Of a DNA stretch of 64,000 nucleotides, positions 1-64,000 are shown in pieces. A model generated the notes under the pieces. It made no database searches, was not told the origin of the DNA, and worked only from the letters and a program-made list of their open reading frames with translations. The position numbers were made by a program, and so were the translations under genes. The DNA is taken from positions 124,001 through 188,000 of the forward strand of contig CALUWC010000001.1 in the NCBI GenBank assembly GCA_944324395.1, read 5' to 3'. Source of the stretch: Candidatus Gastranaerophilales bacterium (GTDB lineage: Bacteria > Cyanobacteriota > Vampirovibrionia > Gastranaerophilales > Gastranaerophilaceae). Position 1 is the stretch's first letter. Every line of letters begins with the position of its first letter.

Positions 1-81
1 ATGTTTTTGTAAAAAGTTTTGAATCATTTAAGTGTTTCCTTTTGTATTATTATACATGATTAGTTAAAAAAGTAAAGAGGT

Positions 82-435
82 TTAAGCCTCGGCTTTAAGA
101 TCTGCTTTTCTGGCTCGATTTGCGTTAATTTTATTATCTATATATCTGCCGATACCGTAAGCAAAAGCTATGTCAATTACGTAACCGAATATGTTTAGCG
201 GAGTTTTTAATTTAGGGCTGATATTTTTATTGAAGGTTTTTAACAAATCAAACAATGTGTCGTTGGCTGTAGACAGTAATTTTGCAACAATATTATTTTT
301 CCATATCTTGGGACTGAGGTCGATTGCGGCAGCACTAACAAGCCCTATAGAAGTTGCAATATTTGATTTTTGGTAAGTGTTGCCTTTTTCGGTTTTTGCC
401 TGATAACCAATGGGATTTAATGTTTCGATTCTCAT
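82..435 (-). CDS. Hypothetical protein, 117 aa
   Basis: I do not recognise this protein. It starts at ATG with an upstream AAAGGAAAT ribosome site. It has no signal peptide. Two mildly hydrophobic stretches are visible, about residues 25-40 and 79-98, and the C-terminus is rich in Lys, Arg and Ala. The N-terminus (MRIETLNPIGYQAK) is a polar, Asn/Gln/Lys-rich lead of the kind also seen on other unplaced proteins of this window. It may be a peripheral or single-span membrane protein; no function can be given. The reading frame is clean and has its own ribosome site, so it is likely real. Confidence 0.6.
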   Translation of the reverse strand: MRIETLNPIGYQAKTEKGNTYQKSNIATSIGLVSAAAIDLSPKIWKNNIVAKLLSTANDTLFDLLKTFNKNISPKLKTPLNIFGYVIDIAFAYGIGRYIDNKINANRARKADLKAEA

Positions 436-493
436 ATTATTTCCTTTATAATTACTTTCAATTTTAAAAAGCTGCTGAATAAAAAATATTGCG

Positions 494-778
494 CTATTCG
501 AAAGCTTTATTAAGTAAATTTAACTTTTCCGAATTATTGGTAATAAAAAGAATAGTTTTTTCTTTAGAGGTTTCTCCTTTAAGAATTTTTATTGAAGTTT
601 TGGGAATTTTAAATGTCTTAGATAGAAATTCAATCAAAGCTTTGTTTGCTTTTCCTTCAATCGGCTGGGCAGTAATTTTAATTTTAAAAATTTCCCCGTC
701 TTTAATAATTTCATTTTTAGATGAGTTAGGAGAAATTTTAATATTTACAATCAATCCTTCATTAGTTTGCTTAATCAT
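494..778 (-). CDS. YggU/DUF167 family protein, 94 aa
   Basis: The sequence matches the small DUF167 (UPF0235, YggU-like) fold: an early VNIKISPNSSKNEI strand segment, then KIKITAQPIEGKANKALIEFLSK, where the family motif P-x-x-G-x-A-N-x-A-L is intact, and a C-terminal KGETSKEKTILF strand. Family length is usually 80-110 residues, so this is full length. The biochemical role of the family is unknown. There is no Shine-Dalgarno; instead an extended -10 (TGT-TATATT) ends six bases before the ATG, which predicts a leaderless mRNA. Confidence 0.85.
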   Translation of the reverse strand: MIKQTNEGLIVNIKISPNSSKNEIIKDGEIFKIKITAQPIEGKANKALIEFLSKTFKIPKTSIKILKGETSKEKTILFITNNSEKLNLLNKAFE

Positions 779-784
779 AACTCA

Positions 785-793
785 AATATAACA
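785..793 (-). promoter_or_regulatory. Extended -10 box six bases before the DUF167 start
   Basis: Reading the minus strand, TGT-TATATT is followed by TGAGTT and then the ATG of the DUF167 gene. With transcription starting about seven bases after the -10 box, the first base of the mRNA would be the A of the start codon. The same spacing recurs at several other genes of the window. Confidence 0.45.
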
Positions 794-832
794 TAAATTT
801 ATATATAATATTAAATTATTAGAAAATATAAT

Positions 833-920
833 TAGCGTCAGTTAATGAAACAGCATTAAGCCGGGTTTTGTTTGAGCTATGGCGAGTTAACCCGGCATAG
901 GTTGAATTTTACTGACGCTA
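833..920. repeat. Nested inverted repeat in spacer
   Basis: An outer pair of perfect 10-base arms, TAGCGTCAGT (833-842) and ACTGACGCTA (911-920), encloses an inner pair of 8-base arms, GCCGGGTT (860-867) and AACCCGGC (889-896). Together they would fold into a long two-tier stem. The element lies upstream of rel and 55 bases upstream of the DUF167 gene. It has no T-tract, so it is not a plain terminator. It looks like a palindromic intergenic element or a structured RNA. Confidence 0.6.
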
Positions 921-931
921 TTTGGTCGATA

Positions 932-1137
932 GTTTTTCTTTCTTTGCTTAGTTTCTTTCTTTTTGCTTATCCAAAAAGAAAGAAATTAAGTGCGGGTTTG
1001 GGTACGCATAGTACCCAATTGTATTTAATTTTTTAATTTAAAAAATATTGATTTTTTTACTTAATTTTTTTATTCTTCATTTCTTTCTCTTTGTTTGCCA
1101 GGCAAAGAGAAAGAAATAGAAGCAAAGAAAGAGAAAC
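932..1137. repeat. Hairpin-rich intergenic repeat island
   Basis: The 640-base spacer before rel has no credible gene but is full of structure. There is a perfect 14-bp hairpin of pyrimidine/purine arms at 952-985 (TTTCTTTCTTTTTG with loop CTTATC), an 8-bp hairpin around GGGTAC/GTACCC at 998-1018, and a second 14-bp hairpin at 1080-1116 (TTTCTTTCTCTTTG). A near-perfect outer pair, 932-947 against 1122-1137, brackets all three. Further on, AAAGCGGGTA (1176-1185) pairs with TACCCGCTTT (1246-1255). It resembles a dispersed palindromic repeat family. Confidence 0.7.
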
Positions 1138-1418
1138 AGGCTTAAGCTCGTTAATCAATTGTATAAGCTCAACTTAAAGCGGGTAAACTCACTTAATTGC
1201 TTATTCTAAATTTATTTTAGTATCTATTTTTTGACGTTCAAACAATACCCGCTTTTGTTGTTATTTCGCTCACATTGATTACTCGCTTTTATTTTAATTT
1301 AATTATTATTTTCTGATAATAAATATTATGTTATTTATAAAATTTCTCTAATCTTTTTATATGAAATTTGTCGGATTTGATTGAAAATCTTTTATCAAAT
1401 TTATATCATTATTGTATT

Positions 1419-3638
1419 ATGTCAGACATAGAAACATTTAAAGAGATAAAAGAGTTATTGGTTTCACAGAAGCATTCGCCTGAAGACATTGCACTGGTTG
1501 AAAAAGCTTATAAATTTGCCAAAAAGCTTCATGACGGTCAATTTAGGGTGTCGGGAGAGCCATATATTATACACCCTTGCGAAGTTGCAAAAATCTTAGC
1601 CGGACTTGAAGTTGATACCCATACATTGATAGCGGCATTTTTACACGATGTTCTTGAAGATACCGATACAAAACCTGAAATTATAGAACAAATGTTTGGT
1701 TCTGATGTTTTGTCTTTGGTTCAGGGGGTTACAAAACTAAGCAAATTAAAGTTTAAATCAAAAGAAGAACGCCAAGCTGAGAATTTCCGACGTTTGTTTA
1801 TAGCAATGGCAAATGATATCAGGGTTATATTTTTGAAGCTTGCAGACAGACTGCATAATATGAGAACCCTTAATTTTATGGAGGAGACAAAGCAGAAAAA
1901 AATAGCACAGGAAACATTGGATATTTTTGCTCCTCTTGCAAACAGATTAGGTATTTATAAGATAAAAGCCGAATTAGAAGATTTAGCATTGCGATATCTT
2001 GATCCTGAGAAATATTTTGAGATTGTTCAGTTAGTTGCCCAAACTAAGGCAGATAGAGAATTAACAGTTAACATGCTGATAGATAAAATTTCGCAAGATG
2101 TCAAAAAAAGCGGAATTAATGCACAAATTACAGGGCGGGCAAAACATTATTATAGTATTTATGCAAAAATGAAGCGTCAAAATATTGCATTTGATGATTT
2201 GTATGATATTACGGCAGTCAGAGTAATTGTTGATACGGTCAGGGAATGTTATGAAGTTTTAGGTTTAATACATTCACAATTTAAGCCTATTCCCGGCCGA
2301 TTTAAGGATTATATAGCAATGCCGAAAGGTAATATGTATCAATCCTTGCATACTTCTGTAATAGGCCCTCGTTCAAAGCCATTGGAAGTACAAATAAGAA
2401 CCTGGCAGATGCATCAGGTAGCGGAATACGGTATTGCTGCTCACTGGAGATATAAAGAAAAAGGTTCACAAAAAGCTGATAATGCTGCAGATTTGAAATT
2501 TTCATGGATGCATAAACTTGTTGAATACGACAAAGAGATGAAAAATGCTGAAGATTACGTAAAAAGCGTTAAATTGGATTTGTTTTCTGATCAAGTTTTT
2601 GCGTTCACTCCAAACGGCGACGTTTTAGATTTACCCAAGAATGCCACCCCTGTTGATTTTTCATACAGGATACACTCAGATGTCGGTCATAAAACCGTCG
2701 GAGCTTTAATTAACGGCAGGATTGTACCGTTGAATACAAAAATTAAAAACGGTGATATTGTTGAAATTTTAACCTCAAAAACTCCGGCTCCAAGGTTAGA
2801 CTGGCTTACTTTTGTTGTGACAAAACAGGCCGCACAAAAGATAAGACAGTGGTTTAAGAAGAATAACAGAGAAGAACATGTTAAGCTTGGAAAATCCAAC
2901 CTTGAACATGAATTAACTAAAGCTGTTTTTGATGATTATGTAAAGCAAGGCGAATTTGATAAAGTTGCCAAAATAATGAATTATCAGTCTGCAGAAGATT
3001 TATTTGCGGCTTTGGGTTATGGAGAAACAACATTAAGTAAAATAATAAATAAACTCAAAAAACCTCAAGAAAAGAAACCGGAAGATAATTTTCATACATC
3101 AAACAGAAAAAGTTCCAACAAAGATATTGAGGGTCTTGAAGGTTTGATGTACTCGTTTGCAATGTGCTGTTCTCCGATTCCCGGGGAACCTATTGTGGGT
3201 GTTATTACAAGATCTAAAGGTGTTTCGGTACATAGAATTGATTGCAAAACTCTTGAAACTATTCCGCATGAACGCCTTATGAATATAAAGTGGGCGGGTA
3301 TCAATACAAATAAAACCTATAATACAACAATAAGAATTGAAACGGCTGAAAAGCTCGGATTGCTCAAAGATGTTATCTCTGCTGTTTCTGATAATAATGC
3401 CAATATTGTTAATGCAACCATTAAAACCAAAAACCATGTGGGAATTATTGAGATAGGGCTTGAGCTTGATAATATCGATACTTTGAAAAAAGTTATTGCC
3501 TGTATCCAATCTTTGCCCGATGTATTCAGTGTCAAACGTATTCAGACATCATCAAGTATGTTGAAAAAATCTTCGCCGCAAAAGACACAGAAGAATTACA
3601 AACATAAAAGAAATGATAAAAATAGTGAAGGTAAATAA
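1419..3638 (+). CDS. rel: Bifunctional (p)ppGpp synthetase/hydrolase Rel
   Basis: This protein makes and degrades the alarmone (p)ppGpp and sets the stringent response. Domains appear in order: HD hydrolase with intact AAFLHDVLEDT; synthetase domain with YDITAVRVIV and GRFKDYIAMPK; TGS domain (DQVFAFTPNGDVLDLP); the CC/zinc-finger region with FAMCCSPIPG; and a C-terminal ACT domain (about the last 80 residues before a basic tail). RFKD in the synthetase domain, rather than the EFDD of monofunctional RelA, fits a two-activity enzyme. An in-frame TTG at 1368 would add 17 residues; I prefer ATG 1419 because the extension is not family-like. Neither start has a clear ribosome site. The basic tail (KHKRNDKNSEGK) is unusual. 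Confidence 0.93.
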   Translation: MSDIETFKEIKELLVSQKHSPEDIALVEKAYKFAKKLHDGQFRVSGEPYIIHPCEVAKILAGLEVDTHTLIAAFLHDVLEDTDTKPEIIEQMFGSDVLSLVQGVTKLSKLKFKSKEERQAENFRRLFIAMANDIRVIFLKLADRLHNMRTLNFMEETKQKKIAQETLDIFAPLANRLGIYKIKAELEDLALRYLDPEKYFEIVQLVAQTKADRELTVNMLIDKISQDVKKSGINAQITGRAKHYYSIYAKMKRQNIAFDDLYDITAVRVIVDTVRECYEVLGLIHSQFKPIPGRFKDYIAMPKGNMYQSLHTSVIGPRSKPLEVQIRTWQMHQVAEYGIAAHWRYKEKGSQKADNAADLKFSWMHKLVEYDKEMKNAEDYVKSVKLDLFSDQVFAFTPNGDVLDLPKNATPVDFSYRIHSDVGHKTVGALINGRIVPLNTKIKNGDIVEILTSKTPAPRLDWLTFVVTKQAAQKIRQWFKKNNREEHVKLGKSNLEHELTKAVFDDYVKQGEFDKVAKIMNYQSAEDLFAALGYGETTLSKIINKLKKPQEKKPEDNFHTSNRKSSNKDIEGLEGLMYSFAMCCSPIPGEPIVGVITRSKGVSVHRIDCKTLETIPHERLMNIKWAGINTNKTYNTTIRIETAEKLGLLKDVISAVSDNNANIVNATIKTKNHVGIIEIGLELDNIDTLKKVIACIQSLPDVFSVKRIQTSSSMLKKSSPQKTQKNYKHKRNDKNSEGK

Positions 3639-3655
3639 TAAAGGAGTTTTTAAAA

Positions 3656-4216
3656 ATGTCAGTACCGGTTATTACATTAGAAAATATTTGGAAAATATAC
3701 TTTTATATTGCTGTTTTTGCAACAATATTGTTTGTTATAAAAATGATTATGTTTGCAATTGTCGGCGGCGACAGTGAAGTTTCTGCAGATTTCAATACCG
3801 AAACCGATGTTGATCCATCATTTAATTTTATTTCTATTCAAACAGTAATTGCTTTTTTTATGGGATTTGGCTGGATGGGTTATGCAGGATTGCATCAGTT
3901 TGAACTGGGGCAATTATTGAATTTTATTATTTCGTTTGCTGTCGGTTTAGTTTTTATGTTTGGAACAGGCTATCTTATGTTTTTAACTAAAAAATTAGAA
4001 AAAAATGTAAAAAAAGATAAAACGACGGCACTAAATCAAGTCGGTAAGGCTTATACTTCTTTTGAACCGAATTCAACCGGTCAGATTGAAGTTGATATAA
4101 ATGGTCAGCTTTCTGTTGTTAATGCCAAGAATGCAACCTCTGACAAAATAAATGCATTTGATGCTGTTAAGGTTGTCAAGGTTGAAGATGATTTATTGTA
4201 TATAGAAAAAGTTTAA
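3656..4216 (+). CDS. NfeD-like membrane protein, flotillin partner
   Basis: The 186-residue protein has three predicted membrane spans: about residues 13-35, 58-80 and 87-110. A C-terminal OB-like domain follows, with the NfeD pattern: a glycine-rich entry (QVGKAYTSFEPNSTGQIEVD), an Ala/Asn segment, then AFDAVKVVKVEDDLLYIEKV. NfeD proteins are encoded next to flotillin-type SPFH proteins, as in the B. subtilis yuaF-floT pair, and a flotillin gene starts 37 bases downstream here. The ribosome site AAGGAG is clear. The likely role is membrane organisation together with the flotillin. No NfeD protease domain is present, so this is the short form. Confidence 0.75.
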   Translation: MSVPVITLENIWKIYFYIAVFATILFVIKMIMFAIVGGDSEVSADFNTETDVDPSFNFISIQTVIAFFMGFGWMGYAGLHQFELGQLLNFIISFAVGLVFMFGTGYLMFLTKKLEKNVKKDKTTALNQVGKAYTSFEPNSTGQIEVDINGQLSVVNAKNATSDKINAFDAVKVVKVEDDLLYIEKV

Positions 4217-4253
4217 AATAATAAGTTAGTACAAAAAAATAGGAGAAGAGAAA

Positions 4254-5675
4254 ATGTTCGGTTTAATGATTGCAGGTGCATTAGTCTTGATTTCAATTTT
4301 TGTATTTATTGCAAATCAGTACAAAAGATGCCCTTCCAACAAAATTATTGTAGTTTATGGTAAAACTGGCGGAGAACAAACCGCTAAATGTGTACATGGC
4401 GGCGGAACTTTTATAATTCCTTTAATTCAGGATTACGGTGTTTTGTCATTAGAACCAATGACAACTGATATTGATTTAAAAGGTGCATTGTCAAAGGGTA
4501 ATATACGTGTTGCTGTTCCTTCAACATTTACTTTCGGGATTTCAACAGACGAAAGAATTATGTTGAATGCTGCAGAACGTCTTTTAGGTTTGACAAAAGA
4601 TGATGTAATTACCCAGGCAAGTGATATTATCTTAGGTCAATTGCGTCTGGCAATTGCTACTTTAACAATTGAAGAAATCAACCAGGATAGAGAAAAATTT
4701 CTTGAACAAATTAACGCAAATGTTAACACCGAGTTAAATAAGATTGGTCTGGAAATTATTAACGTAAATATCAAAGATATTACAGATGAGTCAGGATATA
4801 TTGATGCAATCGGTAAAAAAGCAGCAGCAGAAGCAATAAACAAAGCAAAAGTTGAAGTTGCACAACAGGAAAAACTTGGTGCTGTTGGAGAAGCTTCAGC
4901 TAACAAAGAAAAAGAAGTACAGGTTGCAGAACAAACTGCCCAAACCTTTATCGGTAAAACAAATGCAGATAGAGAACAACGTATTAAAACAGCAGAACTT
5001 GAAGCTCAGGCAGTTGAAGGTGAAAATATTTCCAAAGCCAATATCGCAGAATACAATGCAACTCTTGCTGTTAAACAGGCAGATGCATATAGAGAAGGTG
5101 AAGTTGCAAAAGCTAATGCTCAGCGTGATGTATTGATGGCTCAAAAAGAACAGGAAGAAGCAAAACTAAAAAAAGAAGAACTTGCAAGACAGGAAGTTGA
5201 AAAATTAAAAATTCAAGTAGAAGCTGATGCGGAAGCTGAAAGACTAAGACGTATTGCGGCCGGTCAGGCTGATGCAATCAGGGCAAAATATTTTGCTGAA
5301 GCAGAAGGTGTTAAGGCTGTATTGGAAGCAAAAGCTCAAGGTTATGATGACTTGGTTAAAATTTCCAACAATAGACCTGAAATTGCAACAAGCTTCCTGA
5401 TGATTGAAAAAATTGAAAAAATTGTTGAAAAACAAGTTGAAGCAATTAAAAATATTAAATTTGATAAGATTACAGTTTGGGACGGTGGTACAGGTTCTGC
5501 CAGCGGTTCAACTACAGCTAATTTCATGAGAGATTTAATCAAATCCCTTCCTGCAATGCACGATCTTGCAAATCAGGCAGGAATAGAGCTTCCTCAGATT
5601 CTGGGTAAAGTTGATAACGGTATGACTGAAGTTAAACCTGCTGCTGTCAAATCAGATTCTTCAGATGAAAAGTAG
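4254..5675 (+). CDS. Flotillin-like SPFH/band 7 protein
   Basis: The protein has an N-terminal membrane anchor (about residues 3-20), an SPFH domain to about residue 190 (VAVPSTFTFGISTDERIML, ITDESGYIDAIGKKAAAEA), and a long Ala/Glu/Lys-rich helical flotillin region with many AEA/EAE repeats to about residue 380. A C-terminal segment includes a GTGSASGSTTANFMRDLI linker. Its length (473 aa) is close to that of YqiK/FloT-type flotillins. Flotillins scaffold membrane microdomains and signalling or secretion complexes. It is co-transcribed with the NfeD-like gene (ribosome site AGGAGAAG), and a strong terminator follows. Confidence 0.88.
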   Translation: MFGLMIAGALVLISIFVFIANQYKRCPSNKIIVVYGKTGGEQTAKCVHGGGTFIIPLIQDYGVLSLEPMTTDIDLKGALSKGNIRVAVPSTFTFGISTDERIMLNAAERLLGLTKDDVITQASDIILGQLRLAIATLTIEEINQDREKFLEQINANVNTELNKIGLEIINVNIKDITDESGYIDAIGKKAAAEAINKAKVEVAQQEKLGAVGEASANKEKEVQVAEQTAQTFIGKTNADREQRIKTAELEAQAVEGENISKANIAEYNATLAVKQADAYREGEVAKANAQRDVLMAQKEQEEAKLKKEELARQEVEKLKIQVEADAEAERLRRIAAGQADAIRAKYFAEAEGVKAVLEAKAQGYDDLVKISNNRPEIATSFLMIEKIEKIVEKQVEAIKNIKFDKITVWDGGTGSASGSTTANFMRDLIKSLPAMHDLANQAGIELPQILGKVDNGMTEVKPAAVKSDSSDEK

Positions 5676-5690
5676 ATACATACTATTTTC

Positions 5691-5730
5691 AAAAAAGGGG
5701 TTGGATATCCAATATCCAACCCCTTTTTTT
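5691..5730 (+). terminator. Strong rho-independent terminator after flotillin gene
   Basis: Perfect 18-bp arms (5691-5708 and 5712-5729) surround a three-base loop, with AAAAAAGGGG on the left arm and CCCCTTTTTT on the right. It closes the rel/NfeD/flotillin group. The A/T symmetry means it could act from both strands, but no gene reads into it from the right. Confidence 0.92.
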
Positions 5731-5856
5731 GTGTATAAGATTATCTGATAGCATCATATATTTCAGTTGAATTTGTAAAAACCTTGTTATACTTAATGCA
5801 AAATTTTGTGATTTGTTGTATAATTTTATCAAGATTTATTAGAAGGAGAGAACCCG

Positions 5857-6699
5857 ATGGGATATAAAATTTTATCAAAAAAAGAAATTTGTCCAAATCA
5901 ATATGAAATTACTATTGATGCCCCTTATGTGGTTAGAAATGCTCAAGCAGGACAATTTATAATATTTAGAGTAGAAGAAGACGGTGAGAGAGTTCCGCTG
6001 ACTATTGCCGATGTTGATAAAGAAAATGGTGTTTTGACACTGGTATTTATGGCTGTAGGTTATTCTACGAAGAAATTGGCAACTTTAGAAGTTGGCGATG
6101 AACTGGTAGATCTCGTCGGGCCTCTTGGCAAGCCTACTCATATTAAAAAATACGGTACAGCTGTGTGTGTGGCAGGCGGATACGGTGCTGCACCATGCTA
6201 TTTGATATCTAAAGCATTAAAAGATGCAGGCAATAAAGTTTATATGATTGCCGGAGCAAGAACTAAAGAGTTGTTGTTCTGGGAAGATAAAATGAAAGAT
6301 GCCTGTACTGAGCTGTATTTAACTACTGATGACGGTTCATACGGTATTAAAGGTTTTGGTACTACAGTGCTAAAAGATATTATTGATAGAGAAAAAGTTG
6401 ATTATGTTATTGCAGTAGGTCCTATGCCTATGATGAGAGCTGTTGCAGATTTAACAAGAGATAAGGGTATTTATACAGAAGCAAGCATGAATCCGATTAT
6501 GGTCGACGGTACAGGTATGTGTGGAGCATGTAGAGTTACTGTTGGCGGTGAAACTAAGTTCGCATGTGTAGACGGGCCGGATTTTGATGCTCATAAGATA
6601 GATTTTGACGAGGTTATTAACAGAACTCGAATTTACAAAGATCAAGAGCGTAAACGCAGCGAAAATTGTAATTTATTGAAACAGGCAGAAAAAGTATAG
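5857..6699 (+). CDS. NfnA/SudB-like FAD-NAD(P)-2Fe-2S flavoprotein
   Basis: This is a ferredoxin-NADP reductase-family electron-transfer subunit (280 aa). It has an FAD-binding barrel with RVPLTIAD (about residue 47), an NAD(P)-binding segment CVAGGYGAAPCY (about residue 107), and a C-terminal [2Fe-2S] cluster loop with DGTGMCGACRV plus FACVDGPDFDAH. The loop pattern is that of the small subunit of NADH-dependent ferredoxin:NADP oxidoreductase (NfnA) and of sulfide dehydrogenase, also related to PyrK. The usual large partner (NfnB, GltD-like) is not in this window. Instead a small Cys protein and etfBA follow. The ribosome site AGGAGAG is clear. Confidence is high for the family and low for the physiological partner. 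Confidence 0.88.
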   Translation: MGYKILSKKEICPNQYEITIDAPYVVRNAQAGQFIIFRVEEDGERVPLTIADVDKENGVLTLVFMAVGYSTKKLATLEVGDELVDLVGPLGKPTHIKKYGTAVCVAGGYGAAPCYLISKALKDAGNKVYMIAGARTKELLFWEDKMKDACTELYLTTDDGSYGIKGFGTTVLKDIIDREKVDYVIAVGPMPMMRAVADLTRDKGIYTEASMNPIMVDGTGMCGACRVTVGGETKFACVDGPDFDAHKIDFDEVINRTRIYKDQERKRSENCNLLKQAEKV

Positions 6700-6711
6700 G
6701 AGAACGTTTAT

Positions 6712-6903
6712 ATGGGTAAAAATGATATTCCGGTTTGTCCGTTAGTTAGTATCGGTTCAGGTATTGATATGGTGTGCAGTCAGGTGAAATGTGCCTGGTA
6801 TGTTCCGAGTGTTCAAAAATGTGCAATGTATCTGCTTGCTTATAATGCATTGTTAGATGCTAATCAGAAGCAAAGAGCAAAACAACAACCGCAGCAACAT
6901 TAG
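6712..6903 (+). CDS. Small four-cysteine protein, 63 aa
   Basis: I do not recognise a named family. The protein has four cysteines at positions 9, 22, 27 and 37, spaced C-x12-C-x4-C-x9-C, embedded in VCPLVSIGSG and KCAWYVPSVQKCAMYL. The second half is a polar, Gln/Lys/Ala-rich tail. The cysteine layout could hold an iron-sulfur cluster or a metal. It sits 12 bases after the NfnA-like gene with its own AGGAG site, and 13 bases before etfB, so it is in an electron-transfer operon. A small cluster-binding or assembly subunit is a reasonable guess, nothing firmer. Confidence 0.75.
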   Translation: MGKNDIPVCPLVSIGSGIDMVCSQVKCAWYVPSVQKCAMYLLAYNALLDANQKQRAKQQPQQH

Positions 6904-6916
6904 TTAGTTAATTATT

Positions 6917-7714
6917 ATGAAAATTGCATTGTGTGTAAAGCAGGTTCCTGATACTACCGATATCAGATGGACGGAGAATAATACTATTCAACGAGAAGGT
7001 GTTGAAAGTATTATCAATCCGTATGATGTTTATGCAGCTGAACTTGCTTTGAATATAAAATCTGAAATTAGTGATGTTCATATAACCGTTTTTACTATGG
7101 GGCCTTCACAGGCAGAGGACATGCTCCGTAAGGTTTTGGCTTTGGGCTGTGATGATGCTGTTTTAGTGACTGATAAAAAGTTTGCCGGCTCCGATACTTA
7201 TGCTACAGGATTAACTTTATCAAGAGCAGTAAGGACGTATTTGCCGGATTTTGATTTGATTATCTGCGGGCAGTTTGCTGTAGACGGTGATACCGCTCAG
7301 ACAGGTCCTAACATAGCTAATTTTCTTGATATCCCCCAGGTTACTTATGTTAAGACCTTTGACAGTTGTGAAAATAATGAACTGTATTTAACAAGGGAAT
7401 TAGAAGATGGCATTGAAAAGGTAAAGGTTTCGCTGCCGGCTCTTTTATGTGTTCTGCAGCGTGATATTGAACCTCATAGAGCAACTATCAGAGGGGTTAT
7501 GAATGCTGTCAAAAAAGAAATTAAAAGGTGTACGATTTCGGATATAAATCTTTCTCCTGAAAATACCGGTATAAAAGGGTCGCCGACTTATGTCAGCAAA
7601 GCTTTTCGTAATGTATCTTCCCATAAGGCTGAAAAATTTACGCTAAGTACGAAAGACAGTGTGCAATTACTAAATGAAAAATTAAAAAGTTTAGGAGTTT
7701 TAAATAATGTCTGA
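6917..7714 (+). CDS. etfB: Electron-transfer flavoprotein beta subunit
   Basis: EtfB (265 aa, usual family length) pairs with EtfA and carries an AMP or a second FAD. Family marks are the start MKIALCVKQVPDT, the segment INPYDVYAAELAL, the nucleotide-binding stretch CGQFAVDGDTAQTGPNIANFL and PALLCVLQRDIEPH. No Shine-Dalgarno is visible 13 bases after the previous stop, so translation is probably coupled. Whether this is a bifurcating Etf cannot be told from motifs by eye; the neighbouring NfnA-like gene makes it worth asking. Confidence 0.95.
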   Translation: MKIALCVKQVPDTTDIRWTENNTIQREGVESIINPYDVYAAELALNIKSEISDVHITVFTMGPSQAEDMLRKVLALGCDDAVLVTDKKFAGSDTYATGLTLSRAVRTYLPDFDLIICGQFAVDGDTAQTGPNIANFLDIPQVTYVKTFDSCENNELYLTRELEDGIEKVKVSLPALLCVLQRDIEPHRATIRGVMNAVKKEIKRCTISDINLSPENTGIKGSPTYVSKAFRNVSSHKAEKFTLSTKDSVQLLNEKLKSLGVLNNV

Positions 7715-8711
7715 AGTCCAATATTCCGGAATATTGATATATGCACAATTAACACGTGAATTGTATATTCATACGGTGTTTTTTGAATTACTGGATAAGG
7801 CGAAAGAATTGTCGCAGAAATTAGGTTTGGTTGATGTCAATGCGGTTATATTTACAACTCCGGGGTTGATTGACGAGTATAAGGAATCTTTCAGAAATAA
7901 AGGTGTAAATAAGGTTTATTATTTTGAAGATGAAAGATTAAAAGATTATTCTACTGAATATTATTCAAAACTGCTGGTTGATTTGACCGGAGTAATAAAA
8001 CCTGAAATATTGCTGATAGGTGCAACAAATCAAGGCAGAGATTTGGCTCCCAGGGTTGCAAGTGCACTTCATACGGGATTAACTGCTGATTGTATAGAGC
8101 TTGATATCAATGAGAAGGGCAAGCTTGCGGCTACTCGTCCGACTTTTGGCGGACAGTTAATGGCAACTATTTTATGTAAAACATACCCGCAGATGGCTAC
8201 TGTTCGACCTAATGTTTTTAAAATTAATCTGAACGATAATTTTTTTGAAACGGAATTTGTTTCTTGTCCTGTCAATCTTGAGGGTATGGAGCCGCATGTG
8301 AAATTGTTAGAATTTAAAAGAACAGTTGATTCTGTTATAAACGATTTAGATTCGGCGGAAATTATTGTTACCGGCGGTAAAGGATTAAAAAATGACAAAG
8401 GTTTTGAATTATTAAGACGTTTTGCATCTTCTATCGGAGCATCAGTCGGGGCGACAAGAGGTGCTGTTGAAATGGGGCTTGCTTCATCAAGCATTCAGGT
8501 TGGTCAGACAGGTAAAACCGTTCATCCGAAAGTTTATATTGCCTGCGGAGTGTCAGGTGCAATTCAGCATACTGTCGGAATGGAAGGTTCTGATTATATA
8601 ATTGCCATAAATAACGATGAAAATGCTCCGATATTTGATATAGCAGATTGCGGGATTGTCGGAGATGTGTTTGAAATTCTGCCTGAATTTATAAATCAAA
8701 ATAAATCTTAA
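7707..8711 (+). CDS. etfA: Electron-transfer flavoprotein alpha subunit
   Basis: EtfA (334 aa) has an N-terminal Rossmann-like domain with GATNQGRDLAPRVASALHTGLTAD. The C-terminal FAD-binding domain carries ATRGAVEMGLASSSIQVGQTGKTVHP, then IACGVSGAIQHTVGMEGS and IINNDE-type contacts (AINNDENAPIF). It overlaps etfB by eight bases and uses an AGGAG site inside the end of etfB. There is no acyl-CoA dehydrogenase, FixC-like or lactate-dehydrogenase-like partner in the operon. The GlcD-type oxidase at 46-47 kb is a possible distant partner, but only by analogy. Confidence 0.95.
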   Translation: MSEVQYSGILIYAQLTRELYIHTVFFELLDKAKELSQKLGLVDVNAVIFTTPGLIDEYKESFRNKGVNKVYYFEDERLKDYSTEYYSKLLVDLTGVIKPEILLIGATNQGRDLAPRVASALHTGLTADCIELDINEKGKLAATRPTFGGQLMATILCKTYPQMATVRPNVFKINLNDNFFETEFVSCPVNLEGMEPHVKLLEFKRTVDSVINDLDSAEIIVTGGKGLKNDKGFELLRRFASSIGASVGATRGAVEMGLASSSIQVGQTGKTVHPKVYIACGVSGAIQHTVGMEGSDYIIAINNDENAPIFDIADCGIVGDVFEILPEFINQNKS

Positions 8712-8719
8712 AATATTGC

Positions 8720-8748
8720 TTACAACAAATATCCCTTTATGCTAAAAT
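8720..8748 (+). promoter_or_regulatory. Probable purA promoter
   Basis: TTACAA (8720-8725) is followed after 17 bases by TAAAAT (8743-8748), which also has a TGC just before it. The purA start codon is 36 bases further on, with an AAAGGGG ribosome site. Confidence 0.5.
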
Positions 8749-8784
8749 AATTATTGCGATAGTGGAAATAAAGGGGATATTATT

Positions 8785-10068
8785 ATGGCAAATAAAGTTG
8801 TTGTTGGTGCTCAGTGGGGCGATGAAGGCAAGGCAAAAATTACTGATTTATTAGCTCAGGATGCGGATTTAATTATCAGATATCAGGGAGGTTGCAATGC
8901 CGGTCATACAGTTGTTGCAAACGGCAAAACTTTTAAATTCCATTTAATTCCGTCAGGAATTTTATATAAAGGTAAAACTTGTTTAATAGGTAATGGTACG
9001 GTTATTTTGCCTGAATATTTTGAAAAAGAGCTGAACGGGCTTCTTGCTGAAAATATTGATGTGTCAGGTTTGAAAATCAGTCCTCTTGCGTCAATTACTA
9101 TGCCTTGGCATACCGAAGTCGACGGATATTCTGAAAATAATGCTACTAAGGGAAAAATCGGTACTACTAAAAAAGGTATCGGTCCTACTTATACTGACAA
9201 AATGAATAGAATCGGCTTAAAAGTTGAAGATTTGTATTCCCCTGAAGCTCTATCTGAAAAACTTGATATAATATTGCCATTAAAAAATAAACAGTTAAAA
9301 GAAGTTTACGGTTTGAAAACTTATACAAAAGATGATGTTCTGACGTTGTGTAAAAAATATGCCGAAATTTTCAGACCTTATGTATGTTTTGATTGGCAGG
9401 AAGTGCTGCGAGTTGCCAAAAGGGAAGGTAAGCAGATATTATTTGAAGGTGCACAGGGTGTAATGCTTGATGTAGATTTTGGTACATATCCGTTTGTAAC
9501 AAGTTCAAATCCGGTTGGAGGCGGAGCGGCTACAGGTTCAGGCTATGGTCCGACTGTAATAGATGAGGTTATCGGGGTTGCAAAAGCATATTGTACAAGA
9601 GTTGGTGAAGGACCGTTTGTTACAGAATTGACTGATGAAACAGGAAAAGAAATTCAAACTATCGGAAGCGAATTTGGCGTAACTACAGGTCGTCCTCGCC
9701 GCTGCGGCTGGTTTGATGCTGTTACTATGAAATATTCTTGTCTTGTCGGCGGTTTGACATCTATTGCTTTAACTAAAATAGATGTGTTTGATAAATTTGA
9801 TGAAATTAAAGTATGTACAGCATATAAAGATACAAGAAGCGGAGAAATTTATACATCATATCCTACAAATGTATTTATTCATAAATATCTTGAACCGGTT
9901 TATGAAACATTTAAAGGCTGGGGTACTAATATTTCAGGTATAAGAAAATATGATGAACTTCCTGAAAATTGCAGAAAGTATCTGGAAAGTCTTGAAGAAA
10001 TTCTTGAAACTCCGATATCTATTGTTTCTGTTGGACCGGATAGAGAACAAACTATTTTTAGAAGTTAA
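8785..10068 (+). CDS. purA: Adenylosuccinate synthetase
   Basis: PurA catalyses the GTP-dependent joining of IMP and aspartate, the first step from IMP to AMP. The N-terminal loop QWGDEGKAK is intact, followed by NAGHTV and HLIPSGIL. GIGPTYTDK, the GTP-binding region TTGRPRRCGWFDAV and the C-terminal LTKIDVFD are also present. Length (427 aa) is standard. It is a single gene with its own promoter and AAAGGGG site. Confidence 0.97.
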   Translation: MANKVVVGAQWGDEGKAKITDLLAQDADLIIRYQGGCNAGHTVVANGKTFKFHLIPSGILYKGKTCLIGNGTVILPEYFEKELNGLLAENIDVSGLKISPLASITMPWHTEVDGYSENNATKGKIGTTKKGIGPTYTDKMNRIGLKVEDLYSPEALSEKLDIILPLKNKQLKEVYGLKTYTKDDVLTLCKKYAEIFRPYVCFDWQEVLRVAKREGKQILFEGAQGVMLDVDFGTYPFVTSSNPVGGGAATGSGYGPTVIDEVIGVAKAYCTRVGEGPFVTELTDETGKEIQTIGSEFGVTTGRPRRCGWFDAVTMKYSCLVGGLTSIALTKIDVFDKFDEIKVCTAYKDTRSGEIYTSYPTNVFIHKYLEPVYETFKGWGTNISGIRKYDELPENCRKYLESLEEILETPISIVSVGPDREQTIFRS

Positions 10069-10134
10069 TATTTCTTAAATAAATACGCAAATTTATAAAT
10101 GATTGTGTTTTCTATAATATATAGGTAGATTTGT

Positions 10135-12972
10135 ATGAAAATAATTCCGAATTATATAGCAGAAAATACAAAAGTTTCTGCACCTGTTAATCAGGTACAG
10201 TCTTTTACTTCAAATTCAGACACTAAACAGACTGAATCTCGTAAAGGCAGAGTTACATTACCTTCGGTTACTCCCGAATATAATGTAAATGTTCCTATTG
10301 CATACAGGCATACCGAAGATATTAAACTTGCTGATGGGTTGATTGCAAAGTGTTATAAACTTGCAAACGGACAAAAAGTTGTTATTGTGCCTAAAGATGG
10401 TTCTACGGTTGTAAAAACGTATGTTAATACAGGCTCGTTTAACGAACCTGACAATTTAAGAGGTATAAGCCATTATATTGAACATAATTTATTTAACGGT
10501 TCAGAATCTTTAGGTGATAAGGTTTTCTTTGATGAAGTTAATAAAATGGGTGCTGCAACTAATGCATCTACTTCTTTTTCTGTGACGGATTATTATATAT
10601 CGTCTAACCTTTTAGATGATTCTGATTTAGAAAATACAATAAAGCTTCAGGCAGGTCAAATTCAATCACCGAAATTTTTAGCTGATAAATTAGAAAAAGA
10701 AAAGAAGATTGTTAATGCTGAAATAAATATGTATATGTCTGAAGATCAAAGTGTAGGTTTTTCACAGACAATTAAAAATTTATACAATATTAAATCTTCG
10801 TCTGCTGATTTAGTCGCAGGTACAACTGATAATATTGATGCTTTGTCTAGAGAAGATGTTGTTAATTATTTCAAGAGCAATTATTATCCTGCAAATATGA
10901 TTACCGTCATTACAGGCGAAGTAGAGCCAGAAGATACAATGAAGCTTGTTTCAAAATATTTTACAGCAATGAATGCTCCGACATCTGTTCGTAAATATGA
11001 AAAAATGATTCCTATTGATAAAACAGTAAGACAGGATATTATTTCTAAAAAATCAGAAGGTGAAGCGACTATATTTTTAGGGTTTGCCGGCCCGGAAAAT
11101 AATAATACAAAAGATAAAATTTATATGCAGGCCCTTGCATATCTTTTCGGAGGTCTGGATAATTCCAGAATTTCACAGTACGAACGTCAATATGGTACAT
11201 CTATAAATATATTTCCCGAAAGATTAAGCTCCCGTCCCGATGACAAATCTTTGATGATGATTCAGGCAGGTATCCCTGATGCTAAGACTGAACTTTTATT
11301 AAAAGATATATATTCTGTGGTTAATAATCTTTCAAATAATCTGCCGTCTGATGAAGAATTAACCGCTATTAAAAATAGAATGAAAAAAGATCATAACGAG
11401 CAATTTGAACAATCCGGCTTTTTAAATGAAATGATTGGCACCTCTTTGTTGAATGATAATATAGACGGAATTAAAGAATTTAACTCTATAGTTGATAATA
11501 TGACGGCTGAAGACATTGTAAATACAGCAAGAAAATATCTCGATTTAAATAAGACTGCATTGACTGTTGTTCACCCTAACAATGCTACAAAAGAATCAAT
11601 AGAAACCGACTATAAATTAATTTCAAGTTTATCATTTACCGGAGTAAATAAAAAGACTCCTATTGATATAAACAAAGTAGAAAAATATCGTATGCATAAT
11701 AATTTTGAAGTAGTTATGAACGATATAAATACAGAAAATGTTTATTACAGGCTCAGCTTGAAAGAAAGAAACTGGACACCTAAAAAAGCTGCTGTGGCGG
11801 ATATTTTAAGTGTTATGAGCAATATCAGCGGTACAAAGACAAAATCAGTTGAGGAATTATCAAAACAATCAGATATTCTGGCTATGGATTATTTTACCCG
11901 CATAAATGATTACGGAATAAATGCAATTGCTAACTTTACTATTGATAACACTCAAAACTCTCTGCGTTTGCTGAATGATAAAGTGAGAAATCTCGACTTA
12001 TCAAAAGAAAATTTTGAAAAAGCTGTTAATTTACTGCGTGATGAATATTTAACATCTGAGCCTTCTCCGTATGACAAGCTTGATAAAGCTTTTTATGAAG
12101 GTCTGCCTTTGGCTTTTACTCCTGATGATAAGCTGGCTAGTTTGAATGATATATCATTAGAAGATGTAAAATCTTTTTACAATGAAATTTTTGAAAAAGC
12201 TCAGGGACAAGTTGTTGTATCTGCTCCATTTTCGAAATATCCTGAATTGAAACAGATAATATTTAATTCTGTCGGTGAATATTCAAAAGTTCAACCGATG
12301 AATATTTCGCTTTCTCCAATTTATAAACCGGTTGAAAAAGTTCAGGTTTATACTGATACAAATATGAAGAATGAGGCAAAAATTATTGAAGGCTTTAAAT
12401 TTAAACATAATGGTAATATAAAAGATAAAACGAGTATTGCTTTGCTGAATGAAATTCTCGGAGGTTCAACGTCTTCCAGATTATTTAAAGATCTTAGAGA
12501 AACAAGACATCTTGCTTATTCAGTGTCCTCTAATTGTGAGTATAAAGATGATATCGGAGTAATAAATCTGTATATAGGAACAACAACAGAAAATCAAGAA
12601 ACCGGCAAGATGACGTATGATAATATCCAAAAAGCGATTACTGGTTTCAATGAAAATATTCAAAAAATTAAAACTGAAAAAGTTACTCCTGAAGAATTAG
12701 AAAATGCAAAGAAAACTTTAAAATCAAGTTTACTGTCTATGGCTGAAACTAATTCCGAGAAAACGTTTAACCTTGACTTTGCAAACAAAACACCTTACGG
12801 TATCAATTATATAAATCAACAGTTTGAAATGATAGATAAAATAACTGCTGATGATATATATAATACAGCCAGATATATTTTTAAAGAAAAACCTGTTTAT
12901 TCAATAGTTGCAACAAAAGCTTCACTTGATGCTAATAAAGATTTTCTTGCCGATTTAGAAAAAGCTAATTAG
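10135..12972 (+). CDS. M16 family zinc metallopeptidase, double-length
   Basis: A 945-residue M16 (pitrilysin/insulinase) peptidase with two halves. The inverted zinc motif H-x-x-E-H is intact at residues 113-117 (ISHYIEHNLF), with a downstream ligand Glu at about residue 196 (VNAEINMY). The second half ends with the structural repeat GGSTSSRLFKDLRETRHLAYSV. An approximately 55-residue polar lead precedes the first domain, and no secretion signal is visible. A TATAAT box (10113-10118) lies only 16 bases before the ATG, giving a very short leader. It ends overlapping murG on the other strand by eight bases. Substrate unknown. Confidence 0.88.
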   Translation: MKIIPNYIAENTKVSAPVNQVQSFTSNSDTKQTESRKGRVTLPSVTPEYNVNVPIAYRHTEDIKLADGLIAKCYKLANGQKVVIVPKDGSTVVKTYVNTGSFNEPDNLRGISHYIEHNLFNGSESLGDKVFFDEVNKMGAATNASTSFSVTDYYISSNLLDDSDLENTIKLQAGQIQSPKFLADKLEKEKKIVNAEINMYMSEDQSVGFSQTIKNLYNIKSSSADLVAGTTDNIDALSREDVVNYFKSNYYPANMITVITGEVEPEDTMKLVSKYFTAMNAPTSVRKYEKMIPIDKTVRQDIISKKSEGEATIFLGFAGPENNNTKDKIYMQALAYLFGGLDNSRISQYERQYGTSINIFPERLSSRPDDKSLMMIQAGIPDAKTELLLKDIYSVVNNLSNNLPSDEELTAIKNRMKKDHNEQFEQSGFLNEMIGTSLLNDNIDGIKEFNSIVDNMTAEDIVNTARKYLDLNKTALTVVHPNNATKESIETDYKLISSLSFTGVNKKTPIDINKVEKYRMHNNFEVVMNDINTENVYYRLSLKERNWTPKKAAVADILSVMSNISGTKTKSVEELSKQSDILAMDYFTRINDYGINAIANFTIDNTQNSLRLLNDKVRNLDLSKENFEKAVNLLRDEYLTSEPSPYDKLDKAFYEGLPLAFTPDDKLASLNDISLEDVKSFYNEIFEKAQGQVVVSAPFSKYPELKQIIFNSVGEYSKVQPMNISLSPIYKPVEKVQVYTDTNMKNEAKIIEGFKFKHNGNIKDKTSIALLNEILGGSTSSRLFKDLRETRHLAYSVSSNCEYKDDIGVINLYIGTTTENQETGKMTYDNIQKAITGFNENIQKIKTEKVTPEELENAKKTLKSSLLSMAETNSEKTFNLDFANKTPYGINYINQQFEMIDKITADDIYNTARYIFKEKPVYSIVATKASLDANKDFLADLEKAN

Positions 12973-14080
12973 AACAGCAGTTTTCAATTTGTTTAATTAT
13001 CTGTTCTGTTCCATCATATTTAGCAAGCTTTTGTGTTGATTTTTGAATTTCTTCAAGCATTTCAGGATTTTTAATAAGTGAAGTCAGTAATTCTAAAAGG
13101 GTTTGTTCATTAGTATCGCTGTTTTCAAGGTATAATCCGGCACCATTTTCAACCATGCATTTCGCATTTTTTCTTTGATGATCGGCTGCAGCATAAGGAT
13201 AAGGGATAAATATCGGTGCTGTACCGCTTGCACAAAGTTCTGATATACTAAGCGAGCCTGCTCTTGAAACTGCTATATCACATGCTTTTAATACCGTTAC
13301 CATATCGTCAAAATACGGTTTTATTATAATATTTTTATCTTCGTTGTATTCAGGATAAATTTCTTTAAGCTGATTTATGACACTCTCAAAATTTTTCTTG
13401 CCGGTCTGAAAAATTATCTGGATATTATAAACATGTGAAAGCGTTTTTAATATCTTTACCGATGCATCGTTTATTGTTTTGGCACCCTGAGATCCTCCCA
13501 TTATACATATTGTAAGTTTATCTTCCAGAGATAAATCTTTTCTTGCCTGTTGTTTTGTTAATGTTTTAAATTTATCTCTTATCGGGTTTCCGTTGATATA
13601 GCAGTTTTTATTATGCAGTTTATATTTTGCGTCTTCAAAAGCTAGAGATATACTTTTAGCATAAGGGGAGAGTTTTCTTGTCACAAGTCCCGGATTTGCA
13701 TCACAATCGTGCATTACAAATGGAACCTTCATTGTTATAGCTGCCATAAGGACAGGAGCTGATACGTACCCGCCGGTGCCAAAAATTGCATCAGGTTTAT
13801 ATTTTTTGATATATTTGCAGCATTCAAACCAGGCATGCAGCATTCTAAAAGCCCATATAATAAATTGAAAACTAATTTTTCTAGGCATTCCGGAAGATAT
13901 AACAGGTAAAAATTCGTAATCTTTTTGTGAAACTATTTCTGCTTCCAAATTATTTGGATTTCCAACATAATAAATTTTCTGAGTTGTATCCATTGTTAAA
14001 AGCTTATCTGCCACTGCTATTGCCGGATAAATATGTCCGCCGGTTCCTCCTCCGGTTATAAAATAAGTTTTTTTATTCAT
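12965..14080 (-). CDS. murG: UDP-GlcNAc transferase of lipid II synthesis, MurG
   Basis: MurG adds GlcNAc to lipid I at the cytosolic face of the membrane, producing lipid II. The N-terminal glycine loop ITGGGTGGHIYPAIAVAD, the segment GTGGYVSAPVLMAA, the GGSQGAKTIND nucleotide loop and the SRAGSLSISEL donor-binding helix are all present. Length (371 aa) is usual. It is last in the murF-mraY-murD-ftsW-murG run, overlapping ftsW by eight bases. murC and murB, which often follow, are not here. Confidence 0.96.
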   Translation of the reverse strand: MNKKTYFITGGGTGGHIYPAIAVADKLLTMDTTQKIYYVGNPNNLEAEIVSQKDYEFLPVISSGMPRKISFQFIIWAFRMLHAWFECCKYIKKYKPDAIFGTGGYVSAPVLMAAITMKVPFVMHDCDANPGLVTRKLSPYAKSISLAFEDAKYKLHNKNCYINGNPIRDKFKTLTKQQARKDLSLEDKLTICIMGGSQGAKTINDASVKILKTLSHVYNIQIIFQTGKKNFESVINQLKEIYPEYNEDKNIIIKPYFDDMVTVLKACDIAVSRAGSLSISELCASGTAPIFIPYPYAAADHQRKNAKCMVENGAGLYLENSDTNEQTLLELLTSLIKNPEMLEEIQKSTQKLAKYDGTEQIIKQIENCCSN

Positions 14081-15275
14081 TTACTTCGGTCCTTATTCTT
14101 TTAATTCTCTGTTTTGATATATTTAATAAAATTCCTATCATTGCCAGTGATACGATGATTGAAGTACCTCCGTAACTGATAAACGGAAGAGTTACACCCG
14201 TTACAGGCAGAAGAGAACTTGCCACAGACATATTTAAAAATGCTTGAAATCCAAATATAAAAGTAATTCCTATCGCCAGAAGTTTTCCGTACATGTCAGG
14301 GCATCTTTTTGAAATTCTAAGTCCTCTGTGTACAAGAGCTACAAATAATCCTGCAATAAACAGGCAGCCGAAAAATCCGAATTCTTCTGCTATAATTGCA
14401 AATATAAAGTCTGTGTGACATTCAGGTAAATAAGCTAATTTTTGAATGGAGCCGCCGTATCCTGTTCCTGTTAATCCGCCGGAAGCAAAAGCAATCAAGG
14501 ATTGAATAATGTTGTAACCTTTCCCTAAAGCATCACTCTGTGGATTTAACCATGTATTGATTCTGTCCATCTGATAACCATGCAGAAGTTTCGGAGCCAT
14601 CAAAAGACCTGCAAAACCCATACCGCCGCCCAAAATGCCTAAAACAATCCAAGGTCCATGTGCTGCTATGTATAAACTTAAAGTTGTCAGGGTTAAGATA
14701 ATTGTCATACTCAGGTTTGGCTGTTTGAATATTAACAGTAATATTACAAGCATTGGAATATAAACTTCTGTCCAGTTTTTTATATTAAATAAATCAACTT
14801 TGTTTTTGAAATTTGAAGCCAGCAGCATACAAAATAAAGGCTTAGCTAATTCCGATGGCTGCAATTGAATAAATCCAAGATTTATCCATCTTTTTGCACC
14901 GTTTATAGAAACGCCTAATGGTGTAAATTGCAAAACTAATAATAAAATTATTACAAGCCACATAAAAGGAGTATTATATTTTTCAAGTTTTTTATAGTCA
15001 AAATGAGCCAAAAATCCCATTGCAAAAAATCCGGCAGCTGCATAAATTATTTGTTTTATAAGAAAGGTTGCAAGATTTACTCCTTCACTCATACATTTTG
15101 GTGCTGTGGCAGAAAATATTGCCAAAAATCCTATCACAACCAAGAATATAACTATTACAAGCAAAGACTTATCAGGCGGAGAAAGTATAATATCAGAATC
15201 TTTCTTTCGTCTCCGTCTTCTTTCTTTACGTTCTCTTTCCTGTCTTTGCGGTGATTTATATTCTCGATAAGACAT
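14073..15275 (-). CDS. ftsW: Septal peptidoglycan polymerase FtsW (SEDS family)
   Basis: A SEDS-family polytopic membrane protein that polymerises lipid II at the septum. Marks are GAKRWINLGFIQLQPSELAKP, the loop GLTGTGYGGSIQKLAYLPECHTDFIFA and ISYGGTSIIVSLAMIGILLNI. I take ATG 15275 rather than 15332, giving about 400 aa and a 20-base overlap with murD instead of 77. The cytosolic N-terminus is unusually basic (RQERERKERRRRRKKDSD). Its place between murD and murG marks it as FtsW rather than RodA. Confidence 0.93.
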   Translation of the reverse strand: MSYREYKSPQRQERERKERRRRRKKDSDIILSPPDKSLLVIVIFLVVIGFLAIFSATAPKCMSEGVNLATFLIKQIIYAAAGFFAMGFLAHFDYKKLEKYNTPFMWLVIILLLVLQFTPLGVSINGAKRWINLGFIQLQPSELAKPLFCMLLASNFKNKVDLFNIKNWTEVYIPMLVILLLIFKQPNLSMTIILTLTTLSLYIAAHGPWIVLGILGGGMGFAGLLMAPKLLHGYQMDRINTWLNPQSDALGKGYNIIQSLIAFASGGLTGTGYGGSIQKLAYLPECHTDFIFAIIAEEFGFFGCLFIAGLFVALVHRGLRISKRCPDMYGKLLAIGITFIFGFQAFLNMSVASSLLPVTGVTLPFISYGGTSIIVSLAMIGILLNISKQRIKRIRTEVNE

Positions 15276-16599
15276 ATTTTTTGAATACTTCTCCTCTATT
15301 TTCGTAGCTTTTGAACATATCAAAACTTGCACATGCCGGTGACAGTAAAACTACATCAGGGTGTAATTCTATCCCTTTATCAATGGCTTCTTCCATTGAT
15401 TTTTCTCTAAGAATATTAGTAAACCCGTTTTGTTTTAGATTTTCTTCAAATCTATCGGCAGCTTCACCAATTAGTATAACAGTTTTAATATGTTTTTTTA
15501 CGGAGTTGCAAAACTCTTTTAAATCTGTATTTTTATCTCGCCCGCCGGCAATGAGTACAACATCAGTATTGTTAAATGAATTTATTGCAACGATTGCCGC
15601 TTCAGGGTTTGTAGCTTTTGAATCATTGTAAAATGTTATTCCGTTTTTCTGTGCAATTTTTTCCAGTCTGTGTTCAGGAGCTTTAAACTCCATAATTGCT
15701 TGTTTAATTGTGTTATTATCAATCCCTGTTAATTTTGCACAAATTATTGCACACATTATGTTCTGGTAATTGTGTTCTCCGATTAGCGGGCATTCACTTA
15801 GTTTTATAACAGGTTCTTCAATGTTATTTCTTTTAAAAATTATTTCATTATTTTTTTCATAGCAGCAATTTGCACCGATATTTCCGGCAAACATAAATAT
15901 CTCTCCGTCTGCTTCTTTTGCAAATTCCAGAAGTTTAGGATCTTTAGCATTCAAAATACTGTATTTTGGAGCTTGAGGCTGTCTAAATACTTTTGCTTTT
16001 GCTTTAAAATAGTTTTCCAATCCCTGATGCCAGTCTATATGGTCTGGAGTAAAATTTGTCCATACTGAGATGAATGGTTTTAATTCTTTGGTCATTTCTA
16101 ACTGAAAAGAACTTGCCTCACATACAAAATAATCTAAATCTTCATCTGCCATATCACAGGGCGGAAATCCTATATTCCCGCAGGCTTTGGTTTTTAATTT
16201 TTTGCTTAGAATATGTTCAGTCAGAGCTGTGGTTGTAGTTTTTCCATTAGTTCCGGTTATTATAATAAACGGAGTGTTTGATTCCCGATAAGCAAGCTCC
16301 AGTTCTGATATTACGGGGATATTTTTTGCCCTGAGAGTTTTAATAATATCACTGTGCGGAGGAATTCCCGGACTGGTAACAGCTAGCTCTGCCATATTTA
16401 TGAAGTTTTCGCTGTGCCCGGAATATTCTGTGTGAATTCCGAGGTCATTTAAATCTTTTATTTGCGGCAGCTTATCTTCTGTAATATCTTTTCCTTCACT
16501 TAAATAAACTTCAGCCCCATGCCTTTTTGCAAGCTTTGCAGCTGAAATTCCGCTTTTGGAAAGCCCAAGAACAAGAACTTTTTTACCTGTTACTATCAT
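15256..16599 (-). CDS. murD: UDP-MurNAc-L-alanine:D-glutamate ligase, MurD
   Basis: MurD adds D-glutamate to UDP-MurNAc-L-Ala. The protein begins with a Rossmann-like segment (KKVLVLGLSKSGISAAKLA), then the ATP loop ITGTNGKTTTTALTEH at about residue 115. WTNFTPDHIDWHQGLENYFKAK and the ligase motif NDSKATNPEAAIVAINSF follow. Length (447 aa) is normal. Its start abuts the mraY stop, sharing one base. Confidence 0.96.
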   Translation of the reverse strand: MIVTGKKVLVLGLSKSGISAAKLAKRHGAEVYLSEGKDITEDKLPQIKDLNDLGIHTEYSGHSENFINMAELAVTSPGIPPHSDIIKTLRAKNIPVISELELAYRESNTPFIIITGTNGKTTTTALTEHILSKKLKTKACGNIGFPPCDMADEDLDYFVCEASSFQLEMTKELKPFISVWTNFTPDHIDWHQGLENYFKAKAKVFRQPQAPKYSILNAKDPKLLEFAKEADGEIFMFAGNIGANCCYEKNNEIIFKRNNIEEPVIKLSECPLIGEHNYQNIMCAIICAKLTGIDNNTIKQAIMEFKAPEHRLEKIAQKNGITFYNDSKATNPEAAIVAINSFNNTDVVLIAGGRDKNTDLKEFCNSVKKHIKTVILIGEAADRFEENLKQNGFTNILREKSMEEAIDKGIELHPDVVLLSPACASFDMFKSYENRGEVFKKYVLSRI

Positions 16600-17579
16600 T
16601 ATAAAATCCCCCTGCTGAACAATTCAAACAGAACAATTGCAATTGTTGACAATATTAATGAAACTATTGAAAATACTATAACAATTTTTTTCTCATTCCA
16701 TCCTAAAAGCTCAAAATGGTGATGAATTGGTGCCATTTTGAAAACTCTTTTCCCTGTAGTTTTAAAACTTGTAACTTGTATAATTACCGAAAGTGTTTCC
16801 ATAACAAAAACACCTCCTATAAATATCAGTAAGAATTCAAATTTCCCAAGTACAGCAATAGTTCCGAGTAATCCTCCAATTGCCAGAGAGCCTGTATCTC
16901 CCATGAAAACTTCTGCTTTCGGTTTATTAAATTTTAAAAATCCTAATAATGCCCCTGCTACTGCGGCTGATATAATTGCTAATTCAATTTCTCCCATTGA
17001 AAGAGAAATTAATGCACAGGCAATGAATGCCGGAACTCCGCATCCGGCGGCAAGTCCGTCTAATCCGTCAGTCAGGTTATAAGCATTTGAGGCTCCTGTT
17101 ATGATAAATACTGCAAAAAATGGATACAACCATTTCATATCAATAACAAAATTTCCTATAGAAAATTCGCATGCACTTGGATTTGTTGTTATTAAAAATA
17201 GTGTTGGCAGAAGAGCAATGGCTATTTGTCTGAATAATTTTCCTCTTGCGGTTAAGCCGTCGTTGCCCTTACCTTTGATTTTTATATAGTCATCCTGAAA
17301 ACCTGCAAATGTATAAAAAGCGAGGGTTATTATTGTTATAAGGGCTATTGTAGTTAGTTTTTGAGCCAATAGTAATGCTGTTATTGAAGCTAATATTACT
17401 GCTACAATTATAAAAACTCCGCCTGTAGTTGGTGTACCTTGTTTTTTTGCATGATTTTCAGGGGCAACATCTTTGATATATTGACCAATCATTTTTTTCT
17501 TGAGCATATCAATATACGGTACGCCAAATAGCATACACAAAATCATTCCAAGCAAGAATGCTATTGTTACCATTATCAT
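16599..17579 (-). CDS. mraY: Phospho-MurNAc-pentapeptide transferase, MraY
   Basis: MraY makes lipid I from UDP-MurNAc-pentapeptide and undecaprenyl phosphate. The ten-span membrane pattern is visible, with KKQGTPTTGGVFI, the DDYIKIKGKGNDGLTARGKL loop, NLTDGLDGLAAG, MGDTGSLAIGG and the C-terminal MAPIHHHFELLGWNE. All conserved aspartates and histidines I expect are there. It overlaps murF by four bases (ATGA). Confidence 0.97.
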   Translation of the reverse strand: MIMVTIAFLLGMILCMLFGVPYIDMLKKKMIGQYIKDVAPENHAKKQGTPTTGGVFIIVAVILASITALLLAQKLTTIALITIITLAFYTFAGFQDDYIKIKGKGNDGLTARGKLFRQIAIALLPTLFLITTNPSACEFSIGNFVIDMKWLYPFFAVFIITGASNAYNLTDGLDGLAAGCGVPAFIACALISLSMGEIELAIISAAVAGALLGFLKFNKPKAEVFMGDTGSLAIGGLLGTIAVLGKFEFLLIFIGGVFVMETLSVIIQVTSFKTTGKRVFKMAPIHHHFELLGWNEKKIVIVFSIVSLILSTIAIVLFELFSRGIL

Positions 17580-18913
17580 AATTTACATATCCCTCTTTTT
17601 ACATTTTCTAATATTTCTTCAAATTTCATAGATCTTGATGCTTTTAAAAATATTGTATAATTGTTATTTAAATTATCAAGAATGTAACAAGAAGCTTCAT
17701 TATTTGTATTAAAGTAATGAACTTCTATTCCTTGTTTTTCAAGTTCTTTTCCTATTTCTTCAGCTAAATTTCCAACTGCAATGTACTTAACTTTTTTGTT
17801 AAATTTTGCAAGATATTCCCCTACCTGTTTGTGATATAGAATTTCATCTTCTCCCAATTCACCCATATTTCCGAGAATAACAACGGGGTTTTTATATAGT
17901 TCAATGAATGTTTTAACGGAGGCTTTCATTGACTCAGGATTTGCATTGTAACTGTCATTAATAAATTTAAATCCGTTAATTTCTTCAACTTCCCATCTCT
18001 TTTCTATAGGATGGTATTCCTTCAAACCTTTTTTTATTTGTTCGTATGTTAGATTGAGCTTTTTCCCAAGTTCAATAGCCGCAAGAGAATTTTCAATATT
18101 ATAATCGCCTTCCACATTCAATTCATATATTTCATCTTTATATTTGAATTTTGAGTACGAAGGAGCTTTTTCAATAACTTCAACATCATTTAATGAATAG
18201 TAAATTTTTTCTCCCTCAAATTTGTTATGTTTTTTTATAATTTCCTGATTAAGAGCAATAAATGTTCCGTTCTTTTTTAGGCCTGATGTTATCTCGCATT
18301 TCGCTTTTGCAATATTATCAAGACTGCCCAATCTGCCGATATGAGCTGTTCCTGAGTTTGTAATTATTGCATAGTCAGGGTTTAAATGAGTCGAAATGAG
18401 TTCAATTTCTCCCAAACCTCTCATCCCCATTTCGACAATAAGAGCCTGAGTATTATCATCCATTCCAAGTACTGTCTGGCAAAATCCTATTTCATTGTTG
18501 TGATTTGAATAAGTCTTTTGAGTTTTATATTTTTGACTTAAGACGGAATAAACAATTTCTTTAGTGGTTGTTTTCCCGGAGCTGCCTGTTATGGCAACTG
18601 TTATAGGATTTACTTTATGTCTATAGTATTTGGCAATATTTAAATATGCCTCAAGGGTATCCGGTACTTTGAAGACTATTTGCGCACCGTTTATAATATT
18701 ATCATTTTGGGTAAAATAACCGGCAGCACCATTTTCCAATGCTTTATCAATAAAATTTTCTCCGTCAAAAGATGTTCCTTTTAAGGGTAAATAAATATCT
18801 CCCGGTTTTATTGTTCTGGTGTCTGTTGATATTTGTAAATTTGTATTATTTTCAACTTCATTTATTAATAAAATAGCGTTTGTCGCTTTTTGTAATTCTT
18901 CCCACTTAAACAT
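17576..18913 (-). CDS. murF: UDP-MurNAc-tripeptide:D-Ala-D-Ala ligase, MurF
   Basis: MurF attaches D-Ala-D-Ala to complete the pentapeptide precursor. The N-terminal domain has STDTRTIKPGDIYLPLKGTSFDG; the ATP loop is ITGSSGKTTTKEIVY; then SNHNNEIG, VEMGMRGLGEIE and the C-terminal INDSYNANPESMKAS. I chose the MFKWEEL start at 18913 over the longer frame from 18952, whose extra 13 residues look unlike the family. A CATAAT box ends six bases before this ATG, so the mRNA may be leaderless. It is first in the wall cluster. Confidence 0.94.
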   Translation of the reverse strand: MFKWEELQKATNAILLINEVENNTNLQISTDTRTIKPGDIYLPLKGTSFDGENFIDKALENGAAGYFTQNDNIINGAQIVFKVPDTLEAYLNIAKYYRHKVNPITVAITGSSGKTTTKEIVYSVLSQKYKTQKTYSNHNNEIGFCQTVLGMDDNTQALIVEMGMRGLGEIELISTHLNPDYAIITNSGTAHIGRLGSLDNIAKAKCEITSGLKKNGTFIALNQEIIKKHNKFEGEKIYYSLNDVEVIEKAPSYSKFKYKDEIYELNVEGDYNIENSLAAIELGKKLNLTYEQIKKGLKEYHPIEKRWEVEEINGFKFINDSYNANPESMKASVKTFIELYKNPVVILGNMGELGEDEILYHKQVGEYLAKFNKKVKYIAVGNLAEEIGKELEKQGIEVHYFNTNNEASCYILDNLNNNYTIFLKASRSMKFEEILENVKRGICKL

Positions 18914-18977
18914 CATATAATTATGATACTTCAAACAATTATATCGGAACATTAAAGTTAATAAATATTAAAACTAC

Positions 18978-19006
18978 TTGACATAACTTTTCCTCTGGTA
19001 GATAAT
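18978..19006 (+). promoter_or_regulatory. Strong rplU promoter
   Basis: A consensus TTGACA (18978-18983), 17-base spacer and GATAAT (19001-19006) precede rplU by 77 bases. This is among the best sigma-70 type promoters in the window, as expected for ribosomal protein genes. Confidence 0.8.
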
Positions 19007-19041
19007 GCTAATACGTGAGTACTCGGGTCAATCGTTTATAA

Positions 19042-19064
19042 AACCCTCAAGGGTTACGAAACCC
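19042..19064 (+). promoter_or_regulatory. Alternative-pairing element in rplU leader
   Basis: In the rplU 5' leader, AACCC (19042-19046), GGGTT (19051-19055) and a second AACCC (19060-19064) follow each other with four-base spacers. The central GGGTT can pair with either neighbour but not both. It lies about ten bases ahead of the AAAGGAAA ribosome site. This could be a simple autoregulatory L21-binding switch; that role is inferred. Confidence 0.4.
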
Positions 19065-19083
19065 AAAATGAAAGGAAATAAAG

Positions 19084-19434
19084 ATGTACGCAATAGTCGA
19101 AACAGGCGGAAAACAATATCAAGTAGAAGAAGGCCGCTACGTTGATATCGAATTATTAGAAGGCGAAAAAGATTCAAAAGTGGTTTTTGACAAAATCGTT
19201 ATGATTGTAAACGGTAAAAAATCTAAAGTAGGACAGCCTTATGTTTCAGGTGCTTCTGCTGAAGGTAAAATTGTTTTAAATGGTAAAGCAAAGAAAATTA
19301 TCGTTTTCAAACAAAGACCTAAAAAAGGTTACAGAAAAAAACAAGGTCACAGACAAAACTTTACAAGAGTTATGATTTCAAAAATCAGAACTTCTGCTAA
19401 AAAGTCTGCAGCCGAAGAAACAGCTGCCGAATAA
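19084..19434 (+). CDS. rplU: 50S ribosomal protein L21
   Basis: L21 binds 23S rRNA. The start [19 protein letters not shown] and the basic core [20 protein letters not shown]-type sequence ([16 protein letters not shown]) are diagnostic. Length is 116 aa including a short Ala/Lys/Glu tail ([11 protein letters not shown]) beyond the usual end. It is followed 47 bases later by rpmA, the normal neighbour. Confidence 0.98.
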
Positions 19435-19481
19435 GCAGTCTAAAATCGTTATAAGTAGAAAAGTAAAAAGGAGAAATAAAA

Positions 19482-19736
19482 ATGGCACATAAGAAAGGTA
19501 TGGGATCCACCCGTAACGGCCGTGACTCCGAAGCTAAGCGTTTAGGCGTTAAAAAGTTCGGCGGAGAAGCTGTTAAAGCAGGTAATATCCTTGTTCGTCA
19601 AAGAGGAACAAAAATTCACCCGGGTAATAATGTTGGTATCGGTTCTGATGATACATTATTTGCATTAATCGACGGGGTTGTTAAATTTGAACCGCACAGA
19701 CGTACCAGAAAACAAGTTAGTGTATATGCTGTGTAG
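19482..19736 (+). CDS. rpmA: 50S ribosomal protein L27
   Basis: L27 reaches the peptidyl-transferase centre with its N-terminus. This copy starts [16 protein letters not shown], so the functional AHKKG end is reached after only Met removal. It has no cleavable extension of the kind processed by Prp protease in Firmicutes. [11 protein letters not shown] and [10 protein letters not shown] are intact; 84 aa. A perfect terminator follows. Confidence 0.98.
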
Positions 19737-19752
19737 AAAAATTTAAAAATAT

Positions 19753-19785
19753 AAAAAGCCGGATAATAAATATATCCGGCTTTTT
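19753..19785 (+). terminator. Terminator after rpmA
   Basis: A perfect 13-bp stem, AAAAAGCCGGATA against TATCCGGCTTTTT, with a seven-base loop. A-rich and T-rich flanks mean it can serve the convergent gene at 19809-20102 as well. Confidence 0.9.
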
Positions 19786-19808
19786 AGTTGTTATAAATTG
19801 GGTAATTT

Positions 19809-20102
19809 TTATACTTCGCAAAATGCATTTTCTTCAAAGGGTTGATCTGGTATGTAATCTTTGTCTGCAATTGTTAATTGCGGAATATTTTTATCATATT
19901 TAGGAGCTTCAAAATTATATTTTGCAAGTAAATCATCTAAACCCGGAATATTTCTTTCTATGTGTCCAAAACTTTCGGTTTTAGCAGATCCAAAGCCTTC
20001 GCCAAATGTACTGTTTATTTTTTGAGAATTAGCTTCTCCAACATGATTTAACCCGATTTTGGTATTATTATTTACATTACCTGGTCCGTCTATCCTTGTC
20101 AT
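19809..20102 (-). CDS. Hypothetical protein, 97 aa
   Basis: No family recognised. It is a polar, probably poorly ordered protein with an Asn/Gly/Ser-rich first half (MTRIDGPGNVNNNTKIGLN) and a second half rich in Asp, Pro and Glu; there is no membrane span or signal. A GGAGAG ribosome site precedes the ATG, which supports translation. It shares the rpmA terminator on the opposite strand. Confidence 0.6.
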   Translation of the reverse strand: MTRIDGPGNVNNNTKIGLNHVGEANSQKINSTFGEGFGSAKTESFGHIERNIPGLDDLLAKYNFEAPKYDKNIPQLTIADKDYIPDQPFEENAFCEV

Positions 20103-20195
20103 AATTTGCTCTCCATAATTGAACTTTTATCTTATACTTTAATAAAGTATTTCAGAAAGTCATTATTTCAAGACGAGAGGAATTTGTTACATTTC

Positions 20196-20441
20196 TTAAT
20201 CAATTAGTTCATATAACGTCGGAGCTTCTTGTACGCTTACGTTTCCTGTAGGAACTCTTAGGATGCGTGCCTTTAATGTTCTTGTCGCATATTCTATTGT
20301 TATAATGTCGTTTTCTTTTATTTGTTTAGCCGGTTTAGCCGGATTTCCGTTAATAAGAACTCTGCCCATATCCGAAACTTCGTTGGCTATTGTTCTGCGT
20401 TTTATTAGTCTTGATACTTTTAAAAATTTGTCTAATCTCAT
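20196..20441 (-). CDS. rqcP: S4-domain RNA-binding protein RqcP
   Basis: An 81-residue protein made almost entirely of an S4 domain: MRLDKFLKVSRLIKRRTIAN, then GRVLINGNPAKPAKQIKENDIITIEY. This is the arrangement of B. subtilis RqcP (YabO), which works with RqcH in bacterial ribosome-associated quality control by helping C-terminal alanine tailing on stalled 50S complexes. Hsp15 is the alternative relative, but the length and start favour RqcP. Ribosome site AAAGGAAA. No rqcH gene is in the window. Confidence 0.85.
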   Translation of the reverse strand: MRLDKFLKVSRLIKRRTIANEVSDMGRVLINGNPAKPAKQIKENDIITIEYATRTLKARILRVPTGNVSVQEAPTLYELID

Positions 20442-20484
20442 TTATTTTCCTTTCTCGTCTATAATATCATATCTTTTAATTTTA

Positions 20485-20493
20485 TGGTATAAT
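20485..20493 (+). promoter_or_regulatory. Extended -10 promoter of phosphoesterase gene
   Basis: TGG-TATAAT forms a perfect extended -10; the -35 position is poor. It lies 27 bases before the ATG, leaving room for the AGGGAG ribosome site. Confidence 0.6.
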
Positions 20494-20519
20494 ACCCTTT
20501 AGGGAGAATTTATTTTTAT

Positions 20520-21350
20520 ATGAAAAAGTTTATTTTATTTATAATTTGTGTACTTTCGTTTTTTATATTTGTTAATTCAGCGGCAATGGCTGAAAATATT
20601 AGATTTGTCCAAATTTCGGATTCTCATTTGACTGTAGGTTCAGAATATTCTAAGAAGGTTTTAAAAAGTGCAGTAGATGATATAAATAAACAAGACGACA
20701 TATCATTTGTAGTTTTTACCGGTGATAATATAAATAATCCGAAGGAAGAAAATTTACGGACATTTGTTTCAATAGCAAGTAAACTACATGTTCCGTATTA
20801 TGTTGCCTTGGGAAATCATGATGTCTACAAATCAAACGGTCTTTCAAAGATTCGTTATTATGAAATTTTGCGGGAAAGAAACATTCTTTATCCGCAGCGA
20901 AAACCTAATTACAAATTTAAAAAGAATGGTTTTGTATTTTTGATAGTTGACGGAGCTAAGGAGGTTATTCCTGGGGCTGTAGGTTATTATAGAGAGGATA
21001 CTCTTGCATGGCTTGAAAAAGAACTTACTAAGTATGCAAAAAATGATGTTATTATATTTCAGCATTTCCCTATTGAATATCCTGAGGGGGTTGAAACACG
21101 CCTAAGAACTCATAAGACCTATAAAGTGGAAGAGTATCAGACATTGCTTTCCAAGCATCATAATGTTCTGGCTGTTATTTCCGGGCATTTCCATGTGAAT
21201 TCTGAAAATATGAAAGATGGAGTTTACCATATTTCTTCTCCGTCGCTTATTGGTTTGCCAAATTCATATAAAATTATTGATATTGTTACAACAAAAGAAT
21301 TCTCTCCTATTATTTATACCCAGTTAAGAGAGTTTGAAGTGAAAGATTAA
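20520..21350 (+). CDS. Secreted calcineurin-like metallophosphoesterase
   Basis: An N-terminal signal peptide (hydrophobic core at residues 4-19, likely cut after AMA at about residue 24) is followed by the calcineurin-like two-metal fold. Metal ligands appear in order: QISDSHL (D-x-H), VFTGDNI (GD), LGNHDVY (GNHD), FQHFPIE and ISGHFHVN. The enzyme would act outside the cytoplasm on a phosphoester. Substrate class (nucleotide, lipid or other) cannot be assigned. Its end overlaps the convergent gene at 21347 by four bases. Confidence 0.88.
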   Translation: MKKFILFIICVLSFFIFVNSAAMAENIRFVQISDSHLTVGSEYSKKVLKSAVDDINKQDDISFVVFTGDNINNPKEENLRTFVSIASKLHVPYYVALGNHDVYKSNGLSKIRYYEILRERNILYPQRKPNYKFKKNGFVFLIVDGAKEVIPGAVGYYREDTLAWLEKELTKYAKNDVIIFQHFPIEYPEGVETRLRTHKTYKVEEYQTLLSKHHNVLAVISGHFHVNSENMKDGVYHISSPSLIGLPNSYKIIDIVTTKEFSPIIYTQLREFEVKD

Positions 21351-21676
21351 TTTACGGTTTTCTTTTTAAAAGGATTTTTGAAAAGTTTTTTAAGCATTTT
21401 GCCTATATTTTTTCTAAACAGTATAAGAGATGTTATACCCGTAATTCCGAGCAGAATTTTTAAAACTTTTGGAAATTTGTGCTTTTCTTTTTCTTTAGCA
21501 TTTTTTTCTCCGATATAAAGATCCCGTTGCATTTCATTATATTGCTTTTGAGCTTCCGTACCTGAGTAGATAACTTTTTTTGGCAGTGATTGAGGCACAT
21601 TTAATACCCCCGCCGGAGTTCTGCTTTGCGAGTATGACATGTTTTTATTTACAGGATTATCTACTTGTTCTACCAT
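21347..21676 (-). CDS. Hypothetical protein with one membrane span, 109 aa
   Basis: Not recognised. The first 60 residues are polar (N, Q, S, P rich). One hydrophobic span follows (about residues 74-90, LKILLGITGITSLILF), and the tail is very basic (GKMLKKLFKNPFKKK). This suggests an inner-membrane protein with the tail in the cytosol. The palindrome AAAACCGGTTTT (21686-21697) lies just upstream of the ATG. No ribosome site is clear. Confidence 0.6.
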   Translation of the reverse strand: MVEQVDNPVNKNMSYSQSRTPAGVLNVPQSLPKKVIYSGTEAQKQYNEMQRDLYIGEKNAKEKEKHKFPKVLKILLGITGITSLILFRKNIGKMLKKLFKNPFKKKTVN

Positions 21677-21761
21677 ATATTTATAAAAACCGGTTTTAAG
21701 GAAAAATTGCCTGTGTTTTGTAAATAATTATTACCTGGTGGTCGTATCTTCAATTTTCTGC

Positions 21762-21790
21762 TTGATTTTTTGTTTTTTTTTGTATATCAT
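21762..21790 (+). promoter_or_regulatory. Probable rplJ promoter
   Basis: TTGATT (21762-21767), a 17-base spacer and TATCAT (21785-21790) stand about 285 bases before rplJ, at the head of the structured leader. Confidence 0.45.
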
Positions 21791-21796
21791 AAACCT

Positions 21797-22075
21797 ATGA
21801 CCGCAGACAATTAGTCCGGGCGGGTCGGAGAAATTGAATACAGACTTTTGCATAAAGTCAGGGTCAAAGAAATCCGGCGAGTTTGGTTAAATGATTTGTT
21901 TCAGCTAATCGAGGTTACACAAGATTCACAAGCCGATAGTGTTAGTGTATTGAATAAAAGAAAGATTTGTGTAAGATTTTGCGGTTGTAACTAGAAAAGC
22001 AAAATCTTTTTTAGTTTAAACAGGTCGATAATATTAAGATTGGAAAACAATCAGTAAACACCAAAGGAGCTAAAA
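21797..22075 (+). promoter_or_regulatory. Structured rplJ-rplL leader with attenuator
   Basis: The 400-base gap before rplJ has no gene. It holds a long GC-richer leader ending in an intrinsic terminator: AAGATTTTGC (21973-21982) pairs perfectly with GCAAAATCTT (21999-22008), followed by a T run, about 70 bases ahead of rplJ. Ribosomal protein L10 leaders that bind L10-L12 are known in this position, so autogenous attenuation is likely. I matched position and architecture, not the family covariance model. Confidence 0.6.
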
Positions 22076-22597
22076 ATGGCAACAAAAGCATTTAAAGAAC
22101 AAAAAATAGATGCTATAAAAGCAAAAATCGAAAAGGCCCAATCAGTTGTTATTACAGAGTATCAAGGTCTTACTGTTGAAGAAATTACAAAGCTTAGACG
22201 TGAAACTCAAAAATTAGGCGGCGATTATATGGTTACAAAAAATACTTTGGCTAAAATCGCTGTAAAAGGTACTGAATATGAACCTTTAACTGAAAAATTA
22301 TCAGGTCCTATCGCATTGGCTTTTGGTTTTGAAGATCCTGTTTCTCCTGCTAAAGCTGTTGCAAAATTTATCAAAGAAACAAAGAAAGCAACTATTGTTG
22401 GTGCTGTTTTAGATGGTAAATTACTAACAGAAGCAGAAACAAAAGCATTGGCAGAGCTTCCGTCAAAAGAAGAACTTTATGCAAAATTGCTCGGATCTAT
22501 CAATTCACCGGCATCTGGTATCGCAAACTCTATCAACGCAGTTCTTTCTCAACTTACAAGAGCTATGGCTGCAGTTCGCGATCAAAAAGCTGCGTAA
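22076..22597 (+). CDS. rplJ: 50S ribosomal protein L10
   Basis: L10 anchors the L7/L12 stalk to the ribosome. The start KEQKIDAIKAKIEKAQSVVI, the motif TEYQGLTVEEITKLR and the KNTLAKIAVKGT segment are standard. The Ala-rich C-terminal helix that binds L12 dimers closes it. 173 aa. An AAAGGAG site lies seven bases ahead. rplK and rplA are not upstream here. Confidence 0.98.
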   Translation: MATKAFKEQKIDAIKAKIEKAQSVVITEYQGLTVEEITKLRRETQKLGGDYMVTKNTLAKIAVKGTEYEPLTEKLSGPIALAFGFEDPVSPAKAVAKFIKETKKATIVGAVLDGKLLTEAETKALAELPSKEELYAKLLGSINSPASGIANSINAVLSQLTRAMAAVRDQKAA

Positions 22598-22669
22598 CCC
22601 TGTGTTATTCAGTTTAAAAACAATTTATTAAATTAGTAGAAAATTAAATTACAATAAAGGAGAAAAACA

Positions 22670-23047
22670 ATGAGTGTAGAATCAATTTTAGAATCAATTG
22701 AAAAATTAACATTATTAGAAGCAGCTGAATTAGTAAAAGCTATGGAAGAAAAATTCGGTGTATCTGCTGCAGCTCCTGTAGCAGTAGCAGCAGCTCCTGC
22801 AGCTGGTGCAGCAGCTCCTGCTGAAGATGCTGACGCTGAAGTTTCTGTTGTATTAGCTTCAGTTCCGGCTGATAAGAAAATCGCTGTATTAAAAGAAGTT
22901 AGAACTTTAACAGGTTTAGGCTTGAAAGAAGCTAAAGACTTAGTTGAAGCAGCTCCTAAAGCAGTTAAAGAAAACATCAAAAAAGATGAAGCTGAAGCTA
23001 TCAAGAAAACTCTTGAAGCAGCTGGTGCAGTTGTTGAAATCAAATAG
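22670..23047 (+). CDS. rplL: 50S ribosomal protein L7/L12
   Basis: The stalk protein that recruits translation factors. Residues 1-35 form the dimerisation domain, then comes an Ala/Pro hinge ([21 protein letters not shown]), and the C-terminal domain carries [20 protein letters not shown] and [10 protein letters not shown]. 125 aa. It is 72 bases after rplJ with an AAGGAG site and is followed by a terminator. Confidence 0.98.
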
Positions 23048-23068
23048 TTCAAAACTCAATGACTTATT

Positions 23069-23103
23069 AAAAAGGGTAGATACGTTCTGTGTCTGCCCTT
23101 TTA
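23069..23103 (+). terminator. Terminator after rplL
   Basis: A-rich left arm, GGGTAGATAC paired with GTGTCTGCCC including two G-T pairs, and a TTTT run. It separates rplL from the repeat element and the L12-like gene downstream. Confidence 0.8.
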
Positions 23104-23108
23104 GTTGA

Positions 23109-23250
23109 ACTTATATAGCAAATTCCACTAAAATTTTTCAAAGCAGCGTCATACTGAGCGTTAGCGAAGTATCTCAATAAAAAGATTCTTCGGACTTTAG
23201 CCCTCAGAATGACGGGCTTTTATAGTATTAGCGGAATTTGCTATATAAGT
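23109..23250. repeat. MITE-like palindromic repeat, copy 1
   Basis: A 142-base element with near-perfect 22-base inverted ends, ACTTATATAGCAAATTCC and its complement, differing at one base. Inside, GCGTCATACTGAGC and CAGAATGACG form a second dyad around AAGATTCTTCGGAC. A second copy with the same interior lies at 28290-28431. No reading frame is present, so it is a non-coding mobile-type or REP-like element. Confidence 0.85.
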
Positions 23251-23340
23251 CCCCTTTTTGTAAGTTTGATTTTTCCTGCTAAATATGTTATTATGGTTTC
23301 GTGATTTTGTTCAAATACAAAAGTTAAAGGAGCTTTATAT

Positions 23341-23733
23341 ATGGATATGCCTTATGTTTATGCGGCACTTGCAATAATGTTGATAATTTTTGCAAGAGAA
23401 ATTTTAAGACGACGCTATGGATTTGATATGGATAATGTCAATATGGAAAAATTGAAGGCATTATTCAAAGGACAAAAGGTTGTATTAAAAAAAGATGAGG
23501 ATTTTGTTATAAAACGTACATCCGGGGATAAATCTTTGGTGTTGTCGGATGCTGGAGTAAACAAGGCTACGGTTATGGCAACTTTAAGGCAAATTACCGG
23601 CATAGATTATAATTCGGCAAAGAAAATAGTTGAATCTGCTCCGTATACATTTATGACTAATGTTTCAGATAAAGAGGCTGATTTAACTAAAAAGGCTTTA
23701 GAATTTGTCGGAGCTAAAGTTGAAATAAAATAG
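23341..23733 (+). CDS. Membrane-anchored L7/L12 C-terminal-domain protein
   Basis: The 130-residue protein starts with one membrane span (about residues 4-21, YVYAALAIMLIIFAREIL), then RRR, a linker, and a C-terminal domain aligning with the end of L7/L12. Both have ITG/LTG, AKxxVExAP and a final GAxVEIK. By eye about 24 of the last 55 positions are identical, without a gap, to the rplL product two genes upstream. The stalk dimerisation domain and hinge are absent. AAAGGAG precedes the ATG, and a terminator follows. It may tether translation factors or ribosomes to the membrane; this is inference. Confidence 0.85.
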   Translation: MDMPYVYAALAIMLIIFAREILRRRYGFDMDNVNMEKLKALFKGQKVVLKKDEDFVIKRTSGDKSLVLSDAGVNKATVMATLRQITGIDYNSAKKIVESAPYTFMTNVSDKEADLTKKALEFVGAKVEIK

Positions 23734-23748
23734 ATTTATTCTTATAAT

Positions 23749-23791
23749 AAAAAATACCGAACTTTAAAATTTAAAAAGTTCGGTATTTTTT
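23749..23791. terminator. Bidirectional terminator
   Basis: AAATACCGAACTTT pairs with AAAGTTCGGTATTT across a short AT loop, with A and T runs outside. It closes both the L12-like gene (plus) and the gene at 23805-24485 (minus). Confidence 0.9.
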
Positions 23792-23804
23792 GAGGTTTTA
23801 AATC

Positions 23805-24485
23805 TTATATATTTAGGATAAAACCGCCTTTATCAGCATTTTTAAGGGCTTCTCCGTCAATTTTTGCTCTTAAATTTTTGATGTATTTGTAGACATAATC
23901 TCTAGGAAGCTCTAGGAGGTTTGCCAAATCTTTAGCATAAACAATTTTATTTTTGTGAGCGCTAAAGTAGTCAAATACTTTTTGTTCTCTGTCTGTAAGG
24001 GCTTTTTTAAATACCACTCTTACTTCATCTCTGAGGTTATCGCCTGTAGAAGTATTTTCAATAGCTTTTGCAACGGCTGCAGTTTTTGTAGATTTTTTTG
24101 CTATTGATTTAGTTTTAGCAGTATTAGTTTTCTTAGATGAAACTTTTTCAGCAGCTTTTTTCGGTTCAGGATGTTTAACTTCTTGTTTTGAAGGTTTTTC
24201 CTCATCAAGTTTTAGATTTTTTGCAGAGAATGGAGAAATATAGAGTTCTTTTTCTTTTTCGTAAGCTCTGTCTGCAATAGAACTCAATCTTTCAACTTTA
24301 CCTCCGTTCCATTCAGTTTCTTCTGAAATAACCGGTTTTCCATGGAGAACGATATCAATCAAATCGTTAGTTTCTTTTTTTTCTTCAACTTTTTTCCCTA
24401 ATCTAGCAGCAAACTCCTCGAGTGTAATTTTTTCTAAAGAACTTCTCCATTGTTTAATCTCTTCCTTGCTCAGATATTCAGACAT
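23805..24485 (-). CDS. Protein with C-terminal winged-helix-like domain
   Basis: Not recognised as a named family (226 aa). The N-terminal 80 residues are acidic/helical. The middle (about 95-150) is a Lys/Ala/Thr/Ser-rich disordered linker resembling a histone H1 tail. The last 65 residues look like a winged helix: LTDREQKVFDYFSAHKNKIV, then AKDLANLLELPRDYVYKYIKNLRAKI and GGFILNI. That is the recognition-helix-plus-wing pattern of response-regulator output domains, without a receiver. A DNA-binding role is plausible. AAGGAG site present. Confidence 0.7.
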   Translation of the reverse strand: MSEYLSKEEIKQWRSSLEKITLEEFAARLGKKVEEKKETNDLIDIVLHGKPVISEETEWNGGKVERLSSIADRAYEKEKELYISPFSAKNLKLDEEKPSKQEVKHPEPKKAAEKVSSKKTNTAKTKSIAKKSTKTAAVAKAIENTSTGDNLRDEVRVVFKKALTDREQKVFDYFSAHKNKIVYAKDLANLLELPRDYVYKYIKNLRAKIDGEALKNADKGGFILNI

Positions 24486-24668
24486 TCAAACATCTCCTTA
24501 CTAAAACTATTCCTTAAATATATCCTTTTATACCCTTTAATTTAGCATAAAACTTATTCCATGACATAAAATGTTTCGCAACGTAAATTTTTATTTAAAG
24601 ATATTTACATTTTGATAAACTTTATTGATTTTTCAGAGGGTTCTGTTCGTGGAAAATAAGAATATAAT

Positions 24669-25505
24669 TTAATTTGCATCTAACAATCTTGTATTAATTT
24701 TGCCAAATTTTGCGGATAAATTATCAATAAAATGGATTAAATATAATTCAGGTTCAAGATCTTTTTGGTCAAGGTCGATAATTGCACCCCAATCTGTTCT
24801 GCCATGGTGGGCGGCAATCATTTTTGCGACCATTTTAAACCCTGCATTCATACAGATGCAGAATCCGTATTGAGAATGTGAAATCCATTCTTCTCTAAAG
24901 CGTGGAGCATAATCTATTAAACCTGTTTCTGTATCAATGGTATATTCAAAAATTTTGCCGAAATCGTGCAGCAAACAGGCGGCATAGATTTCATCCTCGT
25001 TTGTTTTGTATGTAAAGTGAGCCATATTTAATTCCGCAAACTCTGCACATTCAACCGTATGAACAAGCAAACCTCCTATATAGTTATGGTGCATAAGCTT
25101 TGCTGCCGGCATAATTTTGAATTGCTGTTCGTGTTTGTTAAATTGTTCTGTTACAAAGTTCCGTAATTTTTCGTTTTGAATTTTATTTATATAAGATTGA
25201 AGTTTAGCCCAGTACTTTTCAATTTCATCATTGCTTATGCCGAGTTTTGCTTCTTTTATAAGTTCAAGAGCGGAAACAAGACAGTTGTTAAATTTTTCAT
25301 TAAAGCTGGCAGATACAATTCGAACAAGATTTCCTGTTCTAAAAATTTTATTATCAAATCGGTTTAGGGTTTCTTCCCAGAGAATACAGTTGAGCAGGGT
25401 GTCATCAACAGTGTTTCTGAGTTGTAACTTGCCCATTTTTGTACCGGCTTTGGTGTCGCCTATTGAAAAAATAACTACTTCATAAATATCTTCTGTGCTA
25501 AACAT
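24669..25505 (-). CDS. YhaM-like OB-fold/HD-domain 3'-5' exoribonuclease
   Basis: The first 90 residues form an OB-type nucleic-acid-binding domain (GKLQLRNTVDDTLLNCILWEE). An HD hydrolase domain follows with GGLLVHTVECAEFA, LLHDFGK at about residue 179, HSQYGF and AAHHGRTDWG. This matches YhaM, a 3'-5' exonuclease that degrades RNA and single-stranded DNA. Length 278 aa is slightly below B. subtilis YhaM (about 314). AAAGGAT site. The 183-base gap after the winged-helix gene holds nothing obvious. Confidence 0.85.
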   Translation of the reverse strand: MFSTEDIYEVVIFSIGDTKAGTKMGKLQLRNTVDDTLLNCILWEETLNRFDNKIFRTGNLVRIVSASFNEKFNNCLVSALELIKEAKLGISNDEIEKYWAKLQSYINKIQNEKLRNFVTEQFNKHEQQFKIMPAAKLMHHNYIGGLLVHTVECAEFAELNMAHFTYKTNEDEIYAACLLHDFGKIFEYTIDTETGLIDYAPRFREEWISHSQYGFCICMNAGFKMVAKMIAAHHGRTDWGAIIDLDQKDLEPELYLIHFIDNLSAKFGKINTRLLDAN

Positions 25506-25520
25506 TTTTTTATCCTTTTT

Positions 25521-26543
25521 CTAGTTTTTATTTCTATTAATAATTTTGTCTTGTCCCCAAACAAAAGATGAACGAATTTCTTCTCCGATTTTTTCAATCG
25601 GGTGGGTTTGGTTTTCTTCTCTTAGTTTGTTAAAGTTTTTGCAGCCTGAGGACATTTCATTGGTAAATTCATCTGCAAATTTACCGGATTGAATATCTTT
25701 GAGAATTTGTTTCATTGCGTTTTTGGAAGCTTCGCCTATAACCAGCGGACCTCTTGTCATATCTCCGTATTCCGCAGTATTGGAAATGGAATATCTCATA
25801 TCTGCCAAACCGCCCTGATTAACAAGGTCGATGATAAGCTTCATTTCGTGCAGGACTTCAAAATAAGCCATATAAGGGGAATATCCGGCTTCTGTCAGAA
25901 CTTCAAATCCTGCTTTCATTAAAGCTGAAACTCCGCCGCAAATTACTGCCTGTTCTCCGAATAAATCAGTTTCAGTTTCTTCTTTGAATGTTGTTTCGAT
26001 AATGCCGGCACGACCTGCACCGATAGCAGAGGCATAAGAAAGAGAAATTTCTTTTGAATCACCTGACGGATCCTGATAAATTGCAATTAGGGACGGAACC
26101 CCTTTACCTTCGGTATATTGGCTTCTTACGGTATGTCCGGGTCCTTTTGGTGCAACCATAATTACGTTTATATCCTCAGGCGGCACAATTTTTTTGTAAT
26201 GAATATTAAAGCCATGAGAGAACATTAGATATTGACCTGAATGCATGTATGGTTTTATTTGTTTTTCATAAACTTCAGCCTGTAATTCATCAGGGATAAG
26301 AATTTGAACTATATCAGCCCATTTTACGGCATCTTCAATAGACATAACTTTAAAACCGTAGTTTAGAGCTTTGGCTTCGGATTTACCGCCCTGACGAAGT
26401 CCGAGAACTACATTGCAGCCGGAATCTTTCAGGTTCATAGACTGTCCGTAGCCTTGTGAACCGAAACCGATTATAGCAATTTTTTTAGATTTAATTAAAT
26501 TTTGATTAATATCCTTATCAAGATAAATTTTAAGACTATCCAT
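25521..26543 (-). CDS. ilvC: Ketol-acid reductoisomerase
   Basis: IlvC makes 2,3-dihydroxyisovalerate from acetolactate with NADPH (valine, leucine and isoleucine pathways). The nucleotide loop IIGFGSQGYGQSMNL, VAPKGPGHTVR, metal ligands in DLFGEQAVICGG and HEMKLIIDLVNQGG, and the C-terminal SNTAEYGD are all present. I start at MDSLKIYLDK (26543), which has a GAGGTG site seven bases ahead. The upstream in-frame 30 codons are read from a G/C-rich intergenic repeat and are not native. 340 aa is the class I length. No other ilv gene is adjacent. Confidence 0.96.
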   Translation of the reverse strand: MDSLKIYLDKDINQNLIKSKKIAIIGFGSQGYGQSMNLKDSGCNVVLGLRQGGKSEAKALNYGFKVMSIEDAVKWADIVQILIPDELQAEVYEKQIKPYMHSGQYLMFSHGFNIHYKKIVPPEDINVIMVAPKGPGHTVRSQYTEGKGVPSLIAIYQDPSGDSKEISLSYASAIGAGRAGIIETTFKEETETDLFGEQAVICGGVSALMKAGFEVLTEAGYSPYMAYFEVLHEMKLIIDLVNQGGLADMRYSISNTAEYGDMTRGPLVIGEASKNAMKQILKDIQSGKFADEFTNEMSSGCKNFNKLREENQTHPIEKIGEEIRSSFVWGQDKIINRNKN

Positions 26544-26599
26544 ACGCACCTCGATTCTTCTTATTGTGCCTATAATTTTAGCACGAAGAAAATAAATTG

Positions 26600-26816
26600 T
26601 CATATATACCTCTCGCCCCTGCCCCTCTCCCATTTATGGGAGAAGGGGTACAACATCACCCCAACCCCTAGCCCCTCCCCGTCTAGGGAGAGGGAATACA
26701 TTTACCTCCGTTCAGTGGTTGAAAATATTAAAAAATCTTGTATAATAAATTCTTTCTCAATACATGTACAACTATCCCCTCTCCCGCTTGCTGGAGAGGG
26801 GTTGGGTGAGTGGTGA
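26600..26816. repeat. Cluster of CCCCTCTCCC palindromic repeats, left
   Basis: Three G/C-rich dyads stand out in AT-rich DNA: around 26617-26648 (CCCCTCTCCCAT with ATGGGAGAAGGGG), 26655-26695 (CACCCCAACCCCTAG with CTAGGGAGAGGG), and 26774-26815, where the unit is in opposite orientation (CCCCTCTCC ... GGAGAGGGGTTGGGTGAG). A similar cluster lies at 28060-28258, so the two bracket the prepilin gene. The 360-base gap between ilvC and the prepilin holds these repeats and a terminator only. Confidence 0.8.
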
Positions 26817-26827
26817 ACAAGTAAAAA

Positions 26828-26855
26828 ACAGAGAAGAACTAATGTTCTTCTCTGT
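26828..26855 (-). terminator. Terminator after major prepilin gene
   Basis: Perfect 12-bp stem ACAGAGAAGAAC / GTTCTTCTCTGT with a four-base loop. On the minus strand it is followed by TTTTT, placing it correctly downstream of the prepilin stop. Confidence 0.85.
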
Positions 26856-26903
26856 CAGAGTTGGTTATTTTTTATCTAGCTTTACTCTTAAGCTATACTA
26901 TGA

Positions 26904-27686
26904 CTATTTAGCAGATGTTAATACGTATTTAGCAGCATCTGAAGCTGGTTCAACTGTTGCATCGTGGAATACAATCGGGAATACATCTGTCATGTTTTGA
27001 GCGTTGTTTTTAACGATACATGGTTTTTCAACATCAGTAGAAGCAGTAGCACCAGCACCTGAACCTGCAGCATTTGGAGTACAAGTAACAGCTTTGTTAG
27101 GTAATGTAGCACCGTTTACATCGATGAAACCACGGCATAATGGATGGTTATCAATCCAATCACCATTCATTTGTTGACCAATAGGTAATTCGCAAGCAAC
27201 AGCTCCAGCGTTAAATGCAACGATAGAACCATCAGCTAATGTATAAGCTAGGTAATCAGCATATGTTGCATCGATGGCGCCTTGAGCTTGGTTTTGGATT
27301 GCATAATCTATTGCTGAAGTTGTACCATCAGCATTTGTAGATTGTCTTTTAATATTAGTAACCTTACCTTGGTAAGTTTGACCAGTTAATGTACCGTTTA
27401 AGATAGCACAGAATGACATTGTTGTATCTGGGTGCTCAAGAGTAACTACACCTTGAGTTGTACCTTGGGCACATGCTACAGAAGTACCTGCATAGTCAAA
27501 GTCGTACTGAGCTTGAGCCATCAAACCTGCCTGGTTCAATGTTGAAATTGTTTTCTTAAATTGAGAACGGAATTTTGCACCGTTAGTGTTTGCAATCAAT
27601 GTAGGAATAGTCATTGCAGCTACGACACCAATGATACCTAATGTGATCAATACTTCTGCCAAAGTAAAACCGAATCTTTTTGTCAT
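26904..27686 (-). CDS. Prepilin-like protein 1 (probable major pilin)
   Basis: Type IV pilin/pseudopilin with a short basic leader and cleavage site (KRFG before FTLAEVLITLG), then the hydrophobic helix to about residue 35. The 225-residue globular part has paired cysteines. The C-terminal segment NMTDVFPIVFHDATVEPAS is shared with the second copy at 31652-32407. Of the three prepilin genes, this one has the best promoter, an AAAGGTG ribosome site, its own terminator and regular codon use, which suggests high expression. Assembly genes (pilB, pilC, pilD) are not in the window. It could be a pilus or a secretion pseudopilus subunit. Confidence 0.85.
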   Translation of the reverse strand: MTKRFGFTLAEVLITLGIIGVVAAMTIPTLIANTNGAKFRSQFKKTISTLNQAGLMAQAQYDFDYAGTSVACAQGTTQGVVTLEHPDTTMSFCAILNGTLTGQTYQGKVTNIKRQSTNADGTTSAIDYAIQNQAQGAIDATYADYLAYTLADGSIVAFNAGAVACELPIGQQMNGDWIDNHPLCRGFIDVNGATLPNKAVTCTPNAAGSGAGATASTDVEKPCIVKNNAQNMTDVFPIVFHDATVEPASDAAKYVLTSAK

Positions 27687-27746
27687 AATCTTTTCACCTT
27701 TCTTTTAAATAAAAACTAACTATAACATACGCTTTACATACCGATT

Positions 27747-27775
27747 ATATTACTATTTTTTCAAAAATCTGTCAA
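27747..27775 (-). promoter_or_regulatory. Promoter of prepilin 1
   Basis: On the minus strand TTGACA, a 17-base spacer and TAATAT precede the prepilin start by about 60 bases. The TTGACA sits inside the right arm of the inverted repeat at 27769-27806. Confidence 0.65.
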
Positions 27776-27806
27776 CTATATGGATGATTTTTCCTATAGT
27801 TGACAG
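27769..27806. promoter_or_regulatory. Inverted repeat covering the prepilin -35 box
   Basis: Perfect 12-base arms CTGTCAACTATA (27769-27780) and TATAGTTGACAG (27795-27806) with a 14-base spacer. One arm contains the -35 box of the prepilin promoter. On the plus strand a T run follows, so it could instead be a terminator, but no plus-strand gene reads toward it. An operator is the better reading. Confidence 0.5.
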
Positions 27807-28059
27807 TTTTTTTCGGGGTTATCCGCTGTCGTGATAACATTTTATATCCAATTTTTTATCCTCATAATATTAATACTACAGTTGTATTAAACCCATTTTC
27901 TTTAGCCATGTAACATTAATTATAAAAAACTAATACCTAAGAACTATTTTTTGAGGTTTTTATTTTTTTAACTTATGCTATTAGCGGGTTTTAGGATTTG
28001 TAAATTATTGTAAATGTTTTCGTTCATGCGGAAGGTTTGTTAAGTTTTATTTCATTTTT

Positions 28060-28258
28060 GCCCTCACCCCTAGCCCCTCTCCCGTTTTACGGGAGAGGGG
28101 ACATATGTTGCAATTTCCCCTTCACAATCCCTCCCCGTCCAGTGGAGGAAAATATATCACCTTACCCCATCCTCATCCAGGGAGGAGAAACACATCACCC
28201 CACCCCAAACCCCATCAGTCCAGGGAAGGGGTTAAAACATTTACAGTTCAGGGAGCGG
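28060..28258. repeat. Cluster of CCCCTCTCCC palindromic repeats, right
   Basis: A perfect 12-bp hairpin at 28074-28100 (CCCCTCTCCCGT, loop TTT) heads a run of degenerate units with CCCTCCCCGTCCAG, CATCCAGGGAGGAG and AGTCCAGGGAAGGGG. The 828-base gap between prepilin 1 and the amylase gene is filled by the prepilin promoter, AT-rich DNA, this cluster and the MITE-like copy 2; I see no gene in it. Confidence 0.75.
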
Positions 28259-28289
28259 ACAAATAAAATATCAACCCTTAATTGCAGAG

Positions 28290-28431
28290 ACTTATGTGAC
28301 AAATTTCACCAAAAATTTTCAAAACAGCGTCATACTGAGCATTAGCGAAGTATCTCAATAATAAGATTCTTCGGACTAAAATCTTCAGAATGACGGGCTT
28401 TTATAGTATCAATGGAATTTGCTGTATAAAT
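28290..28431. repeat. MITE-like palindromic repeat, copy 2
   Basis: Same length and interior as the element at 23109-23250 (GCGTCATACTGAGCATTAGC, AGATTCTTCGGAC, CAGAATGACGGGC), with more worn ends: ACTTATGTGACAAATTTCACC against GGAATTTGCTGTATAAAT. This copy looks older or less constrained than copy 1. Confidence 0.8.
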
Positions 28432-28514
28432 CTTCAATCACGTAATGATTGAGGGTTGATTGGTTTCTATAATTTAGCCCGTTTACAAGGAAATGTTTTT
28501 CCTAACAATTATAA

Positions 28515-30806
28515 TTAGCCTCTCTCAAGCTCGTATATTCTGAATTCGCTCGGTTCTAATTTGTCAAAATGAATGCTGTCCATATTGTCTATAGGCTGAG
28601 CTTCAAAATCATTTTCATTAAATATATACTCGCATTTGAGGTTGTAATCGCTCGGTATGAAAATTTCTTTATCAAATACAGCATAACCTTCTACAATCTC
28701 TCTGTAATTTTCTCCGGTTGCAGCTGTTTTTGTTACTTTCTCCGTCGGGTATTTGTGATTTGATACAATAAGATATGCCTTTTTCATCGGTTCTCTTGTT
28801 ATCAGCCATGAGCTGAACCCGTCTTCATCATCTACTATTATTTGTGCTTCACCCTTATTTATTACGCTGTTATTCTTGACAAAACGGTCAATTGCATCAA
28901 ATTTTTTATAAAAATCTTCGTTAACAGCTCTTTTCATAGCTACTTCTTCGCCTATTGTGTATTCAGTTCCGCCCTGAGTAAAGCTTTCATCACCGTCAAC
29001 ATACAGCATCGGTCTTTGTGCAAATTTACCGCCCGGTAAAAATTTGTATTTGAACCATTTGTATAAAGCTCCTCTTTCTCCAAGTTGTCCCGGATACTGG
29101 TCAATACAATGAAATTCCCCGTCCTGATTGTTATAGGTTTTCAAGATAGACAGCATATTGCCTTTTTTGAATTTTGTGTTGTAATTTGCAAGTTCTTGAT
29201 TGTCTTCACAAATTCGCTCAGGTGTTTTATCAAACTGTGAAACAATGTCGTTACCCCACAACAGGTCAAACTTCATGTCCTCGTGGTATTCTTTTAAGTA
29301 ATTATCCCATAACATATATTCTGCCAGTGTTGCAAAATACGGTATTTTCTTTTTCATTGTCATATTAAGTTTTCTCAATACGTATCTTGGAGCTCTGTAA
29401 CTTATCGGAACACCGTTTTGCTCTGACACTTCATCAACAATATGGTCAATATGGTCAACTCTGAAACCGTCAAAGTTATAATCTTTTTGAAGTTGTTTCA
29501 TACTATCAATAAATAAATCTATAACGTCTTCGTTATATTTTCCGTTTTCAAGATTTACGAAATAATATGGGGTCTGGCAGTCAAGATTTGCAAATGCAGT
29601 GACATCATCTCCTTTATAATCAAAATGTTTGAATACCGGATATCCTCCGCATTCACTCATTCCGTCATATATTGGAACTCCTGCCGAACACCAGGCTCCG
29701 CCGGGAGCAGGCCATAAGCCTTCGTTCATCAAAAGTTGAATCGTTTCTATTTGTTTTGTAATGTCGCTTTCTTCTAATTTTTTCTTATCATTTTTAAATT
29801 CGTGAATTTTTGCAACAAGTTCCTTTACTCTTTTGTGAATTTTTGTCTGGTATGTTTTTTCAAGCATTACGTTTGAAAATTTCTTTTTATATTCAATCAT
29901 AATGCCTTCAAAATTGTTATACAATTCTTGAAAAGCAGGGCTTAAGTCGCCAGAATTTCCTTGAAGTCTTTGTATATAAACATCTTTTGCAATTTGAATA
30001 TCATCTTGATCATGATCTTTTGATAAAAATTCTGCAACTTCATCAACCTTTGCAAGTAATTGTTTTTGAAGTTCCGTAATATCGTACCAGCGAGCAACCT
30101 GTGGATTTGCCAGTACAAATTTTGAAAATCTTCCTGTCTGCGGTAATATATCATAAATCACAGGGTGACCTGCAAGCTGTGCCATTTCTATAAATATCTG
30201 CACCTGCTTTTTCTCGTCCATTCCAGTAATTTTTTCAATATTTTCGTCTTTTAATTTCGGGCTGACCTCGCTGCTTTTTGGCAGATATGCACAGCCAAAT
30301 TCTCTTGGATGAAATGGAATTAAATAAATTGTTGTATTATATATTCCGCTATTTTGGTTACCGGTAGGAAGTATCAATAATTGCTTCAGCCAATCGAAAA
30401 ATTTACCCGGAGTTTTTGAGTGGTTTCCGTTGCCTAATGCTGCAAGGTTAATTAATTTTATATTGTGTCCTTCTCTTTTAAACCAGTCAGAAGTTCTTTC
30501 CTGTCTGCGTGATAGAACACTTACCTGATTATTTTTGAAATGGAATTTTCCGTTTTTGAATACGTTATTTTGTTTCCATTTTTCTTCCAGTGCAAATAGA
30601 GTTTCCTCAGGTGTCAATTCATCAAGTGCTTTCTGGAATGAATATGTCAGGTATCCGTATTTTTGAATATGCATTGATAAATATTTCTTTCTTAATTCTG
30701 AAATATTTTCAAAGGAATATTCACTTTTAAGTTTTTCATAAACACTATTTAGTTCAGCATCTTTTGCTATTTCTTGCTCTCTTTTCTTAAATAATAAATT
30801 CAACAT
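28515..30806 (-). CDS. Alpha-amylase-family (GH13-like) protein
   Basis: A 763-residue protein with a TIM-barrel glycosidase core. The GH13 region II motif appears as DGFRVDHIDHIVDE (about residues 445-458; the Asp after Arg-Val is the expected nucleophile), and a probable acid/base Glu lies in ATLAEYMLW (about residue 495). A helical region of about 130 residues (FLSKDHDQDD to ESDITK) interrupts the barrel, which is unusual. The C-terminus is a beta-rich domain. No signal peptide, so it likely works on intracellular glucan or sugar conjugates. GGGAG site. Exact subfamily not assignable by eye. Confidence 0.72.
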   Translation of the reverse strand: MLNLLFKKREQEIAKDAELNSVYEKLKSEYSFENISELRKKYLSMHIQKYGYLTYSFQKALDELTPEETLFALEEKWKQNNVFKNGKFHFKNNQVSVLSRRQERTSDWFKREGHNIKLINLAALGNGNHSKTPGKFFDWLKQLLILPTGNQNSGIYNTTIYLIPFHPREFGCAYLPKSSEVSPKLKDENIEKITGMDEKKQVQIFIEMAQLAGHPVIYDILPQTGRFSKFVLANPQVARWYDITELQKQLLAKVDEVAEFLSKDHDQDDIQIAKDVYIQRLQGNSGDLSPAFQELYNNFEGIMIEYKKKFSNVMLEKTYQTKIHKRVKELVAKIHEFKNDKKKLEESDITKQIETIQLLMNEGLWPAPGGAWCSAGVPIYDGMSECGGYPVFKHFDYKGDDVTAFANLDCQTPYYFVNLENGKYNEDVIDLFIDSMKQLQKDYNFDGFRVDHIDHIVDEVSEQNGVPISYRAPRYVLRKLNMTMKKKIPYFATLAEYMLWDNYLKEYHEDMKFDLLWGNDIVSQFDKTPERICEDNQELANYNTKFKKGNMLSILKTYNNQDGEFHCIDQYPGQLGERGALYKWFKYKFLPGGKFAQRPMLYVDGDESFTQGGTEYTIGEEVAMKRAVNEDFYKKFDAIDRFVKNNSVINKGEAQIIVDDEDGFSSWLITREPMKKAYLIVSNHKYPTEKVTKTAATGENYREIVEGYAVFDKEIFIPSDYNLKCEYIFNENDFEAQPIDNMDSIHFDKLEPSEFRIYELERG

Positions 30807-30969
30807 AAATATCTCCCTGTGTGTAATAAAAATTATAACATAAGAAAAATTTTATTTTGCAACATGAAAAATTCCCTACTCGGCTAATGGCATTCTAACC
30901 TTTAAGATATAAATTTGTAGATGAACAGTGAGGCTTAGCCCGTTTATTTATAGGAATGGAGATTAAAAA

Positions 30970-31644
30970 ATGGTTACAAAAGAGAAACAAATTTCAATTG
31001 TTATTGTTGAAGATTTTAAGTTAACAAGGGTAGGTTTGAGATGTGCGTTGAATGCAAACCCTGATTTGAATGTAGTTGCAGAATCCGAAGATGCAATCGA
31101 CGGGCTGAAACAGATTGAAAAATTACGTCCGGATGTGGTGTTAATGGATTTGGGATTGCCGATGATGAATGGTATTGAAGCTATGGTTAAAATTAGAGAA
31201 ATATCCTCTGATATAAAAATTATTGCATTGACTTCTCATGACAGAGAAGAAGAAGTTGTAGCGGCATTGAGTTCAGGTGCGAATGCTTACTGTTTAAAAG
31301 ATATTGATCCTGTAAAACTTGCAGATGTAATAAGAGATGTTTCAAAAGGTGTATGCTGGATTGATTCTGTTGTTGCAAATCTGGCATTAAGGTCAATTCC
31401 AAAGGTCGAAAATGCAGGTTTGCTCGGTTCTCAAGTATCCGAACATGCAAGAATTCCTTTAACAGAAAGAGAGTTTGAAGTTTTAAAACATCTGGTTGCA
31501 GGTAAAAGTAATACGGAAATCGCAAAAGAATTAATTGTAAGTGTTCATACCGCTAAAGCTCATGTATGTTCTATATTGCAGAAGATGTGTGTAAACGACA
31601 GAGTTCAGGCAGCGGTAAAAGCAGTCAAAGAAGGTATGGTATAA
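30970..31644 (+). CDS. NarL/FixJ-family response regulator
   Basis: Two-domain regulator, 224 aa. The receiver domain has acidic residues in IVEDF, the phosphorylatable Asp in VVLMDLGLPMMNGIEA (about residue 59), Thr in IIALTSHD and Lys in AYCLKDIDP. A LuxR-type helix-turn-helix follows (PLTEREFEVLKHLVAGKSNTEIA, then VSVHTAKAHVCSIL). No histidine kinase is adjacent, so it is an orphan. It stands alone between the divergent amylase gene and the convergent prepilin 2 gene. GGAATGGAG site. Confidence 0.92.
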   Translation: MVTKEKQISIVIVEDFKLTRVGLRCALNANPDLNVVAESEDAIDGLKQIEKLRPDVVLMDLGLPMMNGIEAMVKIREISSDIKIIALTSHDREEEVVAALSSGANAYCLKDIDPVKLADVIRDVSKGVCWIDSVVANLALRSIPKVENAGLLGSQVSEHARIPLTEREFEVLKHLVAGKSNTEIAKELIVSVHTAKAHVCSILQKMCVNDRVQAAVKAVKEGMV

Positions 31645-31651
31645 TTATATA

Positions 31652-32407
31652 TTATAGTTTACTTGTATCAAGAACGTAAGCAGCTGCCGCTGAAGCCGGT
31701 TCTACAGTTGTATCGTGGAATACTATTGGAAAAACATCTGTCATATGTCCTGCATTGTTTTTTACAACGCAGGGATCGTCTCCGCCAATTCTATTTGTAC
31801 CTTCGGAGCAGTTGACTTCTCTGTTAGGTAAAGATACTCCGTTAACATCTACGAATCCGACACAATTGGATAAATCAAGTCCGCCCCCGCCGCCTTCAAT
31901 AAAGTCTTGAGTAATTCGAGAACCCAATGGAAGCTCACAGTGTACTGCATCAGGATGGAACGCAACAATCATCCCGTCTGCAAGTGTATAAGTAAGAAAT
32001 GATTCATAATCATCAGGAATTGTTTCTTTTGTTTCCAGTTTATAAGGTACAATTTGCTGATCACTGGTATATCTTTTTAAATTTGTAAGCTGACCGTAGT
32101 AAGCAACGGAAGATAAGGTTCCATTTAATATTGCACAAAAAGACATAACTGTATCAGGATGTTCTGTTGCCGCAGTTTCTCTGTTTGATGAGCAAGTTGT
32201 ACTTGTTCCGGCAAAGTTAAAATCATATTGTGATTGCGCCATCAGACCGGCTTGATTCAGTGTTGATACGGCTTTTTTAAATTTGCTGCGGTATTGGGCC
32301 CCGCTCACATTCGAAAAGATAACCGGTATTGTCATAGCCGCAACAGTACCAATAACTCCCAGTGTTATTAAAACTTCTGCTAAAGTAAAACCGTAATATT
32401 TTTTCAT
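31652..32407 (-). CDS. Prepilin-like protein 2
   Basis: Paralogue of the prepilin at 26904-27686, with a KKYYG leader before FTLAEVLITLG. The two align along their whole length: FKK-x-x-STLNQAGLMAQ, EHPDTxMSFCAILNGTL, LADGxIVAF and NMTDVFPIVFHD versus HMTDVFPIVFHD. 251 aa. A glycine run (EGGGGGLDLSNC) differs from copy 1. It is only seven bases from the end of the response-regulator gene, convergent. Own TTGACA promoter. Likely an alternative or minor subunit. Confidence 0.85.
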   Translation of the reverse strand: MKKYYGFTLAEVLITLGVIGTVAAMTIPVIFSNVSGAQYRSKFKKAVSTLNQAGLMAQSQYDFNFAGTSTTCSSNRETAATEHPDTVMSFCAILNGTLSSVAYYGQLTNLKRYTSDQQIVPYKLETKETIPDDYESFLTYTLADGMIVAFHPDAVHCELPLGSRITQDFIEGGGGGLDLSNCVGFVDVNGVSLPNREVNCSEGTNRIGGDDPCVVKNNAGHMTDVFPIVFHDTTVEPASAAAAYVLDTSKL

Positions 32408-32436
32408 AACCCGCTTTCTATAAAACTTATATTATA

Positions 32437-32465
32437 ATTATTTTCGTATTTTGTGATTTTGTCAA
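32437..32465 (-). promoter_or_regulatory. Promoter of prepilin 2
   Basis: TTGACA, a 17-base spacer and AATAAT on the minus strand, about 30 bases before the start codon. The -35 is identical to that of prepilin 1. Confidence 0.55.
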
Positions 32466-32497
32466 TTGTTTGAAAATTTATTTATAATAAATTTTAA

Positions 32498-33067
32498 TTA
32501 GTCATAATTTTCATTCAAAAGTTCAAGCAAGGTTTGAGAAGGCAAACCTATTACGTTATCCAGAGGTCCTTTTACTGTTTTTACATAGCCTTCAGGAAGT
32601 TCCTGAATACCGTATGCTCCGGCTTTATCAAACGGTTTATAATTGTCAATATAAAAATTGATTTGTTCCTCTGTTAAGTTTTCAAATGTTACATAAGTTG
32701 TAGTGGATTTGATTTTATATTTTAAATTTGCGGAATTAATAACGGCTACACCTGTCACTACGAAGTGGGTTTTTCCCGAAAGCTTTTTCAGCATTGAAAA
32801 AGCCTCAGGTGTATTTTGGGGTTTCCCCAGTATTGTATTATCTATGACAACTATTGTGTCAGCTCCTATTACTAAAGCTTTCTCTTTACAAATTTTTGCG
32901 ACATTTAAAGCTTTGTTATAAGCTAAATTTTCAACAAAATCATAAGAGAAAACCGTCTGAACATGTGGTTCCACATAAGAAGACGGTATAATTTCGAAAT
33001 TTAAATTTAATTTTTTCAGAATATCGGATCTTCTTGGAGATGAAGATCCCAGGATAATTTTTCCCAT
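32498..33067 (-). CDS. maf: Maf-family nucleoside triphosphate pyrophosphatase
   Basis: Maf proteins hydrolyse non-canonical or dTTP/UTP-type nucleotides to monophosphates. The N-terminal motif GSSSPRRSDILKKL, the catalytic Asp in IGADTIVVID, GKPQNTPEAFSMLKKLSGKTH and the C-terminal GAYGIQ...G-x-x-x-N-V-I-G-L-P are all present. 189 aa is standard. Ribosome site AAGGAG. Confidence 0.94.
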   Translation of the reverse strand: MGKIILGSSSPRRSDILKKLNLNFEIIPSSYVEPHVQTVFSYDFVENLAYNKALNVAKICKEKALVIGADTIVVIDNTILGKPQNTPEAFSMLKKLSGKTHFVVTGVAVINSANLKYKIKSTTTYVTFENLTEEQINFYIDNYKPFDKAGAYGIQELPEGYVKTVKGPLDNVIGLPSQTLLELLNENYD

Positions 33068-33130
33068 TGAGTGTCTCCTTGCTGCTTGTTATTTTCTATC
33101 AAAAACAAGTTCAATTCAACACAAATCTTT

Positions 33131-33370
33131 TTAATGACGACCCATCGACTTTTGGTATCTTGCCGTTCTTGCATTTATTGCATAGCAGGCAATATTTAAT
33201 CTTTGTCTTAGTTCCATCATATTACGTAATGTTGAAGCATAATCATTCATTGCTTCCATCATTTTATTGGGGTCAACCATAGACTCCATATTGTCGTGAT
33301 TGTCAACCCGTTCTTCCTGGTATTTTTGTACCAGCATCTTATCAATGTAATCTTCAGCGCCAACGCCCAT
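33131..33370 (-). CDS. Hypothetical protein, 79 aa
   Basis: Not recognised. It is a small, highly helical, Met/Asn/Gln/Arg-rich protein (NMESMVDPNKMMEAMNDYAS, then a basic helix LRQRLNIACYAINARTARYQ). No signal or span. GGAGGATACC upstream is a good ribosome site. It is divergent from the three-repeat membrane protein gene, with a 179-base gap that holds the promoters. Confidence 0.6.
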   Translation of the reverse strand: MGVGAEDYIDKMLVQKYQEERVDNHDNMESMVDPNKMMEAMNDYASTLRNMMELRQRLNIACYAINARTARYQKSMGRH

Positions 33371-33549
33371 GAGGTATCCTCCCTATTGATTTTATTATCC
33401 TGTTCCTGTAAAAAAATATTATCCTAGATATTCCTTATATAATAATAAAGTTTTTTTATTCTTAAAAATTGCCTTTTTTGAAAAATTTATATTTACATTT
33501 CTTAATGTTTAGGCAATTTTATATATTGAGTATCATTATATAAAAAACT

Positions 33550-35310
33550 ATGGACGTTATTAAAAATTATAAAAGTTATCAAAAATTTCTTCCCGAATAT
33601 GATGCCTGGCGAGATCAGCAGGATTTGGAAAGAGAAAAAAGGCTTGAATATTTAAAGAAAAATCCTGACAAAATTAATTCTGTAGATGTCCAGAGGGGCA
33701 AAATTTTGCTGCATGCTATTGATGTAATGGATGAGTATTCCCAGTCTTATGCAGAGGATATGGAGGTTGCAACAGAATTTGCGACAGGTCAAATTGTCGG
33801 GCTTGCAACTATGTGCGGAATGTTGTTAGGAGCTCCTCTTGCCGGTTTGAAAAGTGTAAAAAAACTTGCCGCTAAAATTTCAAAAAATGTTCATGGTGCC
33901 GGCATGATTGTTTCAATGCTTCCTTCTGTTATAGGTATGTTAATTGGTACAGCTGCAAGTTTTCCTGCGATAATCTGGGCAACAAAGGTTCAGGTCGGGG
34001 CTTCGCGTAAAGGACGCTTTGAAGCTATGCGTACTGATTTGAAAAATCCCGCAATTTTTGCTGTTTTAACTCCGGAGCAGATGGAAAAGGCTAAAAATGA
34101 TGCTAAGAGTATTCAACTGGATGAAAAAGAGAAAAAGCGTTTTGAGAAAAATTCCGGCATGGAATTAAATCCTATGGGTACCTTTAAAACCTTGAAGAAA
34201 TACTATTCGAAAGGCGGCGAATACGAAAAACAAAAAGCTGAATTTGATAATAAATTAAAACAAAATGAAAAGTTATTTGATAAAGTCCAATTGAATGAAG
34301 AGCAAGTTCGAAATGCAAAACGGGATCAACAAATATTAGCAGATATGGTAAGACGAATTGATGTTGCATCTCAGGATTATGCTGAAAATGCCGAACTTGC
34401 TACAAATACTCTTACTTCATTAGCTCTGGGAACAGGCGGTCTTGTCGGCTGGATTTCTTCAAAACTTTTAAAATTGATGAAGGTTAAAGGCGGTGCGGCA
34501 GCAAAAGTTATTCCTTGGGTTGTAGGTGCTTCAATCCCGGTGATTATGAGCATTTATGCAGCTAAAGTTCAAAAACAGGCTTCACGTGTCGGCAGATTTA
34601 AAGTTAAGCAGGAAATGATGAATAATCCTGCCTCATTGGTTTATGTAGATGATAAAATTACCGGCTCAATGAACGGAGTAAAACTTCCTCCACGATCAGA
34701 AAAACCAAACATTTTTAAGTTTTTTATTCAATTAGTCAAAGATAACAAAGCTTATAATAAATATAAAAAGACAGAATTGTTTGAGCATTTAAAGTTCAAT
34801 AAGGCCGTTGCAAATCTGGAACTTTCTCCGGAACAAATAAAAGATGCAAAAACTTTACAGATGAATGTTTTTAAAACCTTTAATAAAGTAGATGAAAAAT
34901 CTCAGGCATATTCTGAAAGTGTTGAAGCAATGGGACAAATGACTCAACAGGGGGTATCAATGTTTGGATCTCTGGCTGCTATGGGAATTTCATCTGCATT
35001 GATGCTTAAAATGCTAAAAAATATGGATAAAATAGCAAAACCTTCTTTGGGCAGTATTTTTGTAAAAGCCTTTGCTCCGTTTTTACTTGTAATTCTTCCT
35101 GTTATAGGAATTGATATTTATACGACAAAGGAACAGAAAAAAGCTTCTCGTGTTGCAGATATGCTTGCATTAAAAGAACTGGAGGATTACAGACATTATG
35201 CTGATTATTCCGAAGAAGCTAAAACTCAGCCGGCCAAAGTTTCTTCAAATTCTGCCAAATCTTCAGAACAAAAGTTTAACGGAAATTTATTAAAAAAATA
35301 CAATAATTAA
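33550..35310 (+). CDS. Membrane protein with three internal repeats
   Basis: Not recognised as a known family (586 aa). Three copies of one module, at about residues 51-165, 261-357 and 440-550. Each has an entry helix of the form VDxxSQxYAExxExAT, two hydrophobic hairpins, and a basic exit ATKVQVGASRKGRF, AAKVQKQASRVGRF or TTKEQKKASRVADM. Polar, charged linkers join them. There is no signal peptide. A TATATA box seven bases before the ATG suggests a leaderless mRNA. Possibly a membrane scaffold; function unknown. Confidence 0.75.
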   Translation: MDVIKNYKSYQKFLPEYDAWRDQQDLEREKRLEYLKKNPDKINSVDVQRGKILLHAIDVMDEYSQSYAEDMEVATEFATGQIVGLATMCGMLLGAPLAGLKSVKKLAAKISKNVHGAGMIVSMLPSVIGMLIGTAASFPAIIWATKVQVGASRKGRFEAMRTDLKNPAIFAVLTPEQMEKAKNDAKSIQLDEKEKKRFEKNSGMELNPMGTFKTLKKYYSKGGEYEKQKAEFDNKLKQNEKLFDKVQLNEEQVRNAKRDQQILADMVRRIDVASQDYAENAELATNTLTSLALGTGGLVGWISSKLLKLMKVKGGAAAKVIPWVVGASIPVIMSIYAAKVQKQASRVGRFKVKQEMMNNPASLVYVDDKITGSMNGVKLPPRSEKPNIFKFFIQLVKDNKAYNKYKKTELFEHLKFNKAVANLELSPEQIKDAKTLQMNVFKTFNKVDEKSQAYSESVEAMGQMTQQGVSMFGSLAAMGISSALMLKMLKNMDKIAKPSLGSIFVKAFAPFLLVILPVIGIDIYTTKEQKKASRVADMLALKELEDYRHYADYSEEAKTQPAKVSSNSAKSSEQKFNGNLLKKYNN

Positions 35311-35316
35311 AATTTA

Positions 35317-35334
35317 TGATATAATATTTGTATG
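35317..35334 (+). promoter_or_regulatory. Extended -10 six bases before U32-like start
   Basis: TGA-TATAAT, then ATTTGT, then ATG. The 15-base string TATAATATTTGTATG occurs again exactly at the start of the acetyltransferase-like gene (39348-39362). Transcription would begin at or next to the A of the start codon. Confidence 0.55.
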
Positions 35335-37020
35335 AAAGAGATTTATATAATAGCCCCGGTTAAAAAGCCGGAGGATATTTTAAAGTTTTCTGCAAATACA
35401 AGATGTAAAGATTATTATGTTTATTATAACAAATTCTTAAACGGTAATTTTGATTACATTTCCGAATTTGTTGCTAATGCACGTACTGCAGATTGCAGAA
35501 TTTTTGTAAATTTTAAGCATGATATTGTCGAAGAAGAACTGCCTGAAATTAAAAAATTCCTTAAATATCTCAAAACTTCAGGTATAGATGGAATTTTTAT
35601 AAATAGTTTTGCGGTACTTGAAGCTATTAAGGTTTTTAAATTTCCTTTTCAGGTTATTGCAGATTCTTATTTTGATATTCATAATCTTGCGGGAATTGAC
35701 TTTATCAATAGCTTTCACAAAGTTACGGGATTGATAATTACTGAGGAAATTTATTTAAAAAATATTGTTAAAATAAAAAAATATACAAAACTTCCACTGG
35801 CTATAGATTCGGATAATCTTCCATGGTGTGCTGAAGATATTATCAAATTAAAAGCTATAGACAGTGTTATTGTGAAAGGTAAATTTGCATCTTCAGATGA
35901 TATATTGGAAGGAATTGAACTTATAGAAAATATTCTTGACAAGCCGAAACTTTTTAAAAATCAAAAACTTCCGTTTAAACATGTTAGAAAATGCATATAT
36001 AAAACAAATCATTTTTCCGGTGATATGGTTAGTGCAGAGGGTAAAGATTTTAAATTCAGCAGAAATATAAAATCTTTTGATTGGGAAGATGTTAATGAGG
36101 GTAAATCTTATGATAGTGATTTCACCCCGCTTATTGATAAAAATGCCGTTTTATCTTCAAAAGATAAATATAGAATAAATCTCAGATTGACATCATTATT
36201 GCAGATTCAGGAATTGAAAAAGTATATAGAGGATTTGGGGTTTAATCCTGTATATTCAATTGAATATGGAGAAATTGTTTCAACCAGCGACCTTGCTACA
36301 AGAAGTTTTTCAGAGGTTATAACGTTTGTTAAGGGTTTTTGTGCTAAATACGGCATAAAATTTCAGCTCTCAACTCCGGAAATATTGATAGAACGAGATT
36401 TTGACAGAGTTTATGAATATGAAAAGCAGCTGCTGCTTGAATATCCATGTCCTGATTCTTTGGTAATAAATAATATCGGTTATTTTTGGTCTTTTATCAA
36501 TGATTCGGAAATAAATCATATTCCGTTTGAAATCGGTCAGGGTATAAATCTTCTTAACAGTATGTCTATAAAGTGCTTGAATAATCTGGCTCCTATTGAT
36601 ACAATCGACTTTTCTCCATTCAAGGATTTACATTCTTTAGAAAAAATATTGAAAAAATTTAAAAATGAAATTCCAAACAAAAAATATACAATCGCAGGTA
36701 ATGTAAGGGTTTCAAGTATGGGATTGTGTCCGTTAAATAATGACAGTGCTATTGTTTCCCGTCTGTCCTGCAAGGCTCCTTGTTATAAAGGTCAGTATGC
36801 ACTTAAAGATCCTTCTCTTAAAAAACTTTTTCCGTTTGTTTGTGATGGCTTTTGCAGAATGCATATGTTTGAAGATAAAATTATTGATGATTTTTCTGTT
36901 ATTGATAACCTTTTGACTCTTGGAATTAATGAATTTGTTTTTGATTACAGTTCTTTGAATTTCAAGTATATTTCGATTTTACTCGATAAGTTTTTTACAT
37001 ATATTTCTAATGTAAAATAA
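35332..37020 (+). CDS. U32 peptidase-like protein
   Basis: A 562-residue protein whose last 110 residues carry a U32-type cysteine signature: SSMGLCPLN, CKAPCYKGQYAL and VCDGFCRMHM, four or more cysteines that in U32 proteins are iron-sulfur ligands. The N-terminal region reads as a TIM-barrel-like fold (GIDGIFINSFAVLEAIK, PFQVIADSYFDIHNL). U32 members act as collagenase-like proteases or in tRNA and quinone hydroxylation, so peptidase activity is not assured. Followed 75 bases later by the DUF2229 gene. Leaderless start. Confidence 0.7.
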   Translation: MKEIYIIAPVKKPEDILKFSANTRCKDYYVYYNKFLNGNFDYISEFVANARTADCRIFVNFKHDIVEEELPEIKKFLKYLKTSGIDGIFINSFAVLEAIKVFKFPFQVIADSYFDIHNLAGIDFINSFHKVTGLIITEEIYLKNIVKIKKYTKLPLAIDSDNLPWCAEDIIKLKAIDSVIVKGKFASSDDILEGIELIENILDKPKLFKNQKLPFKHVRKCIYKTNHFSGDMVSAEGKDFKFSRNIKSFDWEDVNEGKSYDSDFTPLIDKNAVLSSKDKYRINLRLTSLLQIQELKKYIEDLGFNPVYSIEYGEIVSTSDLATRSFSEVITFVKGFCAKYGIKFQLSTPEILIERDFDRVYEYEKQLLLEYPCPDSLVINNIGYFWSFINDSEINHIPFEIGQGINLLNSMSIKCLNNLAPIDTIDFSPFKDLHSLEKILKKFKNEIPNKKYTIAGNVRVSSMGLCPLNNDSAIVSRLSCKAPCYKGQYALKDPSLKKLFPFVCDGFCRMHMFEDKIIDDFSVIDNLLTLGINEFVFDYSSLNFKYISILLDKFFTYISNVK

Positions 37021-37095
37021 TATTTTTTTTACTGTTAAATTTTATTTTTTTGAGCTATTATATTTATAGTAGAAAATTTATTAGGGATTTTTGTC

Positions 37096-38178
37096 ATGGC
37101 ACAATCAAAATATGAAGAAAAAGTTATAGGAATACCAAGAGCGATGTCTTTTTATAACAATTATCCGTTTTATTTCGGGTTTTTTAATGATTTAGGCATC
37201 AAGATTATTTTGTCTGATGTTACCACAAAGCAGACTATGTCAGAAGGTGCGGGTTTGGTTGTTACCGAAACCTGTCTGCCTATCAAAGTTTATATAGGAC
37301 ATATTTTGAATTTGCTGAATAAAGGTGTTGATAAAATCTTTGTGCCTTCTTTGCAATCTATTGACAATAAGATATACAACTGTTCAAAAATCAGAGGATT
37401 GCCGGATTTGGTTCGCAATGTTGTAAAACAGCCTTTTACTATGATTGAAGCAACTCTGGATAAATCAGAAAAAAATCAGGGTTTATATGAATTTTTAGCA
37501 GAAGCGGTTAAGCCTTTCGGAATTACCGATATGAAAGTAATAAAAAGAGCTTCAAAAGCAGGCTGGAGATGTTATAACAATTTTCATGTTATGACAAAAT
37601 CAGGTATGCCTTATTCAAAGGCTTTAAGTTATGCTCTGCAGGGAAAGGTTGTTATTGCGAATAAAACTAAAGAATATCCTATTTCAATAGCACTTGTCGG
37701 GCATGCATACAATCTTTATGATGAACGTGTGTGTATGAAAGTCTTGGATAAACTTGAAAAAATGGATGTTGAAGTCTGCACCTCTTTACAATTATCAGAT
37801 GAACAGCTTGATGAAGGTATTGTAAGTCTCGGTAATGATAAATATTGGGCTAATGAAGACGAAATGACGGGTTCAGCAGGTCATTATTTGAAAGATAATA
37901 AAGTTGACGGAATTATTACTATTACTGCATTTGGCTGCGGTCCTGATTCATTGATGGTTGAAAGAATTACCCGCAGAGCAAAACAATTTAACAAACCATT
38001 GTTGAACTTAACAATAGATGAACAAACAGGTGAAGCCGGCTTTGTTACCAGATTGGAAGCTTTTGTTGATATGCTGTTCCGCAAAAAACGTGCAAGTATA
38101 GTTAATAAATTGAATCTTAAAGGTCAGGAAATTCAACCAGAATTTACTCCAAATGTTGAATATATTGAAACAAAATAA
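37096..38178 (+). CDS. DUF2229 (acyl-CoA dehydratase activase-related) protein
   Basis: The 360-residue protein begins VIGIPRAMSFYNNYPFYFGFFNDLGIK-like and has the family cysteines: VTETCLPIKVYIGH, IYNCSKIRG and ITAFGCGPDSLMVE, plus a TIDEQTGEAGFVTRLEAF end. These residues fit an iron-sulfur protein of the 2-hydroxyacyl-CoA dehydratase activator group. In many genomes this part is fused to, or next to, an ATPase (BcrAD/BadFG) module, which is missing here. Ribosome site AGGG ten bases ahead. Role unknown. Confidence 0.8.
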   Translation: MAQSKYEEKVIGIPRAMSFYNNYPFYFGFFNDLGIKIILSDVTTKQTMSEGAGLVVTETCLPIKVYIGHILNLLNKGVDKIFVPSLQSIDNKIYNCSKIRGLPDLVRNVVKQPFTMIEATLDKSEKNQGLYEFLAEAVKPFGITDMKVIKRASKAGWRCYNNFHVMTKSGMPYSKALSYALQGKVVIANKTKEYPISIALVGHAYNLYDERVCMKVLDKLEKMDVEVCTSLQLSDEQLDEGIVSLGNDKYWANEDEMTGSAGHYLKDNKVDGIITITAFGCGPDSLMVERITRRAKQFNKPLLNLTIDEQTGEAGFVTRLEAFVDMLFRKKRASIVNKLNLKGQEIQPEFTPNVEYIETK

Positions 38179-38199
38179 ATATAAATAATAAATAAAAGT

Positions 38200-38472
38200 T
38201 TATCCGATTAGAGAAAAATCTTCATCAAGGTTTTTCTCTAATTCTTTTATAAGTGTTGAAAGCGGTATTTCAAGCCCTTCTGCAATTCTCCATAGTGTTG
38301 TTAATTGGGGATCCTTGATTGATTTTTCAAGATCCGCCCACATTGATTTTGTCATACCGATTTCATCAGATATCAGAGTAATTGATTTGTTCTTTTTTTG
38401 TCTGTGATATTTAATTATTGCGGCAAGTTTTGCTTGCAGTATAGTTTTATTTTTATTGTACAAATCTTGCAT
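38200..38472 (-). CDS. XRE-family transcriptional regulator
   Basis: A 90-residue Cro/C1-type helix-turn-helix protein: LAAIIKYHRQKKNKSITLISDEIGMTKSMWADLEKS, then LWRIAEGLEIPLSTLI. There is no ligand or oligomer domain beyond the HTH. It is divergent from the prepilin 3 gene, with only 67 bases between starts. Two direct repeats in that gap are likely its operator. A TAAAAT box seven bases before the ATG suggests a near-leaderless mRNA. Confidence 0.88.
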   Translation of the reverse strand: MQDLYNKNKTILQAKLAAIIKYHRQKKNKSITLISDEIGMTKSMWADLEKSIKDPQLTTLWRIAEGLEIPLSTLIKELEKNLDEDFSLIG

Positions 38473-38485
38473 GTTTTTGATTTTA

Positions 38486-38523
38486 GTGCTAAATTAAGAA
38501 CAATACGTGCTAATATTAGAACA
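38486..38523. promoter_or_regulatory. Two 17-base direct repeats between XRE gene and prepilin 3
   Basis: GTGCTAAATTAAGAACA (38486-38502) and GTGCTAATATTAGAACA (38507-38523) repeat with a 21-base period, two helical turns, so both face the same side of the DNA. Each is itself an imperfect dyad (GTGCTAA/TTAGaAC). They lie across the only possible promoters for both divergent genes. Confidence 0.7.
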
Positions 38524-38539
38524 GATATAGAGAGGTTAA

Positions 38540-39253
38540 ATGAAAATTAAGGCTTTTACATTGGCTGAGGTATTGATAACTTTAGGAGTAATCGGTGTGA
38601 TTGCTGCGATTACAATTCCTATGCTGATAACAAAGTATCAGAAATTTCAAACGGTAACCCGATTAAAGGGAACGTATTCACAAATTGCACAGGCAATAAG
38701 GCTTTCTCAGGATGATAACGGCGATGTGGAAGGTTGGGATTTGGCATCTGCAGATTGGTTTGACAGATATTTGGCAAACTATATGAAGGTTACAAAAGCC
38801 AGATTGAAGGACTTAAATGAAGAAGGAGCTTTGGTATATAAGGAATTGTCTGGCAATAGGGAAACAGGATTTGCCATAATAAATAATGCTGTATATGGCG
38901 GGGCTACATCATATACATTATTAAACGGCGTCCAGCTTATGGTTGCAGATACTTACAGGGTTCAAGCTAACTCTGCGGGTATATTAATTGATATAAACGG
39001 TGCTTATACTCCGCCTAATAAATTCGGCAGAGATGTATTTTCTTTCTCTGTTAGAAATGACTATGGTTTTGTTCCTTCCGGTATGTATTCAACTGCTGAA
39101 TGCAGAGTTCCTGCAGAAGGAAATCCCGGAAGAGATTTTTTAAAAAACGGTACCTGTCTTCGCTATGGCTGTAACAAAGAAAGTCGCGGCAACTGGTGTG
39201 CAGCTCTTATTATGATGGATAGCTGGCAGATTGCTCCCGATTATCCCTGGTGA
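38540..39253 (+). CDS. Prepilin-like protein 3
   Basis: A 237-residue prepilin with leader MKIKA before FTLAEVLITLGVIGVIAAITIP. The globular part differs from copies 1 and 2: it has KYQKFQTVTRLKGTYSQIAQAI after the helix, INGAYTPPNKFGRDVF, and a Cys-rich end (CRVPAEG, CLRYGCNK, WCAALIMMDSWQI). This is the type with a DING-like pseudopilin motif near the C-terminus. GAGAGG site. Controlled perhaps by the divergent XRE protein. Confidence 0.85.
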   Translation: MKIKAFTLAEVLITLGVIGVIAAITIPMLITKYQKFQTVTRLKGTYSQIAQAIRLSQDDNGDVEGWDLASADWFDRYLANYMKVTKARLKDLNEEGALVYKELSGNRETGFAIINNAVYGGATSYTLLNGVQLMVADTYRVQANSAGILIDINGAYTPPNKFGRDVFSFSVRNDYGFVPSGMYSTAECRVPAEGNPGRDFLKNGTCLRYGCNKESRGNWCAALIMMDSWQIAPDYPW

Positions 39254-39347
39254 ATACTTTGTCTTTTAATGAATATAGAGGGCTGTCTTTTGTACTGTGT
39301 GTCCTGTCGATATTGTATGAGTACTTGCAAGCTTGTGAAATAAGTCT

Positions 39348-39362
39348 TATAATATTTGTATG
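39348..39362 (+). promoter_or_regulatory. -10 box six bases before acetyltransferase-like start
   Basis: TATAAT, ATTTGT, ATG: the same 15 bases as at the U32-like gene. No ribosome site is possible between promoter and start. Confidence 0.55.
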
Positions 39363-40328
39363 CAAATAAGAAGATTGACTTATTTTGATTATCCGAAACT
39401 TAAAAAATTGATTTCATATCTTTGCACCGATGAAAACGATAAACTTGCAAAATCTTTAATGGAAGAGCCTGTCGGTTTTGTCAATGCGATGCTGCCTCTT
39501 GAAATGAAATTTAAGTCCGAATCATTTATTCTTGTTGATCAAGGTGAAATTCTCGGATTGATTACAACTGCAAAAACTCCTGGCAACCCTTATAAAATCA
39601 ATATAACAAGGCTTATTTTTAAAGAAAATCTTTATGATGTTGCAAAGCAGCTTGTTGAATTTGTAATTCATAAATTTGGCGGAAAGGGGGCAACTTCCTT
39701 TTCTGTAACAATAGATGAGTGTCATGATGAGTTATTTGATTTATTCATTAATGGTTGTGGTTTCAGGCAGTGTGCTTCTGAAGTTTTGTGGAAGATAGAA
39801 AGACCTATTCCTGAAAAAACTGATTTAAAATGGCGTTATGCTCAGCAGTCTGATGCCGGTGCTATTTCTCAATTGTATAATGCTGAATTGATAAATATTT
39901 ATAAACCATCTTTAATCAGACATGAAAAGGAATTTCAGGAAAATCTGTTCTGTGGTTTTAACGATTATTACAAAACGAGGTATGTTATAGAAGAAGATAA
40001 AACAGTGCTGGGTTACTTTTCAATAACTACGAGTGATAATTTAAATTATATTCTTGATGTAACCACAAACAGCGGATATGATTTTGATTATGACAGTATA
40101 ATAAATACAATGCTATGTGAGATTGCACGTAAAAGGCGAGCTTTTTATCCTCTGGTTAAACAAAAAACTTATACAAAAAATTCCGAAAAATTTGAAAATT
40201 ATTTAAAATTAAAAGGTTATCTGCCGATTCAGACCCAGCAGATTCTGGTTAAAGATTTTTATAAACCCGTAAAGCAGGAATCTGCAAACTGGAATGTGTT
40301 TTTGCTTGGCGAAAACCAAATCGGATAA
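39360..40328 (+). CDS. Acetyltransferase-like protein, probably tandem GNAT
   Basis: A 322-residue protein with two halves that each look like a GNAT fold. The first begins MQIRRLTYFDYPKLKKLISYL and has SESFILVDQGEILGLI; the second begins WRYAQQSDAGAISQLYNAEL and has TRYVIEEDKTVLGYFSIT, the usual strand pair before the acetyl-CoA site. The acetyl-CoA loop (Q/R-x-x-G-x-G/A) is weak in both halves (KFGGKGA in the first), so activity is uncertain. Leaderless start. Confidence 0.6.
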   Translation: MQIRRLTYFDYPKLKKLISYLCTDENDKLAKSLMEEPVGFVNAMLPLEMKFKSESFILVDQGEILGLITTAKTPGNPYKINITRLIFKENLYDVAKQLVEFVIHKFGGKGATSFSVTIDECHDELFDLFINGCGFRQCASEVLWKIERPIPEKTDLKWRYAQQSDAGAISQLYNAELINIYKPSLIRHEKEFQENLFCGFNDYYKTRYVIEEDKTVLGYFSITTSDNLNYILDVTTNSGYDFDYDSIINTMLCEIARKRRAFYPLVKQKTYTKNSEKFENYLKLKGYLPIQTQQILVKDFYKPVKQESANWNVFLLGENQIG

Positions 40329-40366
40329 TATTTTTTCATGTGAAATTAAAATATCAGAGCGGTAAT

Positions 40367-41608
40367 TTATTTGATAATTTGATGTAGTGCATTCACAACA
40401 TCAATATCCCATTTTGTTCCGGCTTCTGTTTTTAATATTTCAAATGCCTGAGCTGGTTCCATTGCTTTTCTAAACGGTCTGTCGGAAGTCATTGCTGAAT
40501 AGGCATCAGCTACTGCAATAATTCTGGAGCCGAGCGGAATAGATTGCCCTTTCAAGCCTTCTGGCGACCCTGAACCGTCAACTCTTTCTGTTTGATAAGT
40601 TATATACGGAACAACTTCTGATAAGAAGTTTATGTTCATTAGCAGGTTTACACCGACATTTATATGATTTTTAATTTTTTGAAGTTCTTCAGGTGATAAT
40701 TTCCCGTTAGTTGCAAATATTTTTTCCGGAAGAGTTATTTTTCCGATATTTTGTAACAGGCCTGCATAGTATATTAAATCTGTTGTTTTTTCATTCAAAC
40801 CCAATTTTTTACAAATATTTCTTGCAAGCTTTGCACTGTTTCTTGAATGAGAAACAGTATATTGACCTTTTCTGTCAACTGCATTTGCTAATGCTTCTAC
40901 AAAGTTTTGCTGATAATCGCATAAATCTCCGATTAATGCTGTCAATACTGCACGTTCTTGTTTTAATTCTATTTCTGTCGTATCAGGATTGTCTATTAGG
41001 GTATTAGTATGTTCAATTTCATTTTGCAGAGTTATTGTTGTTCCTAACAAATTAGCAATACTCAAGACCAGTTCAAAATAGTCCTTTTCTAATTTTTCAG
41101 CAGTTTTTATTGTAATCATACCAACCGGCATTGTAGAACTTTTCATTGAAATGTATATATAACTATCCTTTTCAATGATTTCTTGATGTAAAAGTTCCTT
41201 AATATTTATTTCTATGGTATTTTCATTTTTGTCGCCGGACATTCCTACCGGAATCAGTTGTTTATTTTTTACAAGGTGTATCCAGCATTTTTCAACTTCA
41301 AGCATTTGAACAATGGATTTTGCAATTGAAGTATATATAGCTGTTTCTTCACCTGTAGAAAAGTTCAGGACACAGAGAGTATTTTTAGAGGAGTATATTC
41401 CGATAAGTTCTTTTAATTGATTTTGAAGTCTTTCTTTTTTGTTAGCTTTTGCACTGACTTTTTTTGCAAGATCTTCTGAAATCAAATTTTCTGAAATAAA
41501 ATCACCAAGATTAAGTGCAAACATTTCCTCTATCGGATCGCTGCCTAAAAATCTTTCAGATTGACCAAAAAGGGAAACTCCTGTTTGTTTCTTCTCTTCT
41601 TTATCCAT
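40367..41608 (-). CDS. GAF-like/HD-GYP protein with degenerate active site
   Basis: A 413-residue protein with a GAF-like sensor region (about 85-205), a short coiled segment, and an HD-GYP domain (about 235-413). The entry His is kept (YTVSHSRNSAKLARNIC), but the HD pair reads LLQNIGK (Q286-N287 where HD is expected). The HHE segment reads YQTERVDG (Y338-Q339), and GYP reads GSP. Several metal ligands are therefore lost. ARDAYSAMTS-type sequence (AVADAYSAMTSDRPFR) is kept. It is likely a non-hydrolytic c-di-GMP or nucleotide sensor. AAGGA site. Confidence 0.85.
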   Translation of the reverse strand: MDKEEKKQTGVSLFGQSERFLGSDPIEEMFALNLGDFISENLISEDLAKKVSAKANKKERLQNQLKELIGIYSSKNTLCVLNFSTGEETAIYTSIAKSIVQMLEVEKCWIHLVKNKQLIPVGMSGDKNENTIEINIKELLHQEIIEKDSYIYISMKSSTMPVGMITIKTAEKLEKDYFELVLSIANLLGTTITLQNEIEHTNTLIDNPDTTEIELKQERAVLTALIGDLCDYQQNFVEALANAVDRKGQYTVSHSRNSAKLARNICKKLGLNEKTTDLIYYAGLLQNIGKITLPEKIFATNGKLSPEELQKIKNHINVGVNLLMNINFLSEVVPYITYQTERVDGSGSPEGLKGQSIPLGSRIIAVADAYSAMTSDRPFRKAMEPAQAFEILKTEAGTKWDIDVVNALHQIIK

Positions 41609-41686
41609 AATTTTTCCTTTTACTACATGCCTTCTTCTTTATATACGGCATATTATTTTTAATCTTTAGTCCTTTTTTTAAAAATC

Positions 41687-41720
41687 ATACTAAAGTATGG
41701 GATTTTTTATACTTTAGTAT
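41687..41720. promoter_or_regulatory. Paired 12-base palindromes upstream of HD-GYP and GT2 genes
   Basis: ATACTAAAGTAT (41687-41698) and ATACTTTAGTAT (41709-41720) are complementary to each other across a ten-base spacer, and each is itself nearly palindromic. They sit in the 201-base divergent gap between the HD-GYP and glycosyltransferase genes, suggesting two sites for a dimeric regulator or one hairpin. Confidence 0.5.
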
Positions 41721-41797
41721 ATTATTTTTTGTAACAATTTGTAATTTTTGATTAAATATACCCCGGGTGTCTAATATCTAAGGGGGTAATATTTTTA

Positions 41798-41812
41798 GAT
41801 AATATATTTATG
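41798..41812 (+). promoter_or_regulatory. -10 box six bases before glycosyltransferase start
   Basis: GATAAT, ATATTT, ATG. Same -10 to ATG spacing as the U32-like and acetyltransferase-like genes, predicting a leaderless mRNA. Confidence 0.45.
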
Positions 41813-42691
41813 ACTGATAATGTAGAATTAAGTATAATAGTTCCGGTATATAATTCAGAGGCTTATCTTGAAAGATGTATAAGCTCTCTATTATCTCAAC
41901 AGCTTGCAAATATAGAAATTTTACTTATAAACGACGGTTCAACAGATAATAGTCTTGCAATTTGCAAGGAGTTCGAAACAAAAGATTCAAGAATAAAAGT
42001 CTTTAGTCAGGAAAATTCAGGGCAGAGCAAGGCCAGAAACCTTGGGATTGAAAATTCCTCCGGGGAATATGTTACGTTTACAGATTCAGATGATTGGGTA
42101 GATGTTGATTATTACGGGAAACTGATTGATGCTGCCAGACGTAATGATGCGGATGTTGCGTGCGGATCAATTATTCGGGAACGTAAAAATTCCAATAAAT
42201 TTAGAATAAATTATACCGAAGAAAAATGCTATATTTACCCTCAAGAAAAAATTGATGCTGCGTGTGTTCCTGATATGTGCTATGTATGGAATAAGGTTTA
42301 TAAGGCTTCTTATTTAAAAGAGTTAAAGCTAAAATTTATTGAAGGAATGTTTTTTGAAGACGTTGATTTTGTGACCAGAGCCGTTTATTTTTCAAATAAA
42401 ATTGTTACTGTTCCCGGTACGTATTATCATTATCGGGTAAATTCAAATTCAACTGTTAAAACAATGAAAAAATCCGATAAAAAAAGATTAGATTCTATAC
42501 TTTCTAAAAAGTATGTCCTTGAATTTTTTAGAAAGTATAATTTGAGCTCTCGTCCAAAAAATTTAATAAAAAAGAAAAATTGCATAAAATGTCTGGGGTT
42601 TACTATTTTGAAAGTGTATGAATGGGAAACCCGAAAAGTATATTATTTATTCGGAGCAATTCCAGTTATTGAAAAAATTTCTTACGCTTAA
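41810..42691 (+). CDS. Family 2 glycosyltransferase
   Basis: A GT-A-type glycosyltransferase, 293 aa: LSIIVPVYNSEAYLERCISSL, then EILLINDGSTDNSLAICKEF, GQSKARNLGIENSSGEYVTF and the nucleotide-metal motif TDSDDWVD. The FEDVDFVTRAVYF segment is the usual acceptor-side ED motif. No membrane span, so it is cytosolic or peripheral. It stands alone, not in a polysaccharide cluster; the sugar and acceptor cannot be named. Confidence 0.92.
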   Translation: MTDNVELSIIVPVYNSEAYLERCISSLLSQQLANIEILLINDGSTDNSLAICKEFETKDSRIKVFSQENSGQSKARNLGIENSSGEYVTFTDSDDWVDVDYYGKLIDAARRNDADVACGSIIRERKNSNKFRINYTEEKCYIYPQEKIDAACVPDMCYVWNKVYKASYLKELKLKFIEGMFFEDVDFVTRAVYFSNKIVTVPGTYYHYRVNSNSTVKTMKKSDKKRLDSILSKKYVLEFFRKYNLSSRPKNLIKKKNCIKCLGFTILKVYEWETRKVYYLFGAIPVIEKISYA

Positions 42692-42699
42692 TTGTAACA

Positions 42700-43179
42700 C
42701 TAGTAACCGATTGCCCAGTTAAAATTGCTTGATGCTGTTTTTACCGGTTGAGAAATATCTTTTTTGGAAGAGTTTAAAGCAGTTACTTCAATAACTTTTT
42801 CAGCTTTTTGTAATATATTATATTCGCCGATTTTATTATCCACATTATTGAAGGATTTAAATTTATCTAATTCGGCTTGTAAATCTTGATTTTCAACATT
42901 TAATCTTACTATTTCATTATCGAGCTTATTTAATTTTGCTTCATAATTCATAGCTATATAGTAGCTCACAAATGTAACAGCAATAGCAATTCCAAGACAA
43001 AAACAAAGAGATTTATTTATTTTTCGGGTAACCATTTCTCTGATTGTTATAGGTTTAACTTGATAAAAATCAGCTTCAATTACAGATGCTTCTTCCTTTA
43101 TCGGATTATCTGTATAACCTGCTTGCCGGTATAACAATTCTTGTTCTTCAATTTTTACTCTTGCTGAATTTAAATTCAT
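42700..43179 (-). CDS. ftsL: FtsL-like division protein
   Basis: A 159-residue bitopic protein: a cytosolic polar N-terminus (about 55 residues), one span (about residues 58-75, FCLGIAIAVTFVSYYIAM), then a leucine-zipper-like coiled coil (KLNKLDNEIVRLNVENQDLQ) and a polar tail. It follows rsmH with a 37-base gap, the standard ftsL position. FtsL forms the FtsQBL complex that activates septal wall synthesis. The assignment rests on topology and position, since FtsL is poorly conserved in sequence. Confidence 0.72.
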   Translation of the reverse strand: MNLNSARVKIEEQELLYRQAGYTDNPIKEEASVIEADFYQVKPITIREMVTRKINKSLCFCLGIAIAVTFVSYYIAMNYEAKLNKLDNEIVRLNVENQDLQAELDKFKSFNNVDNKIGEYNILQKAEKVIEVTALNSSKKDISQPVKTASSNFNWAIGY

Positions 43180-43216
43180 TCCCTAAACTACCTACCACTA
43201 AATTATTTACTCTAAC

Positions 43217-44152
43217 TTACCTTCGAATACATTTTGCAATTCTTAGCTTTGCACTTCGTGAAGGCGGATTCTCTCTAATCTCCTGCTCAGATGCCATTAT
43301 TGGTTTTTTATTTATCAGCTCCAGTATTGGAGGCGGACAGGTACATATCATTTGATTTTTCTCGCAATGGCAACGGGTCGAATGGTATTTGAAAACCTGC
43401 TTTACTACTCTGTCTTCAAGTGAATGAAAACTTATTACACTTATTATAGCACCAAATTCTAATAAATCCAATACATCATTTAATGTGTTTTTAACATTTT
43501 GTAACTCATGATTAACTTCAATTCTTATTGCCTGAAATACTCTAGTTGCAGGGTGAATGGAAGTTTTTACTCTTGGAGTTGCTTCAATTATGATATCGGA
43601 TAATTCTGTTGTTGTTTTAATCGGTTTATGTTTTCTGTGTTCTATAATAGCTTTTGCTATCCGTTTTGAAAATCGTTCTTCTCCGTATTCAGAAAATATT
43701 TTTACTAAATCATTTTCTGAATATTTGTTTACAACATCGTATGCGGAAAAATCGGAATCTTTGTTAAATCTCATATCAAGCGGGGCTTCTTTTGAAAATG
43801 AAAATCCTCGTTCCTGCTTTGTTAGCTGGTGGTATGATGCTCCAAGGTCAAATAAAATTCCGCCTGTTATTTTTTCTATTCCGAGATTTTTCAGTACGGA
43901 TTTTATATTGGTATAAGAATCTTTTACAATGGTTAGATTTTTATAATCTTTTAATCTTTCTGATGCAGCATCTATCGCATCTTGGTCTATGTCAAAAGCA
44001 ATTAGTTTACCGTCAGGCGAGATGTTCTGTAATATAAGTTCGCTGTGTCCGCCGCCGCCAAGAGTGCAATCTACATATATAAGTCCGTTTTGGCAATTTA
44101 AAGCGTCAACTGCTTCTTTTTTCATAACGGTGTAGTGTTTAAATTCATTCAT
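43217..44152 (-). CDS. rsmH: 16S rRNA m4C1402 methyltransferase RsmH
   Basis: RsmH (MraW) methylates N4 of C1402 in 16S rRNA using S-adenosylmethionine. Family marks: HYTVMKKEAVDAL, YVDCTLGGGGHSELIL, FDIDQDAI, GILFDLGASYHQL, RGFSF...PLDMRF and ISFHSLEDRVVKQVF. 311 aa. A TGC-TAAAAT extended -10 box ends six bases before the ATG, again predicting a leaderless mRNA. It begins a two-gene rsmH-ftsL unit about 24 kb from the main wall cluster. Confidence 0.97.
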   Translation of the reverse strand: MNEFKHYTVMKKEAVDALNCQNGLIYVDCTLGGGGHSELILQNISPDGKLIAFDIDQDAIDAASERLKDYKNLTIVKDSYTNIKSVLKNLGIEKITGGILFDLGASYHQLTKQERGFSFSKEAPLDMRFNKDSDFSAYDVVNKYSENDLVKIFSEYGEERFSKRIAKAIIEHRKHKPIKTTTELSDIIIEATPRVKTSIHPATRVFQAIRIEVNHELQNVKNTLNDVLDLLEFGAIISVISFHSLEDRVVKQVFKYHSTRCHCEKNQMICTCPPPILELINKKPIMASEQEIRENPPSRSAKLRIAKCIRR

Positions 44153-44158
44153 AATTGT

Positions 44159-44167
44159 ATTTTAGCA
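44159..44167 (-). promoter_or_regulatory. Extended -10 box six bases before rsmH start
   Basis: Minus strand reads TGC, TAAAAT, ACAATT, ATG. A perfect TGn extended -10 and the recurring six-base spacing to the start codon. Confidence 0.55.
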
Positions 44168-44234
44168 TAAAATTTAATCTGTTAATAATAATTATAGAGT
44201 CGGTTGTACTGTTTTGATTGATTTGTTTTTTGCG

Positions 44235-44273
44235 GAAAAAGCGGTACCTGTTTATTACAGGTACCGCTTTTTC
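44235..44273 (-). terminator. Terminator between small hypothetical gene and rsmH
   Basis: Perfect 16-bp stem GAAAAAGCGGTACCTG / CAGGTACCGCTTTTTC around a seven-base loop. It ends the gene at 44291 before the rsmH promoter. Confidence 0.92.
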
Positions 44274-44290
44274 ATACGTGCTATTAAATT

Positions 44291-44512
44291 TTACAAAATA
44301 AATCCAGCCAAGCCCTCCTGATCAAAAATTTCCACAAATTTATCGTACGTACAATTAACTTCTTCGCCTGTTTCATCAATAATTTGAATAACATTTTGCA
44401 TTTCAGCATCTTCTACAGTTGCTGCTTTTGATAAAATTAAGTAAGAATTTGTATCATTTAATGCATTGTCTTTGTGTTCAAGTAATGTTGTTTCATCAAA
44501 ATTAAATTCCAT
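44291..44512 (-). CDS. Small acidic protein, DUF1292-like
   Basis: I take the start at MEFNFDETTLLEH (44512), which has a GAGGTC site, giving 73 aa; an in-frame ATG at 44560 would add 16 basic residues. The protein is very acidic and reads as a small beta fold: NSYLILSKAATVEDAEMQNVIQ, then IIDETGEEVNCTYDKFVEIF. The pattern is weakly like DUF1292 proteins. No function known. Confidence 0.6.
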   Translation of the reverse strand: MEFNFDETTLLEHKDNALNDTNSYLILSKAATVEDAEMQNVIQIIDETGEEVNCTYDKFVEIFDQEGLAGFIL

Positions 44513-44627
44513 TTTTGACCTCTTTTCAGTTTTCGTAACCACATAGTAGCTATCGGTCATTTTTTATGTATTCTTTAGTGTTTTTTATTGTAAATTTACA
44601 AATATTTACAATTTCCTTTGTAAAATA

Positions 44628-44661
44628 AAAATATCCGGAACTGAAAGGTTCCGGATATTTT
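44628..44661 (-). terminator. Terminator after gltX
   Basis: AAAATATCCGGAAC pairs with GTTCCGGATATTTT over a six-base loop, 22 bases past the gltX stop on the minus strand. Confidence 0.9.
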
Positions 44662-44682
44662 AAATGTCAAATAAAATTTTTA

Positions 44683-46158
44683 CTATACAGCTGCTTTAAT
44701 TGCTTTGTTTGCTCTGTATAAGCTTGTATCTTTGCCTAAAATGTCGAGAATCCCGACCATATCGGCTCCGCAGGTTCTGCCGGTAACGGCAGCTCTGATT
44801 GCCCACATTGTAACTTTAGGTTTAATCCCGCCTTTTTCTTTCCATTCAGCTCTGAAATCAGCCAGTTTTTCGTGAAGATTTTCTTCTGTCCAATCCCAAT
44901 CTTTAGCTTTTTCTACGAAATCTTTCAATACATTTTGGGCCGTTTCTGTATCTAATGTTCCGGTTTGAGTTTCCGGTTCAATTTCAACATCTTTGCCGAA
45001 GAAATACGGAACTGCATCTGTAATATCAGATAACAAAGTTAAAGGTTCTCTCGTAATTTCAACCATTTTTGTGTACTGAGCATCTGTTAATTCATTAAGA
45101 TTATATTTTGTTAAATAAGGTTTTAACATTTCTTTTAATTTTTCAATCGGCAGCATTTTGATATAATGACCGTTCATCCATTTTAATTTGTCATATTCAA
45201 ATATTGAATTTGAAGATGAAATTTCATGAATTCTGAAATCTTTTGCAATTTCATCAACAGATTTGATTTCTTCTCCGTCAGAAGGTGACCAGCCTAATAG
45301 GGCAACAAAGTTAATTAAAGCTTCTGTCAGATAACCTTCTTTAACAAAGTCTGATACCGCAGTTGCTCCATGTCTTTTTGATAGTTTGCTTCTATCAGGG
45401 GCTAAAATCATTCCAAGGTGTCCAAATTGAGGAACTTCAAATCCTAAAGCTTCAAATATCAAAATTTGTTTATATGTATTTGAAATATGGTCTTCACCTC
45501 TTATTACGTGTGAGATTTTCATTAAAGCATCGTCAATTACGACAGCAAAATTATAAGTCGGGGTGCCGTTTGATTTTTGGATTACAAAATCTCCTAAAAG
45601 ATTTGTATCCATATGTAGTTCACCTTTTACCATATCATTAAATTTTAAGATTGAAGAATCGTGAAAAGCTTTTTGAGCTTTAGCAATATTAAATCTGATT
45701 GCAGGTTTTCTTCCTTCTGCTCTTAATTTTGCTTTTTCTTCTTCTGTTAAATTTTCGCATTTTTTAGAATATACATAAGGCTTTTTGGCTTTTGTAGCTT
45801 CTTCTTTTTCCTGTTCAAGTTCTTCTGGGGTGCAGAAGCATTCGTAAGCAAAACCTGAATCTAAAAGTTTTTGAACATATTTAGGATAAATATCAAATCT
45901 TTCAGACTGTGTATAAGGTCCGTAAGGTCCGCCAACATCTGGTCCTTCGTCCCAGTTTAGACCTAACGCTTTTAAACTGTCAAAAATATTGTCGATATAT
46001 TCTTGAGAAGTTCTTTCAGCATCTGTATCTTCTATTCTTAAAATAAATTTTCCATTATTTTTTTTTGCAAATAAATAGTTAAATAATGCAGTTCTAGCTG
46101 TCCCGATGTGTAAGTTTCCGCTTGGGGACGGTGCTATTCTAACTCTAACTTCTGACAT
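44683..46158 (-). CDS. gltX: Glutamyl-tRNA synthetase
   Basis: Charges tRNA-Glu. Class I motifs: HIGH-type SPSGNLHIGTARTALFNYLFA and KMSKS-type RSKLSKRHGA. LRIEDTDAERTS, GPYGPYTQSERFDIY and HVIRGEDHISNT are also present. I start at MSEVRVRIAPSPSG (46158) with a GAAGG site; the frame open to 46221 adds 21 unlikely residues. 491 aa. Whether it also charges tRNA-Gln (non-discriminating form) cannot be told here. Confidence 0.97.
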   Translation of the reverse strand: MSEVRVRIAPSPSGNLHIGTARTALFNYLFAKKNNGKFILRIEDTDAERTSQEYIDNIFDSLKALGLNWDEGPDVGGPYGPYTQSERFDIYPKYVQKLLDSGFAYECFCTPEELEQEKEEATKAKKPYVYSKKCENLTEEEKAKLRAEGRKPAIRFNIAKAQKAFHDSSILKFNDMVKGELHMDTNLLGDFVIQKSNGTPTYNFAVVIDDALMKISHVIRGEDHISNTYKQILIFEALGFEVPQFGHLGMILAPDRSKLSKRHGATAVSDFVKEGYLTEALINFVALLGWSPSDGEEIKSVDEIAKDFRIHEISSSNSIFEYDKLKWMNGHYIKMLPIEKLKEMLKPYLTKYNLNELTDAQYTKMVEITREPLTLLSDITDAVPYFFGKDVEIEPETQTGTLDTETAQNVLKDFVEKAKDWDWTEENLHEKLADFRAEWKEKGGIKPKVTMWAIRAAVTGRTCGADMVGILDILGKDTSLYRANKAIKAAV

Positions 46159-46238
46159 TTTAGCCTTCTTTCTTTTATTTTTCAGCACAATAAGGATATC
46201 ACAGGGGTAATCGATTTTCAAGTCTTGAGGGAGTTTTT

Positions 46239-47624
46239 CTAAAATATTTTGTAAGGATTCAGGATATTTTTTGGATCAAAAATTTTTTTTATTTGCCGCA
46301 TATAATCCAATGCTCCACCGTCAACGACTTTAGAAATATAAGCTTTCTTTTCCAATCCTATACCATGTTCGCCTGATATGATGCCTCCGAGTTTTACCGT
46401 AAGGTGATAAATTTCTGATTTCGCAATTTTATAATGTCTGTATTCTTCTTTATCATTATAGTCAATTGGTATCTGCGGGTGTACGCTTCCGTCTCCAACA
46501 TGTCCGACCATACAAACAGTGAGGTTATGCCGCTTGCAAATTTCTTGAATTCCTTTTACTAGTTTAGCCAAATTTTGTCTTGGAACAATAACATCATCTG
46601 TTGTCACATTAGGTTTTATTTTGGTGCAGGCTGCCATTGAAGATCTTCTTGCTGACCAGATATGTTCAGCTTCTTGTTTGTTTTTTGAATAGTGAATACT
46701 TGAGGCCTTGTTTTCTCTTAATGTTTCACAGATTGTTTTGCGTAACTCTTCAATATATATTTCATATCCGTCAATTTCAATTATTAAAGCCGCATCTTTG
46801 TCGCATAGCAAACCTGTCGGATAAAATTTTTCGATTGTTTGAATTGCATTTTTATCCATAAAATCAATAGTTGTCGGAGCAATTTGTTTTTCTATTATTT
46901 TATTGACAGAAGTTATTGCATCATCTACAGCATCAAAATAAGCCATTATAACTTGAGATGCCTGTGGCTTTGTTATCAACTTTAATGTTGCCTCAACTAC
47001 GATTCCTAAAGTTCCCTCTGAGCCGACAAAAAGACTTCCGAGGTTGTAGCCTGTTGCGTTTTTGATTGTATTGGAACCTGTTCTGATAAGTTGACCATCG
47101 GCCATAACAACCAGCATATCTATTACATAATCTTTAGTGGAGCCGTATTTAAAGCATCTGGCACCTGCTGAATTTTGAGCGATACTACCTCCGATAGTTG
47201 AAACTTTAAGATTTGAAGGATCCGGTGGATAAAATAATCCTAAATCTTCCACCGCTTTTTGCAAATCGCCTACAATGACTCCCGGCTGAACTCTTGCTGT
47301 CATATTTTCTGGGTTTATTTCAAGAATTTTGTTCATTTTTGAAAAATTTAAAATTATTCCGCCATGAGTTGCAACACAGGCTCCTACATTATTAGTGCCT
47401 GCTCCGCGGCATATTATTGGTGTCATATGCTTGTTTGCAATTTTTACAACTTTTTGAACCTGTTCAATATTTTCAACAAAAACAACAGCATCAGGAAGCT
47501 GGGATTTTACGTAAGGATCATTTGAAGCATCTATTGAATATACGTAGCGTTCTTCCAGTTCTGCGAGTACGTTATTTTTAGGTAATGTATTTTTCAGGTC
47601 TTTTATTAAATTACTAGTCAACAT
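46239..47624 (-). CDS. GlcD-type FAD-linked oxidase
   Basis: A 461-residue FAD-binding oxidoreductase of the glycolate oxidase/D-lactate dehydrogenase group. The PCMH-type FAD domain has CRGAGTNNVGACVATHGG, PPDPSNLKVSTIGGSIAQNSAG and YNLGSLFVGSEGTLGI. The C-terminal cap has VGHVGDGSVHPQIPID and ISGEHGIGLEK, where His and Glu contact substrate. Acceptor may be Etf or a quinone; EtfBA at 7-9 kb is a candidate, by analogy with Etf-linked lactate dehydrogenases. It overlaps the giant coiled-coil gene by 11 bases and so is co-transcribed with it. Confidence 0.88.
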   Translation of the reverse strand: MLTSNLIKDLKNTLPKNNVLAELEERYVYSIDASNDPYVKSQLPDAVVFVENIEQVQKVVKIANKHMTPIICRGAGTNNVGACVATHGGIILNFSKMNKILEINPENMTARVQPGVIVGDLQKAVEDLGLFYPPDPSNLKVSTIGGSIAQNSAGARCFKYGSTKDYVIDMLVVMADGQLIRTGSNTIKNATGYNLGSLFVGSEGTLGIVVEATLKLITKPQASQVIMAYFDAVDDAITSVNKIIEKQIAPTTIDFMDKNAIQTIEKFYPTGLLCDKDAALIIEIDGYEIYIEELRKTICETLRENKASSIHYSKNKQEAEHIWSARRSSMAACTKIKPNVTTDDVIVPRQNLAKLVKGIQEICKRHNLTVCMVGHVGDGSVHPQIPIDYNDKEEYRHYKIAKSEIYHLTVKLGGIISGEHGIGLEKKAYISKVVDGGALDYMRQIKKIFDPKNILNPYKIF

Positions 47625-50600
47625 ATGATGCCAATTTTTCTATATTTGAGCTTAATTTAGCAATTTGTTTATCTATTTTATCTATTTTTCTTGTGACTTT
47701 AGAGTCATCTATATCTTCTACCGCAGAAAGAATTTTTTCAAGTGCCATTTCAAGACGGTCTATTCTTTCTTGTTGTTCTTCGAATTTATCTTCCAATCCT
47801 CCGAGTTTGCTTATTTGTTTTTCAAAATAGGCCAGTCTTTCCTGTTGTTCATCAAATTTTTCTTCAATAGAATTAAGAATATCAGTTTGTTCCGGTATGT
47901 CTTTTTTCAGATCTTCTATAGCAGATTTAATATCAATGATTTCTTCCGAATTAGTGGATATTTTATTCATGCTGTCGCTGGCAGAGTCAATCCACTCACC
48001 CATATAAATAAGTGCTTGCCTCATTACTTTATCGGATGCATTTGATTTTTCAAGAAGTTTTGTTACATTATCAACTTTAGATGCAAGTTGATCAGTAATA
48101 ACTTTTCCAAATTCTTCAATTCCGCTATTTATTGCATTATATGATTCTCCTGAGGCGACAAAAAGTTGATGAGTTAATGCGTTAAGGCTCTTTATGTCAG
48201 TATTTATTCTGTCAAATCTGCTTTTTAATCCGAAAGCTTCTTCACTTGACAGTGAATTTTGCAAGTCTACGACAGAAGAACCTATCTGATTTATATTATC
48301 AAGAATAAATGATAAACGGTTTGCCTGAGTTTCCTGTTCTGTTGTTTGCAGATTGTTAAGAGCCAATCTTAATTTTGCAAGATCCGATTCAATATCCTGC
48401 ATTGAATAATTGTAATCAGAAGCTTCATCTGCACTTGTTATTTGTTTTAACTGTTTAGTTACAGCAGTCAGGCTTTGATTGATTTCATCGGTTTTTTCTT
48501 CGACAAAGTCTTTGATATCTTCTGATTCTTCAACAAAAGATACTTGCTCAAATACGGTTACAACTGCAGCCATAATTGATTCTTTCATATCTTTTAGAGT
48601 TTGTTGAATTCTTTTTGTGCTGTCATTAGAGTTGAGGTTATTGACTTCAACGGTTAATTCCTTCAAGCATTTTCTAACAGCATCAGTTTTGTGGTTCTTT
48701 TCAAAACTTTCTAAGTAATCAGTCTGAGCCAGAATTAAATCTTTTACGTCTTCAATATTAGACTTTGTGCCGGAAAGTTCATCTTTAGCAATTGTATCTA
48801 TTTTATGATTTAATTCTTCCAGCATTGACGTTATTTTAGCATCAGACTCAGAAAGTTGTTTTACCGTATCAACTTTTTCATCAACATTTAACAATGTATA
48901 TTTGATATCTTCTATGTTATTTGAAGTTTCAGAAGATGCAACAGAATCAATTTTACCTTCGATAGAATCCAGTATATCTCTGATATCATTGGTTTCATCA
49001 TAGTTCGCAGGTAAGTTGTTTAAAAGTCTTTCTTCCAGTTTACTTATAGAATCTTTTATAATCTCAAGGTCTTTTGCTGAGGAAACTTCTTCTATTTTGC
49101 TTTCTATAGATTGCAGAGAATCTTTAATATCCTCAAAATCATCGATGTTATCAGAAGAAGCAATGATATCAATTTTTTCATTGATAAGATTCAACATATT
49201 GCCGGAATCTGTACCTTGAATAGAATTTAATCTTTCTATAGCTTCTCTTACTTCTTCCATCAAATCATAATCTTCGCTGGAAGCAAGAATATCAATTTTT
49301 TCATTTATTAGTGCCAGTGTAGCTTGAAGATTGTTAGGAATTCCTCCGCCTGTTTCAATACCGCCGTTGTTTAATTGATCCAGAGCCTGTTTTATCTCCA
49401 TAATCCATTCACTGTTGTCAGTCAGAGTTAAAATATTTATCTTATCGCTGATTTCTTCAAGCATAGAATGAATTTCGCTGCCGGAGATATAATTTTTAAT
49501 TTCTTCGAGCCAGTTTTTATTTATTGTTTTTGATAGAAGATCTATCTTATTGTTTAAACTCAGCAGTAAATTATCATTACCCAGTGTAGGTATTGATTTC
49601 AGTGAATTTATTGAAGGTGAAGCTGTTTTTCCAACTTTCGGTTCAGAAGTTTCTTGAGGAAGAACTCTTGCAATATCAGCATGAAGATTGTTGATATCTT
49701 GTTTTAGCAAATCAAGAGCTTTGATAATATCGAAATTGTTTACCCCGACAAGGATATCGTCATCGTCATCATCATTTTCTTCTTCATCTAAATCGTTGCA
49801 TTCTTCTTCTGTTTCAGAATCATCTTGATCAAAGTCGAATGATTCATTGTCAGCAATAGGGCTGTCTGCATCAGTATCAGAATCTTCATCTCCTTCAATA
49901 ATTTCAGGAGCCGCTTTTGCTACGGATAATGTTTCCATTTTACTTTTAATGGCTTCAAGAACTTCTTCTATTTGAGGATTATCACCTGACAAATCTTTAA
50001 TAAGGTCTGAAAATTTATCAAAGTCTGCTTTAATATCTTCTATAACCTGTGCATTTTTGCTATCTTCAAATACTCGTTCATATTGATTTGAGCTAAAGTC
50101 GAGCAGATTATCCTGTGCTGATTGAGCTGTTTCTTTCTGAAGTTTAATAAGCTCTTTGATTTTTATTTTAAAACATCTTTTTAAGTTATCAATGGCATTT
50201 ACAATTTCTGCATTGTTAACGGCAACAGTGAGCATTGATTTAATTTCATCGTGATGGCTGGATATTTGTTCTGAGAGTGTAGTTTTGATATCTTCAGCAG
50301 CTTCCGTTATCAATTCTTTTTGTTCAGATTTGAAAGAATTTATTTGTTCGACAAAGTTTTTAAATTCAGCCATATGCTCTGCATCTGGAGGAGTAATTCT
50401 GTTAAGATTTTCTTCCAGATAAGCTTTCATATTGTCAACTTTTATGATAACTGAATCAATATCTCCAAGTATAAAATCCCGCAGATTATTTTCTGTTTCT
50501 GATAAATCTGCATTTATTTTATTGTAAGTTTCTTCAAGTTTGTCGTAAGTGCTTTTTGAATATTTGGTATTTTCAAAAAGATCTTCCTGTACATTTTCGT

Positions 50601-53310
50601 GCAAATCGTCAAGGTTTTCTTTGACCTGTTCACTGTTTTCTTTTGTAGAATTGTTTGCCAGACTTGCAATCATTTCTTTAATAGGAGCAAGTTCTTCTAT
50701 AAGCTGGTCAGTTTTTGCATTTAAGCTGCTGATAATATCAGTATTTATCAATTCAAGTTCCTGTTTAGAATCCAGTAATTTGCTGTCGGCAACAGTTAAC
50801 TTTTCATATAAATCCGGATTTTGAGTATTTGAATGTCTTAATTCCTGAATAAAATCAAGCAGGGTTGATGTTTTTTCTTCAATTAGTTCTGCGTTATAAG
50901 CAAAACCTGTCTGAAGTTTTTCTTCGACACCTGATGTTAATTCTGACAAATTATCACTGATTTCAACTAACTTTTCAGCAATAAATGTTGAAATATTATC
51001 TTCTTCTGAATTTTTCTCATAATTCAGAGTTTTAAAGGATTCTCCAAGTTGTTTTATCTGGTCTTTTATCTCAAGAATTTCAGAAACAGAAGATGTTAAA
51101 TCGTTATTAGACAAAGCTGCATTGTCAAATACATTTTTATACTCATCTATTTTATCAATAATCTGATTTATAGAATTCCGGTTATCGCTTTGATATTGAG
51201 TAAGAGCATTTTCAAGTCTGTCGATTTTCTCCTGAGTATCTGCTGAAATTCCGGTATCCGAAGTATCAAGAATGTCTTTGATATTTTTCAGATATTCCTG
51301 TATTGTTTGTATTGTATTTTTATTATTATTTTCAATTTCATCAAAATTAGATTTTTTATTTTCAAGAACTTCTTTAATTTCCGCAATAGATTTTTTTAGT
51401 TCGTCATTATCGGATTTTAAGATTTCTGACATATAATCAGAAATTGTAGTAAGCTTTTCTTCTACTTTGTGAGAATTTTCAGTAACAATATTTTTAAAAG
51501 CATCAGCATCAAGCAGATTCAGTCTTTCCAAAAGAGTATTTTGAGAACTGTTAATTTCATCAATATTGTCACTTATTTCAATATTCTCACTGTTAATTTT
51601 TTCTATAAAGTTTTTTAAATCTTCTACAAAAGTATTAAATTCCTCGGCAGTAACTATACCGTTTACACAATTTTCCAATTCGGTCAATTGCTCTATTACT
51701 GCAGAATTATGCATGCCAGCAGTATTGATGAACTCATTTTTTAATTCATCAATAATTTCGCTTATATTAGATGCTGTTGATTGCGTATTGTTTTCTTCTG
51801 AAGTTTGCGAAAATTCTTCAAGTTTATCTATTATTTTTTCAGAAGTTTCTAAAATTTTCAGAACATCATTTTGTTCTGCTTTACTTTCCAGTTGAGATAA
51901 TATTTCTTCTGAATTTTCTTTAATGTTAGATTTTTCAAGCCAGTTTTGAATAGAATTTGTTTTGTTATAGAGGTTGTTAAATTCTTCATCAAAATTTAAG
52001 TCATCAATCATATTTTCAATTTCATCAGGTTGAGATGAAAGCGAACTGATAGATTCCTGTGTCGGAAGATTTTCTAACTTTTCTGAAATATCTTCTGTTT
52101 TTGAAATAAGACTTTCCAGTTTTGTTTCATAATTTTTTAAAAGATTTTCAATATCTTCTTTTTTAGGCATACTTGCTGTAAGATTATTTATATCTGTTTT
52201 TAAATTTTCGCTTAGTTCGGTTTTATCTGCAATTGTATTGATTTTTATGATAAGAGAATCATTTAAATCCGCCACAATATTTTTTACGGTTGTTAATTCT
52301 TCAAATATTGCGGATATTTTTTTGTCAGTTTCTTTTGAAACTTCAGTATTTTCAACTTCATTTGATAAAAGATTTACTTTAGCTGAAATGTCCTGCAAAG
52401 AGCTGCTTAAAGCTTGTATGTCAGGATTTCCGTTTATGTTTTTGCTTATGTCGGCCAAATCTTTTTTTACTGTAGTAATTCCGTTTAAAAGAGAATCTGA
52501 AACATCTGCGATATTAGCAGGTGCCTGAGTTATTTCAATCTGTTCATTATGTTTATTTTCGGATTTTTTTGATGCAAAGTTTTTTATCTTCGCAAGTGTT
52601 TCTTCTGATTTTGAAAATATAGAGTCAATAATACCTTGAGTAGTTTTTAATTTTTCGTTTTTTTCAAGGTTTTCCAGTATTTGAGAAAGTTTTGTATCAT
52701 TTTTATCAAGTGCTTTGATATTATCCAGTATTTCACTGACGGAGGTTAATATAACCGAAATTTGTTCATTATCCGGTTTTAATATTTTTGCTCTGCCTGG
52801 TTTTATGAATTTGTTAATAATAACTTCCAGATCGTTTACTACTTCATTTAAACTGTTATCAAATTTGAAATTCAATGTTTGCAGCTGACGTAAAGCTTCT
52901 AATGCCGGCTCAATTTGATTATTGTAAGAGTCGGTTAATGCTGCTTCTGTTTTTAACAGTTCTGCAGTTATTTTTTCTATTTCGGTTTTGAATATTTCAA
53001 GATTATCTGTAAAGTTACCGTATAATTTTTTTATTTCTTTTCCATGCCCGGTTTGATCGTCAAAAACTGTCTTAAGAATATTTTCTATTTGAGTGTATTG
53101 CTCAAGAGCGAATGAATACTTTCCTCTTAATTCTGCAGCCAAATCTGCAAGATAAGATTTAATTACTTTCGTAAATTCTTTATTTTTATTTCCCGTTTCA
53201 ATTTTATCTGTTATTGTTGTTAACAGGTTGTTGAAATTATTAGTATTCCCACTGTTAGTTTTAGCTGTCTCCCTTAATAATTCAACGATTCTTTCTAAAT
53301 CTTGAGCCAT
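47614..53310 (-). CDS. Giant repeat coiled-coil protein, 1,898 aa
   Basis: Not recognised. The whole protein is predicted helical, very rich in Glu, Asn, Ile, Leu, Lys and Ser, with heptad-like spacing, no signal peptide and no membrane span. At about residues 1140-1190 there is an extreme acidic stretch (DEEENDDDDDDI). At about 1255-1530 I count eight units of about 40 residues of the form KIDxLASSxxxxxxxEIKxxLxxL, e.g. EKIDILASSEDYDLMEEVRE and EKIDIIASSDNIDDFEDIKD. AAGGA site. No SMC-type ATPase ends. It looks like a cytosolic filament-forming or scaffold protein. Confidence 0.85.
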   Translation of the reverse strand: MAQDLERIVELLRETAKTNSGNTNNFNNLLTTITDKIETGNKNKEFTKVIKSYLADLAAELRGKYSFALEQYTQIENILKTVFDDQTGHGKEIKKLYGNFTDNLEIFKTEIEKITAELLKTEAALTDSYNNQIEPALEALRQLQTLNFKFDNSLNEVVNDLEVIINKFIKPGRAKILKPDNEQISVILTSVSEILDNIKALDKNDTKLSQILENLEKNEKLKTTQGIIDSIFSKSEETLAKIKNFASKKSENKHNEQIEITQAPANIADVSDSLLNGITTVKKDLADISKNINGNPDIQALSSSLQDISAKVNLLSNEVENTEVSKETDKKISAIFEELTTVKNIVADLNDSLIIKINTIADKTELSENLKTDINNLTASMPKKEDIENLLKNYETKLESLISKTEDISEKLENLPTQESISSLSSQPDEIENMIDDLNFDEEFNNLYNKTNSIQNWLEKSNIKENSEEILSQLESKAEQNDVLKILETSEKIIDKLEEFSQTSEENNTQSTASNISEIIDELKNEFINTAGMHNSAVIEQLTELENCVNGIVTAEEFNTFVEDLKNFIEKINSENIEISDNIDEINSSQNTLLERLNLLDADAFKNIVTENSHKVEEKLTTISDYMSEILKSDNDELKKSIAEIKEVLENKKSNFDEIENNNKNTIQTIQEYLKNIKDILDTSDTGISADTQEKIDRLENALTQYQSDNRNSINQIIDKIDEYKNVFDNAALSNNDLTSSVSEILEIKDQIKQLGESFKTLNYEKNSEEDNISTFIAEKLVEISDNLSELTSGVEEKLQTGFAYNAELIEEKTSTLLDFIQELRHSNTQNPDLYEKLTVADSKLLDSKQELELINTDIISSLNAKTDQLIEELAPIKEMIASLANNSTKENSEQVKENLDDLHENVQEDLFENTKYSKSTYDKLEETYNKINADLSETENNLRDFILGDIDSVIIKVDNMKAYLEENLNRITPPDAEHMAEFKNFVEQINSFKSEQKELITEAAEDIKTTLSEQISSHHDEIKSMLTVAVNNAEIVNAIDNLKRCFKIKIKELIKLQKETAQSAQDNLLDFSSNQYERVFEDSKNAQVIEDIKADFDKFSDLIKDLSGDNPQIEEVLEAIKSKMETLSVAKAAPEIIEGDEDSDTDADSPIADNESFDFDQDDSETEEECNDLDEEENDDDDDDILVGVNNFDIIKALDLLKQDINNLHADIARVLPQETSEPKVGKTASPSINSLKSIPTLGNDNLLLSLNNKIDLLSKTINKNWLEEIKNYISGSEIHSMLEEISDKINILTLTDNSEWIMEIKQALDQLNNGGIETGGGIPNNLQATLALINEKIDILASSEDYDLMEEVREAIERLNSIQGTDSGNMLNLINEKIDIIASSDNIDDFEDIKDSLQSIESKIEEVSSAKDLEIIKDSISKLEERLLNNLPANYDETNDIRDILDSIEGKIDSVASSETSNNIEDIKYTLLNVDEKVDTVKQLSESDAKITSMLEELNHKIDTIAKDELSGTKSNIEDVKDLILAQTDYLESFEKNHKTDAVRKCLKELTVEVNNLNSNDSTKRIQQTLKDMKESIMAAVVTVFEQVSFVEESEDIKDFVEEKTDEINQSLTAVTKQLKQITSADEASDYNYSMQDIESDLAKLRLALNNLQTTEQETQANRLSFILDNINQIGSSVVDLQNSLSSEEAFGLKSRFDRINTDIKSLNALTHQLFVASGESYNAINSGIEEFGKVITDQLASKVDNVTKLLEKSNASDKVMRQALIYMGEWIDSASDSMNKISTNSEEIIDIKSAIEDLKKDIPEQTDILNSIEEKFDEQQERLAYFEKQISKLGGLEDKFEEQQERIDRLEMALEKILSAVEDIDDSKVTRKIDKIDKQIAKLSSNIEKLASYVD

Positions 53311-53474
53311 TCTTTTGTCCTTACAAAATATCCCTACTTAATAATATTATATTAGCAGGCATAGAATTATTAGTAAATTTAATTTTGCTTATTTATTACA
53401 AATGTTAAGATTAAGTATTTAAAATTTGTTATTAGTGCTAGAATAGAATAAGATAATTTTGAAAGAGGGATAGA

Positions 53475-53687
53475 ATGAGTCACATAGTAATAGATCAATC
53501 CAAGTGTAAAGCATGTTATTTGTGTGTAAAAGAATGCCCTAAGAATTTGATTAAAATTAGTGAGAAAACTAATAATTTAGGAGCGAAAGTCGTAGAATTT
53601 TGTGATCCGGGTCATGAATGTCTGGGGTGTGCAAAGTGTGCAACAAGATGTCCGGATTTAGCTATAACAGAAGTATATAAAGGATAA
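53475..53687 (+). CDS. korD: 2-oxoacid:ferredoxin oxidoreductase delta subunit (2x[4Fe-4S])
   Basis: A 70-residue ferredoxin-like protein with two cluster motifs, KCKACYLCVKECPKNLI-type (C-x2-C-x2-C-x3-C) and HECLGCAKCATRCPD. First gene of the korDABC operon, with a GAGGG site. It passes electrons from the TPP/cluster core to ferredoxin. Confidence 0.93.
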   Translation: MSHIVIDQSKCKACYLCVKECPKNLIKISEKTNNLGAKVVEFCDPGHECLGCAKCATRCPDLAITEVYKG

Positions 53688-53693
53688 ATTATA

Positions 53694-54770
53694 ATGGTAG
53701 TTGAATGTCTAACTGGTACTAAAGTTTTAATGAAGGGTAACTATGCAATTGCAAATGCAGCAGTATTGGCAGGCTGTCAGTGTTATTTCGGTTATCCTAT
53801 CACTCCGCAGAGTGAAATAGGTGAGTTTATGAGCGGGAAAATGCAGCAATTAGGCAGAGCTTATGTATCTGCGGAAAGTGAACTGGCTGCCATAAATATG
53901 GTTATTGGAGCCGTTTCTACCGGAGTTAAAGCAATGTCATCGTCTTCTTCATGTGCTATTTCCTTGATGCAGGAAGCTTTATCTTATGCAACTTCCGATC
54001 AGCTTCCCGTAGTTTTAGTTAGTGTTATGAGAGGCGGTCCGGGATTGGGTAACATTTATCCTTCTCAAGGTGACTATAATCAGGCTACAATAGGCGGGGG
54101 CAACGGAGATTACAATATAATTGTTCTTGCACCTTCCAATGTTCAGGAATGTATTGACTTAACATATAAAGCTTTTTATCTGGCTTTCAAATACAGAAAT
54201 CCTACCATATTACTGGCTGATGGATTGCTGGGTCAGATGATGGAGCCTGTAGAATTTTATGATTATCCGTATCCTGAAATTGATACATCTTCTTGGGCTT
54301 TGACCGGAGCTAAAGGTCGTGATGCAAGAGTTATCAGGTCTTATGCTCCGTTGGAAACAGATCAGTGTGTCTATGTTGATAATTTGTTTAAAAAATATAA
54401 GCTTATAGAAGAAAATGAAGTTGAATACGAAGAATATATGACTGATGATGCGGAACTTGTTGTTGCAGCATTCGGTTCTATGTATCGTAATGTGAAATCC
54501 GCAGTTAAAATATGCAGAGAAAAAGGTTTAAAAGTCGGTGCATTTCGACCGATTACATTATATCCGTTCCCGTCAAAACGATTGTCAGAACTTGCAGACA
54601 GGGTTGAGAAATTTCTTGTAACCGAAATCAATATGGGACAGATGGTAAGAGATGTAAGACTTGCTGTAAACGGAAAAGCCAGGGTTTTGTTCAAGGGCAA
54701 GGCTGTCGGTGCTATGATTGATGTTGAGGATTTAGTAGAAGAAATTGAAAAACAGATGGGTGGTGTATAA
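53694..54770 (+). CDS. korA: 2-oxoacid:ferredoxin oxidoreductase alpha subunit
   Basis: KorA (358 aa) carries the pyrimidine-binding domain: MKGNYAIANAAVLAGCQCYFGYPITPQSE, SAESELAAINMVIGA, SSSSCAISLMQEALSYA and LPVVLVSVMRGGPGLGNI. The C-terminal domain II has FRPITLYPFPSKRL and TEINMGQMVRDVR. The enzyme decarboxylates 2-oxoglutarate (or a branched 2-oxoacid) to acyl-CoA, reducing ferredoxin. The split between 2-oxoglutarate and 2-oxoisovalerate forms is not certain from motifs. Its stop overlaps korB by one base. Confidence 0.92.
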   Translation: MVVECLTGTKVLMKGNYAIANAAVLAGCQCYFGYPITPQSEIGEFMSGKMQQLGRAYVSAESELAAINMVIGAVSTGVKAMSSSSSCAISLMQEALSYATSDQLPVVLVSVMRGGPGLGNIYPSQGDYNQATIGGGNGDYNIIVLAPSNVQECIDLTYKAFYLAFKYRNPTILLADGLLGQMMEPVEFYDYPYPEIDTSSWALTGAKGRDARVIRSYAPLETDQCVYVDNLFKKYKLIEENEVEYEEYMTDDAELVVAAFGSMYRNVKSAVKICREKGLKVGAFRPITLYPFPSKRLSELADRVEKFLVTEINMGQMVRDVRLAVNGKARVLFKGKAVGAMIDVEDLVEEIEKQMGGV

Positions 54771-55516
54771 TGGCTACACAGGTTTTTAAGATACCGGAAT
54801 CATTCAGAAAGAATGTCAGATATTCATTTTGTCCGGGGTGTGACCATGGAGTTGCGGTCAGACTGGTTGCGGAATGCCTTGATGAATTGGGTTTGACTGA
54901 AAATGCTATAACAGCTACTTCAATCGGATGTTCTGTAGGATTATATGATTTTTTAAATGTGGATTCAATTGAGGCTCCCCATGGGAGAGCTTTGGCTGTT
55001 GCGACAGGTGTAAAAAGAGCTAAACCTGATAAATTTGTGTTTACTTATCAGGGTGACGGTGATTTTGCATCCATTGGCTGGGCTGAGAGTATGCACTGTG
55101 CATTCCGGGGTGAAAATTTGTCAGCTATTTGTATAAATAATACAACTTATGGTATGACCGGAGGTCAGTTAGGACCGACAACCCTTTTGGGGCAGGTTAC
55201 AACAACATCTCCAACAGGAAGAAATATTGAGTATTACGGTTATCCGGTTAAAATTGCCGAACATATTGCTCTAAGTGATGGTACTGCATATAGTGCAAGG
55301 GTCTCTTTAGATTCTGTTGCTAATATTAAAAAGGCAAAACTGGCTATTAAAAAAGCATTCGAGGTTCAGTTAAAAGGATTGGGGTTTGGCTTTGTTGAAA
55401 TTTTGTCAAGCTGTCCTACTAATTGGCGTATGACTCCGGAGCAGGCTCATGAACGTGTGAGAGATGAAATGATGCAAATCTTTAAATTGGGTGTATATAA
55501 GGATATAACAGTATAA
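54770..55516 (+). CDS. korB: 2-oxoacid:ferredoxin oxidoreductase beta subunit
   Basis: The TPP-binding subunit (248 aa): FCPGCDHGVAVRL, IGCSVGLYDFLN, PHGRALAVATGVKRAKPDKFV and the TPP motif GDGDFASIGWAESMH...NNTTYGMTGGQ. C-P-G-C-x-H near the start holds part of a cluster or TPP contact in this family. The product ends with SCPTNWRMTPEQAHERV. Third gene of the operon. Confidence 0.94.
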   Translation: MATQVFKIPESFRKNVRYSFCPGCDHGVAVRLVAECLDELGLTENAITATSIGCSVGLYDFLNVDSIEAPHGRALAVATGVKRAKPDKFVFTYQGDGDFASIGWAESMHCAFRGENLSAICINNTTYGMTGGQLGPTTLLGQVTTTSPTGRNIEYYGYPVKIAEHIALSDGTAYSARVSLDSVANIKKAKLAIKKAFEVQLKGLGFGFVEILSSCPTNWRMTPEQAHERVRDEMMQIFKLGVYKDITV

Positions 55517-55530
55517 ATTAAGGATAGACT

Positions 55531-56079
55531 ATGGAAAAAGATTTTATAATTGCCGGATTTGGCGGACAAGGTGTATTATTGGCAGGTGAGGTTTTGGCAA
55601 ACGCATTTATGCTTGATTGCAAAAATGTTACCTGGTATCCGAGTTATGGTGCAGAAATGCGTGGCGGAACTGTTAATTGCGGTGTTGTGATGAGTGATGA
55701 AGAAGTCAGCTCTGTTCAAAAATCTAAATCAGATTTTATTATTGTTTTGAATCAGGCTTCTTTTGATAAATATACATCATGGGTTCGAAAAGGCGGTTCT
55801 ATTATTGTGAATTCTTCACTTGCTAAAATTGCAAAAACAAGAGATGATATAAATTATATTTTTGTTCCTATTACTAAAATGGCTCAGGAAAAATTGGGAA
55901 ATATTAAAATGTCTAATATTTTTGCATTAGGTGTTTTGTCAAAAGTGAGCAGGCTTGTATCTTTAAAAACTCTGGAGAAAGCTCTATATAATGTGATTCC
56001 GCCTCACAGAAAACATTTAATTCCTAAAAATATTGAAGCATTAAAACTCGGTTATGAGTATGATTTATTGCCAGTTTAG
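55531..56079 (+). CDS. korC: 2-oxoacid:ferredoxin oxidoreductase gamma subunit
   Basis: The 182-residue gamma subunit: IAGFGGQGVLLAGEVLANAF, VTWYPSYGAEMRGGTVNCGVVMSDEEV, then PPHRKHLIPKNIEALKLGYEY. The G-x-G-G-Q-G-V loop and MRGGT are standard. AAGGAT site 15 bases after korB. It overlaps the next gene by 26 bases. Confidence 0.94.
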   Translation: MEKDFIIAGFGGQGVLLAGEVLANAFMLDCKNVTWYPSYGAEMRGGTVNCGVVMSDEEVSSVQKSKSDFIIVLNQASFDKYTSWVRKGGSIIVNSSLAKIAKTRDDINYIFVPITKMAQEKLGNIKMSNIFALGVLSKVSRLVSLKTLEKALYNVIPPHRKHLIPKNIEALKLGYEYDLLPV

Positions 56080-56395
56080 TTTAAAATCACCTAAAAAGTT
56101 GATTTTAAATTTGGTCAGACAGTTTATTCTTTTCATGAGATATATGAGAGGTTTAATTGTCGTGAAACAAGATCTTATTTTTTCTATTAAAGAAAAAGAA
56201 TTACAACTGTCGAAATTAAAAGAACATATTGATAAGAGTGAAGTTTGTTCGGATCTGTACAACAAGGTTCTTATTGAAAAAGCGGTTTTGACAAAACAGC
56301 TTGAAGAATTACAAAACAAGTCTTTAATAAATCGCATTAAACATTTATTGCCCCGCAAAGAAAAATTGATATGCGATTATTTTAGAGGTAAATAA
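56054..56395 (+). CDS. Small coiled-coil hypothetical protein
   Basis: A frame of 113 codons that starts inside the end of korC. The first 35 residues are hydrophobic and basic; the rest is a charged helix (SIKEKELQLSKLKEHIDKSE, then LTKQLEELQNKSLINRIKHL). A later GTG (56162) may be the true start, which would drop the first 36 residues. No family recognised, and no clear ribosome site. Confidence 0.45.
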   Translation: MSMIYCQFSLKSPKKLILNLVRQFILFMRYMRGLIVVKQDLIFSIKEKELQLSKLKEHIDKSEVCSDLYNKVLIEKAVLTKQLEELQNKSLINRIKHLLPRKEKLICDYFRGK

Positions 56396-56468
56396 CTGTG
56401 TTTTGAGTTTTCTGTACCCGTAAATATTGATTTTTGCATTCGTAATTGGTTTAGATATTATACAATAC

Positions 56469-56497
56469 TTGTTTTTTTAAGTGTTTTGTTTTATAAT
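56469..56497 (+). promoter_or_regulatory. rpsU promoter
   Basis: TTGTTT (56469-56474), a 17-base spacer and a consensus TATAAT (56492-56497), 48 bases before the S21 start codon. Confidence 0.7.
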
Positions 56498-56544
56498 AGG
56501 TTGTAACCCATATTAAACAAGCTATAAAGGTGGTGAAAATATAA

Positions 56545-56718
56545 ATGGCAGAAGTTAAAGTTGGCGAAAACGAAAGTATTGAAAGTGCTTTGAGACGTTT
56601 CAAAAAGAAAATCCAAAAAGCCGGTATTCTTTCTGAAGTTAAAAAACGTGAAAGATACGAAAAGCCAAGTGTTAAAAGAAAACATAAATCTGAAGCTGCT
56701 CGTAAAAGAAAAGTATAA
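56545..56718 (+). CDS. rpsU: 30S ribosomal protein S21
   Basis: A 57-residue protein read directly from the sequence: [20 protein letters not shown], then [20 protein letters not shown] and a basic tail [18 protein letters not shown]21 binds the 30S platform near the anti-Shine-Dalgarno region and helps initiation. An AAAGGTGGTG site, a good promoter and a terminator frame it. Confidence 0.96.
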
Positions 56719-56734
56719 GATTTGTTATAAAAGT

Positions 56735-56766
56735 AAAAAGAAGGTTCGAATACGAGCCTTCTTTTT
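56735..56766. terminator. Bidirectional terminator after rpsU
   Basis: AAAAAGAAGGTTCG pairs with CGAGCCTTCTTTTT (one G-T pair) over an AATA loop. It serves rpsU and the convergent gene ending at 56771. Confidence 0.9.
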
Positions 56767-56770
56767 TGTG

Positions 56771-57058
56771 CTAATTTTCAGCCAAGATACTAAACCCTAC
56801 GATTGCTCTGGTACTGATATTAAACCATTTGTACTCTGTATATGAGCCAATATCACATTCATTGCTGTTGCAAGTATCTTCTATTCTTGCTATTTTTACA
56901 TCTTTTAGTGCAATCAAACAATCGTGGCAGTTTTCGCATTTATCGTAATAGTCGTGTATTGTGCCGATTATTTGCATATGGTTTGTAAGGATAAGCACTC
57001 GTCGGGTTGCATTTTCCTCCATAATATTATTTATCACTTCACCAAGATTTTTAGACAT
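56771..57058 (-). CDS. CxxCxxC hypothetical protein, 95 aa
   Basis: Not recognised. A short beta-type protein: ATRRVLILTNHMQIIGTIHDY, then the cysteine cluster CENCHDC at residues about 41-47, then two more cysteines (DTCNSNECDIG). Five cysteines and a His in 20 residues suggest metal or iron-sulfur binding. Its AAAGGAGG site lies in one arm of an inverted repeat (57069-57090), so translation or transcription may be controlled by a metal or dimeric regulator. Confidence 0.65.
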   Translation of the reverse strand: MSKNLGEVINNIMEENATRRVLILTNHMQIIGTIHDYYDKCENCHDCLIALKDVKIARIEDTCNSNECDIGSYTEYKWFNISTRAIVGFSILAEN

Positions 57059-57068
57059 AAATAGACCT

Positions 57069-57090
57069 CCTTTAACTATAAGTTAAAAGG
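57069..57090 (-). promoter_or_regulatory. Inverted repeat over the ribosome site of the CxxCxxC gene
   Basis: The plus strand reads CCTTTAACT, ATA, AGTTAAAAGG, a nine-pair dyad with one bulged base. On the mRNA the right arm is part of AAAGGAGG. It can hide the ribosome site, or at DNA level be an operator. Confidence 0.5.
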
Positions 57091-57123
57091 TTTAGTCAAT
57101 TTTTATATTCTACTGATAACCTA

Positions 57124-57360
57124 TTAAAAAGATTTATTTTCAAAAATATTTTTATTTTTAAGTTTTTCTTTAGGTACTACGATGCCGCAGTATTTGCAGG
57201 CAAAATATTCATTTGAACTGTCGAGCGGCAAAAAAAGATGTTCGCATTCTTCTATATTATCTTGTGGTAAGTCTTCACTGTTATTTGTCAGTGGATCATA
57301 CGAATGTTGAACAGTTTCTTTTTTTTTGAAAAGTTGTGCTATAATTTCAAAAATATACAT
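57124..57360 (-). CDS. Small zinc-ribbon-like protein, 78 aa
   Basis: Acidic protein with a C-terminal metal site pattern ECEHLFLPL (C-x-H) and FACKYCGIVV (C-x2-C), which could form one zinc ribbon. Its start codon overlaps the cdd stop by one base, so it is translationally coupled to cdd. Function unknown. Confidence 0.65.
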   Translation of the reverse strand: MYIFEIIAQLFKKKETVQHSYDPLTNNSEDLPQDNIEECEHLFLPLDSSNEYFACKYCGIVVPKEKLKNKNIFENKSF

Positions 57361-57740
57361 TATAAAGAGAATCTTTCAGGGAGTAATTCTGTAATTTTAT
57401 ATGCTTTTAGACTATCACCAATTTTGACGATAATTTCAGTATTATCATCGCAAAATTCGCTGATTACTTGTCTGCAGGCTCCGCAAGGTACGCAGTTATC
57501 CTGATTCGGAGAGTAAATTGCTATTGCTTTTATTTTTCTTTCTCCATCAGCGATAGCTGAACCAATGGCATTCCTTTCTGCGCAGATTGTTAATCCGAAA
57601 CTTGCATTTTCAAAGTTGCAGCCGCTGTATACTTTATTTGATTCTGTTAATACACTGGCACCAACATTGAATTTTGAATATGGAGTATAGGCTTTTTTAG
57701 AAGCTTCTATTGCTTTTTCCATCAATTCTTCGTAAGTCAT
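57360..57740 (-). CDS. cdd: Cytidine deaminase
   Basis: Deaminates cytidine and deoxycytidine for pyrimidine salvage. Motifs: YTPYSKFNVGASVL, SGCNFENASFGLTICAERNAIGSA with CAE (the three-cysteine tetrameric type) and CVPCGACRQVISEF. 126 aa, family length. GAGGAT site. Confidence 0.96.
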   Translation of the reverse strand: MTYEELMEKAIEASKKAYTPYSKFNVGASVLTESNKVYSGCNFENASFGLTICAERNAIGSAIADGERKIKAIAIYSPNQDNCVPCGACRQVISEFCDDNTEIIVKIGDSLKAYKITELLPERFSL

Positions 57741-57898
57741 GATTATCCTCTTTTGTTTTTATTATACATTGGATTTTTTTTATTTTATCCCTTGATTGTA
57801 TGAATGATTTTAAATTTTGTTAAAATTTTTTATATATTTTAAAGTTTTTGAAGAAATATCCGTAAAAGAAGATAGTAAATAAAAGATAAAGGCGAACT

Positions 57899-59014
57899 AT
57901 GGACGTAGCACGAATAGGTGCAGTTTCACCGACTCAGGTTGACTGGCGTAAACTTACATCTAAAGAAATTATAGAATTTGAACAGCAGGGAATTGAGGTT
58001 CCTTCCGAGTATTTGCAATGGGCTCAGGAATTTCAGCGTACTCTTGCTGCGGGTGACAATGATGATACAACTTATGAAGCTGCGGTGTCTGAAACTTCTT
58101 CCATTCCTCAACCTGCAACGCTGCCTGCGGGTGATACTTCTGAGGAAACTCCGCAGGAAGTCCAAACTTCCGATAATTCTGTTGTTCAAAATCCGGAAGA
58201 ATTATCTGCTGCAGAAAGAAGAAAGCAGATGGAAGAAGATGGCAAAGGTTTATATTCTATAGGTATAGAATTTAGAAATATCAGTAACGACAAAGCAGAG
58301 GATTCAGAAAATGTTGAAGCTTCTGCTTCATCTACAGCTGAAACTTCCTCAAATTCTATAGCAAGTTTGGATAGTTATATGTCTGCTCTTATGACAGAAA
58401 TAGGAAGTTTAAAATCTGATATTGAATCAGAAACGAATAAGAAAAATAATACTAATATTTCTAAAATAAACAGATTACAGCAGCAAATTAAAAATCTGGG
58501 CACCGGAGGTCAAACGATTGCTGCATCTTATTCTGTGGAACTTGATAATCTGATGTCGCTTGTTGAGGGACAGAGCGGAATTCCCGAAAGCGGCATAGAT
58601 TACGGAACAGAAACTCAAAGTATTGGAGAAGAATTAAAACGTTATCCGCTATTTTACGGCTCATTTGGCAGACGTGTTGTAAGTGCAGGTGAAAATGCCG
58701 TTTCGGTATCAGAAGAGGCTCAAACTGCAATTACACAAGCTTTGAATACTCTAAATAGTAATCAGGATTCTATTTTAGGCTATCAAAATGATATAGAGCT
58801 TCAAACAGGAATTTCTGCAGCGTCTGTAGAACCTGAAAATTCAGAAAATAGTAATACTGATAAAAATGGTGATAAAAAATCAGAAGCGGATAAAGCTGTT
58901 CAGACGGCTCAAAATGACGGAACAGAAGCTTCAGCTATCGCCAGTGCCAGTATTGATGAAATCTTAAAAGCAAAAATCAGAAAAGGTATTGATATCAATT
59001 CTCAATCAGCGTAG
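57899..59014 (+). CDS. Hypothetical Ser/Glu-rich protein, 371 aa
   Basis: Not recognised. Most of it is low complexity, rich in Ser, Glu, Ala, Thr, Asn and Gln, and probably disordered. A short coiled coil lies at about residues 155-200 (SYMSALMTEIGSLKSDIESE, INRLQQQIKNLG). No signal peptide or span. AAAGGCG site. It ends overlapping rpe on the opposite strand by nine bases. The start MDVARIGAVSPTQVDWRKL is again a polar lead. Confidence 0.65.
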   Translation: MDVARIGAVSPTQVDWRKLTSKEIIEFEQQGIEVPSEYLQWAQEFQRTLAAGDNDDTTYEAAVSETSSIPQPATLPAGDTSEETPQEVQTSDNSVVQNPEELSAAERRKQMEEDGKGLYSIGIEFRNISNDKAEDSENVEASASSTAETSSNSIASLDSYMSALMTEIGSLKSDIESETNKKNNTNISKINRLQQQIKNLGTGGQTIAASYSVELDNLMSLVEGQSGIPESGIDYGTETQSIGEELKRYPLFYGSFGRRVVSAGENAVSVSEEAQTAITQALNTLNSNQDSILGYQNDIELQTGISAASVEPENSENSNTDKNGDKKSEADKAVQTAQNDGTEASAIASASIDEILKAKIRKGIDINSQSA

Positions 59015-59653
59015 AGATTTTATTGCCTGTTTTATATTTTCGGATTTATATATATAATTCCCGGCGACAAGAGAATTTGCTCCGTATGAGGTGCATATTT
59101 TGGCAGTTTGGTCATTTATTCCGCCGTCAACTTGTATAATTAAATTTTCTGGAGCTTCTTGTTTTAAAATAGTTATTTTTTCCGCACAATCAGGTATAAA
59201 CTTTTGTCCGCCAAATCCGGGTTCTACAGTCATAATAAGAACCATATCCAAATCTTTTAAAAATTCCAGAATTTCTTCAGGTTTAGTTTTAGGTTTGATA
59301 GATAATCCTGCTTTAATTCCAAACGAATGAATTTGTTCTATAATATCTGAAACATTTGCTTTTTCAACAGCTTCATAATGAAAAGTCAGTATGTCCGCTC
59401 CGACTTTTGCGAACGGTTCAATATAAATTTGCGGATTTTCTATCATTAAATGTACATCTAAAGGTAAATTTGTAACTTTTTTTATAGATTTAACTACAGG
59501 AACCCCAATTGTGATATTTGGAACAAAATGTCCGTCCATAACATCTATGTGTATCCAATCAGCACCTGCATTTTCTACAGCTTTAATATCCCTTTCCAAA
59601 TTTGCAAAGTCTGCTGATAAAATAGATGGTGATATTATAATTTTTTCTTTCAT
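59006..59653 (-). CDS. rpe: Ribulose-phosphate 3-epimerase
   Basis: Interconverts ribulose 5-phosphate and xylulose 5-phosphate in the pentose phosphate path. SPSILSADFANLERDI, HIDVMDGHFVPNITIG, DVHLMIENPQ and MTVEPGFGGQKFIP are intact; 215 aa. Last of the pyrH-frr-cdsA-rnc-rpe run, overlapping rnc by four bases. Confidence 0.97.
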   Translation of the reverse strand: MKEKIIISPSILSADFANLERDIKAVENAGADWIHIDVMDGHFVPNITIGVPVVKSIKKVTNLPLDVHLMIENPQIYIEPFAKVGADILTFHYEAVEKANVSDIIEQIHSFGIKAGLSIKPKTKPEEILEFLKDLDMVLIMTVEPGFGGQKFIPDCAEKITILKQEAPENLIIQVDGGINDQTAKICTSYGANSLVAGNYIYKSENIKQAIKSLR

Positions 59654-60336
59654 TCTATTATTCCCAGTTTTTTACAAGCCTCATAGGCACATTTTTGCTC
59701 TGCTTCTTTTTTTGTTGAGCCTTTTTCTGTTGCCAGAATTTCATTGTTGTAAACAACTTCTATAACAAATTCTTTTTTATGTTCGGGTCCGATTTCATCT
59801 ATAACTTTATATTCAGGTGTTGTTTTTGTTTTTTCCTGTGTGTATTCTTGAAGAATGGCTTTTGCGTTAAATTTTTCAAAATGAGTTGAAACTTCCAGAA
59901 TATAAGGTTTAAACGTTTTTTCTATGTATGTTATGATTTCATTAAATTTTCCATCCAGATAATAAGCACCTAAAACAGCTTCAAATGTACAGGCACAAAT
60001 GGAATTAAGGTTTCTGCAGCCCTGTTTCTCTTCATGTTTTCCTATTATTATAAGTTTTTGCAAACCGTTGTTTTTTGTAATATCCGCTAAAACGTTATCA
60101 GAAACTACGACTCCTCGTATTTTTGATAACTCGCCTTCTTTTGACTCCGGATACATTTTAAACAATACATCAGATACTGCTAATTTTAATACAGCATCTC
60201 CGAGAAATTCTAATCGTTCATAGCATTGTTCATAAGGTAAGTTTTGTTCAATTGTATATGATGAATGAGTTAAGGCACATCTGTATAAGGCTTCGGTTAT
60301 TGTTTCTATTCCAAAAATTTCTGCAATTTGCTTCAT
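59650..60336 (-). CDS. rnc: Ribonuclease III
   Basis: Cuts double-stranded RNA, including rRNA precursors. The catalytic signature YERLEFLGDAVLKL is intact, followed by the second acidic region ICACTFEAVLGAYYLDG. A C-terminal dsRNA-binding domain has PEYKVIDEIGPEHKKEF and the closing KKEAEQKCAYEACK. 228 aa. Abuts cdsA directly. Confidence 0.96.
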   Translation of the reverse strand: MKQIAEIFGIETITEALYRCALTHSSYTIEQNLPYEQCYERLEFLGDAVLKLAVSDVLFKMYPESKEGELSKIRGVVVSDNVLADITKNNGLQKLIIIGKHEEKQGCRNLNSICACTFEAVLGAYYLDGKFNEIITYIEKTFKPYILEVSTHFEKFNAKAILQEYTQEKTKTTPEYKVIDEIGPEHKKEFVIEVVYNNEILATEKGSTKKEAEQKCAYEACKKLGIIE

Positions 60337-61206
60337 TTAAAATAAATCCTTTATCCAGTTTACGAGGGTAGTTATCCATTCTGTGTGGAATATAAAGCAT
60401 TTACAGAAGTAGTACATAATTGGGATTGTCAAAACGAAACTGTCTGTTCTGTCTAAAAATCCGCCATGACCCGGAAGGCTTGTGCCTGAATCCTTAACTC
60501 CGGCATCTCTTTTTATTAAAGATTCGCACAAATCTCCTATTTGAGCAAAAGAGGTGCATATCAATCCTAATATCAATGCAAAATACCATTCCAATCCAAT
60601 ATATAAGCCGATAACCAACGCTCCGAGAATTGCAAAAAACATTCCGCCTATTGAGCCTTCAATTGTTTTATTAGGACTGATTACAGGTGCTAATTTATGT
60701 TTGCCAAATTTTGTTCCTATATAGTAACAGCCTACATCAGTCAGAAGTATTGACATAAACATCAAAACAACAAAACCTAAACCGCTGTCATATTTTGCAC
60801 AGGACAAATCTCTTAAAAATATCAAATGCAGAGGAAACCAGCCGCAATATACCATACCTAAAAGAGTGGTTGCAACATTTGCAATATAAGGCTGTCTGCC
60901 TCTGAATAATACCCACATAAATGATGCCATAGCACATATTGTCAGCGTAATGGCAACCAAATCAAATCTTTTGAAATAAACAACGGCGGTAAGTATAGCT
61001 TCTGTGATATAAATGACTTTAAGGCTTGGATAAAAACCCTTGTGATTTAGTATTTTTACATATTCTTTTGAACCGACAAACAGCATAAAAGCCAGTAAAA
61101 ATAGTAAAGCTAAATCTCCCAAAATAATACACAGCATAACAATGGTTCCCATAATGAAACCTGTCAGCATTCTTGTCGCATTTTTATTCAAGCCTAAATC
61201 TGCCAT
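60337..61206 (-). CDS. cdsA: Phosphatidate cytidylyltransferase
   Basis: Makes CDP-diacylglycerol, the precursor of membrane phospholipids. A polytopic protein with the family signature CESLIKRDAGVKDSGTSLPG followed by HGGFLDRTDS near the C-terminus. 289 aa. Starts in the frr stop codon (one shared base), so it is coupled to frr. Confidence 0.95.
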   Translation of the reverse strand: MADLGLNKNATRMLTGFIMGTIVMLCIILGDLALLFLLAFMLFVGSKEYVKILNHKGFYPSLKVIYITEAILTAVVYFKRFDLVAITLTICAMASFMWVLFRGRQPYIANVATTLLGMVYCGWFPLHLIFLRDLSCAKYDSGLGFVVLMFMSILLTDVGCYYIGTKFGKHKLAPVISPNKTIEGSIGGMFFAILGALVIGLYIGLEWYFALILGLICTSFAQIGDLCESLIKRDAGVKDSGTSLPGHGGFLDRTDSFVLTIPIMYYFCKCFIFHTEWITTLVNWIKDLF

Positions 61207-61772
61207 TATACAGTCATAACCTCTTTTTCTTTAGCTGATACTGCACTATCAATATTTGCAGTATATTTGTCTGTTAATTTTTGAATTTTATCCTGATTAT
61301 CTTTTACCAAATCTTCTGGAAGATTTTCATTTTTTTCAATTTTCTTCAGCTGATCGGTCATATCTCTTCTGATATTTCTTACAGCAACTTTAGCTTCTTC
61401 TCCGAGTTTTTTAACGTCTTTTGTAATTTCTTTTCTTCTGTCTTCGGTTAGAGGTGGAAAAGTTAATCTGATGCAAATACCATCGCTGTTTGGTGTAATT
61501 CCTATTTCAGCTTTGATTATAGCTTTTTCGATTTCTTTCATTATTGATTTATCGTAAGGGGTAATAACAAGTGTTGTTCCATCTTGAACTGAAACTTGTG
61601 ACATTTGTCTTAAAGGAGTCGGAGCTCCATAGTATTCTACAATAACTTTATCCAATATTCCTGGATTAGCACGCCCTGAACGAATTGAACTGAATTCTTT
61701 ATGCAATTGGGCAATTGCTTTTTCCATTTTTTCTTCTCCGAATAAAAATAATTCTTCTAAAGATTCTGTCAT
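61206..61772 (-). CDS. frr: Ribosome recycling factor
   Basis: RRF splits post-termination ribosomes with EF-G. The sequence KAIAQLHKEFSSIRSGRANPG, APTPLRQMSQVSV, TPYDKSIMKEIEKAI, LTEDRRKEITKDVKKLGEEA and the C-terminal helix are intact. 188 aa, with a short acidic lead before the usual start. AGAGGT site. Follows pyrH, the normal neighbour. Confidence 0.97.
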   Translation of the reverse strand: MTESLEELFLFGEEKMEKAIAQLHKEFSSIRSGRANPGILDKVIVEYYGAPTPLRQMSQVSVQDGTTLVITPYDKSIMKEIEKAIIKAEIGITPNSDGICIRLTFPPLTEDRRKEITKDVKKLGEEAKVAVRNIRRDMTDQLKKIEKNENLPEDLVKDNQDKIQKLTDKYTANIDSAVSAKEKEVMTV

Positions 61773-61792
61773 TTTTTACCTCTTTCGTATAA

Positions 61793-62503
61793 TTAACTTA
61801 TGTATGTTCCTAATTCTTTACCATCCAGGATTTCTTTTATTCCGTTTTCTTTTTTGAAATCAAATACAACAATAGGAATGTTGTTTTGTTTGCATAAAGC
61901 ACAAGCTGATGTATCCATAACTTTCAGACCGTTTTTGATAATGTCATCGTATGTGATAGTATCAAGCTTTTTAGCCTCAGGATTAGTGTTCGGATCATCT
62001 GTATAAACTCCGTCAACTCCGTTTTTAGCCATAAGCATCGCATCTGCGTTAATTTCAGAAGCTCTTAATGCTGCCGCTGTATCTGTCGTAAAGAACGGAT
62101 TTCCTGTTCCTGCTGCAAATATAACTACCCTGCCTTTTTCAAGATGTCTGATTGCTCTATGTCTTATATATGGTTCTGCTACCTGGTTTATAGTAATAGC
62201 GGATTGGACTCTGCATTGAACGCCTATTTGATTTAAAGCACATTGTAGAGCTATTGCATTCATAACAGTTGCAAGCATTCCTACATAATCTCCTGAGGCT
62301 TGATCCATTCCTAATTTGGCACTGTTTTTCATTCCTCTGAAGATATTTCCGCCGCCAACGACGATTGCAACCTGAGCCCCTGCATCAACTGCCTTTTTTA
62401 TTTCTCCTGCAATCATTTTAACCGGAACCTGATCTATTCCGAATTGCTGTTCTCCTAATAATGCCTCTCCGCTAACCTTCAATAAAATTCTTTTATATTT
62501 CAA
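61793..62503 (-). CDS. pyrH: UMP kinase
   Basis: Phosphorylates UMP to UDP. Marks: [58 protein letters not shown] and [11 protein letters not shown]. 236 aa. The start is TTG: no ATG fits, and the GGGAG site lies 11 bases before the TTG. tsf, which often precedes pyrH, is absent. Confidence 0.96.
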
Positions 62504-62581
62504 CTTTTATATCTCCCGTTACTCTTGTATAATCCTATCCTAAAGACATTTTAAAGTAAAGTTAATGTTAAATATTTTTGC

Positions 62582-63322
62582 TTATTCCAAACACTCTTGA
62601 ATAGATATTGAATCAATCCCCTGAACAGATTGAAAAGCATTATACAAGTCTTTAATAGGTTTTCTGCTTATTATATCTAAAACACAAGTTATTTTGGTGG
62701 AATTTTCGTCTGCTTTCATCTGTTTTGTAGAAAGTTCAGAGATGTTTTGATATTTTTCTATAATAAAATCATGAATTTTAGAAGTATATTCATTACTGCA
62801 TATAATATTTAATTTGATTCTTTTTGTTCTTTTGGTGCTGCTGGGTAAAACTTTTCTTTCAAATACTCTGACGGAAACCAGTGTAAGTATAGAAAGAACC
62901 GTTCCTGCAAAGGCTATATCAAACATTCCGGCACCGCATGCCATACCTATACTTGCCGCTATCCATAAAGTTGCGGCAGTTGTTAGTCCTAACACTATTG
63001 GACCGTTTCTTAAAACTGTTCCGGCACCGATAAAACCGATACCTGTAACAATTTGTGCTGCAACCCTTGAAGTATCTCTTACCCCTGTTGCATTATCTAT
63101 TATTACATTATCCCCGGGTGCAAATGTAGGAAATCCGTAGATAGAAATAAGTGTAAATACACATGCTCCAAGACAAACCAGAATGTGTGTTCTTAACCCT
63201 GCGTATTTATTTGTCAGTTCTCTTTCCAAGCCTATGCAAAATCCGAAGATTACCGCAATTGCAATTCTTATGAAATATTCAATATTTACAATATGTGTTA
63301 ATTTTTCTATAATTGTGTCCAT
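62582..63322 (-). CDS. MgtC/SapB-family membrane protein
   Basis: A polytopic N-terminal domain of the MgtC family with IGLERELTNKYAGLRTHILVCLGACVF and GIGFIGAGTVLRNG, followed by a C-terminal ACT-like cytosolic domain (ICSNEYTSKIHDFIIEKY). MgtC proteins affect magnesium and membrane-potential homeostasis or ATP synthase. I start at MDTIIEKL (63322), with an AAGGGAAA site, giving 246 aa; the open frame to 63364 would overlap the upstream gene. Confidence 0.85.
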   Translation of the reverse strand: MDTIIEKLTHIVNIEYFIRIAIAVIFGFCIGLERELTNKYAGLRTHILVCLGACVFTLISIYGFPTFAPGDNVIIDNATGVRDTSRVAAQIVTGIGFIGAGTVLRNGPIVLGLTTAATLWIAASIGMACGAGMFDIAFAGTVLSILTLVSVRVFERKVLPSSTKRTKRIKLNIICSNEYTSKIHDFIIEKYQNISELSTKQMKADENSTKITCVLDIISRKPIKDLYNAFQSVQGIDSISIQECLE

Positions 63323-63332
63323 AATTTCCCTT

Positions 63333-64000
63333 TTAATTGATTCTGTTTTCAAGTTTAGTTTCAATATTTTTTAATTTATTTATACAGTTGTTATAGTCCT
63401 CCATATTTCCTAACTGTTTTGAAATTTCAGCTTTGTCCTGCAGTGCTTCTTTGCTGTTCGGGTTGATTTTTAAGAATTTATTTATTGAAGTATTTGCTTC
63501 TGGCCATTTGTTCTGAGCCATTTTTAATTCTGCATCATATAAATAAACTCTCGGTTTAACTGGTTTTTCTTTTGCTAAATTATCAAGTACATTCTGAGCA
63601 TTGTTAAAATTTTTCATCTTAATATAAACTTTTGCTTCTCTGAATTGATCGTTTGATTTTTTTGCATATTCTAAAGCTTTATTATAATCCTTCAGCTGTT
63701 CTGATGCATAGGAAGCAAAATAGTAATTTCTTGCTGTTGCAATATCCATATCCTCAAGTTTTTTCAGATATTCTACTGCTGTAGAATATTCTTTACTTAA
63801 TATTAGGCTTGGCATTGCTGCATTTATTGTGAATTTTTTCTGTTTTTTAAATATTGAATATTTGACAGCTAATTTATCCCATTTTGTATTTCTAATATTT
63901 GTTTTCCCCTGTTCTATTATTCCTATATATGAATAAATAAACGGGTGAATAAAGAGGAATACAAAAATTCCTAAAATTATCAATGTTACGGATAGTATAT
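63333..64000 (-). CDS. TPR-type protein, 5' end beyond window
   Basis: A protein with one N-terminal membrane span (IILGIFVFLFIHPFIYSYIG) and at least four TPR-like helix pairs (ATARNYYFASYASEQLKDYN, REAKVYIKMKNFNNAQNVL, YDAELKMAQNKWPEANTS, KEALQDKAEISKQLGNMEDY). The first in-window start codon is a TTG at 63983, but the frame stays open to the window edge and the span begins at once, so the true start is probably outside. Likely a membrane-tethered scaffold. Confidence 0.75.
   Translation of the reverse strand, partial: ILSVTLIILGIFVFLFIHPFIYSYIGIIEQGKTNIRNTKWDKLAVKYSIFKKQKKFTINAAMPSLILSKEYSTAVEYLKKLEDMDIATARNYYFASYASEQLKDYNKALEYAKKSNDQFREAKVYIKMKNFNNAQNVLDNLAKEKPVKPRVYLYDAELKMAQNKWPEANTSINKFLKINPNSKEALQDKAEISKQLGNMEDYNNCINKLKNIETKLENRIN

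Follow-up and report, generated by a model that had tools for sequence, protein, structure and literature searches.

We identified a gene 3' of rplL that encodes a complete C-terminal domain (CTD) of the ribosomal stalk protein bL12 on a predicted N-terminal membrane anchor. It lies in the 64,000-nucleotide stretch of Candidatus Gastranaerophilales DNA analysed here, which we call the window. The anchored gene is a lineage-specific duplicate of rplL that is now universal in one genus of non-photosynthetic cyanobacteria from the gut. Its single origin and its architecture are shown by the comparisons below; how the swap of domains came about is inferred. The surface with which L12 contacts translation factors has been changed, and the change is fixed. 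With moderate confidence we therefore regard the product as a docking protein of the membrane whose ligand has been re-specified, and we favour this over recruitment of the canonical translation factors.

Architecture and fold of the anchored protein

The source genome, a 1.89-Mb assembly, has two L12 domains, one in rplL and one in the anchored gene. The features of the locus, in window coordinates, are as follows:

22076..22597, plus strand: rplJ (uL10); PF00466, E=2.5e-28
22670..23047, plus strand: rplL (bL12), bona fide stalk protein, presumably the parent gene; PF00542, E=3.8e-27, and PF16320, E=2.3e-21
22862..22879, plus strand: VPADKK loop of rplL, genus-specific, just before the factor-binding helix; PADKK in 23/23
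23070..23102, plus strand: terminator-like hairpin 3' of rplL; 14 bp, -20.7 kcal/mol, z -6.6
23109..23250, no strand assigned: palindromic MITE-like mobile repeat, 142 bp; 23-nt inverted ends, 96%
23266..23294, plus strand: promoter-like site TTGATT-17-TATTAT, with TG ahead of the second hexamer; 9/12 match
23326..23332, plus strand: ribosome-binding site AAAGGAG, read off the sequence, eight bases before the start
23341..23733, plus strand: anchored L12-CTD protein P0001; ATG to TAG, 130 aa
23350..23400, plus strand: predicted N-terminal membrane span, about residues 4-20; hydropathy in all orthologues, model helix 3-26
23395..23433, plus strand: basic juxtamembrane stretch and conserved FDMD motif, residues 19-31; 66% mean column identity
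23434..23526, plus strand: variable linker, residues 32-62; 35% mean identity, model confidence low at 43-53
23527..23730, plus strand: L12 CTD, residues 63-130; altered docking face on helices 75-86 and 90-98
23748..23792, plus strand: terminator-like hairpin 3' of the anchored gene; 18 bp, -19.1 kcal/mol, z -4.6

Residues 66-130 of P0001 match the Pfam family Ribosomal_L12 (PF00542) with E=8.1e-15 and 55.3 bits, against a gathering cut-off of 25.9; the dimerisation domain PF16320 gave no match even when E values up to 1 were allowed. The same pattern runs through the anchored family: PF00542 matches 30/30 members, and PF16320 was found in none of the 30 at E up to 0.01. The NCBI L12 model TIGR00855 gives the rplL of the window 150.8 bits, above its cut-off of 84.4, and P0001 49.2 bits; since the latter score lies under the cut-off, P0001 counts as a relative rather than as an L12. 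In a BLASTP comparison with the window's own L12, 27/67 positions are identical (40%) with one 1-residue gap. In a search of all PDB chains the best matches were structures of the E. coli L12 CTD, to which P0001 aligns without gaps (1ctf, 44 bits, E=2.7e-10). The similarity to the L12 CTD is far beyond chance. The initial annotation described a gapless alignment; this is true of E. coli L12, whereas the neighbouring rplL carries one residue more.

In an AlphaFold2 model of P0001, built on 30 orthologues, a helix at 3-26 is followed by a linker of low confidence and then by a folded domain with pLDDT of about 87-90. This domain has a strand (64-70), two helices (75-86 and 90-98), a second strand (102-108), a third helix (110-122) and a last strand (126-129). 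L12 CTDs rank first for the model in structure searches (Foldseek, VIA-align), with Z 13.1 and 0.8 Å over 68 residues for 1ctf. The next fold is that of the ClpS adaptor, which belongs to the same overall fold class (Z about 8-9.4) but has about 12% identity to the domain, against 43% for L12 in the structure comparison; the model is clearly nearer L12.

In each of the 31 orthologues measured, the N-terminal span reaches a 19-residue Kyte-Doolittle maximum of 1.64 or more, although it is predicted to be short, about 17 residues. Because basic residues come after the span, as they do in every orthologue, the L12 domain is expected in the cytoplasm, and P0001 is predicted to be a single-span inner-membrane protein with a cytoplasmic C-terminus. 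Domain matches, hydropathy and fold together bear out the order of elements first read from this DNA, namely one N-terminal span, an RRR, a linker and an L12 CTD. The proposal that a membrane anchor has replaced the dimerisation domain and hinge of the stalk protein is supported as well: bL12 has both, and in the model a hydrophobic helix occupies the place of the missing PF16320. With bL12 the anchored protein has in common a complete CTD (strand-helix-helix-strand-helix-strand), the locus and the orientation.

Locus, distribution and related L12 domains

Wherever both genes could be read on one contig, the anchored gene lies 3' of rplL on the same strand. The initial annotation placed it directly after rplJ-rplL. 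It does adjoin them in the same orientation, but across a 293-nt gap in which a terminator-like hairpin is followed by the mobile repeat and then by the promoter-like site. In nearly every genus genome that was read, a strong hairpin stands between the two genes rplL and the anchored gene. Taken alone, the 9/12 promoter-like match at 23266-23294 is no better than chance. A similar TTGATTT...TATGnTATTAT is found upstream of the anchored gene at most orthologous loci, and the argument for a promoter derives from this recurrence rather than from the single match. Given the hairpin and the promoter-like site, the anchored gene is probably a transcription unit of its own, apart from the stalk operon. 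The promoter-like site precedes the hairpin in the gap of L005, L007, L044, L046, L047, L051-L053 and L057; at these loci the hairpin would sit at the 5' end of the transcript, in the manner of an attenuator. A terminator scan of the locus found none because the T-tract pairs within the hairpins, both of which are clear upon folding. No structured regulatory RNA at the locus was matched in Rfam. The 142-bp repeat is present in 19 near-full-length copies in the genome (84-100% identity) and is an insertion in the rplL gap of this genome, outside the conserved system. Another copy lies in the window at about 28290-28432.

When 318 genomes from the order, all at least 90% complete, were searched with a profile, an orthologue turned up in 35/35 genomes of the genus and in 0/283 others. 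Intact copies from the genus score at least 130 bits, a range that does not include the G156 copy, which is cut by a contig end; elsewhere only rplL scores, with at most 54 bits. The anchored-gene query matches 41/46 genus genomes. The five without a match (66-88% complete) gave no rplL with that query either, and the region is probably missing from these incomplete genomes. The named orthologue records are metagenome assemblies, several of them labelled Gastranaerophilales or Melainabacteria, including Zag_111; the GTDB genus of the carriers is probably Zag111. The initial annotation had suggested a search for the architecture in other Vampirovibrionia; the orthologues do belong to Gastranaerophilales, but to this one genus only. 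Viral origin or spread of the gene was considered and rejected, as no relative was found in the viral contigs searched.

The 30 anchored sequences are 41-88% identical to the window protein and share 20 invariant columns. Mean identity is highest in the loop with helix 4 (85%) and in helix 6 with strand 3 (87%), moderate in the span and juxtamembrane part (66%) and lowest in the linker (35%). The closest pair of orthologues has a dN/dS of 0.04, with synonymous sites saturated in most pairs. As judged by this ratio and these columns, the anchored gene is under purifying selection.

In a tree of CTDs all anchored copies fall into one clade (support 96/96), apart from rplL; the tree is based on 69 columns, and its deeper branching order is not settled. 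We propose that a single duplication of rplL took place at the root of one genus within the family, and that the duplicate would then have shed the dimerisation domain together with the hinge and acquired a membrane span at its N-terminus. Six genus genomes carry a further copy, which we call the B copy, between rplL and the anchored gene (L006:1925-2278, L050:1925-2278, L054:783-1136, L045:1880-2281, L056:1055-1471 and L189). Like the anchored gene, the B copies encode a span and a complete L12 CTD. They differ from it in that helices 4 and 5 are more L12-like, and in that they are found in these six genomes only. They have at least two separate origins in the CTD tree; therefore, the genus repeatedly couples rplL duplicates to a membrane span. 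Away from rplL, on the minus strand, L117 and L118 in two genomes of the genus (G146, G148) encode a further diverged protein with a hydrophobic N-terminus and an L12 CTD.

L12-derived segments on membrane spans are not peculiar to this genus. Proteins that consist of a span and a short L12 hairpin are common in Actinobacteria and elsewhere, and we found such proteins, with the helix-4/helix-5 hairpin, in large-genome members of the class. As in the anchored protein, a single N-terminal span is followed by an L12-derived segment that matches PF00542. In contrast to it, they contain nothing of the domain but one or two copies of the hairpin, which spans about positions 10-40 of the 67-position model, and they retain a GLGLKEAK-like motif, whereas the anchored protein has the complete domain with GIDYxxAK instead. 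Phage-encoded bL12-domain proteins also exist (PMC6375957). In these, too, the L12 CTD occurs outside the canonical stalk protein and can sit in unrelated proteins, but the contact residues are reported to be conserved, and a membrane anchor is not described in the parts of that source drawn on here (PMC6375957).

A few more proteins came to our attention. A 201-aa lipoprotein-like cytochrome c (L107; G179:C28, around 44851-45051) ends in a complete L12 CTD (PF13442, PF00542), and its L12 domain is predicted to lie outside the cytoplasm. A 275-aa prepilin-like protein with an N_methyl motif (L114; G326:C36, around 36255-36428) has an L12-CTD-like domain at its C-terminus. In a 412-aa protein, possibly a defence protein, a membrane span and an L12 helix hairpin are combined with an Mrr-type restriction endonuclease domain (L125; G132:C27, around 24299-24397). 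The window itself holds two related prepilin-like ORFs on the minus strand, about 4 kb apart (26904-27686 and 31652-32407), with the motif GFTLAEVLITLG and similar C-termini.

As far as the literature is concerned, our limited search found no complete L12 CTD that sits on an anchor, adjoins rplL, is fixed in a genus and has an altered face. Nor did it return any membrane-anchored L12 CTD, an absence that is weak since the spelling 'L7/L12' is not searchable.

The docking face and the parent L12

L12 binds IF2, EF-Tu, EF-G and RF3 via a conserved positive site on helices 4 and 5 (PMC6753160). In Salmonella L12, the substitutions K65Q/R and K70Q/R are reported to cause loss of EF-Tu binding (PMC10602876). 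We compared this face over 30 anchored sequences from 30 species, using E. coli L12 numbering. R73 (30/30), K84 (29/30) and mostly K65 (28/30) are common to bL12 and the anchored proteins. Four other residues of bL12 are replaced throughout: V66 by A (30/30), K70 by A (30/30), G74 by Q (30/30) and L80 by Y (29/30). Additionally, K81, E82 and D85 are mostly lost. Further, more diverged orthologues have A or S at K70, a position that is K in 62/62 distinct rplL CTDs counted from the class. The initial annotation gave weight to whether factor-contact residues persist across orthologues, and here the answer is divided: K65, R73 and K84 are kept, but V66, K70, G74 and L80 are not. Because the altered residues are invariant, the face appears to be in use, though not simply as in L12.

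The parent protein differs from its relatives as well. Among distinct rplL CTDs, the PADKK loop marks the genus: 23/23 have it, against 0/39 from other genera. It exceeds the AGANK-type loop of the latter by one residue and leads into helix 4; in the anchored copy the loop is of the short GxNK form. The change fits paralogues that diverge so as not to share ligands or compete for them. On the tree, the loop change and the anchored gene count as one linked event, so that the association has n=1. Horizontal gain of the genus rplL is disfavoured: over the N-terminal half the protein is the same as in other genera, and a local change is simpler as only the loop differs.

The translation factors were compared as well. 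EF-Tu has 0 disjoint genus-specific sites, and helix D of EF-Tu does not differ from that of most relatives. EF-G has three such sites (442, 681 and 685), all beyond its G domain. We therefore reject compensating changes in EF-Tu and EF-G: the factors have not been changed to fit the altered face, nor is the rplL change an answer to a change in them. A translational GTPase specific to the genus was likewise rejected as the partner, given that the PF00009 set equals that of relatives; an extra, RF3-sized match was seen only in G155. The near-complete G000, G006 and G001 have no EF-Tu-sized PF00009 match, probably owing to an assembly gap. Two SRP GTPases, a 462-aa Ffh-like and a 314-aa FtsY-like protein, are found in the genus and in relatives alike; with both present, the idea that the anchored protein replaces a lost SRP route was rejected.

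Possible functions and partners

We propose that the anchored protein resides in the inner membrane with its L12 domain in the cytoplasm, as hydropathy and the basic flank suggest, and that its gene would have a promoter of its own and be transcribed separately from the stalk operon. The L12 domain would dock one specific partner at the membrane via the helix 4/helix 5 face. This face would have been re-specified by the fixed replacement of K70, V66, G74 and L80, with R73, K84 and usually K65 kept. Since the face is re-specified, the partner is probably one ligand and not the whole set of translational GTPases; it may be a single GTPase held in an altered manner, or some other protein. Without the uL10-binding part, the protein would not be expected to join the ribosomal stalk.

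The strongest competitor, possible although we consider it doubtful, is that the domain binds EF-Tu, EF-G and IF2 much like L12 does. It would then concentrate GTPases at the inner membrane, for example for membrane-protein synthesis, or compete with the stalk. The L12 CTD fold, the retention of K65, R73 and K84 in nearly all sequences, the place of the factor-site loop and helix 4 among the most conserved parts and the known role of L12 helices 4 and 5 (PMC6753160) all agree with this, and the kept residues make a lower-affinity binding of the canonical factors possible. What weighs against it is the face itself, with K70 and V66 replaced by A in 30/30, L80 by Y, and K81, E82 and D85 mostly lost, given that K70Q and K70R are reported to abolish EF-Tu binding in Salmonella L12 (PMC10602876). 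Moreover, the genus has the same GTPase set as its relatives, an unchanged EF-Tu and an intact SRP pathway, and thus no other sign of a special translation arrangement. The initial annotation had inferred just such tethering of translation factors or competition with the stalk. The L12 fold on an anchor stands, but the factor-binding function is called into question by K70->A in 30/30, and we have not adopted that inference unchanged, mainly because the docking face is invariant yet altered.

Alternatively, the domain could be a general protein-binding module of the L12/ClpS-like kind with a role outside translation, for instance as an adaptor that serves a membrane protease or an envelope complex. 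ClpS is indeed the next fold (Z about 8-9.4), and the class has L12-type domains in a lipoprotein-like cytochrome c and a pilin-like prepilin, both predicted to lie outside the cytoplasm, as well as short L12 hairpins on membrane spans in its large-genome members. Nonetheless, we find this improbable, as sequence and fold are nearest L12 and not ClpS (43% vs 12% identity), rplL is its neighbour in the genomes with both genes read on a single contig, and known L12 contact residues are kept. Finally, that the gene is a neutral, functionless leftover of rplL tandem duplication is barely conceivable: rplL-like tandem copies do recur at the locus, with at least two origins among the B copies, but the gene is in all near-complete genus genomes despite identities as low as 41%, and its 20 invariant columns and purifying selection speak against it.

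A more far-reaching interpretation can be put forward tentatively. The protein may be a membrane receptor, derived from a stalk domain, that captures a specific translational GTPase or the translating ribosome, with stalk and receptor splitting the ligands between them. Such a split would show as a linked change of the L12 loop and the anchored docking face. As the paralogue adjoins its parent, ligand splitting could be tested with two small soluble domains. If a GTPase is still bound, the anchored protein would be a stalk-like capture device working off the ribosome, and would point to a membrane-translation route beyond the known SRP/FtsY, SecYEG and YidC. If the ligand is another protein, a core ribosomal domain would have been turned into a membrane docking protein throughout a genus, paired with a change in the parent protein.
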